A DNA stretch of 35,647 nucleotides, taken from positions 1 through 35,647 of IMG/VR virus record IMGVR_UViG_3300027963_005060; one strand, given 5' to 3'. This document shows, in pieces, positions 1 to 35,647 of this stretch (positions are counted from its first letter, which is position 1; the number at the start of each line of letters is the position of its first letter). The notes under the pieces are model-generated. The model saw only the letters and a program-made list of their open reading frames with translations, was not told the DNA's origin and made no database searches. This DNA comes from a virus. The position numbers and the translations under genes are program-made.

Positions 1-224
1 ATGAGCGTTTCACGGATGTAGGAGACAAATTCCAGGCCACTCATGCCCGGTAGATCCAGTTCGGTCAGCACAATGTAAAAGTCGCGACGACTCAACTGCA
101 ACAGGGCAGTTTCGGCATTGCTGGCTTCGGCGATGCGATCGTAGTCCAGCTCATGCAACTGGTGCCGAATAATACCACGCATGGTGGTGTTGCGATCTAC
201 AATGAGAAAATGCGGTGTTGACAT
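1..224 (-). CDS. CheY-like pseudo-receiver domain protein (partial)
   Basis: The 74 visible N-terminal residues follow the response-regulator receiver pattern: hydrophobic strand FLIVDR, then MRGIIRHQLHEL, EASNAETALLQL and VLTELDLPGMSGLEFVSYIR, which aligns closely with CheY-type proteins. The gene runs off the left edge, so the Thr and Lys switch residues cannot be seen. The phosphoacceptor Asp position (CheY D57) is Glu55, and the second acidic Mg-site residue (CheY D13) is Arg11. Glu at the acceptor site often mimics phosphorylation, so I infer a phosphorylation-independent regulator. The ATG at 224 was chosen because the receiver fold begins directly after it. It is the last visible gene of a minus-strand run. 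Any output domain would lie outside the window. Confidence 0.8.
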   Translation of the reverse strand, partial: MSTPHFLIVDRNTTMRGIIRHQLHELDYDRIAEASNAETALLQLSRRDFYIVLTELDLPGMSGLEFVSYIRETL

Positions 225-228
225 GACG

Positions 229-265
229 TTGACTTTTTGTACTTATTACTGTAACAAAAAGTCAA
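229..265. repeat. 12-bp perfect inverted repeat between genes
   Basis: TTGACTTTTTGT (229-240) is repeated inverted at 254-265 with a 13-nt spacer, just upstream of the pseudo-receiver start. Read on the minus strand, the outer arm supplies a TTGACT -35-like box with TACAAA 18 nt later. The element may be an operator around a promoter or a hairpin in the leader. Confidence 0.6.
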
Positions 266-272
266 TATGCAG

Positions 273-749
273 TCAACCGTTGGCTATCTTTAGGTTTCTC
301 AAGCGATCTGCTGCGTTTGTGGCTGCAAAAGCCCAGGGCTTGATTTTGGGTGTGATGTTGCAAGTGCCACGAATGTAACCAATGGCCTGTGCAACCACAT
401 TTGAACTGGCATGCTCGTCAGCTGAATTGATATCCAGGTGCACTTCCACCTGGCGGTCCTCCAACACATCGGCTAGACGCAGATACAGCTCGGATACCTT
501 GTACACTTCGGTCATGAGTCGGGTGTTGGGTCGATCTGCTCGCTGGTCCCAGTCACGCTCTCGAGTGACTTCACCGAACAAACGGCAACCGTGTTTGCCG
601 TCTATGTGAACCACAACAGCAGCGGTGTAAACTGCATACCACGTATCGTTTTCTCTCACACGCTCGGAATCTACACCAATGTAAATTCTAGTCTGCGCAC
701 TCTGTGCCTGGATGAAGCTTTTTACTGCGTTGATGTCAAAAGGTTTCAT
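273..749 (-). CDS. DUF458/YkuK-type RNase H-like protein
   Basis: This 158-residue protein matches my memory of the YkuK/DUF458 family, which has an RNase H-like fold. The visible signature is IYIGVDSE near residue 22, then LMTEVYKVSELYLRLADVL, VEVHLDINSADEHASSNVVAQAIGYIRG and KPWAFAATNAADRL. The acidic residues in GVDSE and HLDIN are where a metal-dependent nuclease would place its ligands. The length is that of the family. It lies 6 nt downstream of the TTT binding-protein gene in the same direction, so it is probably co-transcribed. The biological role of the family is not established; nuclease activity is inferred from the fold only. Confidence 0.75.
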   Translation of the reverse strand: MKPFDINAVKSFIQAQSAQTRIYIGVDSERVRENDTWYAVYTAAVVVHIDGKHGCRLFGEVTRERDWDQRADRPNTRLMTEVYKVSELYLRLADVLEDRQVEVHLDINSADEHASSNVVAQAIGYIRGTCNITPKIKPWAFAATNAADRLRNLKIANG

Positions 750-755
750 TAATGG

Positions 756-1682
756 TTATTCACTAGCCATATTTGCTTTTTTAATCAGGGTTTGGAGATG
801 AGAAATTTCTTTTTGTAATTGTTCAATTGACAATGTCTTGCTGCCCGGAGCAATAGTTAATCCTTCGGCCTTGTAGGGCTTGTTGAGAATTGGATCATCT
901 AATACCTGTGTCAGTGTTTTTTGTATCAACGCAATGTTTTCTTTGTTGGTGGGATTGTTGCTTACAATAAAAAAATGTGAGTTAACAGTCAAGTCATTGA
1001 TGCCAAATTCTTTGATACTGGGCACTGCTGGTAGGTCTGGATCCCTTTGATCGGTTAAACTTACTATGGGCAATAGTTGTTGTGCTTGGATGTACTTCAT
1101 GGCCTGGTCAGTGTGCAAAATTGCTATGTCGGTTCGACCTGCCAGGATATCAATCATTCGTTGGGCATCGCTGGGATACGGGACATCAATCATGTTTTTG
1201 TTCAAATTGGTTTTTAACATCTCGCCAACCAAAAAGCTCAGACTGCCTTTTCCAGAGGTTGAATATGTTAAACTTTTCTTGCTGTCGTAGTTCTGTAAGT
1301 CTCTAAACGTGCGAATAGTTGAGTCAGGATGGACCCCTACCATCATGTTCAATCGACCCAGAGAAGCCACTGGCGGAAAAACACTCAGTGAAAACTTTTC
1401 TGGTTTGAGTGCAAATGTCAGCGGAGTACCAAACATCAACAACACAGTGTCAGACCTGGGCGCTGCTGATACTATGTTTGCAGCTATCTCCCCACCTGCA
1501 CCCGGACGATTTTCCACAATTATTGTTCGACCGGACAGCTCTCGAACGTCCCGAGCCAACAATCTGGCCAACTTGTCAGTGGGTCCACCCACTCCAAACG
1601 GAACAACCAGTCTGATGACTTCATTGGCCAGTGTTGTGGTAACAGCTGAAGCAAGTAAAAGTGCTATTAAAAATTTTTTCAT
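756..1682 (-). CDS. TTT/Bug-family periplasmic solute-binding protein (copy 1)
   Basis: A 308-residue TctC/Bug-type receptor. It opens with a signal peptide (MKKFLIALLLASAVTTTLA), then shows the family hallmarks IRLVVPFGVGGPTDKLARLLA and ENRPGAGGEIAAN. In tripartite tricarboxylate transporters such proteins bind carboxylates in the periplasm and deliver them to TctA/TctB membrane partners. No membrane partner is visible here, so it would have to use host transporters or act alone. A longer frame reaching 1889 exists, but the signal peptide fixes the start at 1682. It lies 2 nt downstream of the 2OG oxygenase gene. Ligand unknown. Confidence 0.85.
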   Translation of the reverse strand: MKKFLIALLLASAVTTTLANEVIRLVVPFGVGGPTDKLARLLARDVRELSGRTIIVENRPGAGGEIAANIVSAAPRSDTVLLMFGTPLTFALKPEKFSLSVFPPVASLGRLNMMVGVHPDSTIRTFRDLQNYDSKKSLTYSTSGKGSLSFLVGEMLKTNLNKNMIDVPYPSDAQRMIDILAGRTDIAILHTDQAMKYIQAQQLLPIVSLTDQRDPDLPAVPSIKEFGINDLTVNSHFFIVSNNPTNKENIALIQKTLTQVLDDPILNKPYKAEGLTIAPGSKTLSIEQLQKEISHLQTLIKKANMASE

Positions 1683-1684
1683 TG

Positions 1685-2380
1685 TCAAACCCCGTGTAAA
1701 ATATTTGTTGAACGCACAATTTCTTCTGTGCGTGATGTTTTGATTCCGGTTACCAATAAACTGGTTCTCAGAGTGTTGCTGGCATTGGCTGTGCAGTGCG
1801 GAATGTCCTGCCAACGAAAGCTGTGAAATTCTCCGGCACGCCAGTGTGTGTAAGTGTGTGTGCCATAGGCATAAAAATGTCCCGGACACCAGTCTTCCAG
1901 CATCACAATGAATCTAATTAAATTTTCAGCTGGCACACCTGGCCATCCAACTTGATATGTGTCCAGGTGAAGATTAAACACTTGACCGGTTTTTTGTACA
2001 TGTATTCTAGAGTTGACACGATCTAATGCAAAAAACTCCACCATGTGTGAAAATACAGGAAACTTTACTGCATTGGGTTCGATATCGGTGAGTTCTAATT
2101 TTGGATTGCCACCGCCGCGAATTATGTCAAGTTCTTGGCTATGTACCCTTGCAGTTCTTTCTGGTCCGGGCAGTGCCAGAGAAGTATTAGACAAAGAACT
2201 AATGTTATGCCATGACAACGGCATAGTTGACTGCTTGACAGTGTCAAGTTCGTTGTTCCAATTGCCTGAAAATTGTCCATGTACAGTAAACCACTCGCCG
2301 GGTTGATCCCGGCGAGTGTTGTCAAAATGATATTGACTTTGTGGCTTTAGTTGATCTAGGTAACTTTTTTCAACGTTCAA
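1685..2380 (-). CDS. 2OG-Fe(II) dioxygenase-like protein
   Basis: A 231-residue protein whose C-terminal half carries the double-stranded beta-helix iron signature: His138-x-Asp140 in NLHLDTYQ, a distal His195 in DIPHCTANAS and Arg205 in LRTSLLVTG for 2-oxoglutarate binding. Between them lies RFIVMLEDWCPGHFYAYG, resembling aspartyl/asparaginyl hydroxylase-like phage oxygenases. The start overlaps the stop of the upstream DctP-like gene by four bases (ATGA), which implies translational coupling. The substrate cannot be told from sequence; hydroxylation of a protein or small molecule is the family expectation. Confidence 0.7.
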   Translation of the reverse strand: MNVEKSYLDQLKPQSQYHFDNTRRDQPGEWFTVHGQFSGNWNNELDTVKQSTMPLSWHNISSLSNTSLALPGPERTARVHSQELDIIRGGGNPKLELTDIEPNAVKFPVFSHMVEFFALDRVNSRIHVQKTGQVFNLHLDTYQVGWPGVPAENLIRFIVMLEDWCPGHFYAYGTHTYTHWRAGEFHSFRWQDIPHCTANASNTLRTSLLVTGIKTSRTEEIVRSTNILHGV

Positions 2381-3333
2381 TGAATACTCCGTAGTGCTTG
2401 GACCACACCCGGACTAAAATATGTTTCGTACTTGCTGTAGATTGGTTGAACTGCGTCAACAAATCGAGCACGCTCTTTGGCAGTCATGGTCACGGTTGGA
2501 ATACCTAAACCTGCTGCTGCTTTTTGTACTTCGGCAACACTGGCAAGACTTTCGGCACGTTCCATCAATGCAGCTGAGCGAGCAGCACGAGCAAAAATTT
2601 CTTTTGTTTCTTGATCAAAACTGTTCCAGATGCCTTGATTCATCACAATGCTGGTCAAAAACAAATTGTGTTCGGTATGGTTGATATATTTACTGGCTTT
2701 GTCATAGCCCAGCAAGAAAAATCTTGGGTATGTGGCTTCACCGGTATCAACTTCACCGCTGATCAATGAACTGGCAAAATTTTCTGTGGAAATTTTAACT
2801 GGGGTAGCGTTCAAGCCAGAGAACATGTCCAAGCTCACTGGATTGTTGGTGCAACGAACACGCAGTTGTTCAAAAGACTCCACACTTTCGATAGCCACAT
2901 TTGATGGCATTGTGCGGAATCCACCGGAAAATGTGTATACCAATGGTTGCACCTGGCTACGACTTGCAACACCGTCGAGCAAGGCACGACCGATTGTGCC
3001 ATCCAGTGCCAATTGAGCTTGCTCAGCGTCCTGATACAAGAATGGCAGACCCCAGGCGTACAAATCATGGTTAATTTCGGCCAAGGTGTTGACATACACG
3101 CTGGCCATGTCAACGATTGCGCTGTCTACCATGTCTACCACAGTTCTACGATCGCGTGGCAATGTAGTGAGATTTGTTCCAACTTTTTTGTTGTAGTCAG
3201 GCAAATCCAATACGTCGATTGTGATACGGCCGTTTGTTTCTGCCGAAACTTCGCTAGCAAAATGGCGTGCAGCTTTGTGAAATACTTCGTAAGGTTCGTG
3301 GGCAAGTACCCAGGTAAGAGTGATTGGTTTCAT
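2377..3333 (-). CDS. TRAP DctP-like solute-binding protein without signal peptide (copy 1)
   Basis: A 318-residue protein with the DctP fold signature: N-terminal strand LTWVLAHEPYEVFHKAARHFA, ethanolamine-like GLPFLYQDAEQAQLAL, and FSGGFRTMPS followed by a conserved Arg in LRVRCTNNPVSLDMF, the usual carboxylate clamp region. The mature domain starts at about residue 4, with no signal peptide or lipobox, so the protein should stay in the cytoplasm. No DctQ/DctM membrane genes are nearby. The leader contains AAGGA eight bases before the ATG. A frameshifted paralogue lies at 20077-21031 and shares the WVxAHEP opening. Transport, ligand sequestration or sensing are all possible roles. Confidence 0.8.
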   Translation of the reverse strand: MKPITLTWVLAHEPYEVFHKAARHFASEVSAETNGRITIDVLDLPDYNKKVGTNLTTLPRDRRTVVDMVDSAIVDMASVYVNTLAEINHDLYAWGLPFLYQDAEQAQLALDGTIGRALLDGVASRSQVQPLVYTFSGGFRTMPSNVAIESVESFEQLRVRCTNNPVSLDMFSGLNATPVKISTENFASSLISGEVDTGEATYPRFFLLGYDKASKYINHTEHNLFLTSIVMNQGIWNSFDQETKEIFARAARSAALMERAESLASVAEVQKAAAGLGIPTVTMTAKERARFVDAVQPIYSKYETYFSPGVVQALRSIH

Positions 3334-3436
3334 GGAATATGTCCTTTAAATGTACTGATGGTATCAGTGTAACGCTCAAAATATTTATGATTGTTGTAAT
3401 TTTTTAAGCATTAACTTATTATTTGTGCAATATTCT

Positions 3437-3512
3437 TGGCTCCTCGACCTGGGCTCGAACCAGGGACCCTTTGATTAACAGTCAAATGCTCTACCGACTG
3501 AGCTATCGAGGA
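3437..3512 (-). tRNA. tRNA-Asn(GTT)
   Basis: Complete cloverleaf: acceptor TCCTCGA/TCGAGGA, anticodon loop with GTT, T-arm with TTCGAGC, discriminator G and encoded CCA (3437-3439). It opens the minus-strand stretch leading into the DctP-like gene. Confidence 0.95.
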
Positions 3513-3535
3513 GCCAAGAACACCAACAAAAACTT

Positions 3536-3626
3536 TGGCGGAAACGGTGAGATTCGAACTCACGGAACACTTTTGATGTTCGACTCCTTAGCAAGGAGCT
3601 GCCTTCGGCCACTCGGCCACGTTTCC
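3536..3626 (-). tRNA. tRNA-Ser(GCT)
   Basis: Type II tRNA with a long variable arm. Acceptor GGAAACG pairs with CGTTTCC, the anticodon loop is TGCTAAG, the T-loop is TTCGAAT, and G73 plus CCA are encoded (CCA at 3536-3538). Confidence 0.95.
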
Positions 3627-3635
3627 ATTACTTCT

Positions 3636-4094
3636 TTACTTACCCACAGTCTGCTCCCCCACCACATATTCATAGTTCACAGTTTCACTGTTGGTTCTCA
3701 ATACCAGGGCGCCGTTTTTCAAATGAAAGCGACGAGCCATTTCTGTGGGCGGACTCAAGGTAACAAATCTCTGGATACTGCTTTTGTGCTCACGAATGTG
3801 GCGCACAGCATCGAATATAAGAGTGCGGCCAGCACCGGGTTGGTAGCTCCAGATGGTGTAGAACACAGCCACATCTGGGGTGTCGGTCAGTTCAAACAGT
3901 TCACTTTCTGTTGTGGGTATGCGATTTTGATAGCTCACACAGGTGATGGCCTGCGCTGAGTTGTCAGGGTTGCGCAGCACAAAGATGTCACGATTGTCGC
4001 CCACACGCACCGTTTGTGGTATGGTGGGTCGCACCGGATCATCGCTCAATAGCGAAATCAAGCTGTCAGTGACGCTTCTGATCAGGTGCAACAT
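3636..4094 (-). CDS. Phage protein, possible GNAT-like acyltransferase
   Basis: A 152-residue protein lying 9 nt before tRNA-Ser. I do not recognise it with certainty. The C-terminal half (VAVFYTIWSYQPGAGRTLIFDAV, then RFVTLSPPTEMARRFHLKNGA) has the rhythm of a small acyltransferase: a beta strand, a glycine-rich turn, a helix, and a short helix ending in KNGA. Similar small proteins occur in T4-like phages as far as I recall. No signal peptide or membrane segment is visible. An HMM comparison with GNAT families would settle it. Confidence 0.6.
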   Translation of the reverse strand: MLHLIRSVTDSLISLLSDDPVRPTIPQTVRVGDNRDIFVLRNPDNSAQAITCVSYQNRIPTTESELFELTDTPDVAVFYTIWSYQPGAGRTLIFDAVRHIREHKSSIQRFVTLSPPTEMARRFHLKNGALVLRTNSETVNYEYVVGEQTVGK

Positions 4095-4137
4095 AGTGGT
4101 GGTTAAGTTTTAAAAAAATAAAATTTACAATTTAACT

Positions 4138-4211
4138 TGGAGCGGGATACGAGAATCGAACTCGTCACTAAACCTTGGCAAGGTTTCGAGATACCACTTC
4201 ACCAATCCCGC
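4138..4211 (-). tRNA. tRNA-Gly(GCC)
   Basis: Acceptor GCGGGAT/ATCCCGC, anticodon loop TTGCCAA, T-loop TTCGATT, T73 and encoded CCA. An HNH endonuclease gene ends only 4 nt upstream of its 5' end. Confidence 0.95.
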
Positions 4212-4215
4212 ATAT

Positions 4216-4611
4216 CTAATTTAATGGAAGACCTCTCGCAGCTCTTCCATTACCTTTATTTCTAGCACTAAATGTATCAGTTTGACTGTGACAGTTAGGG
4301 CATATTAATCTTAAATTATCTGGACTATTGTTTCCGGCGTTTCCATCTGTGTGATCAACTTGCAATGTTAATGGTTTGCTATTATGTTCGCTAATCCCAC
4401 AACAACTACATTTATATCCTCTGACTTCTGTCAACACTTTCCTAATAGTTTTACGATCTCTTAGTTCTCCTCGATTAAATCTATTAATCGTTTCAGTAAA
4501 TATTCCTTTGGCACTGCAAGGATTGCTACAGTACACATTCATTTTTTGTAGAGACCAAATTGATTCGTTCCCACAAGTTTTGCAAAGATAAGTTTTGGTA
4601 GAGCGTTTCAT
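4216..4611 (-). CDS. HNH endonuclease (putative homing endonuclease)
   Basis: A 131-residue protein. The N-terminus has a zinc-finger-like CKTCGNES...YCSNPC. The C-terminal half is a textbook HNH domain: CSCCG, then LQVDHTDGNAGNNSPDNLRLICPNCHSQTD, with the catalytic His in VDH, the Asn in PDNL, the second His in NCHSQ and two CxxC zinc pairs. Such stand-alone genes spread by cutting alleles lacking them. This one stops 4 nt before tRNA-Gly and follows tRNA-Val, a typical homing position inside a tRNA cluster. The ATG at 4611 was chosen; a GTG at 4626 in the same frame is an alternative. Confidence 0.9.
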   Translation of the reverse strand: MKRSTKTYLCKTCGNESIWSLQKMNVYCSNPCSAKGIFTETINRFNRGELRDRKTIRKVLTEVRGYKCSCCGISEHNSKPLTLQVDHTDGNAGNNSPDNLRLICPNCHSQTDTFSARNKGNGRAARGLPLN

Positions 4612-4680
4612 ACATTTATTTATCACTCTACCAAAATAAATCTATCGCTAAACTCGGAATATTTACTATTTTCTATTGCC

Positions 4681-4728
4681 AATTGAAAAAATATGCCATA
4701 TTTTTTCAATTTAATTGAAAAAATATGG
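4681..4728. repeat. Three alternating copies of a 16-nt AT-rich repeat
   Basis: AATTGAAAAAATATGG is present at 4713-4728, inverted at 4696-4711, and again direct (15 of 16) at 4681-4695. Adjacent copies form perfect palindromes, so RNA from this stretch can pair copies 1-2 or 2-3 but not both. The last GG of copy 3 is part of the CCA of tRNA-Val, so on the minus strand this is the tRNA trailer. It could act as a processing or termination signal. Confidence 0.85.
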
Positions 4729-4801
4729 TACCTGGGACTGGACTCGAACCAGTATCGCTCTCCGTGTAAAGGAGACGTATAACCTCTCTACGCACCCAGG
4801 C
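4726..4801 (-). tRNA. tRNA-Val(TAC)
   Basis: Acceptor GCCTGGG pairs with CCCAGGT (G-U at 1-72), the anticodon loop is TTTACAC, the T-arm is ACTGG-TTCGAGT-CCAGT, and A73 plus CCA are encoded. The trailer is the alternating repeat described at 4681-4728. Confidence 0.95.
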
Positions 4802-4904
4802 TCTTGTGTTCTCTCAAATAATTATTTTTCTCTGTATTTTTTTTGTATCTATTTGCGTTGTTGCACTTGATTGATAAATATATTTATAAAAACAGGAGGC
4901 AGTA

Positions 4905-5153
4905 ATGTCAGTAAACACAAACGCAACATGGGAAATAGGGTATGCTACCCCAGAACAAGTTGGTCTAATAAATCAACAGATGGCAATTTACGTATCTGAC
5001 GGGTGGACTGATGGACAAGCTAGCATTAGTCAGGATTCACAAGGTCGTAATGTTGCACAAAGAACATGGGACACGATAGAGCATGCACAAGCGTATAAAA
5101 TCTGGACCGAATCGACATTTTCAGGATTTGTTGTAGTAACAATTGCAGCTTAA
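4905..5153 (+). CDS. Small hypothetical protein, lone plus-strand gene
   Basis: An 82-residue protein with a strong ribosome binding site (AGGAGG five bases before the ATG), which supports it as a real gene despite its isolation. The sequence (WEIGYATPEQVGLINQQMAIYVSDGW, later TWDTIEHAQAYKIWTEST) is not one I can place; there is no signal peptide, metal motif or membrane segment. It is one of only two plus-strand genes in the window and is convergent with the PP-loop gene at 5237. The 84 bases after its stop contain no clear terminator. Confidence 0.75.
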   Translation: MSVNTNATWEIGYATPEQVGLINQQMAIYVSDGWTDGQASISQDSQGRNVAQRTWDTIEHAQAYKIWTESTFSGFVVVTIAA

Positions 5154-5236
5154 TACCAAGCTGTGTACCCTTGACCGGTCTTCAAGACAACAGTTGATTA
5201 TTTTTATCATTGATTCTGTTTGTTGCGTATAATCTG

Positions 5237-6370
5237 TCAGGAACCTAGATTATAAACTCGGCTGCGCATAGTCTTAAATCCTTGACTAATGTTGTTTGGG
5301 TTGGCTTTCCACTTGTTGGGCACAACTTGCCACATGTGATCCAGTCCTGTGCGCCAAGAATATTTGACAGGATCGTTATTGGGCAAGTCAAAAATCCATG
5401 TGTCCCTTAGGCTAAAAATCATGCTAGGTGTTTTGAATTGATAAGGTACCGGATACCACCCGGGATAAATCAAACGGTGAAGCCCATTTGACGTCAAATA
5501 ATATTTTTTACCATTGATTGTGTTACACACCACATTACGTGGATCTGTAGTAATATCGGCACTGCCTGGTGTGACTGACTTCATGTATCGCTTGACAACG
5601 TGCCCTTGCTTAATTGGTATGTTGACTGCGTCTGGGCTCCAGTAAAACAATTCGTTAAAGTCCCAGGCCCGATTTAGTATCTGTGATTGTGCATTAACGG
5701 CTCCGTCAATTAGATCTATAAAATTGAAATAGTAATTTTGTTTGTGCTGATGCACATGTGGTTTGTCAAAGCCATGCACAAAACCAACTCGTTTGCCTGC
5801 GGTGATCATGTCACGCCAGTGCGCTTGGCTTAACTTGATATTGAGTCTGCTGACATTACATGGACCAAAATGAAAACTCATGTAATATATCCAATCAAAC
5901 TTGGATTCTTTATCTGAAAAGTAATCTATTTCAAGTCGGGTTAAGTCTACAATTGTGTGTTTTAGCCCGGGCTGTGTTAGTTGAGCCTGTGCTACTTTAG
6001 GTGCTGCTACATTAAAAACTTCAGCATTCATAAATCCTAGACGATCAGTGCAGGCTTCGTAATTGACGTAGCTTGCAACTTCATCCAGTTTGATATTGTT
6101 GTTGATGAAAGAATTCAGTACATTACTGGAGTCTGCACCGCCACTGAGCCACAGCACAACATAATCGTATTGATCTCTGATTTGCTGGGCCCGTTGTCGG
6201 TACAGCTCTTCAAGAGTTTCTGTAGGTTCCACTTGCCAGTTGAGATTGCTGTACACCTCTTGGTTGAAATTCCATTTCAACGGCATGCCCGAACGTTCGT
6301 GTTCCAGTATAGCTTCCAGCTTGCTGTAAAACTTCAGCTCACCAACTTGGTAAAATCCAAACTGATCCAT
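5237..6370 (-). CDS. PP-loop ATPase-like protein (copy 1)
   Basis: A 377-residue protein with the PP-loop pyrophosphatase motif LSGGADSS at residues 75-82, as in asparagine synthetase, QueC, ThiI and NAD synthetase. The N-terminal 70 residues (GFYQVGELKFYSKLEAIL, WNFNQEVY, LEELYRQRAQQIRDQYDY) and the motif match the protein at 17879-19063 closely, so the two are paralogues. No zinc cysteines of QueC or TilS-type tRNA domain is visible. The family adenylates a substrate using ATP; the substrate here is unknown. It begins 10 nt after the omega-like gene in one operon. A longer frame upstream to 6571 is rejected because homology starts at 6370. Confidence 0.8.
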   Translation of the reverse strand: MDQFGFYQVGELKFYSKLEAILEHERSGMPLKWNFNQEVYSNLNWQVEPTETLEELYRQRAQQIRDQYDYVVLWLSGGADSSNVLNSFINNNIKLDEVASYVNYEACTDRLGFMNAEVFNVAAPKVAQAQLTQPGLKHTIVDLTRLEIDYFSDKESKFDWIYYMSFHFGPCNVSRLNIKLSQAHWRDMITAGKRVGFVHGFDKPHVHQHKQNYYFNFIDLIDGAVNAQSQILNRAWDFNELFYWSPDAVNIPIKQGHVVKRYMKSVTPGSADITTDPRNVVCNTINGKKYYLTSNGLHRLIYPGWYPVPYQFKTPSMIFSLRDTWIFDLPNNDPVKYSWRTGLDHMWQVVPNKWKANPNNISQGFKTMRSRVYNLGS

Positions 6371-6380
6371 GTTTGTGATA

Positions 6381-6611
6381 TCAACGAACCTTGCGCAGGT
6401 ACTCCAGCCCCACCAGGCCCTGTTGCACATCCAGCAATGCTGACACTGGTGCATTGACATGAGTGGCCCAGTCATTTTGTTTCTGAGCATGTACCAGTTC
6501 TCGAGCACGAGCAGCAGCCACCAACACCAGATTGTAGCGACTGTTGTCAATGGCTTCCACACACTTTTCAAGATTTATCTGTGTGCCACGGCTGAGAGTT
6601 AGTTTGGTCAT
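6381..6611 (-). CDS. rpoZ: RNA polymerase omega subunit-like protein
   Basis: A 76-residue protein resembling bacterial omega: INLEKCVEAIDNSRYNLVLVAAARARELV (residues 12-40) corresponds to the conserved omega core (NRFDLVLVAARRARQ), followed by APVSALLDVQQGLVG, matching the region that contacts beta-prime. Omega helps assemble RNA polymerase and, in some bacteria, forms part of the ppGpp site. A phage copy could replace host omega to change polymerase behaviour. The gene is first in its operon behind a good sigma70 promoter and is followed by PP-loop copy 1 after 9 nt. Confidence 0.8.
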   Translation of the reverse strand: MTKLTLSRGTQINLEKCVEAIDNSRYNLVLVAAARARELVHAQKQNDWATHVNAPVSALLDVQQGLVGLEYLRKVR

Positions 6612-6637
6612 ATGATCTTTCAGTGATTAAAAAATAT

Positions 6638-6666
6638 ATTATACAGCAAGTAAATTTTTTACACAA
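6638..6666 (-). promoter_or_regulatory. Sigma70-type promoter for the omega/PP-loop operon
   Basis: TTGTGT (6661-6666), a 17-nt spacer, then TATAAT (6638-6643), preceded by TG. The predicted start is about 20 nt upstream of the omega ATG. Confidence 0.75.
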
Positions 6667-6685
6667 CTGGTTTTGGCACAAAAGT

Positions 6686-7312
6686 TTATTGTGTTCTAAG
6701 CAATTTTTCGTTGTACTCTCTGAGACGTCCTATCTCTGACAAACACGCATTTAGCAAATATTCGTCGTTGTATATATATTTGTGCAATAACCAATGAAAA
6801 CTTGGGGTTGAAAACGAAAACACATCAAAGTCTGTATCTGTGCCAAAGTATGTTTGGTTTAACGAACTGGATATGTCAATACCGTGCAAGGCTAGTGATT
6901 CTATCTTGACCATGCCACAAACAACAGAATTTTCCACATTGTCTCTAATGGGTAGTGCAGCAATACCGGAAATTTTGATACGTATACCAATCTTGGTGCC
7001 GAGGTCCATGTCTGGGATTTCGAAGTCAATGTCCAATATTTCAAATTTTGTCAACACCCGTTTAAATATGCATTCGTCCTGTTGAAAAAGTTCCAGGGTA
7101 ACAGAGACTTTTTCCAACTCACTATTGTCGTACCAATATGTTTTTTGTTGATCGTCGTCAACCCACTCTGAATAATTTTTCCAGAGACCAAATCTCAAAC
7201 GCATATTGAATCTTGCCATTCTCACAGTTGGAATTTTTCCGCTTAGATCTTTAGGAAACCCAGGCGGCAGCTTATAGGTATTGCTCACACTTGCCCTCTC
7301 TGTAAAGGTCAT
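6686..7312 (-). CDS. Hypothetical protein in the amidinotransferase cluster
   Basis: A 208-residue protein I do not recognise. The middle is rich in alternating hydrophobic strands (MRLRFGLWKN, VSVTLELFQQDECIFKRVL, LGTKIGIRIKISGIAAL, CGMVKIESLALHGIDIS), suggesting a beta-sandwich. The end (LLNACLSEIGRLREYNEKLLR) is helical. No signal peptide or metal motif is visible. It overlaps the end of the amidinotransferase gene by about 40 nt; a later start at 7219 would remove the overlap. Its position suggests a partner role in the same pathway, which is inference only. Confidence 0.7.
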   Translation of the reverse strand: MTFTERASVSNTYKLPPGFPKDLSGKIPTVRMARFNMRLRFGLWKNYSEWVDDDQQKTYWYDNSELEKVSVTLELFQQDECIFKRVLTKFEILDIDFEIPDMDLGTKIGIRIKISGIAALPIRDNVENSVVCGMVKIESLALHGIDISSSLNQTYFGTDTDFDVFSFSTPSFHWLLHKYIYNDEYLLNACLSEIGRLREYNEKLLRTQ

Positions 7313-8366
7313 TGGTTATACAATGTAGTCCGCCGTCCCAGAAAAATCTATGACGGAATGGCACCACAATGGGTTCAATCTTGTGATTTTTTAAAAAATC
7401 AAACAGATCTCGGTTGTAGTTATTGACCAACACACAATTTTGATTGATCTGTAACATGTTGACATCAAACACAGATTCTGCAACAAACCCTACCCAGTTG
7501 GTCAGCCATGAATCAATAAAATTGCAAAATTCCGGATTGCTGTCTCTATCGGGTATCCACCATTTGTCGCGATTGCTGTGTTTGAATTTTCTCCAGTCGG
7601 GTATGGCATTCCAGCTTTGATTTTCGATAAATTTTACCTTCCAGCCTGGAAAAGTTTCCGCGTAGTTAGTATGATGATAGGTGCTCACAATAACACCGGG
7701 CGCAACAACACTAAACACAGCATCATTATGGCCTCCTATGTGTACTGATACCACACGATGCGTTGGAAATGTTTCTTGAAGAAAGTCAGCCAACCACTCA
7801 TGGTCTCGGCAGTCCACTATAATGGTATTGCCTATCACTGTTGCCAGCGGCGCATCAAATGGTCGTTTGCTTTTGACTACTCGAGTTGCAGTGATGTTGA
7901 GATCAGTAAACCACTGTGATTCAGGATTGGTCAATACCGCACAATCATTCACAATCAACACACTGTCTCTAGGTTGCATGGGAGGTCTGGGTATCAAGGT
8001 AAAACTCTGAGTTTCGTTATATCCAATTCTTCCATGGCCGTCCACGTAGTCCATGATGTTTTTGTTTGAATCAAGCTGAATTTGTTCAACTTGTACATCA
8101 AGGTCAGACAGTACCTGAATCAGGTAGTTGTAGTCTTCAACAGTTTCTCCCGCAATCTGTTGCAGCTTATCTCGGACTTTGAGATTTTTTATGGGTTCAT
8201 AAAACTCAGGTCTGTAGGTAGCACCCACACAAACATGTTTTAAATTGTGCCAGGGTGCATTATAACGTATTGGGATATCTGAAAACATGTTGGTATTGAT
8301 GTTGTATCCGACCCCATTCTTTTTTGCTGAGCAATGGTAGATTTTTGGTAGAAACACATTTGCCAT
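7272..8366 (-). CDS. Glycine amidinotransferase-like enzyme
   Basis: A 364-residue protein that aligns by eye with eukaryotic and bacterial L-arginine:glycine amidinotransferase. The catalytic triad is in place: Asp171 in PFDAP, His213 in GGHNDAVF (AGAT: MHxDATF) and the nucleophile Cys349 in GGLHCITNDLYREG (AGAT: GGFHCWTCDVRRRG). The family transfers an amidino group from arginine to an amine acceptor, giving guanidino compounds. The first 26 residues overlap the upstream PP-loop gene; a start at 8288 (MFSDIPIRYNAPWHNL) would begin exactly where the family does, although the 8366 ATG has GGAGG directly before it. Neighbouring PP-loop enzymes suggest a small biosynthetic pathway. Confidence 0.85.
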   Translation of the reverse strand: MANVFLPKIYHCSAKKNGVGYNINTNMFSDIPIRYNAPWHNLKHVCVGATYRPEFYEPIKNLKVRDKLQQIAGETVEDYNYLIQVLSDLDVQVEQIQLDSNKNIMDYVDGHGRIGYNETQSFTLIPRPPMQPRDSVLIVNDCAVLTNPESQWFTDLNITATRVVKSKRPFDAPLATVIGNTIIVDCRDHEWLADFLQETFPTHRVVSVHIGGHNDAVFSVVAPGVIVSTYHHTNYAETFPGWKVKFIENQSWNAIPDWRKFKHSNRDKWWIPDRDSNPEFCNFIDSWLTNWVGFVAESVFDVNMLQINQNCVLVNNYNRDLFDFLKNHKIEPIVVPFRHRFFWDGGLHCITNDLYREGKCEQYL

Positions 8367-9423
8367 CCTCCAGTATCATCAAGTTTCTACGGTTGTTTAA
8401 TATTTCTTTTTTCCAGGTATAAACCCCAATTTGAATACTGCCAAATTTGGATTTTGTTATGCGCCACTCATCAAATTTATCGTAGCTGTGGCAGTAGTCT
8501 TTGAGTATTTGTTTCCAACCAGCATAGTTTTGACTCAAAATTATTTTATCCGTATTGAAGTAAATAAATTGTTCGTAAACGTCACAATCAAAAAAACCAA
8601 TCAATCTGCTGGGGTCAAATCCCGCTGACTCAGATACAAACAATGACAGATTATTGCTATTGAGTATGCTGGTAAGTTTTGAACTGATATAAAACCACCA
8701 TCTTGCTTCTAACACTGTGGTAATTTCTCGCCCACTTAGTGCAAAGTGATTTTGACAAAACTCGATAAATGCATCATCTGGGTTTTGCTTGTAAAAAAAA
8801 TCCTGCCAGGGCGTGAATAAAAAATCATAGCCGTGCTGATCAAAGAAACTCTGGTCCAGGCTGGCATGCAATTCGTCGCCTGGGTTGCCGCTGATCATGA
8901 TTCCATCAAGATCAAGGTTAAAGTAACGATCTCCGCTGATGTCAATCAAATCTAATTTGGGTATATTTTGCAAAATTTTAAAAAACTCTGGGTGTTCGTA
9001 GGTGCTCCAGGGCGAATAAATTATTCTACATTGGCCAATATCCGGGGCATTTTTTAAAAACGCTGTCACAATAGCGGTACTGTCGATCCCGCCGCTCCAG
9101 AACAAATTTAATCTTTGTCTAGTATTACAAAGATCCAACACCCTTTGATGCATTGCTTGTTCAAGATCAATTTGTTGAGTTGGTATTTGCCAAGGACGCA
9201 CAGATGCCCATCGAATTGCACTCAAACAAAAACCAGTACGGTCCACAGGATCGAGCCTTGGGCTGTTACTAAAAACTGCATTGATGTCCAACAGGTAATT
9301 GTAATTGTCAAATCCGGCAACTTTGTAAAGTGTGCCTACTTGTTGTGTCACGGTAAAACCGTTGTATTCTAGTAATTTTTTAGAATACGTGTGATTGAGG
9401 CTTTTGACCAGCGGCTTATCCAT
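8260..9423 (-). CDS. PP-loop ATPase, asparagine-synthetase-like (copy 2, divergent)
   Basis: A 387-residue protein with the PP-loop motif FWSGGIDSTAIVTAF (motif at residues 110-116). The preceding region (LDINAVFSNSPRLDP, DLEQAMHQRVLDLC) and the following IIYSPWSTYEHPEFFKIL resemble the synthetase domain of asparagine-synthetase-like enzymes without the glutaminase Cys at residue 2. Enzymes of this type activate a carboxylate as an adenylate and form an amide. It is clearly different from the pair at 5237 and 17879. It overlaps the 92-residue gene before it by 8 nt and the amidinotransferase gene after it, so all are probably co-translated. Confidence 0.8.
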   Translation of the reverse strand: MDKPLVKSLNHTYSKKLLEYNGFTVTQQVGTLYKVAGFDNYNYLLDINAVFSNSPRLDPVDRTGFCLSAIRWASVRPWQIPTQQIDLEQAMHQRVLDLCNTRQRLNLFWSGGIDSTAIVTAFLKNAPDIGQCRIIYSPWSTYEHPEFFKILQNIPKLDLIDISGDRYFNLDLDGIMISGNPGDELHASLDQSFFDQHGYDFLFTPWQDFFYKQNPDDAFIEFCQNHFALSGREITTVLEARWWFYISSKLTSILNSNNLSLFVSESAGFDPSRLIGFFDCDVYEQFIYFNTDKIILSQNYAGWKQILKDYCHSYDKFDEWRITKSKFGSIQIGVYTWKKEILNNRRNLMILEDGKCVSTKNLPLLSKKEWGRIQHQYQHVFRYPNTL

Positions 9424-9694
9424 TTTTATTGATAATATGGAGTAATTCGTCTTTGATCTGAATCAATGTGTCGGTATAGTCGCTGGGATTGTTGCTGGAA
9501 AAATTGTATATTTTTTTGTATATTTGTGACTCATAGTTGGCAAGTTGACTCAACATCCTGAACCTGCGCTTTAACAATATTGGATCGTCACCCATGGAAT
9601 ACAGCTCTCGGTGCAGTTGAATTCTCGCGTCGTCTAAATACCATCCAACTACATTTGCAATTAGAAGTTTATAAAAAATTTCTTGCTGAGTCAT
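9416..9694 (-). CDS. Small hypothetical helical protein
   Basis: A 92-residue protein, not recognised. It is predicted mostly helical from its spacing of charged and hydrophobic residues (FYKLLIANVVGWYLDDARIQLHREL, KRRFRMLSQLANYESQIYKKIYNF, LIQIKDELLHII). It is the first gene of the cluster that continues with the PP-loop enzyme and amidinotransferase and overlaps the next start by 8 nt. A TATAAT sits about 15 nt upstream of the ATG without a clear -35. It could be a small partner subunit; this is inference from position only. Confidence 0.65.
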   Translation of the reverse strand: MTQQEIFYKLLIANVVGWYLDDARIQLHRELYSMGDDPILLKRRFRMLSQLANYESQIYKKIYNFSSNNPSDYTDTLIQIKDELLHIINKNG

Positions 9695-9747
9695 ATTCTT
9701 GATAATACATTTATTATACTTAGTATTATCCCAATTGTTTGGAAAAT

Positions 9748-10137
9748 TTACCTGCGATTGAAAATGGCATGTATGATTCGGGCCGCAGCATCAAACTGCT
9801 GTTCCATGGCATGTGCAGCCAGGCCATATGCCGTGGTACCCATGTCATGATAGTAGGTGTTGCTGGGCCAGCGATGTCGGCGCATGGGAAAACTGTGGAT
9901 CAACAAACACTCGTCGGCCACGGCCAACAAATCTGCTCGGCGTCGGCTATTCACAGCAGACATCATGGTCAAGGCCACAGGCTGGTTGCCAATGTCAGTG
10001 CGTTCAAAGTTACGGGCCATGAGATGAACCACATAACTTTCGGTGTCCTCGTTCAACACAGTTTGAGCAATGCCTTCACTCTCGATCACAAGATCGTAAC
10101 AGCTCTTGACATAGTCAAACCAGTTTGCGGTGCCCAT
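9748..10137 (-). CDS. Hypothetical phage protein
   Basis: A 129-residue protein I cannot assign. It contains ESEGIAQTVLNEDTESYVVHLMARNFER and MEQQFDAAARIIHAIFNRR, both likely helices, and a central SRRRADLLAVADECLLIHSFPMRRHRW. There is no signal peptide or zinc motif. It begins about 30 nt downstream of tRNA-Ile and is transcribed with it; there is no clear ribosome binding site before the ATG. Codon use and the compact position support a real gene. Confidence 0.65.
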   Translation of the reverse strand: MGTANWFDYVKSCYDLVIESEGIAQTVLNEDTESYVVHLMARNFERTDIGNQPVALTMMSAVNSRRRADLLAVADECLLIHSFPMRRHRWPSNTYYHDMGTTAYGLAAHAMEQQFDAAARIIHAIFNRR

Positions 10138-10167
10138 GCAGTATTTATGCTGCAGGGATCAAGATCA

Positions 10168-10244
10168 TGGTGCCCAGTCCTGGACTCGAACCAGGGACCT
10201 TTGCGTTATCAACACACTGCTCTAACCAACTGAGCTAACCGGGC
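10168..10244 (-). tRNA. tRNA-Ile(GAT)
   Basis: Acceptor GCCCGGT/ACTGGGC, anticodon loop TTGATAA, T-arm CCTGG-TTCGAGT-CCAGG, A73 and encoded CCA (10168-10170). One anticodon-stem pair (27-43) is mismatched. Confidence 0.92.
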
Positions 10245-10253
10245 TGTGGTAAA

Positions 10254-10287
10254 TGGTACACCGTAGCGGATTCGAACCGCTGCGTAA
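10254..10287 (-). pseudogene. Orphan 3' half of a tRNA (T-arm, acceptor, CCA)
   Basis: Directly after the CCA of tRNA-Glu comes a perfect T-arm (AGCGG-TTCGAAT-CCGCT), then ACGGTGT, A73 and CCA. There is no 5' half next to it. A sequence able to complete its acceptor stem (GCACCGT) is found at 11160-11166, beyond the endonuclease gene. I infer a tRNA gene disrupted by insertion. Confidence 0.7.
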
Positions 10288-10362
10288 TGGCGTCCCTACG
10301 GGGTTCCGACCCCCGTTCTTCGCCTTGAAAGGGCGATGATCTAGCCACTAATCTATAGGGAC
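10288..10362 (-). tRNA. tRNA-Glu(TTC) with atypical T-loop
   Basis: Acceptor GTCCCTA/TAGGGAC is perfect, the anticodon stem-loop is TCGCC-CTTTCAA-GGCGA, and CCA is encoded. The T-loop reads GTCGGAA instead of the usual TTCRANY, so the T54-A58 pair is missing. The stop codon of the endonuclease gene lies inside its 5' end (10353-10355). Confidence 0.85.
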
Positions 10363-11111
10363 TTAACTCTACCTTTGTGTCCTTTCCCTGCACACTGCCT
10401 GGAACAAAAAACAACATCGGTTTTTGATTTTTTATCTCTATCAAATATTTGATTACACAAAGAACAGGAATACTTGTATTTTGGTTTGTAACTGTCATAC
10501 ATTGTATAAAGTTTTTTGTCTCCGTATTGTTGTTTTACATAATCAAATGCAAATTGTAAATCGTGTTTTCTTAATATTATTACTGTGTATCCGAGACTCT
10601 GGGCAACCTGTGTTTTTTTGTCAACAGATTCTTGATTTTCAAATCCTTTGATTTCGATAATGGTTTTAAGATCATTGAGTAAAAAATCTGGATAATATTT
10701 AATGCCATCTTTCTCCAGGCACCCTTCGAATCGAGTAAACCCAACTTGGTGATCTAAACTATAAATTAACCAAGCTAGCTCATATGTGGATCCGCAATAA
10801 ATTCCTTTGTAGTATCCGGATTTGCTTCTTCCTGATCCAGGTCGGTAACCACCAGAAGGTCTCTTAACAAAATTGTTACTACACTCAACTGAACAGTATT
10901 TTTTTGGCCGGTAAGGTAAAAAATTAAATTCTTTACCACACTGGCAAATGTTATTAATGTATGTGGCTTTTTTTACTTTTGTACTTTTATCAGCTGATTT
11001 TGATTTTTTTAATTTATCGTTATCAGACCAACTCCTGCTGTTGGCACATTTTCTAGAACAGAATTTTCCAGATTTGGAATGATCTATAGAACATTTGGGA
11101 CAAGTTTTCAT
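10353..11111 (-). CDS. PD-(D/E)XK-type homing endonuclease with zinc fingers
   Basis: A 252-residue protein with Cys-rich ends (CPKCSIDHSKSGKFCSRKC; CQCGKEF...YCSVEC; CSLCNQIF...FCSRQC), each like a small zinc finger. Between them lies a nuclease core: GSTYELAWLIYSLDH, YYPDFLLNDLKTIIEIKGF, then a strand TVIILR. The E...PDF...EIKG order is that of PD-(D/E)XK or EDxHD homing enzymes. It sits between two fragments of a broken tRNA and runs 10 nt into tRNA-Glu. The start at 11111 was chosen because residues before it show no homology-like pattern; the frame itself is open to 11231. Confidence 0.8.
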   Translation of the reverse strand: MKTCPKCSIDHSKSGKFCSRKCANSRSWSDNDKLKKSKSADKSTKVKKATYINNICQCGKEFNFLPYRPKKYCSVECSNNFVKRPSGGYRPGSGRSKSGYYKGIYCGSTYELAWLIYSLDHQVGFTRFEGCLEKDGIKYYPDFLLNDLKTIIEIKGFENQESVDKKTQVAQSLGYTVIILRKHDLQFAFDYVKQQYGDKKLYTMYDSYKPKYKYSCSLCNQIFDRDKKSKTDVVFCSRQCAGKGHKGRVKSL

Positions 11112-11121
11112 AATATTATTT

Positions 11122-11166
11122 ATTCGAACTCGTGTCAATTCATTGATTGTCCTAGATGAACGGTGC
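11122..11166 (-). pseudogene. Degenerate tRNA 5' half upstream of the endonuclease
   Basis: GCACCGT, then TC and a D-arm-like ATCTAGGAC, ending in GAGTTCGAAT. GCACCGT pairs fully with ACGGTGT of the orphan 3' half at 10254 (one G-U at 1-72). The body is about 15 nt too short for a functional tRNA, so it is a remnant. Confidence 0.5.
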
Positions 11167-11188
11167 TTGATTGACAGTGACGAAGGCT

Positions 11189-11222
11189 CCGGGTTCATGG
11201 GCGTGTGACCAACGCAACCCGG
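11189..11222. other. GC-rich stem-loop of unknown role
   Basis: CCGGGTT (11189-11195) pairs with AACCCGG (11216-11222), with an inner GCGT/ACGC stem. It lies just downstream of the small HTH gene on the minus strand, but no T-run follows, so it is not a standard terminator. Confidence 0.45.
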
Positions 11223-11240
11223 GCCCCTCACAAAAAACTG

Positions 11241-11381
11241 TTATGGATATCGGCGCTTCAACTCAGCTAGAGCCTGATGCACATCTTGGTGTGTCATGTG
11301 CAGTCGTTGTGCCAGTTCAGTTACCGACAGATTTCGATCTCTCAACTCGCGTATTTGCTGAAGTCTATCCCATTGTGACAT
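11241..11381 (-). CDS. Small helix-turn-helix protein
   Basis: A 46-residue protein, shorter than most detection limits. The start at 11381 is set by a good AGGAGA ribosome binding site. The sequence RLQQIRELRDRNLSVTELAQRLHMTHQDVHQALAEL is a clear helix-turn-helix (LSVTELAQRL as first helix, HQDVHQALAEL as recognition helix), as in small DNA-binding regulators. It lies between tRNA-Asp and the endonuclease locus, so it may regulate the tRNA/ncRNA region; this is inferred from position. Confidence 0.7.
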   Translation of the reverse strand: MSQWDRLQQIRELRDRNLSVTELAQRLHMTHQDVHQALAELKRRYP

Positions 11382-11442
11382 GCTGATCTCCTGTGGTGCA
11401 TGTATATATAACGCTTTTGTTACACTGGCTGTTGACATGTTT

Positions 11443-11517
11443 TGGCGGTCTCAAGGAGAATCGAACTCCTAACATCGGCGTGACAAGCCGAAATTATAAC
11501 CATTTAACTATGAGACC
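11443..11517 (-). tRNA. tRNA-Asp(GTC)
   Basis: Acceptor GGTCTCA/TGAGACC, anticodon stem-loop TCGGC-TTGTCAC-GCCGA, T-loop TTCGATT, G73 and encoded CCA. Confidence 0.95.
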
Positions 11518-11523
11518 AAAACT

Positions 11524-11608
11524 TGGTGGAGAAGATTGGGATCGAACCAATTGTGACATTCGTCGGAAGATTTACAGTCTCCTGCCATACCATTACGGCG
11601 GCTTCTCC
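11524..11608 (-). tRNA. tRNA-Tyr(GTA)
   Basis: Type II tRNA with a long variable arm, anticodon loop CTGTAAA, acceptor GGAGAAG pairing with the 3' strand ending TCTCC, A73 and encoded CCA. It is 6 nt upstream of tRNA-Asp and follows the ncRNA region in the same transcript. Confidence 0.93.
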
Positions 11609-11624
11609 ATGTTAGAGGGGTGGC

Positions 11625-11646
11625 TGAGGCACTGCCTCATTTAATG
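11625..11646 (-). repeat. CATTAAAT-hairpin unit 1
   Basis: On the minus strand CATTAAAT is followed at once by a hairpin (TGAGGC/GCCTCA, 3-nt loop). Two further units occur at 11686 and 11898. AGGAG stands a few bases before the motif. Confidence 0.7.
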
Positions 11647-11685
11647 CTCCTGGCTTGCCTGTTTGACATGCATCTCTTTCGAGTT

Positions 11686-11707
11686 GACCACCTGGGTCTA
11701 TTTAATG
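11686..11707 (-). repeat. CATTAAAT-hairpin unit 2
   Basis: CATTAAAT (11700-11707) followed on the minus strand by a weaker GACC/GGTC hairpin. It lies just downstream of ncRNA candidate A. Confidence 0.6.
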
Positions 11708-11736
11708 CGTCCTGGTTCACGTTCTGGAGCAACCAA

Positions 11737-11889
11737 ATTTTATAGTTAAGTGTTATCGTGCAAATTCTGAGATAGTCGCTAAACATACTCAATGCCGATG
11801 CAGTTATTTCAGGATCAGTCGCCGGCAGCTTTGACCCGTATAGTGCGAGCGTCCTCGCACGTTACCCTGATAACACTTAACTATAAAAT
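11737..11889 (-). ncRNA. Structured RNA candidate A closed by a 21-bp stem
   Basis: Bases 11737-11757 and 11869-11889 are perfect reverse complements, enclosing about 110 nt. Inside are further stems on the minus strand: GTGCGAG/CTCGCAC with a 4-nt loop, and GGGTCA/TGATCC. No open frame with a credible start fills it. It is flanked by CATTAAAT-hairpin units and followed by TTTGGTTG, the same layout as candidate B. The strand is assigned from the surrounding tRNAs and the promoters at 12162-12497. A long closing stem is typical of RNase III-processed precursors. Confidence 0.65.
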
Positions 11890-11897
11890 AGATTGGC

Positions 11898-11921
11898 TGG
11901 GGCGGTCGTCCCCATTTAATG
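11898..11921 (-). repeat. CATTAAAT-hairpin unit 3
   Basis: CATTAAAT (11914-11921) followed on the minus strand by TGGGG/CCCCA with a 7-nt loop. It separates ncRNA candidates B and A. Confidence 0.7.
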
Positions 11922-11981
11922 TTCTCCGCCTCGCCCTTAAGCATATTTCAGCGCGGTCTGGCCTTTAGAACAACCAAAAAA

Positions 11982-12091
11982 CTCTATATGAAAACACATT
12001 GTACAACAGGTTTAGGTCTGCTTCTGTATCCTGTCAGGGCCGAGCATGAAGTTATCTCTGGACCTATGCCCCAATGTGTTTTCATATAGAG
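11982..12091 (-). ncRNA. Structured RNA candidate B closed by a 20-bp stem
   Basis: Bases 11982-12001 and 12072-12091 are perfect reverse complements, enclosing 70 nt with internal AGGTC/GACCT and ACAGG/CCTGT pairings. On the minus strand the stem is followed by TTTTTTGGTTGTTC, very like the TTTGGTTGCTC after candidate A. A GTCAC/GTGAC hairpin lies directly upstream. The shared architecture suggests A and B are two members of one RNA family. Confidence 0.65.
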
Positions 12092-12161
12092 GTCACTTCT
12101 CAGTGACATATATGCGATCAATATTTTTAAAGAACAATTGTCGATTTCTCAACATGTATAT

Positions 12162-12190
12162 ATTGTAGCAAAAGACTCATTTATTGTCAA
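12162..12190 (-). promoter_or_regulatory. Sigma70 promoter P3 (tRNA/ncRNA cluster)
   Basis: TTGACA (12185-12190), 17-nt spacer ending TTTTGC, TACAAT (12162-12167); the TG one base before the -10 makes it an extended -10. Nearest promoter to ncRNA candidate B. Confidence 0.85.
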
Positions 12191-12254
12191 TTGCTGAGTG
12201 TTGCACGATCACAACACTTTTCACATACTGTTGTCAATTTCTTAACATGTTTCT

Positions 12255-12283
12255 ATTGTAGCAAAAATTCATTTCGGGGTCAA
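12255..12283 (-). promoter_or_regulatory. Sigma70 promoter P2
   Basis: TTGACC (12278-12283), 17-nt spacer ending TTTTTGC, TACAAT (12255-12260). Together with its downstream bases it is nearly identical to P3, 93 bp away, which indicates a tandem duplication. Confidence 0.85.
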
Positions 12284-12296
12284 TCACCTGTCAAAT

Positions 12297-12317
12297 GACC
12301 CAGGATGTTGCTGGGTC
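12297..12317 (-). terminator. Stem-loop after the 38-residue gene
   Basis: GACCCAG/CTGGGTC with a 7-nt loop, starting 2 nt after the stop codon. The T-run after it is weak (ATTTG), so read-through into P2/P3 is likely. Confidence 0.6.
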
Positions 12318-12318
12318 T

Positions 12319-12435
12319 TTATGGACCTGTGTAATACACCCGATATCGACATTCTGAATCATAGTACCAAACACCATCACGCAGGGTGTAGCCCAGGCGG
12401 GTGTATTTTCGGGTCCAATACTTCATGCTATCCAT
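12319..12435 (-). CDS. Small aromatic-rich hypothetical protein
   Basis: A 38-residue protein (MDSMKYWTRKYTRLGY, then GVWYYDSECRYRVYYTGP) with eight tyrosines and two tryptophans. The start is supported by AAGGAG nine bases upstream and by promoter P1 just before it. A hairpin follows the stop. I do not recognise it. Its own strong promoter suggests early expression, typical of small host-takeover proteins, but this is inference. Confidence 0.7.
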   Translation of the reverse strand: MDSMKYWTRKYTRLGYTLRDGVWYYDSECRYRVYYTGP

Positions 12436-12468
12436 GTTCGGCAACTCCTTTTTTCTCTCTATGCCACT

Positions 12469-12497
12469 ATTGTAGCAAAACCTGTATTTTGGGTCAA
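12469..12497 (-). promoter_or_regulatory. Sigma70 promoter P1
   Basis: TTGACC (12492-12497), 17-nt spacer ending TTTTGC, TACAAT (12469-12474). It is the third copy of the same promoter design and drives the 38-residue gene. Confidence 0.85.
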
Positions 12498-12538
12498 CCA
12501 CTCTGATGTTGCTTTTTTGCCACACAATTTGAGATTTT

Positions 12539-12568
12539 TTGCACTCAGTGAAAACGCGGATATATATT
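12539..12568 (+). promoter_or_regulatory. Probable promoter of the outer-membrane barrel gene
   Basis: TTGCAC (12539-12544), 18-nt spacer, TATATT (12563-12568) on the plus strand, divergent from P1. An AAGGAA ribosome binding site precedes the ATG at 12610. Confidence 0.5.
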
Positions 12569-12609
12569 GTTGTGACAACTTGTCATCATTAACTTTAAGG
12601 AAACATTTC

Positions 12610-13170
12610 ATGAAAAAACTTTCAACCATTTTGGCCTTGGCCATCTCCACTGCAGCATTTGCTGGCTCTGTCAGCATCGAAGGTGCAAAACTTGACACAG
12701 TGAGCGGCGCAGATCAAAACAATGTAAACTTCACCCTGAGTGAAAACATTTCCCAATCTGTTGCAGCTCACGTGAATCTTTCATCCACACAGACCGAAAC
12801 CACGAATGCTGTAAACACACGACTGGAAACTGGCTTGACCGGTACCACAGCTTTGGTGGGTTCTGTCAACGGTTACGTGAAATTTGCAATTGGTCAAAAG
12901 TACAGCACCTCGGGCACTGGTAATTTTACCTATTACTCCGTTGAGCCAGGTGTGAGCATGCCATTGAACGACAAGTGGACAGCCAAAGCAGGCTATCGTT
13001 TTCGCACAGCAGCATTTGATGCTGCCACCAACAAAGATACCACTGAAACAGCACGACTTGGTGTGGCCTACAGCTTGACCAAAGCTGATTCCGTGGGTTT
13101 TAGATTTGATAGAATCACTGGCGACTCCACACAAGACGCCTACAATGTGTTCTACTCACGCAGCTTCTGA
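12610..13170 (+). CDS. Phage-encoded outer-membrane beta-barrel protein
   Basis: A 186-residue protein with a signal peptide (MKKLSTILALAISTAAFA, cleavage before GS), followed by alternating short strands with aromatic girdle residues and ending in Phe (VFYSRSF), the recognition signal for the Bam complex. The size fits an eight-stranded barrel of the OmpA/OmpX or small porin type; YVKFAIGQKY, WTAKAGYRFRT and ARLGVAYSL are typical strands. Phages are known to carry porins that change the host surface and block superinfection, so receptor masking is a plausible role. It has its own promoter and a strong terminator, and is on the opposite strand from its neighbours. Confidence 0.85.
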   Translation: MKKLSTILALAISTAAFAGSVSIEGAKLDTVSGADQNNVNFTLSENISQSVAAHVNLSSTQTETTNAVNTRLETGLTGTTALVGSVNGYVKFAIGQKYSTSGTGNFTYYSVEPGVSMPLNDKWTAKAGYRFRTAAFDAATNKDTTETARLGVAYSLTKADSVGFRFDRITGDSTQDAYNVFYSRSF

Positions 13171-13187
13171 TCTTGAATCAGCAATGC

Positions 13188-13215
13188 AAAAAGGCTACCC
13201 AGGTAGCCTTTTTTT
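13188..13215. terminator. Bidirectional rho-independent terminator
   Basis: AAAAAGGCTACC pairs with GGTAGCCTTTTTT around a 2-nt loop, with T-runs on both strands. It ends the barrel gene on the plus strand and the Ala-fMet-Trp-Gln tRNA operon on the minus strand. Confidence 0.93.
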
Positions 13216-13220
13216 GTGAC

Positions 13221-13297
13221 TGGCAGGAGATGTAGGATTCGAACCTACGCATGTCGGAATCAAAATCCGATGCCTTGACCAACTTGGCGAATCTCCA
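13221..13297 (-). tRNA. tRNA-Gln(TTG)
   Basis: Anticodon stem-loop TCGGA-TTTTGAT-TCCGA, T-arm GTAGG-TTCGAAT-CCTAC, G73, encoded CCA. The 1-72 position is a U-U mismatch, in line with the weak first pair usual for tRNA-Gln. Confidence 0.93.
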
Positions 13298-13311
13298 GCA
13301 AACTTGATATA

Positions 13312-13386
13312 TGGCATCCCCCCAAGGATTCGAACCCTGACTAGCGGTGTTGGAGACCGTTGTGCTGCCATTGACACTAGGGAGAT
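13312..13386 (-). tRNA. tRNA-Trp(CCA)
   Basis: Anticodon loop CTCCAAC, acceptor ATCTCCC/GGGGGAT (one G-U), T-loop TTCGAAT, G73 and encoded CCA. Confidence 0.92.
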
Positions 13387-13390
13387 AGAT

Positions 13391-13465
13391 TGGTTGCAGG
13401 AGACGGATTCGAACCGCCGATCTTCAGGGTATGAACCTGACGAGTTACCACTTCTCCATCCTGCG
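13391..13465 (-). tRNA. Initiator tRNA-fMet(CAT)
   Basis: Anticodon loop TTCATAC. C1 faces A72 (5' CGCAGGA, 3' TCCTGCA-ACCA), the mismatch that marks bacterial initiator tRNA. The anticodon stem ends with AGG/CCT instead of the canonical GGG/CCC, so one of the three G-C pairs is an A-T. Confidence 0.92.
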
Positions 13466-13472
13466 ATAAATT

Positions 13473-13548
13473 TGGTGGAGGTGACAGGGATCGAACCTGC
13501 GACATCCAGCTTGCAAAGCTGGCGCTCTCCCAACTGAGCTACACCCCC
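13473..13548 (-). tRNA. tRNA-Ala(TGC)
   Basis: Acceptor GGGGGTG/CACCTCC with the G3-U70 identity pair, anticodon loop TTTGCAA, T-loop TTCGATC, A73 and encoded CCA. First gene of the four-tRNA operon. Confidence 0.95.
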
Positions 13549-13623
13549 AAATATACCAAACTGAAATCTTTTGTCTCACAAGAGAGACTCCATCCTTCAG
13601 TCCGACCGTTTGTGCTTGTTTAA

Positions 13624-13653
13624 AGTGTAGCACAGGACCTCGTTTCCTGTCAA
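13624..13653 (-). promoter_or_regulatory. Promoter of the Ala-fMet-Trp-Gln tRNA operon
   Basis: TTGACA (13648-13653), 18-nt spacer ending in TGC, TACACT (13624-13629). Confidence 0.8.
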
Positions 13654-13669
13654 CACTTTTGTTGTCAAT

Positions 13670-13698
13670 AAAAAACCCCGGAGTGTTCAATTCCAGGG
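13670..13698 (-). terminator. Rho-independent terminator of the 33-residue gene
   Basis: On the minus strand CCCTGGA pairs with TCCGGGG over a 9-nt loop and is followed by TTTTTTATT. It lies 28 nt after the stop of the small gene at 13726. Confidence 0.8.
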
Positions 13699-13725
13699 TC
13701 AGGAGTTAGATGTTGTGATATTGTT

Positions 13726-13827
13726 CTAACTATGCTCCCCGGACACTTCCTCACTGGCCGCATCATCGCGTGACCACAAGCCGAGGTCCAGCTGGCACAG
13801 TTCACGAGCGATGTTTACGGTGTTCAT
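13726..13827 (-). CDS. Very small acidic protein, probably leaderless
   Basis: A 33-residue frame (MNTVNIARELCQLDLGLW, ending EEVSGEHS) too short for routine gene calling. It is supported by a promoter immediately upstream and a terminator just downstream, so it forms a complete monocistronic unit. The -10 box ends only 10 nt before the ATG, and no ribosome binding site is present, so the message would have almost no leader. Function unknown. Confidence 0.55.
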   Translation of the reverse strand: MNTVNIARELCQLDLGLWSRDDAASEEVSGEHS

Positions 13828-13837
13828 AACAGTGTTT

Positions 13838-13866
13838 ATTATATGCTATTTATCTATCAAGGTCAA
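13838..13866 (-). promoter_or_regulatory. Promoter of the 33-residue gene
   Basis: TTGACC (13861-13866), 17-nt spacer, TATAAT (13838-13843). Confidence 0.8.
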
Positions 13867-13874
13867 GAAATAAT

Positions 13875-14063
13875 TTATCCACCTCGACTGGTGTTGCGTC
13901 GCTGTGGTCGGGCCGTGATAGCAGCAGGTCCATGACCGGAAATTTTGCGGGCTGCTTTTTTGCTACCCACAGTGTCGGCATGCTCTGTGGCCGTCTTTTG
14001 AGTCAGTGCAGCCCGGATGGCTGCAGCAAAACTCATTTTTGGTTTGGGTGCGGATTCTTCCAT
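13875..14063 (-). CDS. Small basic Ala-rich protein
   Basis: A 62-residue protein with MSFAAAIRAALTQKTATEHAD followed by a strongly basic tail (GSKKAARKISGH, ARPQRRNTSRGG). The composition suggests nucleic-acid or capsid association, but no family is recognised. It lies between tRNA-Thr (25 nt upstream) and the promoter of the 33-residue gene. Confidence 0.6.
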   Translation of the reverse strand: MEESAPKPKMSFAAAIRAALTQKTATEHADTVGSKKAARKISGHGPAAITARPQRRNTSRGG

Positions 14064-14088
14064 TTTTTATCTCTACTATAAAAAATTT

Positions 14089-14164
14089 TGGTGCCCCTTG
14101 TCCGACTCGAACAGACCACCTACGGATTACAAAACCGTTGCTCTACCAGATGAGCTAAAGGGGC
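14089..14164 (-). tRNA. tRNA-Thr(TGT)
   Basis: Acceptor GCCCCTT/AAGGGGC, anticodon loop TTTGTAA, T-arm GTCTG-TTCGAGT-CGGAC, A73 and encoded CCA. One anticodon-stem pair (31-39) is T-T. Confidence 0.93.
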
Positions 14165-14170
14165 ATGCTT

Positions 14171-14470
14171 TTACTTATCCTGTTCCTGATCCCGCATGGG
14201 AAAACCATTGCTGTGACGATCTCGCGGTTGATCTGCGTCTTGAAACAGGCGTTGTTCCTGTGCTGTGAGTGTGTGCTTGTGTGTTCTGCGAGGATTGCCA
14301 CATGTGGGACAGGCAGGATTTCCACAGTCCAGGGCATGGTGCTTGACTAGTCGATGTGGTTCCCCAACTTCAATGCCGTGTTCTTGTGCAATTTTCACTT
14401 GACGAGCCACAGCGGCGTCGTCGCGGTGTAGTCGTTGACTGTGATGGAAACGATCTTGTTCAGTGCTCAT
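14171..14470 (-). CDS. Small zinc-knuckle-like phage protein
   Basis: A 99-residue, His- and Arg-rich protein with the motif KHHALDCGNPACPTCGNPRR (residues 43-62), a CxxxxCxxC cluster likely to bind zinc. Proteins with this CGNPxCxxCGNPR block are, as I recall, frequent in T4-like phages without known function. It overlaps the end of the upstream 2OG-oxygenase gene by four bases and ends 6 nt before tRNA-Thr. Confidence 0.7.
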   Translation of the reverse strand: MSTEQDRFHHSQRLHRDDAAVARQVKIAQEHGIEVGEPHRLVKHHALDCGNPACPTCGNPRRTHKHTLTAQEQRLFQDADQPRDRHSNGFPMRDQEQDK

Positions 14471-15090
14471 TCTGTTAACATTAACTCGGTTAAATTTTCA
14501 TCAGTTCCAATTTGTCCTTTCAAAAAGGAATTGAATGCCAGACTGGTTCTAATGTTAGGATTGACTGTGGCTTCGACTGCATGGGTTAACCATGATGGAA
14601 ACACAATGATATCTCCGGGCTTTACTTTAAAAAACCACGATTCGGCATTGTACCAATTCCACTCTTTTGGGGCAAATTTAAATGGATAATACGCGTCATC
14701 AAAAAATGTAATTTTATCTGTTTCCGGGTCGGTATCTATGTACAACACTCCAGATAAAAAGGTGTTGGCATGATTATGCTTGTGGTGATATTGATTGTTG
14801 TATGTGTAATTCAACCAGGCCTGTGTTATATATGAGCGTACTTCTACTGAAGGTTTGATGATGTTGTCAAAAAACATCTGTAATGAATCAGTTATTTCTT
14901 GCTTGATGGTAGCCATTTGGGGATGTCTTGTCAAGTAATTGTCGGCGCTGGTGAGATTTCCAACATTTTTCGTGGTAAATTTACTGTGATGATCAAAAAA
15001 ATCTCGTTCTTGTTTTGTAAATTCTCTATTGATATTGGTGAGAATCACAGGCTTTGGAAATAGTCCAAATATTTGGGGATCATTTAGCAT
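14467..15090 (-). CDS. 2OG-Fe(II) oxygenase (TIGR02466-like)
   Basis: A 207-residue protein with the pattern of the TIGR02466 phage/bacterial oxygenases: AWLNYTYNNQYHHKHNHANTFLSGVLYID with the proximal His pair (His105, His107), GDIIVFPSWLTHAVEATV with distal His170, and NIRTSLAFN with Arg181 for 2-oxoglutarate. The substrate is unknown; related phage enzymes are thought to hydroxylate proteins. It has its own promoter, and its leader begins with a 14-bp perfect hairpin. It precedes the zinc-knuckle gene by an ATGA overlap. Confidence 0.8.
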   Translation of the reverse strand: MLNDPQIFGLFPKPVILTNINREFTKQERDFFDHHSKFTTKNVGNLTSADNYLTRHPQMATIKQEITDSLQMFFDNIIKPSVEVRSYITQAWLNYTYNNQYHHKHNHANTFLSGVLYIDTDPETDKITFFDDAYYPFKFAPKEWNWYNAESWFFKVKPGDIIVFPSWLTHAVEATVNPNIRTSLAFNSFLKGQIGTDENLTELMLTE

Positions 15091-15102
15091 GGTATTTCTT
15101 TC

Positions 15103-15139
15103 AGTTGTTGATAGTGCTATTTACACACTATCAACAACT
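15103..15139 (-). promoter_or_regulatory. 14-bp hairpin in the 2OG-oxygenase leader (possible operator)
   Basis: AGTTGTTGATAGTG (minus) pairs perfectly with its reverse complement across a 9-nt loop. It starts inside the -10 box and covers the transcription start, so it could be a repressor operator or an RNA hairpin sheltering the leader. Confidence 0.65.
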
Positions 15140-15165
15140 ATAGCTTAATTTCAATAGTTTGTCAA
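15137..15165 (-). promoter_or_regulatory. Sigma70 promoter of the 2OG-oxygenase gene
   Basis: TTGACA (15160-15165), 17-nt spacer, TATAGT (15137-15142). The -35 box overlaps the stop codon of ahpD. Confidence 0.85.
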
Positions 15166-15680
15166 CTGGCAACCACTCGGGCCACGGCTGTGATCACAGC
15201 AGCAATACGACCAATGTCACGTAGTTGTTCCATTGTGTAGCCTTCATTCTTCAACGTCTCGTAGTGAGCTTTCACACAGAAATGGCATTTGCCCACAATT
15301 GAAGCTGCCAAGCTGTAGGCTTCAAACAAGGCAAGAGTGGTACCACCATGTGTGCTGATGGCATTCATTCTCAGCTGTGCCGGCAGGCCTGTGAGATTTT
15401 CGTCTTTGGCCATTTCAACATAGGGATACCACACGTTGTTCATGGCCATCAAACTGGCAGCAGTGAGGGCAGCATCGGCCTGTGTCTTGTCCGAGATCTG
15501 ACTATGAATCCAGGTACACAATTTGCTATTGCCAGTGGCAAAGGCCGCTGCCAAGGCCACAGCTTCGGCCTGTTCTGGTGGCAACGAACTGCGCTTGATC
15601 ACAGCGTCAAGATTCAATCTAGTGTCCCGCGCATAGTCCGGGATACTGGATTCTTTGAGTGCGTCTACCCATGCAGTCAT
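15162..15680 (-). CDS. ahpD: Alkylhydroperoxidase AhpD-like protein
   Basis: A 172-residue member of the AhpD/CMD family. The redox site is complete: Glu120 in LFEAYSLAAS, Cys132-x-x-Cys135 in KCHFCVKAH, His133 and His139, matching the proton relay of mycobacterial AhpD. AhpD reduces AhpC and is itself a weak peroxidase. The gene overlaps ahpC by four bases (ATGA), so the two are made together. Length is normal. It probably helps keep the host alive under oxidative stress during infection. Confidence 0.9.
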   Translation of the reverse strand: MTAWVDALKESSIPDYARDTRLNLDAVIKRSSLPPEQAEAVALAAAFATGNSKLCTWIHSQISDKTQADAALTAASLMAMNNVWYPYVEMAKDENLTGLPAQLRMNAISTHGGTTLALFEAYSLAASIVGKCHFCVKAHYETLKNEGYTMEQLRDIGRIAAVITAVARVVAS

Positions 15681-16219
15681 TTCAGTGTGTCTCCACCAAC
15701 AGTACGGTTACATGCACACAGTTCGCCTGTTTGCAATGCATCCAACACACGCAAGGTTTCTTGGGGATTACGGCCAACGTTCAAATTGTTCACAGTAACG
15801 TGTTGAATCACATTGTCGTGGTCAATGATGAACGTGGCACGGAGTGCAGCACCGGCTGGAGCATAGAACACGCCCAGTTGTTCGATCAAGCTGAGTTCGC
15901 CTCGCTGGGTGTCAGCAAATTGATGATGGCGGATTTTTTTGAGATCTGGGTGTGCTTGTTGCCATGCCACTTTGCAGAACTCGTTGTCTGTTGAACCTGT
16001 GAGCAACACAGCATCACGATCTTCAAAGTCCTGGCTCAATTTGTCATAGGCCACAATCTCTGTGGGACAAACAAATGTGAAGTCTTTGGGATAGTACACA
16101 ATCACTTTCCACTTGCCTTCAAAGCTGGTGTCCGTGATGGTGTAGAAAGCGTCATCGGGCTGTCCGGGACGCACGCCTGTTACGGCAAAGGGTGTGAGTT
16201 GATCACCTACGGTTTTCAT
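15677..16219 (-). CDS. ahpC: Peroxiredoxin AhpC
   Basis: A 180-residue 2-Cys peroxiredoxin. The peroxidatic site is DFTFVCPTEI with Cys51, with Thr48 and Arg127 (ALRATFIID) completing the active site. The C-terminal ELCACNR supplies the resolving Cys168/Cys170. It reduces hydrogen peroxide and organic peroxides, with AhpD as the probable reductant. The start at 16219 is set by AAGGAG eight bases upstream. It is driven by a near-perfect sigma70 promoter. Peroxiredoxins are unusual cargo for a phage. Confidence 0.93.
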   Translation of the reverse strand: MKTVGDQLTPFAVTGVRPGQPDDAFYTITDTSFEGKWKVIVYYPKDFTFVCPTEIVAYDKLSQDFEDRDAVLLTGSTDNEFCKVAWQQAHPDLKKIRHHQFADTQRGELSLIEQLGVFYAPAGAALRATFIIDHDNVIQHVTVNNLNVGRNPQETLRVLDALQTGELCACNRTVGGDTLK

Positions 16220-16270
16220 TTGGGTTTCTCCTTGATAAAAAATAAGTCTCAGTGTTTGTACTGAGTACAT

Positions 16271-16300
16271 ATTATATATCAAAAAGAAACCTATTGTCAA
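16271..16300 (-). promoter_or_regulatory. Consensus sigma70 promoter of ahpC-ahpD
   Basis: TTGACA (16295-16300), 18-nt spacer, TATAAT (16271-16276); both boxes match consensus fully. A CTCAGT/ACTGAG hairpin lies in the leader. Confidence 0.9.
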
Positions 16301-16378
16301 CGCGTTTTCATAGTATTTTGCTATGATTGCGTCTAACTCGGCAATTGAAAAAATCAATAACACAGCATATTCAAAAGA

Positions 16379-16398
16379 ATGGGCCCCGAAGGGCCCAT
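16379..16398 (-). terminator. Terminator of the permuted tmRNA gene
   Basis: ATGGGCCC pairs with GGGCCCAT around a TTCG tetraloop (minus strand), followed by TCTTTTG. Confidence 0.88.
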
Positions 16399-16581
16399 CT
16401 GCTATTTTGGGTCACAAGGTATAACTACCTCGCTCTCAGGCGTTTGCTGCCAAGAGGAATGTATCGTCGTTTGCGATTACTTTTTTTGCTTCTACAACCG
16501 AGTTTCCCCAGTCCTACGGCTTCTGCATTGCCGAACTGTCCATTTCATTACTCTTGACCCTGTCGAAACTTTGTCAGGCCC
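16399..16581 (-). ncRNA. ssrA: tmRNA coding piece (permuted ssrA, 3' part of the gene)
   Basis: The piece starts at 16581 with GGGCCTG and continues AC AAAGTTTCGACAGGG, the conserved tmRNA D-loop region. A pseudoknot-rich stretch leads to GTAATC-GCA-AAC-GAC-GA, nearly identical to the Escherichia coli upstream element and resume codon. The tag frame (16436-16474) reads ANDDTFLLAANA then TGA. GGGCCTG pairs completely with CAGGTCC of the acceptor piece, with G3-U70, the alanine identity pair. CAGGGTC (16556-16562) pairs with GATTCTG of the acceptor piece as helix P2. tmRNA rescues stalled ribosomes and tags the products. The exact 3' end is unknown. Confidence 0.93.
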
Positions 16582-16593
16582 ATCATAAAAAGT

Positions 16594-16854
16594 CTATTTC
16601 GAACAGTAAGTTTCCTTACATGTCGAACAAGAAATGTCTAATAGTTTAATATCAAATACCGACATTTCTAAATGATTACAACACTTATCTTTACAGTTAG
16701 CACAATCTAAATTACCAAGTGCATCATAAACACATTTAGTTTCTGAACAAAACATTCCTGTATTTCTATTAGGAAAGTTTCTACAACAACTAGGACGAGT
16801 TTCATAAATGCTACAAAGTTCGTCAGCGTTTAAGTAAGGACATCTTATACTCAT
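16594..16854 (-). CDS. YkgJ-like Cys-rich protein encoded inside the tmRNA intervening segment
   Basis: An 86-residue protein with 14 cysteines. RCPYLNADELCSIYETRPSCCRNFP is the YkgJ-family signature (CPxLxxxxxCxIYxxRPxxCRxFP), thought to bind zinc or an Fe-S cluster. Further pairs (FCSETKC, CANCKDKCC, CSTCKETYC) extend it. The ATG at 16854 follows AGAGG and lies 11 nt after the CCA of the tmRNA acceptor piece; the stop lies 12 nt before the first base of the coding piece. The gene therefore fills the segment that processing removes. The frame is also open upstream through the acceptor piece, which I consider fortuitous. Confidence 0.8.
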   Translation of the reverse strand: MSIRCPYLNADELCSIYETRPSCCRNFPNRNTGMFCSETKCVYDALGNLDCANCKDKCCNHLEMSVFDIKLLDISCSTCKETYCSK

Positions 16855-16865
16855 TAAACCTCTTA

Positions 16866-16934
16866 TGGTGGACCTGGGCGGTACTGCCCCGCCGTCCAGA
16901 ATCCTTTTCAATCTACTTCATACAGTCATAGCAA
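16866..16934 (-). ncRNA. ssrA: tmRNA acceptor piece (permuted ssrA, 5' part of the gene)
   Basis: From the predicted transcription start near 16934 the RNA runs into GATTCTG (helix P2), a T-stem GGCGG/CCGCC, CAGGTCC, A73 and an encoded CCA (16866-16868). The T-loop is GGCAGTA, lacking TTCRA; I recall similar GGGCAGTACC-type loops in permuted alphaproteobacterial tmRNAs. The acceptor arm is that of an alanine tRNA. Its length (up to about 70 nt) fits known two-piece tmRNA acceptor RNAs. Confidence 0.9.
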
Positions 16935-16940
16935 GTATTT

Positions 16941-16969
16941 ATTATACATTACATTGTTTGCAATGTCAA
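16941..16969 (-). promoter_or_regulatory. Consensus sigma70 promoter of the tmRNA gene
   Basis: TTGACA (16964-16969), 17-nt spacer, TATAAT (16941-16946): a full consensus match, as expected for an abundant stable RNA. The -35 box overlaps the stop codon of the TTT binding-protein gene upstream. Confidence 0.92.
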
Positions 16970-17859
16970 TTGGCATTGTTGATTTTTGATTGATACTTGT
17001 TCTGTAACTTTTCAACCAACTGAAAGGAGTCACGATAAAACTCCTCCGCACCAACTCCGTCAAACACAGGTGGGCGAGTTGCTGACAGCTCAAAAATTTC
17101 CTGAGCACCAATATTTTTTGTAGCTGTGTTTAGTATGTCAGCAATGGCAACTCTTCTGGCCCGTGGCATGAGTCTATGCGCCACAGTTATATTGAAAACA
17201 TAGGGTGCCGAGACACCCTGTTCTGCCAGTGTTTTAATCCCGGGCTCTTGTGGCAAACGAGAGGGGCAACTGGCAGCAATCATGCGCATGCGAGGATTTT
17301 TGGTTTTGAGAGCTTGATAGCTTTCGTATTTGTCAATCACAAATTCAACACCATTGTTGCCGGTCATGTTTACCAAGGCGTCGTTGTTGGATTTGAACAA
17401 GATATATCTCACATCGAACCCGTGTTTTTCGCTCAGGGCCAAGGCAGTCAGATGTGTGGCATTTCCTGTACCCACCCCTCCTACTACAAATTCCTTGGCG
17501 CCGGTCATGGGTTTGTTTGTGATCACCGCCCAGCAGGCAGCGCCAAATGCATGAACAGGCACATAGTCTTGTTCAGTCAACTTGCCAGATCTGACATTTT
17601 CCACAAATGCCGGTGCAATGATGGCCAAGCTGGTTTCGGGTTCCATGGACCGCAAAGCAATCGTTTGATTGCCTCCTGGGCGAAATTCCACTTGAAATCT
17701 ATAGATTGACTGACTGGCGTTGGCCTGCTCAACCACTCGGAACAAGGCCGGTGTTGCGCTATGTGCAGCATTGTATGGTGAATAAATCTTGATTGTTTCG
17801 GTTGCCGCAGCAGATAGTGCACACACAGACAACATTGCAATCAACCATGATTTAAACAT
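16966..17859 (-). CDS. TTT/Bug-like periplasmic solute-binding protein (copy 2)
   Basis: A 297-residue protein with a signal peptide (MFKSWLIAMLSVCALSAAA) and the Bug-type two-lobe organisation: IKIYSPYNAAHSATPALFRVVEQAN, VEFRPGGNQTIALRSM (equivalent to the usual RPGAGG loop), then VVGGVGTGNATHLTALALSEKHG. It is more divergent than copies 1 and 3. In bacteria these proteins feed TctAB transporters; none is seen here. It follows the PP-loop gene by about 20 nt in a four-gene run with copy 3 and the broken DctP-like gene. Its stop codon lies in the -35 box of the tmRNA promoter. Confidence 0.78.
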   Translation of the reverse strand: MFKSWLIAMLSVCALSAAATETIKIYSPYNAAHSATPALFRVVEQANASQSIYRFQVEFRPGGNQTIALRSMEPETSLAIIAPAFVENVRSGKLTEQDYVPVHAFGAACWAVITNKPMTGAKEFVVGGVGTGNATHLTALALSEKHGFDVRYILFKSNNDALVNMTGNNGVEFVIDKYESYQALKTKNPRMRMIAASCPSRLPQEPGIKTLAEQGVSAPYVFNITVAHRLMPRARRVAIADILNTATKNIGAQEIFELSATRPPVFDGVGAEEFYRDSFQLVEKLQNKYQSKINNAN

Positions 17860-17878
17860 AATATTTGCTTTCGTACAT

Positions 17879-19063
17879 CTAAAATTTAAAGTGATCATTT
17901 ATACCAGTGCTTTGATACGCAGCAGGTCCCAGTTTGTAAAACGGACTGATGAACCCCACAAAGCCCACTGGTCTTCCCATCTCGTTGTTGAAATACTTGG
18001 GGTCTATGTTTTTGACCAAGTGATCCAGGCCGGCCTTCCATACTTGATATGCACGAGTTTGGGAAAAGTTCTGATAAAACCACTGATCCATTTCGTTGTA
18101 GAAACTGTTGGTGGGCTTGGAGGTTTGAAATGTGGCCGGATCATAGTCGGGATACAGCAAGGGTTTGATGATGTGTTCAAACGTGGTTCGCTGTGCAAAA
18201 CTGTAGTTGGGCCAGCGAGCCAGGTGCTGCAGGTATTTGTTGTGGGGCAAATCAAACCAGTTTTTGATCACGTGCGCTTGTTTGCACAACAGTTCGGGCA
18301 GGTCTGGAGTCCAATAAAAATACTCGTTGGTGATGTTGTCCCACGCGCCTACTTCGGGATTGGCATTGTTGGCCTGCACGTCCATGAAGTAGAGATACCA
18401 GGTTTGGTCACGGATACAGACCTTGGGCTTGTCTACCCCCCACAGCATGCACACCCGCAGTCCCTGGTCCAGGGTGTGTTTGTGAGAATCTACTGCATCC
18501 ACCGTGTGTTTGAATGCATGACCCGGTTGAAAATAGTCCTTGGTTCTAAACACCCAGTCTTCGTCATGCCCGGATGTCAGCATGTCCTCACTATAGTCAT
18601 GAATGGTTATGCGAGTACGCGGAGCATGAGTAGAAATCCATTGTAACAATGGTTGTGCTGCATAGCGCCATTCACTGAGAGTGTTTTCGGGCTTGGTGTT
18701 GAATGGATCATCGGTGACATTTTTTTCGCCGGTCTTGGGATAGCGAAAAACCACTTCGTCGAGATGGATACCGTTGTTGATAAAGCTGTAAGCAGCAGTA
18801 CTAGAGTCACCTCCGCCACTGACTTCCAGTCTGATATAATCATACTGATCTCTCAATTGCTGTGCTCGCATGCGATACAATTCTCTCAGAGAGATTGTGG
18901 GCTCCACGTGCCATGTGTAGTGATCAAACACAGACCGATTGAAATTCCACTCCGGAAACTGATTGGTCTGTGTGGCTGCAATCAAGGCCTTGGGTTTGAC
19001 GTAGTGCCGTTCTTGACCAACGGTATAAAACCCCAGCTTGTTGTTTTTTTCAAGTTTGATCAT
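17879..19063 (-). CDS. PP-loop ATPase-like protein (copy 3, paralogue of copy 1)
   Basis: A 394-residue protein with the PP-loop motif VSGGGDSSTAAYSF (motif at residues 82-88). Its first 100 residues match the protein at 5237-6370 nearly line for line: GFYTVGQERHYVKPKALIAA, WNFNRSVFDHYTWHVEPT, LRELYRMRAQQLRDQYDYI and INNGIHLDEV. It also shares VDKPKV (copy 1: FDKPHV) and a YFYWTPD block. PP-loop enzymes activate substrates with ATP to AMP; the substrate is unknown. It sits between two TTT binding-protein genes, which hints at a link between solute binding and this enzyme family. Confidence 0.8.
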   Translation of the reverse strand: MIKLEKNNKLGFYTVGQERHYVKPKALIAATQTNQFPEWNFNRSVFDHYTWHVEPTISLRELYRMRAQQLRDQYDYIRLEVSGGGDSSTAAYSFINNGIHLDEVVFRYPKTGEKNVTDDPFNTKPENTLSEWRYAAQPLLQWISTHAPRTRITIHDYSEDMLTSGHDEDWVFRTKDYFQPGHAFKHTVDAVDSHKHTLDQGLRVCMLWGVDKPKVCIRDQTWYLYFMDVQANNANPEVGAWDNITNEYFYWTPDLPELLCKQAHVIKNWFDLPHNKYLQHLARWPNYSFAQRTTFEHIIKPLLYPDYDPATFQTSKPTNSFYNEMDQWFYQNFSQTRAYQVWKAGLDHLVKNIDPKYFNNEMGRPVGFVGFISPFYKLGPAAYQSTGINDHFKF

Positions 19064-19089
19064 TGAGAAACAGTACCAAATTTATTTGT

Positions 19090-19998
19090 TTAATTGGGCT
19101 TGACACCGGTGCTGAGTTTTTTCCACTGAGCATGTTGTGCTTCAAACCAAGTGTTGATGTCTCGATCGGCAACATCCATGGGAATACAGTACTCGTTGGC
19201 ATAGGCCTGTTGTACCGAAGGTGCACGAGCAGCACGAGTCAGGATATCTCTCCAGTCACGGAATCGGTCTTCAGGAGTCTTTGCCGACACAGTCAAGTGA
19301 AATGGCACGTTCATGTTGGCCAACACAGCAGGAAAACCTTGTGACACCAAGGGTGTGTATCCGTTTACTTTTTGTGATCCGGTTATGCCCAACACATTCA
19401 GTCTCTTTTTGTTTGCAGAGTCTTGTTTCCATGCTTCGGGCTCGGCCAAAAATGCCACGTGAAATTCAGTTTGTCCACTTACAGCACTTAGCAAGGATTC
19501 ACTGGTGCTTTTGAACGGCACCACTTGCATACCAGGATATCTATTCATGATCTGAATAGCAGCCAGGTGTGTGGTAACACCAAGCCCACTGGTTCCGATG
19601 TTGAGCAGTTGATCCTGTGGAACTTCTTGCCAAGATGAATAACGTGTGGACGTGATGGCCATGGGCGCACTGCACTGTGGCATGAGTTCTCTGAAGTCTT
19701 CCACACGATGACTTTCGTTGGGGAAAACTGTGGGGCGAATAAAAAATGCCGAACTGTTGGCCAGGATGGTGTTTGGTGTGTTGGCCACGTAGTTTGCAGC
19801 AATTGATCCACCTGCTCCGGGTCGGGCATCAAACAAAAAGTTGTATCGATCCTGCAGTCGATTGGCTTCCGCAATCAGGGTACGATCAATATTGGTTATG
19901 CTGTCGCTGGGGCTCCATGAGTAAACAATGGTAACATTTTCTTTGGCAACGGCAAAAACGGAAACACAAGCCAACAGAGTGGCCAAAAACTTTTTCAT
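19090..19998 (-). CDS. TTT/Bug-family periplasmic solute-binding protein (copy 3)
   Basis: A 302-residue protein with a clear signal peptide (MKKFLATLLACVSVFAVA) and Bug hallmarks: VTIVYSWSPSDSITNIDRTLIAEA, FDARPGAGGSIAANYVA and LNIGTSGLGVTTHLAAIQIM. Start confirmed by AAAGGAG seven bases upstream. It has its own promoter, whose spacer contains the T-run of the preceding terminator. It is followed by PP-loop copy 3 after 26 nt. Ligand not predictable; carboxylates are usual. Confidence 0.87.
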   Translation of the reverse strand: MKKFLATLLACVSVFAVAKENVTIVYSWSPSDSITNIDRTLIAEANRLQDRYNFLFDARPGAGGSIAANYVANTPNTILANSSAFFIRPTVFPNESHRVEDFRELMPQCSAPMAITSTRYSSWQEVPQDQLLNIGTSGLGVTTHLAAIQIMNRYPGMQVVPFKSTSESLLSAVSGQTEFHVAFLAEPEAWKQDSANKKRLNVLGITGSQKVNGYTPLVSQGFPAVLANMNVPFHLTVSAKTPEDRFRDWRDILTRAARAPSVQQAYANEYCIPMDVADRDINTWFEAQHAQWKKLSTGVKPN

Positions 19999-20022
19999 GA
20001 GTATTCTCCTTTAGAAGTTGTA

Positions 20023-20051
20023 ATTATATAGAAAAAAAAGCAGATTGTAAA
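20023..20051 (-). promoter_or_regulatory. Promoter of TTT binding protein copy 3
   Basis: TTTACA (20046-20051), 17-nt spacer, TATAAT (20023-20028). It is embedded in the terminator hairpin at 20034-20064. Confidence 0.7.
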
Positions 20052-20064
20052 TACCTGCTTTTTT
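20034..20064 (-). terminator. Rho-independent terminator after the DctP-like gene
   Basis: AAAAAAGCAG pairs with CTGCTTTTTT, with an 11-nt loop and eight T in a row on the minus strand. The A/T arms make it functional in both directions. Confidence 0.85.
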
Positions 20065-20076
20065 CTTTTGGGTGCA

Positions 20077-21031
20077 TTAACTGCGTTTGATTTGATCTAT
20101 CAAACCGGGTGTGAATGTCGGCTCGAATTTTTCGTAGACCACTTGAGTTTTTTGTTGCCAGTCGGCTCGTTCTGCTGGTGTTAACTCGTGTATGTTGACA
20201 CCTTCGGCTATGAGTCGTGCTCTTGCTTCTTCGCCGTCATCGATTGTGGCTTGACGCTCTTTGCGTCCGGCACGGATGGCAGCATCTTTGATCACAGCAC
20301 GAACTTCGGGACTGAGTTGTTGCCAGAAATCGTCACGCATGATCATGGTGGTCAAGAACAGGCTGTGCTTGGAATCAATTACTGATTCTGTTACTTCGTT
20401 TTGACCCAGTGGGTACACACGACTGTATACGCCTTCGCCTGCATCGCAGTCACCTGCTCGGATGTGTTGTGTGAGATCTTCAATCTCACACACATAAGGC
20501 TCTTCCACGCCCAGCACCCGGAATGTTTCCTGGGCCACTGGATTGCGATTAGTTCTTATCTTCATCAACCAAACCTTGCAACGTGTTGACTTTCTTGCTG
20601 GAAAGAATGTTACGGAAACCACCGCTGTATGTGAAGGCCATGCCGCGTACATTGGATTTTTCAGTGATCTTGTTCAACAAGAACTCGCCCACTTCGCCTT
20701 CCAACACTCGTGTGGCGTGTGCATGATCTTCAAAGATAAAAGGCATTTCCAAGGCCAACATGTCTTGGTCATACTTTTCGGCCAACCATGTGGTGTACAT
20801 CTGGCTCATTTCGATCTTGCCTTGTTCCATGAGGTCCAGCAAATCGTGCTTGGTCACAATAACACCATTGTTGTACTTTTGGCTGTACTCGCTCAGTGTC
20901 ATTACTTCAACTTCGATTTTTTCTGCAGATTGTGCAGCATTCACAAAGTCTTGAAAATCTTTGGCAGCACGGACAAAAAGGCTCAATGGCTCGTGTGCAA
21001 TTACCCAACGAATTTTGGTTGTCTTGGTCAT
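20077..21031 (-). pseudogene. TRAP DctP-like solute-binding gene, frameshifted (copy 2)
   Basis: Two overlapping frames together encode one DctP-like protein. Frame 1 (21031 to 20549) covers IRWVIAHEPLSLFVRAAKDF to YSGGFRNILSSKKVNTLQGL and then meets TAA. Frame 2 (to 20077) resumes with KIRTNRNPVAQETFRVLG and continues to the normal C-terminus. Comparison with copy 1 at 2377-3333 places the +1 shift near 20565-20580, between NTLQGL and KIRTN. No signal peptide is present, as in copy 1. It may be a real inactivating mutation, a sequencing error or, less likely, a programmed +1 shift. Both halves keep good conservation, so the change is recent or artefactual. Confidence 0.8.
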
Positions 21032-21122
21032 AACAAACTCCTGTGTTTAAAATATACGATTGTGTTTGTTGCTGGCAGAAGAACTCTGCTACGGTTGGCG
21101 TTCTGGGTGTATCACACCAGTA

Positions 21123-21142
21123 AAAGGGTTTTTCTACCCTAG
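21123..21142 (-). terminator. Weak terminator-like hairpin
   Basis: AGGGT/ACCCT with a 6-nt A-rich loop and a short T-run on the minus strand, between the 172-residue gene and the DctP-like gene. The 209-nt gap 21032-21240 otherwise holds only the palindrome at 21153. Confidence 0.4.
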
Positions 21143-21152
21143 GCGTCAAATT

Positions 21153-21168
21153 GGTCCGACGTCGGACC
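21153..21168. repeat. 16-bp perfect palindrome
   Basis: GGTCCGAC followed directly by GTCGGACC, with no spacer. It is GC-rich in an AT-leaning gap, about 120 nt upstream of the DctP-like gene. A dimeric protein binding site is the simplest reading. Confidence 0.7.
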
Positions 21169-21240
21169 GGTTCCGGCGTTGCTTGTTTTTATTTAGCAAG
21201 CCAGAGTCAATAATGCAGAATTCTGCAAAGATTTTGAGAA

Positions 21241-21759
21241 TTATCCCTGCACCACATGCCAACCCAGGCGTTTTAGGTCTTCGCGTATTTGTTCGGTTAC
21301 CTCACCTTCGCCTACGTATCCATTGGCCTCCACTATGTCGGCGTCTCGAATGCCGCTACAGTACCAGTCCATGTAGTCACCGCGTTCCAGCATGTCAGCC
21401 ACTATGTCACCGGCATAACGCCAGCTGCAACTCCAAGTCTGTCCTTGCAACAAAGTCCAAACTTCTTGTTTCTGAAACTGATTGTTGCACAAGGCCGCAT
21501 ACATGTTTTGTGCATAGGTCGAACTTGATCGAGCCTTGGCCAAAATCCAGTCAGTGCTGCGCAAGTCCCACTCCAGGTTGTTGGCCTGCCATTCGGGATC
21601 CGCTTCGCGCTTGACTTTTTGCTGGTCCATGCTGTCAAACAGGCCTGTCATGGCCAGGATATCGGGATCGGTCATGGCTTTTCCTTGGGCTATTTTGCGT
21701 GTGAGATACCGTTGCCGACGTTGGCTGTGGGCTTGACAACTGGTACTTAACTTGCGCAT
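21241..21759 (-). CDS. Conserved phage protein, probably leaderless
   Basis: A 172-residue protein I know only as a type found in T4-like phages. Features: RRQRYLTRKIAQGKAMTDPDILAMTGLFDSMDQQKVKREADPEWQANNLEWDLRSTDWILAKA is helical and charged; the centre has NQFQKQEVWTLLQGQTWSCSWRYAG; the C-terminus is YVGEGEVTEQIREDLKRLGWHV. No catalytic motif is seen. The ATG lies 5 nt after the -10 box of a good promoter, so the mRNA would start at or next to the initiation codon. An alternative is a later Met29. Confidence 0.7.
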   Translation of the reverse strand: MRKLSTSCQAHSQRRQRYLTRKIAQGKAMTDPDILAMTGLFDSMDQQKVKREADPEWQANNLEWDLRSTDWILAKARSSSTYAQNMYAALCNNQFQKQEVWTLLQGQTWSCSWRYAGDIVADMLERGDYMDWYCSGIRDADIVEANGYVGEGEVTEQIREDLKRLGWHVVQG

Positions 21760-21764
21760 ATTGC

Positions 21765-21793
21765 ATTATACTGGATTTTTTATTCAAGGTCAA
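21765..21793 (-). promoter_or_regulatory. Sigma70 promoter of the 172-residue gene
   Basis: TTGACC (21788-21793), 17-nt spacer, TATAAT (21765-21770). It overlaps the end of the preceding gene. Confidence 0.82.
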
Positions 21794-22149
21794 CTGTGTT
21801 TTGCCAGGAACTTTTTCAAGTCACCGTAGAGGTTGATCAACACTGCTTCTTGACTGCCAAACAAGATCAACTGGTGCGATACTCGTTTGCGAAATTCCAC
21901 ATAGTAAGGCAACTGCAATTTGCGATCCATGGCAATGACGGTGTGCAGGTCCAGGCCCGCCAAGGGAAAATAGTAGTGTTCCAGTTGCAACAGATTGCAA
22001 AATGCATCATATCCACGATCTGTCAGTCGCATGCCGCCACCGGAACGCAGATTTTGCCACCATATGGGATATATTTCATCAACCGGTGCCCGATTGTGTT
22101 CAGGCAGTTGATCAATCAAAAGTTGTGTTAACTGTCGTTTGTCACGCAC
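21790..22149 (-). CDS. Conserved phage hypothetical protein
   Basis: A 119-residue protein with YPIWWQNLRSGGGMRLTDRGYDAFCNLLQLEHYYFPLAG, a block that I recall from T4-like phages, then YYVEFRKRVSHQLILFGSQEAVLINLYGDLKKFLA. The RLTDRGYDAF segment looks like a wing or helix of a winged-helix fold, so nucleic-acid binding is possible. It overlaps the upstream gene by 8 nt. Function unknown. Confidence 0.72.
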   Translation of the reverse strand: MRDKRQLTQLLIDQLPEHNRAPVDEIYPIWWQNLRSGGGMRLTDRGYDAFCNLLQLEHYYFPLAGLDLHTVIAMDRKLQLPYYVEFRKRVSHQLILFGSQEAVLINLYGDLKKFLAKHS

Positions 22150-22441
22150 CGGCGTCGGGGTAAATTTGTTTGCCTTGTGTCAACAACACCACTGTAAATA
22201 AATCAGTTTTGAATTGTGCGTTGAGTTTCTTGGCAAGATTGATGGCATGACCGGGATTGCTGAATGAAACTTTTTTGTACTTGGGACCAGGATATTGCAC
22301 CAAGAGATTGGCAGTTTTGAGATTGATGGGCTGATTGTTGTAAAATACTGCCCATACGCCCTCGGATGCCAGCACCTGTTCGGTCTTGTAAGTGCTTTTG
22401 TTAGTGTGATCAATCAGTATTCTGGGCTTGGGTCTGCTCAT
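22142..22441 (-). CDS. Hypothetical phage protein
   Basis: A 99-residue protein (RPKPRILIDHTNKSTYKTEQVLASEGVWAVFYNNQPINLKT, KKVSFSNPGHAINLAKKLNAQF). The alternating strand-helix pattern suggests a small alpha/beta fold. The ATG at 22441 was preferred over one at 22474 because the sequence before it is unlike protein. A TG-TATAAT extended -10 lies at 22473-22480. It overlaps the next gene by 8 nt. Confidence 0.68.
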   Translation of the reverse strand: MSRPKPRILIDHTNKSTYKTEQVLASEGVWAVFYNNQPINLKTANLLVQYPGPKYKKVSFSNPGHAINLAKKLNAQFKTDLFTVVLLTQGKQIYPDAGA

Positions 22442-22501
22442 GGTAAATCCTAAATCTGTGCATATATTTATCATTATACACCAAGATTTAAATTTGCCCA
22501 G

Positions 22502-22705
22502 CTATCGGAATCCACCGCCTTGAACTTGTATTTCAATCACTTCGGTATCTTTGGACTTGTCCTGTTGCAGTTCTTGACACTGTAACAGCAAGCGGGTGAT
22601 GTCGGCGTGCAGATTTTTGGCATCACTCATGCTCATGGAAAATTCTCGATTGCCCCGAGCATCTGAACCTTGCAAGCGTTCAATGAATCGCTGAATGTGT
22701 ATCAT
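22502..22705 (-). CDS. Small conserved phage protein
   Basis: A 67-residue protein: IQRFIERLQGSDARGNREFSMSMSDAKNLHADITRLLLQCQELQ, a helical hairpin of a sort frequent in T4-like cyanophages and pelagiphages as I recall. The start at 22705 overlaps the upstream stop (ATGA). A longer upstream frame to 22909 lies over the neighbouring gene and is rejected. Function unknown; a short coiled coil is likely. Confidence 0.75.
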   Translation of the reverse strand: MIHIQRFIERLQGSDARGNREFSMSMSDAKNLHADITRLLLQCQELQQDKSKDTEVIEIQVQGGGFR

Positions 22706-23148
22706 GGCTGTGTTTGCTGCGCTTGTTGCTGGGTTTGAAATGGCCCGCGATATTGATAGCGTTCTAGAGCAATCAACTTGGGGTCCTGCACCACACGCCA
22801 TGTTCGGTTGCGATATACTGCATACCATCCGGCTGCAAACCAGCTCTTGCTTTTGGCAGACCTGGTAAACAGCGGCAGCTTGAGCGGAATATTCCACACC
22901 GGATTGCACACACGACCTGCTGCAGGGTAACCGTGCACTAGATTGGGCTTGTGATCAGCTGTGGCATCTGCTGGCACAAATTCAATCTCTGCTCGCTGTG
23001 CAGCCATGTCAATGGTGCGATACTGACTTATGCTGTTGTTGATCTTGACTTGATAGCCGCCGTCGCAGGCTTCGATGTTGCCTACTTTTTGATTGTCTCT
23101 GTGCAATATCCAATACTGATTGGCTATCACGGGTTTTGCTATGATCAC
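22702..23148 (-). CDS. Conserved phage hypothetical protein
   Basis: A 148-residue protein starting at a GTG that overlaps the TGA of the 58-residue gene. It contains NQYWILHRDNQKVGNIEACDGGYQVKINNSISQYRTIDMAAQRAEIEFVPA, a beta-rich N-terminal unit, followed by HGYPAAGRVCNPVWNIPLKLPLFTRS and a Gln-rich end. Similar proteins occur in T4-like marine phages to my memory. There is no signal peptide or enzyme motif. Confidence 0.72.
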   Translation of the reverse strand: MIIAKPVIANQYWILHRDNQKVGNIEACDGGYQVKINNSISQYRTIDMAAQRAEIEFVPADATADHKPNLVHGYPAAGRVCNPVWNIPLKLPLFTRSAKSKSWFAAGWYAVYRNRTWRVVQDPKLIALERYQYRGPFQTQQQAQQTQP

Positions 23149-23321
23149 GGATGTTTTACCTTTCTACATTTGGCCTGGGATGAACTAGTATATTCTTTGC
23201 TGATTTCGGGATCAAGCCCGGTATTGTCACAGCTGGTATCAGGGAATACGCTCAACACATGATGAAATATCAGCAATGTGATCGTCAATCCGCCCACGCC
23301 TGCCCAAAACCATTTAGCCAT
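23145..23321 (-). CDS. Small single-pass membrane protein
   Basis: A 58-residue protein with an N-terminal hydrophobic segment WFWAGVGGLTITLLIFHHVLSVF and a polar tail with two Cys (TSCDNTGLDPEIS, SQAKCRKVKHP). It starts with AGGAG six bases upstream, overlapping the end of the exonuclease gene by 8 nt, and its TGA overlaps the next GTG. The tight coupling on both sides supports it as real. It may be an uncleaved signal anchor or a small lysis/exclusion factor; this is a guess. Confidence 0.7.
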   Translation of the reverse strand: MAKWFWAGVGGLTITLLIFHHVLSVFPDTSCDNTGLDPEISKEYTSSSQAKCRKVKHP

Positions 23322-24315
23322 TGAGAACTCCTGAATAAGTTTGATTCATCCACCTTCCAAACTGTTCAGCTGATTCGCTGCAACGATTCAACTCATACTT
23401 GCCACAAAACTGCATAAACCTCACACCCACTTGCCCCACATCGCGGTGACTGACCTGTTCACGAATGGCAGCATCTACCACAGCCTTGACTTCATCGGGC
23501 TGTGCTGTGAGATCAATCAGCACACGATTGCGCTCATAGTCGTCCAGCACACGATGCTCCACACCTTCGGGATCAGTCCAGCGTTGCAGCATCATGTTGT
23601 TCCAGTTGTAGCCCTTTCGGTCTCGGTCGGCATAGGCTTCACGGAGACCAACTTTATTCTTTGTGCCCCGCTCACGAACTCCTGGATATGCACTGAACAC
23701 ATTGTCCGAGCTGTCTCCACGCATGCACTTCTCAAATAGCAACCAGGCCGGATCCGGGGTGGCTTTTGGTTGTTTAGTTTTTTTATCAACAACAGCATTG
23801 CCTTTGGCGTCATAGGTACCTTCCAATGTGATTAATTCATCTGAGATACCGTTGTACTGTTGCACATTGGCTGCAACCAATTGCACAAAGTCGGTGTCGC
23901 TGCTGACAATGGTGTGTTGATCTTCGGGGTGTAACGCAATCCAACGAGCAATGACATCATCGGCTTCGGCTGTGGCATGCCGGATCACACTGCAATTGGT
24001 TCGGGTGGACAAGTATTTAGTCAATTCGTCATAGGTTTCCCAGAACATCTTGTCTTCTTCGGCTTCGGTCTCGGTCAATGCAGCACGAGCCACCGCACGG
24101 TTGCGCTTGTAAGGAGCATAGAAATCCTTACGCCAGCTGCGTCCTTCCAGGGCAAAAACCACATGATCTGCTTCAAAGCGTCGAGCCATTTTGTTCACAG
24201 CCATCAGCGTGATATGCAAGGCAAACCCAATTTTTTCCCAAGCATCTGCTGCTCTAAAAGCACCGTGGCGTGCTCTAAAAAACATATTGGCTGTGTCAAT
24301 TAACACATAGCGCAT
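23314..24315 (-). CDS. 5'-3' exonuclease, T4 RNase H/FEN type
   Basis: A 333-residue flap-endonuclease-like protein. The acidic active-site signature is visible: VLIDTANMFFRA near residue 7, VVFALEGRSWRKDFYAPYKRNR (the helical arch region), AEADDVIARWIA and IVSSDTDFVQLV, followed by RGDSSDNVFSAYPGVRERGTKNKV, the helix-hairpin-helix DNA-binding segment. T4 RNase H removes RNA primers during lagging-strand synthesis. This is the best phage replication marker in the window. The length fits the T4 enzyme (about 305 residues). Confidence 0.92.
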   Translation of the reverse strand: MRYVLIDTANMFFRARHGAFRAADAWEKIGFALHITLMAVNKMARRFEADHVVFALEGRSWRKDFYAPYKRNRAVARAALTETEAEEDKMFWETYDELTKYLSTRTNCSVIRHATAEADDVIARWIALHPEDQHTIVSSDTDFVQLVAANVQQYNGISDELITLEGTYDAKGNAVVDKKTKQPKATPDPAWLLFEKCMRGDSSDNVFSAYPGVRERGTKNKVGLREAYADRDRKGYNWNNMMLQRWTDPEGVEHRVLDDYERNRVLIDLTAQPDEVKAVVDAAIREQVSHRDVGQVGVRFMQFCGKYELNRCSESAEQFGRWMNQTYSGVLNG

Positions 24316-24323
24316 GGATTACC

Positions 24324-25028
24324 TCAATACAATCGTATGTCAATGATGTATTGTAACACGAAACGATGAAAAAAGCTATGGCCATCGGCACCAAAATGCC
24401 AGGATTCTGGGGAAACGGTATCGATCTTCCCGGCACGTATCACTGCATCGTAGGTCATTTGAGCATCATATGGTGCAATGTAATTGATGCCCCAATCCCG
24501 ACGATCTTCAATTTGGGAAAAGTCATTGTTGCCATTGAAAAACACATGTCGAATGTTTTGGTCTTTTAACTCTTGATGAAACTGCCAAATTTCGTCATGT
24601 GCCTGTTGAGTTTTTTGTTGCCAGTCTACATCGACCACAAACTGCTTGTAACGATCCTGATGATCCCGGGGAACATCGTCCAGACCAGATGCACCAATCT
24701 GATAGTAGGTTCCGTCTATCAACCATTCTTCTCGTTCCCAGGTGCTCCACTGAATGATTACAAGGGTGTCGCTGAGAGTTCGACTCTGGGCGGCTATCCA
24801 TTCTCTGGCAGTTCTCAATATGCGTGTGTTGGAACTAGCACTTTCAGCACCACAATGAAAACTGGACTTCAGTGTGAGACTCAACAGTTTGCCCCAGCTC
24901 ACAGCCAGGTTGGCAGGATGTGGAGCTCGCCCCATGTGATAGAGCGTTTCGTCGTCCATGGCAAACGCATAGGGATTCACTGCCTCGGCTGCAGCAGTGT
25001 GACTGTCACCGTTGACGTACAGTATCAT
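24324..25028 (-). CDS. SGNH-hydrolase-like phage protein
   Basis: A 234-residue protein with the block I motif YVNGDSHTAA (Ser9) at the N-terminus and a block V-like WHFGADGHSFFHRFV near the end, where Asp and His would complete the triad. Between lie SSNTRILRTAREWI (block II-like), VIIQWSTWEREEWLI and FFNGNND (block III-like Asn). It may be an esterase or sugar deacetylase acting on surface glycans, consistent with the glycosyltransferase genes downstream. The gene overlaps its upstream neighbour by four bases. Confidence 0.75.
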   Translation of the reverse strand: MILYVNGDSHTAAAEAVNPYAFAMDDETLYHMGRAPHPANLAVSWGKLLSLTLKSSFHCGAESASSNTRILRTAREWIAAQSRTLSDTLVIIQWSTWEREEWLIDGTYYQIGASGLDDVPRDHQDRYKQFVVDVDWQQKTQQAHDEIWQFHQELKDQNIRHVFFNGNNDFSQIEDRRDWGINYIAPYDAQMTYDAVIRAGKIDTVSPESWHFGADGHSFFHRFVLQYIIDIRLY

Positions 25029-25444
25029 GATACTTCGGTGCGACCACCACCTACATTGCGTGTTTTGACCACACGATTGGGATTTGCGGCTTGTTCTTGC
25101 TCCCAGGTCTCCATGACCACATGTCTACACACATTTTGAAACCACCGATCCACAACGTCACTGTCGGTGTCTGTAGGTTTCATTTGATAACCAGCACGAA
25201 CCAGGTTGGCCACAAACTTGTCGTTCCAGTCCAGTTCAAAACTGCCTTGATGCAAATTTTCGGGATCAATGTCCATACTGAGCACAGATACCCAAGGCTC
25301 ACCACGCTGCGTGGCCAGTTCCTTTTCGCTCAAGACTGGTCGCGGTTTTTTCGATGCTGGGGGAGCCTTGGGTTCTGTCACAGGCACCGCTTGCTGTGCC
25401 GGCTCCGTTGTGGTCTTCTTTCGAAATAGATCAAACATGCCCAT
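25025..25444 (-). CDS. Conserved T4-like phage protein
   Basis: A 139-residue protein: basic, proline-rich N-terminus (FRKKTTTEPAQQ to PPASKKPRP), then ELATQRGEPWVSVLSMDIDPENLHQGSFELDWNDKFVANLVRAGYQ and DSDVVDRWFQNVCRHVVMETWEQEQA. I recall this pattern from cyanophages, where its role is unknown. The stop is coupled to the SGNH-like gene by ATGA. Confidence 0.78.
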   Translation of the reverse strand: MGMFDLFRKKTTTEPAQQAVPVTEPKAPPASKKPRPVLSEKELATQRGEPWVSVLSMDIDPENLHQGSFELDWNDKFVANLVRAGYQMKPTDTDSDVVDRWFQNVCRHVVMETWEQEQAANPNRVVKTRNVGGGRTEVS

Positions 25445-25445
25445 G

Positions 25446-26234
25446 TCAAGATCCTGATTTTTTGAACACAGGGATAGGCAACATCTTGTGCAGATTGCGG
25501 CGACGGATTCTACGATACTGAGTCAAGGCTGCATATTCTTTTAGGTCTTCAGTTGCAGCGCCAGATTCGTCTTGTGACATGGCCAGTTCCAGTTCAGCAT
25601 AAGTGAGTCCACCCAGTTGGTCTTGGTCGTTGCGACCATCGTCCCAGAGTCCGTCTGTGGGTGGTGCTGCAATAATACTTTCGAGTACACCCAGTTCACG
25701 ACCCAGTGCCCACACCTCGGTCTTGTTTAGATCACCAATGGGACTGATATCCACGCCACCATCGCCATACTTGGTAAAGAATCCCACACCAAAATCTTCC
25801 ACTCTGTTGCCAGTGCCCACCACAATGCCACCATGACTTTGTGCTGTTTGGTATAGAGCCATCATTCTCAGTCGGCTGCGGCTGTTGGCAAATGCCAGGT
25901 TGATGTTGCCCGCTTGGTCAACACACACCGGTTTCAAGCCAAACTCAAATGCGTCAAACACTGCGGTCAAGTCCAGATTGATGTGCTTGACATTGACAAA
26001 GTTGCTGAGCAACCACTCTGCATGATCAGTGCTGAGTTGATGCAGGTTGGGTCGTTGTCTAATAGGCAAGGTCATGGCCACAGTGGGCAAACCAGTTCTG
26101 GCACACAAGGTGCTGACCACAGCAGAATCAATGCCGCCACTCACGCCCACAGTCAAGTTCTTGATATCATGTTGTTCGGCATAGTTTTTTATCCACGCTG
26201 TAATTTTGTCTGCTAGTTCTCTTGTTTCGTTCAC
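25446..26234 (-). CDS. nadE: NAD synthetase (ammonia-dependent type)
   Basis: A 262-residue NadE with PP-loop VGVSGGIDSAVVSTL (residues 30-44), TLPIRQRP, the Mg/ATP site GTGNRVEDFGVGFFTKYGDGGVDISPIGDLNKTEVWALGRELG, and the C-terminal YRRIRRRNLHK tail. It converts nicotinate adenine dinucleotide to NAD with ATP and ammonia. There is no glutaminase domain. The start at GTG 26234 has AAGGAA before it and removes the overlap with the QueE gene; the frame is open to 26312. A phage NadE could restore NAD when host defences deplete it; that is inference. Confidence 0.93.
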   Translation of the reverse strand: MNETRELADKITAWIKNYAEQHDIKNLTVGVSGGIDSAVVSTLCARTGLPTVAMTLPIRQRPNLHQLSTDHAEWLLSNFVNVKHINLDLTAVFDAFEFGLKPVCVDQAGNINLAFANSRSRLRMMALYQTAQSHGGIVVGTGNRVEDFGVGFFTKYGDGGVDISPIGDLNKTEVWALGRELGVLESIIAAPPTDGLWDDGRNDQDQLGGLTYAELELAMSQDESGAATEDLKEYAALTQYRRIRRRNLHKMLPIPVFKKSGS

Positions 26235-26251
26235 GAGAATTCCTTTTGAAA

Positions 26252-27106
26252 TTATTTGCCCCAACCGTTGCCCCAAAGATCCACGTGCATTCTGGGACTG
26301 TAGTTGTAGCATTGGGTCAGTGCCCAGTTGGCCACTTGCACTCGATTTTGCTCATAGGGTGTGACCACACCACCCTGTGGCATCACATACACTTTGCCGA
26401 TGAAACCAGCTGCACGATATTCGCTCACAGCTTGGTTGACTTCTTCAAAGTGTTGTTCAGTCTCTACCACAAACTTGAGATACACCCGACCCAGGTCTTG
26501 ATAGCTGGCAACCACACTGGGTCGAATGGCTTCACTCCAGGTTTCGCCACTGGCACTGAGCTTGGGACTCACACTGAATGTGAGTTCAGTGTAGCCATTG
26601 CTCCAACGATGCAGATAGTCAGCAAATGCATCATCAATGGTTTGAGTACCGTTGGTTTCGAATGTGAGATTTTCAAGATCACGCATGCTGGGATTTTCCA
26701 GCAGTTCGGGATAGGCTCGCTGCCAACCCAGGAGTGGTTCTCCGCCGGTGATCACCAAGTGTATGTCGTTGCCATTGGGCTGTGACCACTTGCCATTGGG
26801 AATCATGCCTGTCATGCGTGACACCAGGGTTTGGGTAGTCTCACCAGGGCTGAGTTCTTTGAATGCCGGATGCCAAGAAGCATAGCTGTCACAGCCAGTT
26901 GTGACCAGGGGCAAGTCTTCAAATCGATTGAACATGTGTGCCACTGTGGCAATTTCATCAGCTTCGTCGCTGCGTTTGCCAGGTGCACAGCCAAAGCTGC
27001 TGCAAGTGAAATTGCAACCAAATGTTCTCAAGAACACACTGGGCACACCCACAAAACGGCCTTCGCCTTGTAGACTGTAAAATATTTCAGAAACTTTGAT
27101 TTTCAA
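26252..27106 (-). CDS. queE: 7-carboxy-7-deazaguanine synthase QueE-like radical SAM enzyme
   Basis: A 284-residue QueE: KVSEIFYSLQGEGRFVGVPSVFLRTFGCNFTC, with Cys31 and Cys35 spaced CX3C as in the radical-SAM loop. The third ligand is either Cys40 (CX4C, unusual) or Cys72 in TGCDSYASWHP. Further on: LVITGGEPLLGWQRAYPELL, FETNGTQ and SVSPKLSASGE. It makes CDG for queuosine or 7-deazaguanine DNA bases. The TTG start at 27106 overlaps the methyltransferase TGA; an ATG at 27136 is an alternative. Confidence 0.88.
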   Translation of the reverse strand: MKIKVSEIFYSLQGEGRFVGVPSVFLRTFGCNFTCSSFGCAPGKRSDEADEIATVAHMFNRFEDLPLVTTGCDSYASWHPAFKELSPGETTQTLVSRMTGMIPNGKWSQPNGNDIHLVITGGEPLLGWQRAYPELLENPSMRDLENLTFETNGTQTIDDAFADYLHRWSNGYTELTFSVSPKLSASGETWSEAIRPSVVASYQDLGRVYLKFVVETEQHFEEVNQAVSEYRAAGFIGKVYVMPQGGVVTPYEQNRVQVANWALTQCYNYSPRMHVDLWGNGWGK

Positions 27107-27885
27107 ATTTTTCTCGCTTTGACCAACAAATGCCAACCCAGATATTCTCTCACTGCTTCACGCATGGCCTCGGGCATGGCCGCAAACCAAGGCTCCAGTT
27201 CATATCGCCCGGCTTTGTACGCTTCTATATTATACATGAAACAGTGGTCTTGACGCAACCTGTCGATTTGAAATCGGTTGCCCAGCAAGTCATGTATTTC
27301 GTGTTTGGTATAGCTCTTGGCATAGGGACAACCGTTTTGTGCTTCATACTGGTCCAGGCCCTTGAAGATCATGGCCTGCTTCCAGGAGTTCTTGGCATAC
27401 ACCATGAAACGGAATTCTCCGCCTGGCTTGAGTGCTGCATACACATTGTCGATGATCTGCTCTATGGCCGGAAAGTGATGTATTACACCATAGCTGTATA
27501 CCAGATCAAATTCATGATCAGGATAGTCTTGAGCGTTGCTAGCATCACCGCGGATAAAGGTGCCTTCTAGTCCCTCCACTTCAAATCGCTTTTGTGCCAG
27601 TTTTACGCTTTCATCACTGTAGTCCAAGCCAGTGTACACAGCACCATGTCGAGCAAATTCAGCTGCGTCCGACCCAATGCCGGGTCCAATCTCCAGCACC
27701 TGTTGACCTTGCCAGAGATGGAATCCAGCAAATTCTGCAATGTGTGGCTCCACTCGATAGCGCCGAGCACTGACTTCTTGAAAAAATTCAAGTGTGCCAG
27801 GTTCACCGCGACCGTGGCGGATGTTGCAGGGTTGTGTGTTCCAGTAGCGGCGTATGCGTTGTTCTAGTGATTCTGTTGTGTTCAT
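27103..27885 (-). CDS. Class I SAM-dependent methyltransferase
   Basis: A 260-residue methyltransferase with motif I VLEIGPGIGSDAAEFARHGA, motif II YTGLDYSDESVKLAQKRF, FIRGDASN (motif III) and the post-motif YSYGVIHHFPAIEQIIDNVYAALKPGGEF (motifs IV-VI). The substrate is not evident; the neighbours (glycosyltransferase overlapping by four bases upstream, QueE downstream) suggest a sugar or a nucleoside. The C-terminal 80 residues form a family-specific cap. It is cytoplasmic, with no signal peptide. Confidence 0.88.
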   Translation of the reverse strand: MNTTESLEQRIRRYWNTQPCNIRHGRGEPGTLEFFQEVSARRYRVEPHIAEFAGFHLWQGQQVLEIGPGIGSDAAEFARHGAVYTGLDYSDESVKLAQKRFEVEGLEGTFIRGDASNAQDYPDHEFDLVYSYGVIHHFPAIEQIIDNVYAALKPGGEFRFMVYAKNSWKQAMIFKGLDQYEAQNGCPYAKSYTKHEIHDLLGNRFQIDRLRQDHCFMYNIEAYKAGRYELEPWFAAMPEAMREAVREYLGWHLLVKARKI

Positions 27886-28739
27886 GCTTTTTTCAAATTC
27901 CCATCTGTGTGATCGTAAGTTACTTTCCAGCTGTTGACTTGATTGTTTACGTCATTTTCGTGCAGCCGTTGCCAAGGATTCTGACGTCGACCCGAGCAAA
28001 TGTCCCGCCACCAAGAGGCATCAAATCCTTGACTTTCCATGTAGTTGGCCAGTTTTCCAGTATCGGCCAGTCGGCGTGCGGTCCAGGTCAAGTGATGAAA
28101 GTCTCTTGGATCGCTGATGTCGCCTTCCAACATGGGACGATTTTCAAAGGTATCGTCACCGTTGTTGCCAGTGAGGTCAAATCGATCATGTGTGACCCAC
28201 ACAGGAATTCGTTCCCAGATGTCCAGCAAATAGGCCTGTTGACTCAGCCAGCAGTCGGATATTTGATGTGGACTGAGATAGCCCAGGGTGTCCAGCCAGG
28301 CTCGAGGTGCAATGGGAAATATGCTGTAGGGATGGTCATGATGTGTGTGCACAGCCAGCAACTTGAAGTTGCCAGTGTAACCAGCAATGATGCGATCCCA
28401 GCCTGTGGTTTCCATCACAGCATCGTCGTTCCAGAACATCAACCAGTCAGCATCGGCTGCCAGAGCCAGGGCATTCACATACTCGTTGAGACGAATATAG
28501 CCCAGGCGCTCAAATTCCATGGCTGTGTAGTTGACGCCTTTTTCATCCAGCCAGGGCCGGAGATGGTTTTCAAAATGTTGCTGGCCCACTTCGTCGTCTT
28601 GATCAAACGCCAGCATCAGCTGAACCGAATCCAGATCAACAGCTCGATTCATGAGGCTGATCACACTGCGACTCAGGGCGTCAGTTCTTCCACGAGTGGG
28701 CAACAATACCGCTACTTTGTACTCACTGGTTTTGTTCAT
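27882..28739 (-). CDS. Glycosyltransferase, GT-A fold
   Basis: A 285-residue protein starting VAVLLPTRGRTDALSRSVISLMNRA, the nucleotide-sugar binding start of family-2-like glycosyltransferases, with the metal-binding acidic motif in DADWLMFWNDDAVMETTGWD and an acceptor-side region with GDISDPRDFHHLTWTARRLADTGKLANYME. The length is normal. It overlaps the CDGSH-like gene before it by 17 nt and the methyltransferase after it by four. It could act on virion or host surface glycans or on modified DNA bases. Confidence 0.85.
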   Translation of the reverse strand: MNKTSEYKVAVLLPTRGRTDALSRSVISLMNRAVDLDSVQLMLAFDQDDEVGQQHFENHLRPWLDEKGVNYTAMEFERLGYIRLNEYVNALALAADADWLMFWNDDAVMETTGWDRIIAGYTGNFKLLAVHTHHDHPYSIFPIAPRAWLDTLGYLSPHQISDCWLSQQAYLLDIWERIPVWVTHDRFDLTGNNGDDTFENRPMLEGDISDPRDFHHLTWTARRLADTGKLANYMESQGFDASWWRDICSGRRQNPWQRLHENDVNNQVNSWKVTYDHTDGNLKKA

Positions 28740-28902
28740 GATTGTCCTTGTGATTGTGATGGGTATTTACAGCGTTTGTGCCAAGGCCACGATATAATTC
28801 AGCCAGTCTCTCACAGCGTTCTTGATACTGCGATTCACTCAGACTGCAACTGTTGTCACACATGGGTTGTCTAGTGGTTCTGCCGCAAACACAATTGCTC
28901 AT
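28723..28902 (-). CDS. CDGSH-like iron-sulfur miniprotein
   Basis: A 59-residue frame too short for routine detection. The N-terminus CVCGRTTRQPMCDNSC (residues 4-19) fits the CDGSH motif CxCxx(S/T)xxxPxCDGxH at every defined position, except that Gly is Asn and the terminal His is Cys. The cluster would then have four Cys ligands instead of three Cys and one His. The rest is a helix (ESQYQERCERLAELYRGLG) and a His-rich tail. ATGA coupling to the QueD stop and overlap with the glycosyltransferase start support it. Confidence 0.7.
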   Translation of the reverse strand: MSNCVCGRTTRQPMCDNSCSLSESQYQERCERLAELYRGLGTNAVNTHHNHKDNHEQNQ

Positions 28903-29423
28903 GCTTCGTATACTGCACTGTTACCAGCATGCTCGAACACCTCGGCACTGCGCAATCGTACCCCAGAACCCACAGGATATCGTGCCTCGAACACACGACC
29001 ATCTGGATGTGTCCAACCCTGTCCCGCCTGATATGCTGCCAGTATTTCGTTCATGGTTCTAAATACCAGTTCTGCAAACTTTTCACAACCTACACCGGTT
29101 ACCAATCTCAAACTCAACACACCGCCCTGGTCCTGCTTGCCCATGCGGGCTAGATCTTGGAATTTGTTCAAGTGTGGATCATCTAGAGCCACACACATGG
29201 TGTGATCAAACTGCCAGTCGGCCCACTCTTTAAAGGCCTTGAGTCCGCCAAAGTCCATGACCCAGTTTTTCTCGTCTAAGGTTTCGCTTTCAAAGATCAG
29301 CTTGATACCGATTGAGTAGCCATGAATCAAGCTGCAATGGCTGTGTGTGGCACGCCATTGTCTAAAGCAGCACGAGAGTCCGCGATCTGTGCCGTAAGTT
29401 TTTGTTGAAAGATATTTTGCCAT
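28899..29423 (-). CDS. queD: 6-carboxytetrahydropterin synthase (QueD-like)
   Basis: A 174-residue protein of the 6-pyruvoyltetrahydropterin synthase family: FRQWRATHSHCSLIHGYSI carries the Cys and His zinc region, followed by VMDFGGLKAFKEWADWQFDHTMCVALDDP, which contains the conserved DFG and DH residues, and a Glu in AEVFEHAGN. The usual HGH is HGY, a variant I recall from phage and bacterial QueD homologues. It converts dihydroneopterin triphosphate to 6-carboxytetrahydropterin. Start at the second of two adjacent ATGs (AGGAG six bases before). Confidence 0.85.
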   Translation of the reverse strand: MAKYLSTKTYGTDRGLSCCFRQWRATHSHCSLIHGYSIGIKLIFESETLDEKNWVMDFGGLKAFKEWADWQFDHTMCVALDDPHLNKFQDLARMGKQDQGGVLSLRLVTGVGCEKFAELVFRTMNEILAAYQAGQGWTHPDGRVFEARYPVGSGVRLRSAEVFEHAGNSAVYEA

Positions 29424-29441
29424 CATTTTCTCCTATGTTAA

Positions 29442-29450
29442 AGTATAGCA
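29442..29450 (-). promoter_or_regulatory. Extended -10 promoter of queD
   Basis: TGC-TATACT, with no convincing -35; it lies about 20 nt before the start codon. It probably drives queD to nadE as one transcript. Confidence 0.45.
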
Positions 29451-29506
29451 TAGGCAGCAGAATTTATATAGCGGGATGATGCTCAAAAGACCGCTGAGAA
29501 TATTAT

Positions 29507-29989
29507 TTAGACCTGTTGTGGGGTGGTGGGATTTTTATAGCTGCCGGTGCGATAGTTGCCCTGTCCCGGAATGGTGTTGCGCACACCGCCTATGGGATCA
29601 GCAACATCTCCCGCACGCCTAGGTATCATGTGCACATGTGGCCATGCCACAGTCTGTCCTGCCTCAGCGCCCAGATTCATGCCAATGTTGAACGCATCCC
29701 ACTCACCTGATTCCACGCCCTGTTGACCTTGACGGATAGCATCTTGAATTGCTGCCATCAACACTCCCATGGTGTTGTGTTTGGGCACAAACAGCAAGTG
29801 TCCGGGTGTGACAGGATAGATATCTTCAAACACCTGCACATGGAAATCTTCACGAACCAGTTCGGTCCAGGGTGCATGCTCGCGATCGATCTCATGTGGC
29901 AAGTGAGCAAAAATGGTATCGGGACGGGTTTTGGTAGTGTTCACTGGTGTTCCTTGAGAGTCAGTTGTTGGTCGGGAGTTTGTGGTCAA
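29507..29989 (-). CDS. HIT-family nucleotide hydrolase or transferase
   Basis: A 160-residue HIT protein. The core is FEDIYPVTPGHLLFVPKHN, FNIGMNLGAEAGQTVAWPHVHMIPRRAGD. The HxHxH triad appears as W-x-H-x-H: the first His is Trp, whereas the middle, catalytic His is kept. HIT proteins hydrolyse nucleoside phosphoramidates or dinucleotide polyphosphates. The N-terminal 20 residues are polar and weakly conserved, so a later start is possible. It lies 2 nt after the autotransporter stop. Confidence 0.85.
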   Translation of the reverse strand: MTTNSRPTTDSQGTPVNTTKTRPDTIFAHLPHEIDREHAPWTELVREDFHVQVFEDIYPVTPGHLLFVPKHNTMGVLMAAIQDAIRQGQQGVESGEWDAFNIGMNLGAEAGQTVAWPHVHMIPRRAGDVADPIGGVRNTIPGQGNYRTGSYKNPTTPQQV

Positions 29990-29991
29990 TC

Positions 29992-32418
29992 TTAGAAATT
30001 TACTGTGTAGTATGCACGAGCATGATTGGTGCCGTCTTGGGCGGCCTGTAGTCTAAATCCCACTAGATGTTGGTATCCACGGCTGGTCAGGAAACGCTGT
30101 TGATATTTCACACCTGCGTATGCCACTGGGTCAGACCCAGCCAAGTTGTTGATCACGGTGCTGTATTGCATGACACCGTCGGTATCCACACCAGTTGGCG
30201 CTGTGAATGTGACCTGACCTGACACCACTGTGGGCTTGATACCGCCAAACATGTTCCAGTTTCCCACCTGGTAGCCACCCATGCCATGCAAGGCATAGAT
30301 CGGTGTCACTTCAGAAACCATGCCAGGAGTGTAATCCACACGAGTCATCATGACACCGCCTTGTGCCCACCAGCCCTGTGGATCGCCCAATCGGGTAACA
30401 CGCTGACCGGGTTGATATTGTACGCTGTATTCAGTTGTGGCAGCTGATCGAGTTTGACCATACACACCTGAAAAGTTCACGTAAGGATTGTAGCTACTGT
30501 TGGTCAATGTGACTTGATGACGCAATGCACTCGCTGGAGCAAACAGTCTTGAGTCCAGGGTGACAGTTTGATTACCATCGCTTTGAGCACCGCTCAAGGG
30601 CATCTGTTGGTCTTGATTGGCCACCAAACCTGTCCAACGACCACTCCAGTTGTAGCTGGGATCAGCATCCATCATCATGGAGGTGTTCATCACAGCGTTG
30701 GTGCTCATGGTGCTGCTCAAGTCAACACGGAAGTCTCTCTGCATGCCGTCCACTGCTGACACGGAACTCAAGGTGGCTGCCACTGCAGGTGTGGTCTTGC
30801 TCAAACTGATTCCACCTGCCAAGGGCACAGCGGCACTGGTTCTGCCGTTGAGTGCAATGCCCAAGTTGCCCACAGGTTGTGTGGCTCGGTCCAAGTCCAG
30901 CAAGCCCTGTCCCATGACCTCAGCGGTGTATCCGGGCAAGTTCTTGTTGGCTGTTTTCAGCAACAACTGCACCTGGTTGGCCGCAGTCATGTAGGGCCAC
31001 AGTTGATTGATCACAGCAATTGCACCTGCTGCTGATGCAGCCGCTTGGCTACTGCCAGTTGCAGACTTGGTGCCCGAAGTGCTGCCAGCCACCGGAGCTG
31101 CTGAATTGACCAACATGCCTGGAGCCAAGATATAAAAATCACTCACACGGTATTGATCCCGGCATGCGGTACCAGACACTGTTTTACAAACTGAACCTGC
31201 TTGTGCGCCTTCCACACGTCCTGCTTGTGCATTCCAGTTACCTACCACCAGCATTTGACCATTCAACAGCAATTTGCCACTGTCATCGGTTGCGGCAGCA
31301 AAGGTAGCCGGGTTTTGTACATAGGGCAGGGATTGGTTGCCTGCGCTCACTGTGACAGCAATGCGAGATGTCAGTGCCTGTGCCCATTTCTTGGGATCTT
31401 CCAAGTTGTAATAATTGGCGCCACCGTATGTGGCATCGGTGCTGGCATACACACCTTCTGACAATTTTTTGACCGAAGCTTGATACGCCGCTGAATAAGA
31501 GGTGTTGGCAGATAAATTGGCAACCACAATGTCAGACTTGTCTGCCGCCCATGCCAGGGCTTTGACGGCATCAGAGGCGACTAGGCTTTTGCTGTCGCTC
31601 AATTTTGCAACGGCCAAATTGGCGTCAAAGGCCACGCCCGTGGGGGTGACACCATTTCTGGCGCCCAGTGCAATACCCGCAATGCTGGAACCATGTCCCA
31701 CCTTGTCTTGGATGCCTGTACCTGTAATGTCAAACTGATACTTGATTTTTCCAGCAAACGCCACGTTGTTGACGTCAACTCCCGTGTCCATGACCATGAT
31801 GGTGCTGCCTTTACCCGTCCACCCCCTTGCCCAGGCCGCTGCGCTGTTGATGTACTGATTGGATCCGTTGTTGTATTGGGCATTGACCCAATCGGAGGGT
31901 TTGGAGCTGAACACCTGCGTAGGCGTGCCCATGAAGGGCGAGTTGCCATAGTAGGTGGTGGCGTTGAATGGTCCAGTGGATATCGTGGACACCGTGGGTA
32001 GTGCTGTAGGTGTTGAGGTTTTAGGCGCTGGTGCAGGCGTAATCACTGTGGTGGATGCCAGCGTTTTAACCGTTGAAGGGTTCACCACGTTTTTGGTGAC
32101 CACGGTGTCACTGACCAATTTTTCTGTCACCACCTTTTTTCCGTTACTGAGCATCACGGTCGTGACTTCGTATTTGAGATCGCGTGAAGTCGTAGGGGTG
32201 GTGGTGGTGGTTTGCGCCAAGTTGTACACGTTGCGCACCACAGACCCGTCGCTTTGCGTGACGGTTTGGGTGTCTGTGTTGTTGCTTTTAGCCACAGTGG
32301 CTGCGCCCGTTGAAATAACGGTGGACACGGTTTTATAGGTCACAGCAGAACTCACCACTGTTTGAGCATGACCATAACAGGCTGCTACTGCTGCCATGGC
32401 TACCAAGGAATACTTCAT
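29992..32418 (-). CDS. Subtilisin-like serine protease autotransporter
   Basis: An 808-residue protein with a signal peptide (MKYSLVAMAAVAACYGHA), a Thr/Val-rich segment to about residue 150, and an S8 protease domain: Asp211 in MVMDTGVD, His242 in VGHGSSIAG, Asn361 in SAGNQS and Ser457 in GSSQAAASAAG (usual GTSMAAP). The last 250 residues resemble the beta-barrel of type V autotransporters and end in YYTVNF, an outer-membrane C-terminal Phe. The protein would display an active protease on the cell surface. Such a gene is very unusual in a phage and suggests transfer from the host lineage. Confidence 0.85.
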   Translation of the reverse strand: MKYSLVAMAAVAACYGHAQTVVSSAVTYKTVSTVISTGAATVAKSNNTDTQTVTQSDGSVVRNVYNLAQTTTTTPTTSRDLKYEVTTVMLSNGKKVVTEKLVSDTVVTKNVVNPSTVKTLASTTVITPAPAPKTSTPTALPTVSTISTGPFNATTYYGNSPFMGTPTQVFSSKPSDWVNAQYNNGSNQYINSAAAWARGWTGKGSTIMVMDTGVDVNNVAFAGKIKYQFDITGTGIQDKVGHGSSIAGIALGARNGVTPTGVAFDANLAVAKLSDSKSLVASDAVKALAWAADKSDIVVANLSANTSYSAAYQASVKKLSEGVYASTDATYGGANYYNLEDPKKWAQALTSRIAVTVSAGNQSLPYVQNPATFAAATDDSGKLLLNGQMLVVGNWNAQAGRVEGAQAGSVCKTVSGTACRDQYRVSDFYILAPGMLVNSAAPVAGSTSGTKSATGSSQAAASAAGAIAVINQLWPYMTAANQVQLLLKTANKNLPGYTAEVMGQGLLDLDRATQPVGNLGIALNGRTSAAVPLAGGISLSKTTPAVAATLSSVSAVDGMQRDFRVDLSSTMSTNAVMNTSMMMDADPSYNWSGRWTGLVANQDQQMPLSGAQSDGNQTVTLDSRLFAPASALRHQVTLTNSSYNPYVNFSGVYGQTRSAATTEYSVQYQPGQRVTRLGDPQGWWAQGGVMMTRVDYTPGMVSEVTPIYALHGMGGYQVGNWNMFGGIKPTVVSGQVTFTAPTGVDTDGVMQYSTVINNLAGSDPVAYAGVKYQQRFLTSRGYQHLVGFRLQAAQDGTNHARAYYTVNF

Positions 32419-32451
32419 AAAAACTCCACCCAGTTGTTAAACAATACTTAT

Positions 32452-32480
32452 ATTTTAAGACAACGGGATTTTGACGTCAA
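32452..32480 (-). promoter_or_regulatory. Promoter of the autotransporter gene
   Basis: TTGACG (32475-32480), 17-nt spacer, TAAAAT (32452-32457), in the gap after the 70-residue gene. Confidence 0.7.
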
Positions 32481-32510
32481 CCAAAATTCTGTTGTAAAAA
32501 AACAACACTT

Positions 32511-32723
32511 TTAGTCATCGCGTTCCATTTCCGCAGCTTCTTCAATCAAGGCAACCAGTTGTGGAACGGTTGTAACCATTATTTTGGCAGTTTTATAATC
32601 GTTATCCGCGTCTCTGCCAGAGATTTCAAACATATAACCGTTGTCATACATTTGAACAGTGAAATTTTCGTTTACTTTGGTCAGCTTGTCGCTGATTTTG
32701 CTGACGGATTTTTTAGTTGCCAT
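32511..32723 (-). CDS. Small conserved T4-like phage protein
   Basis: A 70-residue protein with SKISDKLTKVNENFTVQMYDNGYMFEISGRDADNDYKTAKIMV and VALIEEAAEMERDD. I recall close relatives in many marine T4-like phages, always of unknown function. An AGGAG site lies just upstream, inside the 45-residue gene it overlaps. The fold is probably a small beta sheet with one helix. Confidence 0.82.
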   Translation of the reverse strand: MATKKSVSKISDKLTKVNENFTVQMYDNGYMFEISGRDADNDYKTAKIMVTTVPQLVALIEEAAEMERDD

Positions 32724-32850
32724 GTGTGTTCTCCTGTTGAGTTTGGGCTAGATAATACCCCGATACTGGATAGCGTTGTTGCAGCCATTCCAATAACCCG
32801 GGTTCGTTGGGTAATTTTATACTACCTGCTCGGTTGGTTATGTACATCAT
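32713..32850 (-). CDS. 45-residue coupled protein after folE
   Basis: A short frame (MMYITNRAGSIKLPNEPG, LLEWLQQRYPVSGYYLAQ) that starts in an ATGA overlap with the folE stop and ends 11 nt into the next gene, leaving no spare bases. This perfect fit suggests a translated gene. No domain is recognised. Confidence 0.6.
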   Translation of the reverse strand: MMYITNRAGSIKLPNEPGLLEWLQQRYPVSGYYLAQTQQENTHGN

Positions 32851-33539
32851 CGCGGTGCAAATTCCTGCTGTAGTTTGATATTGTCCATGAATTCTTTTTT
32901 GGTTGCTGGATCAGTTTTGAATACTCCGCGAAGCACAGTGGTTTGAGTCAAACTTGAATGAGCCATTATACCACGATTCTCGCAGCAGCCATGCACAGCT
33001 TGGATATAAACTCCTACATTTTCAGAGTCGGTTGCTCGACAGATTTCTCGTGCGATATCGTTGCACAATTCTTCTTGTAAAGTACCACGACGAGCACACC
33101 ATTGAGCAATCCTAGTGTACTTGCTAAGACCAATGAGCTTGTTAGCGGCAAGTATTCCGATGTAAGCCACACCACTAACAGGCTGATGATGATGGCTACA
33201 CATACTGCGGAGCTCACTACGCACAACCAACATACCTTCATATCTATCCTCCGAATTGTTTGGAAACGCTGTGCAATCTGGTGCTGCGTCATATCTTCCT
33301 GACATTATCTCGTTGAAATACATCTTGGCCAAGCGTCGAGCCGTGCCTCGGCTGTTGGGATCGTTTTCTCGGTCGATCAATAATGCATCTAGTACCCCTT
33401 CGAATGCAGTGGTGGCTTCTTGGATCAGGTGCTGTCTGTCAGACTCGTGCATGTAGTCACTGACATTGTCGCCGGCCCAGAATCTCTTGCCGTCGGCTCG
33501 CATGCGTTCACGCAACACTTGTGATAGATTTTTTTCCAA
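32847..33539 (-). CDS. folE: GTP cyclohydrolase I
   Basis: A 230-residue FolE. The zinc ligands are in place: Cys114 and His117 in MCSHHHQPVSG and Cys185 in HGCCENRG. The substrate-binding KLIGLSKYTRI and ARRGTLQEELCNDIA bloc are typical, as is the C-terminal AHSSLTQTTVLRG. It converts GTP to dihydroneopterin triphosphate, the first step to both folate and 7-deazaguanines. With QueD and QueE elsewhere in the window it points to the preQ0 branch. It uses a TTG start with GGAG eight bases upstream. Confidence 0.95.
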   Translation of the reverse strand: MEKNLSQVLRERMRADGKRFWAGDNVSDYMHESDRQHLIQEATTAFEGVLDALLIDRENDPNSRGTARRLAKMYFNEIMSGRYDAAPDCTAFPNNSEDRYEGMLVVRSELRSMCSHHHQPVSGVAYIGILAANKLIGLSKYTRIAQWCARRGTLQEELCNDIAREICRATDSENVGVYIQAVHGCCENRGIMAHSSLTQTTVLRGVFKTDPATKKEFMDNIKLQQEFAPR

Positions 33540-33581
33540 TTGTTATTCTCCGATGATAAAGCAGTGGATTGCTGTTGAGCT

Positions 33582-33610
33582 ATTGTACACTATTTAGACA
33601 GCTGAGTCAA
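33582..33610 (-). promoter_or_regulatory. Sigma70 promoter of folE
   Basis: TTGACT (33605-33610), 17-nt spacer ending in GTG, TACAAT (33582-33587), the same -10 as the tRNA-cluster promoters. Confidence 0.83.
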
Positions 33611-34197
33611 CCTAGAATGGTAATCTGTCTGCAGTCTGGGTAGGCCACAGTTTGACATGCACCTGCACCTGCTTGTGCCAACAACTCAGATCCGCGTTGG
33701 GCTTCTTCAATGGTGGGCCGGTAGTGGTAGCCTACTCTAAACACCTGCTGATTTTGCCAGGGTTTCACAGACAAGTCTCTACCATCATATCGTTGTTGCA
33801 GCATGATGTCATAGGCTTCTACATCGTCTAACAGTATGGCACCACCTCGACCTATTTCTACAATTTTGGTATGACCAAAACTGATGCATTGCATTTGCCC
33901 ATCACGGTACATGTTGGGTTCCAGGCGGCGGGCACTGTCCCAGATTCTAGTGCCCACAAATGGGTACTCGCCCGACCAAGTTTGTTCAGCCTCGTCCAGG
34001 TACCGGTAACTGATATTGAGTTTGTGCATGAGCATGGGTATGCTGAGATAGGTATAAGGAGTAAACTCACAGGATTTGACCCGATCATACCGCATGCACA
34101 GTTCAATGGCATGGGTACAGCAGTCGGTCATGATTGCATAGGGTGCGCCGGTGTAGGCAGCCAACTCCTGCTCAAATTTCAAAATTTTATCGAACAT
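33607..34197 (-). CDS. Short DegT/DnrJ-type aminotransferase-like protein
   Basis: A 196-residue protein, about half the length of the family. It retains the PLP-domain elements: AYTGAPYAIMTDCCTHAIELCMR (N-terminal), GTRIWDSARRLEP with Asp87 in the position that binds the pyridine nitrogen, and the Schiff-base lysine region ISFGHTKIVEIGRGGAI (Lys111). The small C-terminal domain is missing. Such short DegT-like genes occur in phages near sugar genes; they may be functional dimers or sugar-binding relics. It overlaps the epimerase start by 11 nt. Confidence 0.8.
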   Translation of the reverse strand: MFDKILKFEQELAAYTGAPYAIMTDCCTHAIELCMRYDRVKSCEFTPYTYLSIPMLMHKLNISYRYLDEAEQTWSGEYPFVGTRIWDSARRLEPNMYRDGQMQCISFGHTKIVEIGRGGAILLDDVEAYDIMLQQRYDGRDLSVKPWQNQQVFRVGYHYRPTIEEAQRGSELLAQAGAGACQTVAYPDCRQITILG

Positions 34198-35137
34198 ACC
34201 ATGCCCATGCGTGAGCTATCATGTCATCCAGGGTGTGCTTGCGCCAATCAGGGCAAATTGCGCCAAAGCGATCATTGCTGGCTGTGAGCACATCGGGGTC
34301 GCCGGGTCTGGCTGCACCTTCGATCAGTTGCACCCTTTGACCAGTGATGCGTTCGGCAGCGGCCACAATCTCTCGATTGCTGGTGCCGGTTTTGGTTCCA
34401 AGATTGTACACACCCGCGGGTGTGGTGTCACTCAAAGCACTCACATGTGCATCTGCAATGTCCTGTACATGCACATAGTCTCTCACACAGGTACCATCAG
34501 GGGTTGCATAGCCGGTGCCATTCAGCACAAACGGCTGCTGGTCTCTGACGCTTTCCAGCACACGAGCAATGATGTGTGTGGCGCCGGGTTCTTGGCCATG
34601 ACGGCCACTGCTGTCAGCACCGCAGGCATTGAAGTAGCGAAAAGCTACATAGTCCAGTCCGTAGGCACGGTGATAACTGGCCAACATCTGTTCCGTCATC
34701 ATCTTGCTTTCACCATAAGGTGATATGGGTTCTCTAGGATCCACTTCGTCACAGGGTGTCATTACTGGAATGCCATATACTGCTGCACTGGAACTGAATA
34801 TGAATCTGGTGCGTGGCGTGACCTTTAATATGAAATCCAACAAGCGTTTGGTCTTGACCACATTGTTTTCATAGTAGTCAGCGGGTGCAGCCATGCTGGG
34901 TCCCACTAGACTGGTACCAGCACAATGCACTACAGCATCGGGTCGGTGATACCCAATGGTTTCCAAGGCTTCGGAACTCACAACATCGTCGCACACATAC
35001 TCATGAAATGCCGACACCAGATGTGGCGGACAACTTCTGCGATCAATGCCCACTACTTGATGCCCGGCGTCATGTAAACGCAGGGCAATTTCACCGCCGA
35101 TATAGCCAGCGGCACCGGTAACAATGACTCGACTCAT
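34187..35137 (-). CDS. NAD-dependent UDP-glucose 4-epimerase-like protein
   Basis: A 316-residue short-chain dehydrogenase/reductase of the GalE type. It shows GxxGxxG in VTGAAGYIGGEIALRL, catalytic SSSAAVYG with Ser and YGESK (Tyr, Lys), RYFNACGADSSGRHG and DGTCVRDYVHVQDIADAH. The enzyme interconverts UDP-sugars such as UDP-glucose and UDP-galactose; other nucleotide sugars are possible. It is coupled by four bases to the glycosyltransferase gene before it, so a surface or virion glycan is the likely end product. Confidence 0.92.
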   Translation of the reverse strand: MSRVIVTGAAGYIGGEIALRLHDAGHQVVGIDRRSCPPHLVSAFHEYVCDDVVSSEALETIGYHRPDAVVHCAGTSLVGPSMAAPADYYENNVVKTKRLLDFILKVTPRTRFIFSSSAAVYGIPVMTPCDEVDPREPISPYGESKMMTEQMLASYHRAYGLDYVAFRYFNACGADSSGRHGQEPGATHIIARVLESVRDQQPFVLNGTGYATPDGTCVRDYVHVQDIADAHVSALSDTTPAGVYNLGTKTGTSNREIVAAAERITGQRVQLIEGAARPGDPDVLTASNDRFGAICPDWRKHTLDDMIAHAWAWYVR

Positions 35138-35647
35138 GCTTTTATCTTGGTCACTTGATATTTTTCGTGGCTCGCATGATCACGATATCTTGGGCCAGCT
35201 CGGTTCCACTGCTCACCCGAACCAGTAATGATGTCCACCACACGATCCACTGTGCCGTTGTTCCAGGCTGCAATCAAGCCCATGTTGTGATGCGGTTCAC
35301 GCAGGAGATTTTGCATTTTGTGATAAGCATCGTCTATTGACCAGGGGACATAGAGACGGTTTGGATCATTGGCAAAAGTCTCGGGGAAACTGCGATAAGC
35401 AGGATATAGTACATTGCAACCAAGAGTGTCAGCCTCACTAACTGTGTTTGACACCCAGTCCTGAAGAGCACAATTGAACAGCACACGAGTATTGTTAAGG
35501 TGAGCATAGTATTCATTCTTGCTTATGTTGTCATAGATTTTCAGCTTGCCTTCTTGCTCGAGCTGTCGGGCACGAGCCACATACTCGGGGTTGTTGCTGC
35601 GCAGTTCTCCGCCTGAATAGATCACAAACTCACAGGGTTCGGTGGTC
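35134..35647 (-). CDS. Glycosyltransferase-like protein (partial, C-terminal part)
   Basis: The frame is open to the right edge, so only about 170 C-terminal residues are seen. They resemble the second Rossmann domain of GT-B glycosyltransferases: FVIYSGGELRSNNPEYVARARQLEQEGKLKIYDNISKNEYYAHLNNTRVLFNCALQDWVSNTVSEADTLGCNVLYPAYRSFPE, matching the donor-binding region with its conserved acidic residue (SEADTLGC). It is coupled by ATGA to the epimerase. The donor sugar cannot be told. Confidence 0.8.
   Translation of the reverse strand, partial: TTEPCEFVIYSGGELRSNNPEYVARARQLEQEGKLKIYDNISKNEYYAHLNNTRVLFNCALQDWVSNTVSEADTLGCNVLYPAYRSFPETFANDPNRLYVPWSIDDAYHKMQNLLREPHHNMGLIAAWNNGTVDRVVDIITGSGEQWNRAGPRYRDHASHEKYQVTKIKA

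Follow-up and report, generated by a model that had tools for sequence, protein, structure and literature searches.

The window analysed here, the whole 35,647-nucleotide stretch of virus record IMGVR_UViG_3300027963_005060 (35.6 kb, with 13 tRNA genes), probably carries a phage-encoded, circularly permuted two-piece tmRNA in which the spacer serves as a slot for a protein gene. Phage tmRNAs hold many different cargos at this recurrent site, and the gene found here is one of them. Permuted tmRNA is known, phages included (Melnitz, PMC9004378), but protein genes in its spacer appear to be new, no report of one having been found in the literature searched, which covered few subscription papers. 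A 2025 tmRNA database paper describes one spacer with a tRNA-Ala and another with a repetitive element only (PMC11915505), and S. meliloti sORF64 was rejected as a precedent because that frame contains the tag itself (PMC10117765).

The tmRNA locus and its insert

A covariance-model search with Rfam RF04321 (tmRNA_permuted) matched positions 16927-16436 of the minus strand over the whole model (1-213) with one long insert, at 90.6 bits against a gathering cut-off of 47 (E 2.2e-16). This confirms the permuted two-piece tmRNA proposed in a preliminary description of the same DNA, RF04321 being a model of the tRNA-domain pairs only, without the pseudoknots of the coding piece. ARAGORN, when run on the window, made no call for the permuted tmRNA locus, probably on account of the long insert. 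The features of the locus are as follows.

16941-16969, minus strand: sigma-70 promoter TTGACA-17-TATAAT, 12/12 consensus
16866-16927, minus strand: tmRNA acceptor piece as modelled, ending in CCA at 16866 (the 5' end is that of the model, and the mature end may differ)
16877-16893, minus strand: T arm of the acceptor piece
16866-16876, minus strand: 3' strand of the acceptor stem, CAGGTCC-ACCA
16582-16865, minus strand: intervening spacer of 284 nt, from CCA to the predicted RNase P site
16855-16865, minus strand: 5' strand of the spacer helix, UAAGAGGUUUA, which includes the Shine-Dalgarno (SD) sequence GAGGU (16858-16862) and lies directly 5' of the ATG
16594-16854, minus strand: nested ORF of 86 aa, cysteine-rich, with a partial PF03692 match
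16586-16596, minus strand: 3' strand of the spacer helix, UAGACUUUUUA, whose first bases are the UAG stop of the nested ORF
16582-16585, minus strand: conserved UGAU facing ACCA (3/4 pairs), 5' of the predicted RNase P site
16436-16581, minus strand: tmRNA coding piece up to the tag stop, beginning with GGGCCTG
16575-16581, minus strand: 5' strand of the acceptor stem, GGGCCTG
16436-16489, minus strand: proteolysis tag frame, AKKVIANDDTFLLAANA and stop
16378-16399, minus strand: intrinsic terminator hairpin GATGGGCCC-TTCG-GGGCCCATT, then the tail CTTTTG

The preliminary description had placed the CCA at 16866, the coding piece from 16581 and a complete protein gene between the two pieces (16594-16854), and had noted the consensus promoter, the TTCG terminator and a tag frame in the coding piece, all of which agree with this anatomy. 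The same is true of the 7-bp acceptor stem, as GGGCCTG and CAGGTCC are paired at 7/7 positions in the window, with G3-U70, A73 and CCA present. The tag frame has an Ala resume codon and a stop. It ends in LAANA, instead of the LAA of most relatives, and judging from this end its degradation signal may be altered. The nested ORF fills 92% of the 284-nt spacer and has its own SD upstream (GAGGT). While the order of acceptor piece, spacer and coding piece, the acceptor stem, the ACCA and the tag frame are those of the known permuted two-piece tmRNAs (RF04321; alpha, beta and cyano types), the locus departs from them in its spacer, which encodes a protein and supplies an SD for it.

A comparison was made with Alphaproteobacteria, in which RF04321 scored above its cut-off in 263 of 289 cases; these searches replaced an earlier pattern scan of genome contigs that had yielded almost no permuted tmRNAs. 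Among the matches listed, and in 59 low-scoring genomes that were searched again, the RF04321 spans did not exceed about 350 nt, as compared with 492 in the window. No nested insert was seen among the alphaproteobacterial tmRNAs listed (Betaproteobacteria and Cyanobacteria lie outside the sample), and two of the longer spans, which we aligned, had spacers of up to about 115 nt in which no ORF was apparent by eye.

The two strands of the acceptor stem, one on either side of the insert, covary among the nested loci. When located by anchors outside the stem, the acceptor strands paired at 7/7 positions in all 24 distinct nested loci, which presented nine acceptor sequences (for example, GGGCCTG/CAGGTCC in the window and GGGCCCG/CGGGTCC in contig L007), whereas strands re-paired at random gave a mean of 5.5 pairs and never reached 7 in 2000 shuffles. 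The pairing thus passed the check by covariation in homologues that had been suggested for it. Moreover, the nested tmRNAs mostly carried tags of the ANDxxxALAA type (e.g. ANDEQFALAA or ANDSVYSLAA), ending for the most part in ALAA or LAA, the L399 tag not being cleanly resolved in this comparison. It is very improbable that the insertion left a decaying tmRNA pseudogene. Although the RF04321 score of the window is the lowest of its close group (90.6 versus up to 129 bits) and its tag end is unusual, covariation preserves the acceptor pairing, the tag frame is unbroken, the relatives mostly carry ALAA-type tags and the promoter matches the consensus at every position; the covariation and the tags led us to disfavour the pseudogene.

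Elsewhere in the window, ORFs at 756-1889 and 16966-17898 (minus strand) matched the TctC tripartite tricarboxylate receptor family (110 bits and, just below the cut-off, 25.9), an odd content for a phage, and the ORFs at 5237-6571 and 17879-19063 are related to each other (31% identity). Together, the two pairs suggest a duplicated gene block. In addition, a QueE-like radical SAM gene at 26252-27136 (minus strand; phrog_2076, E 1e-50) hints at modified DNA bases in this phage.

The nested cysteine-rich protein and its relatives

The 86-aa product matched PF03692 at 27.2 bits (curated cut-off, 23), but only over profile positions 45-77. PF03692 is the CxxCxxCC (YkgJ-type, putative metal-chelating) family, and we did not find its full domain in the usual order: the first half of the profile was unaligned and a CxxCxxxCC motif lies downstream of the match, so that the CxxCxxCC-like half comes after the matched half and not before it. 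Accordingly, the earlier label "YkgJ-like" is right for the second half of the profile, which scores above the cut-off, but not for the first. The cargo of the window is a cysteine-rich and probably metal- or redox-active protein. An AlphaFold model of it was unusable (pLDDT 42) and was set aside.

The search for the same nested gene in related phages, proposed in the preliminary description, was successful. Nine IMG/VR contigs encode a near-identical protein (92-100% identity), with full RF04321 matches of 90-129 bits around the ORF in L001-L007, and L008 and L009 show the same arrangement truncated, as they end inside the locus. L001 is 100% identical to the window over 700 bp, so that its record represents the same virus or one very close to it. 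A profile search disclosed the same nesting in L141 and L142, with a protein 80% identical. Other homologues are encoded directly upstream of a permuted tmRNA (L149, L150 and L085), and further ones are free-standing genes; no match was obtained when isolate phages were searched with the nested protein. The dN/dS values between nested copies of the window ORF were 0.06-0.35, which points to purifying selection on the protein.

Directly downstream of the tmRNA, at 15162-16363 on the minus strand, there are genes for an AhpC/TSA peroxiredoxin and a carboxymuconolactone decarboxylase (CMD, AhpD-like). Since L149 keeps the order CxxC gene, permuted tmRNA, AhpC (75%) and CMD (82%), this redox gene cluster and the tmRNA may move together.

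Nested genes in phage tmRNAs and their probable exchange

Pattern scans of IMG/VR, combined with a script that accepted only loci with all 7 acceptor pairs and all 5 T-stem pairs, yielded at least 272 distinct permuted tmRNAs. In the first scan, the pattern of which ignores the spacer, an SD-led ORF of at least 18 codons was present in 8 of 68 distinct spacers among the matches listed, and a non-redundant set of 120 spacers contained 15 SD-led ORFs, as compared with 1.4 expected from shuffles. Among the matches listed with spacers of at least 145 nt, a set also restricted to spacers starting with NAA, the ORF occupied at least 75% of the spacer in all 34 clusters, with a mean of 0.92 against 0.38 in shuffled sequences. 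The multi-member cargo families that we tested had pN/pS values of 0.10-0.58. The probability that the nested gene is an assembly artefact or a chance ORF is practically nil: the former was ruled out by the same junctions occurring in several contigs from different samples, and the latter by the purifying selection (dN/dS) together with the 34/34 coding clusters of long spacers among the matches listed.

The cargos include a thioredoxin in L495 (PF00085, 75 bits), a GNAT acetyltransferase in L533, a PGDYG protein in L475 and an HNH homing endonuclease in L124/L536 (phrog_655, E 2.6e-15), the latter being the only HNH-type cargo among those of the matches listed. From their sequences, the cargos of L399 and L534 resemble two-helix membrane proteins. 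The others are many uncharacterised proteins of 38-151 aa and hydrophobic microproteins of 19-29 aa, which call for caution as very short U-rich ORFs can look hydrophobic by composition. Microproteins of 22-24 aa (MNDDLTxLAIGVVVVLVVFALVLL type) were nested in many phage spacers (L067, L039, L121 and L390-L434), and the UGA stop of their ORFs ends 1 nt 5' of the predicted RNase P site. The MKYKIVV cargo, of 50 aa, has free-standing homologues in L378, L379 and L387, and this family is thus found both nested and outside tmRNA. In L395, L398, L404 and L466, the nested ORFs run into the tmRNA coding piece, the cargo frame overlapping the RNA.

All nested examples came from uncultivated contigs. 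The isolates XacN1 and QDWS595, which were examined, had spacers without an evident ORF, and they were the only matches in a search of isolate phages with the L039 region. A search of isolate phages with the L137 tmRNA region and four other cargos gave zero matches, and the thioredoxin matches that we opened in two isolates (DC31 and P26059A) were ordinary genes beside ribonucleotide reductase. The earlier reading of a full protein gene in the spacer stands but was incomplete, since many cargos share the site and the SD sits in a conserved helix.

The cargo appears to be exchanged between phages, since the spacers of L002, L006 and L007 were 96, 96 and 91% identical to that of the window while the coding pieces were 41-50% identical, and unrelated cargos have common ends. 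In fact, ten unrelated cargos displayed the near-identical ends TAAGGAAGTTTR...AGTTTCTTTATGAT. The 300-nt flanks of the same three contigs gave 16-35% identity with the window, which is alignment noise, and the host contigs share little else with it, except for the close relatives L138, L139 and L148 and for L132 (same virus). A conserved spacer with a diverged tmRNA was also observed in most pairs of other cargo families. Recombination in the common ends would be the simplest explanation, its direction and mechanism being inferred. Integron-type cassette sites, too, hold unrelated cargos flanked by common ends at a single location, but the common ends are here parts of the tmRNA precursor helix.

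It could also be argued that the spacer cassette is an invasive element of the homing type that uses the tmRNA as a safe insertion site, given that one cargo is a homing endonuclease and that spacers are common to otherwise diverged tmRNAs. In this regard, some tmRNA genes contain group I introns with homing endonuclease genes inside them (PMC11915505), and these are likewise protein genes in a segment removed from the tmRNA precursor. However, those cases are self-splicing T-loop introns, while here there is a permuted spacer, no intron and a mostly non-nuclease cargo. Rfam gave zero intron families, group I included, in the window at the gathering threshold, and most cargos are unlike nucleases or recombinases, the window ORF, which is PF03692-like and not a homing endonuclease, among them. 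We thus consider a selfish origin quite improbable.

The spacer helix and proposed processing of the precursor

The 5'-terminal 11-14 nt of the spacer form pairs with the bases 5' of the conserved UGAU, which in turn faces ACCA. Over 186 distinct end pairs, from spacers that were not chosen by helix although some scans did fix the last spacer bases, the helix had a mean of 10.1 uninterrupted bp, as compared with 5.3 in re-paired ends, which remained below the observed value in all 500 shuffles. The figures for nested spacers only were 9.2 and 6.9 bp, and about 24 of 83 nested spacers, mainly those of membrane microproteins, had an uninterrupted helix of just 5 bp. The helix of the window has 11 bp, in which UAAGAGGUUUA, with the SD inside and its last base directly 5' of the AUG, pairs with UAGACUUUUUA, where the stop codon comes first. 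In the MFE and centroid structures predicted for the window and L137 (z -2.7 and -3.1), the acceptor stem and the spacer helix were continuous. On the basis of the spacer-end pairing and these folds, the ORF would be the loop of a hairpin stacked by the acceptor stem, and, as the SD is paired in the helix, translation is probably restrained until the latter opens.

A bolder reading, to which we give a chance somewhat short of even, is that permuted phage tmRNA genes are a general cassette site in which maturation would excise a small mRNA, the SD hairpin would couple translation of the cargo to tmRNA processing and translation, and the cargo would be swapped by recombination in the precursor helix. 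In the explanation that we consider likely as a whole, a single transcript would start at the promoter, pass through both tmRNA pieces with the spacer between them and stop at the terminator, and would fold with the acceptor stem, the ACCA/UGAU pairing and the 11-bp spacer helix stacked and the ORF as the loop. Host RNase P, cutting at 16581/16582, and 3' processing after CCA would then free both tmRNA halves, and the spacer would be released as a self-contained mini-mRNA, the translation of the cargo being limited by, or coupled to, the opening or processing of the precursor. Through the conserved ends, recombination between phages could replace one cargo by another. Processing of a permuted precursor has been observed in Orientia by Northern blot and RNA-seq (PMC7335160).

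The preliminary description inferred instead that processing would destroy the message, in which case the protein would come only from the unprocessed transcript and the two products would trade off. As both the SD and the stop lie in paired regions of the precursor fold, the processing fold and ribosome loading should indeed exclude each other. However, the loss of the message was not borne out: CCA and the predicted RNase P site enclose the SD, the start and the stop codon alike, so that maturation would leave an intact 284-nt mini-mRNA, and the stop codons of many cargos end just 1 nt 5' of that site. We therefore regard this competition as unlikely. Another explanation, possible but on the doubtful side, is that the spacer is spare, insertion-tolerant sequence occupied by genes without a regulatory tie to tmRNA maturation. 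The high diversity of the cargo is consistent with it, as are the two families that also have free-standing homologues, but the fixed boundaries, the SD right after CCA, the covarying helix around the ORF and the near-identical ends exceed mere tolerance.

There is a realistic chance, judged on sequence evidence, that these loci represent a new class of dual RNA/protein gene. The spacer of two-piece tmRNAs, so far treated as discarded, is a recurrent home of small phage proteins, mostly uncharacterised and, as they overlap an RNA gene, easily missed in annotation, and the order CCA, SD, ORF, UGAU and coding piece provides a simple rule for finding new ones. Should the excised spacer be translated, an mRNA would arise from RNA processing and link ribosome rescue to phage protein expression, and the cargo slot offers a testable reason for the commonness of two-piece tmRNAs in aquatic phages.
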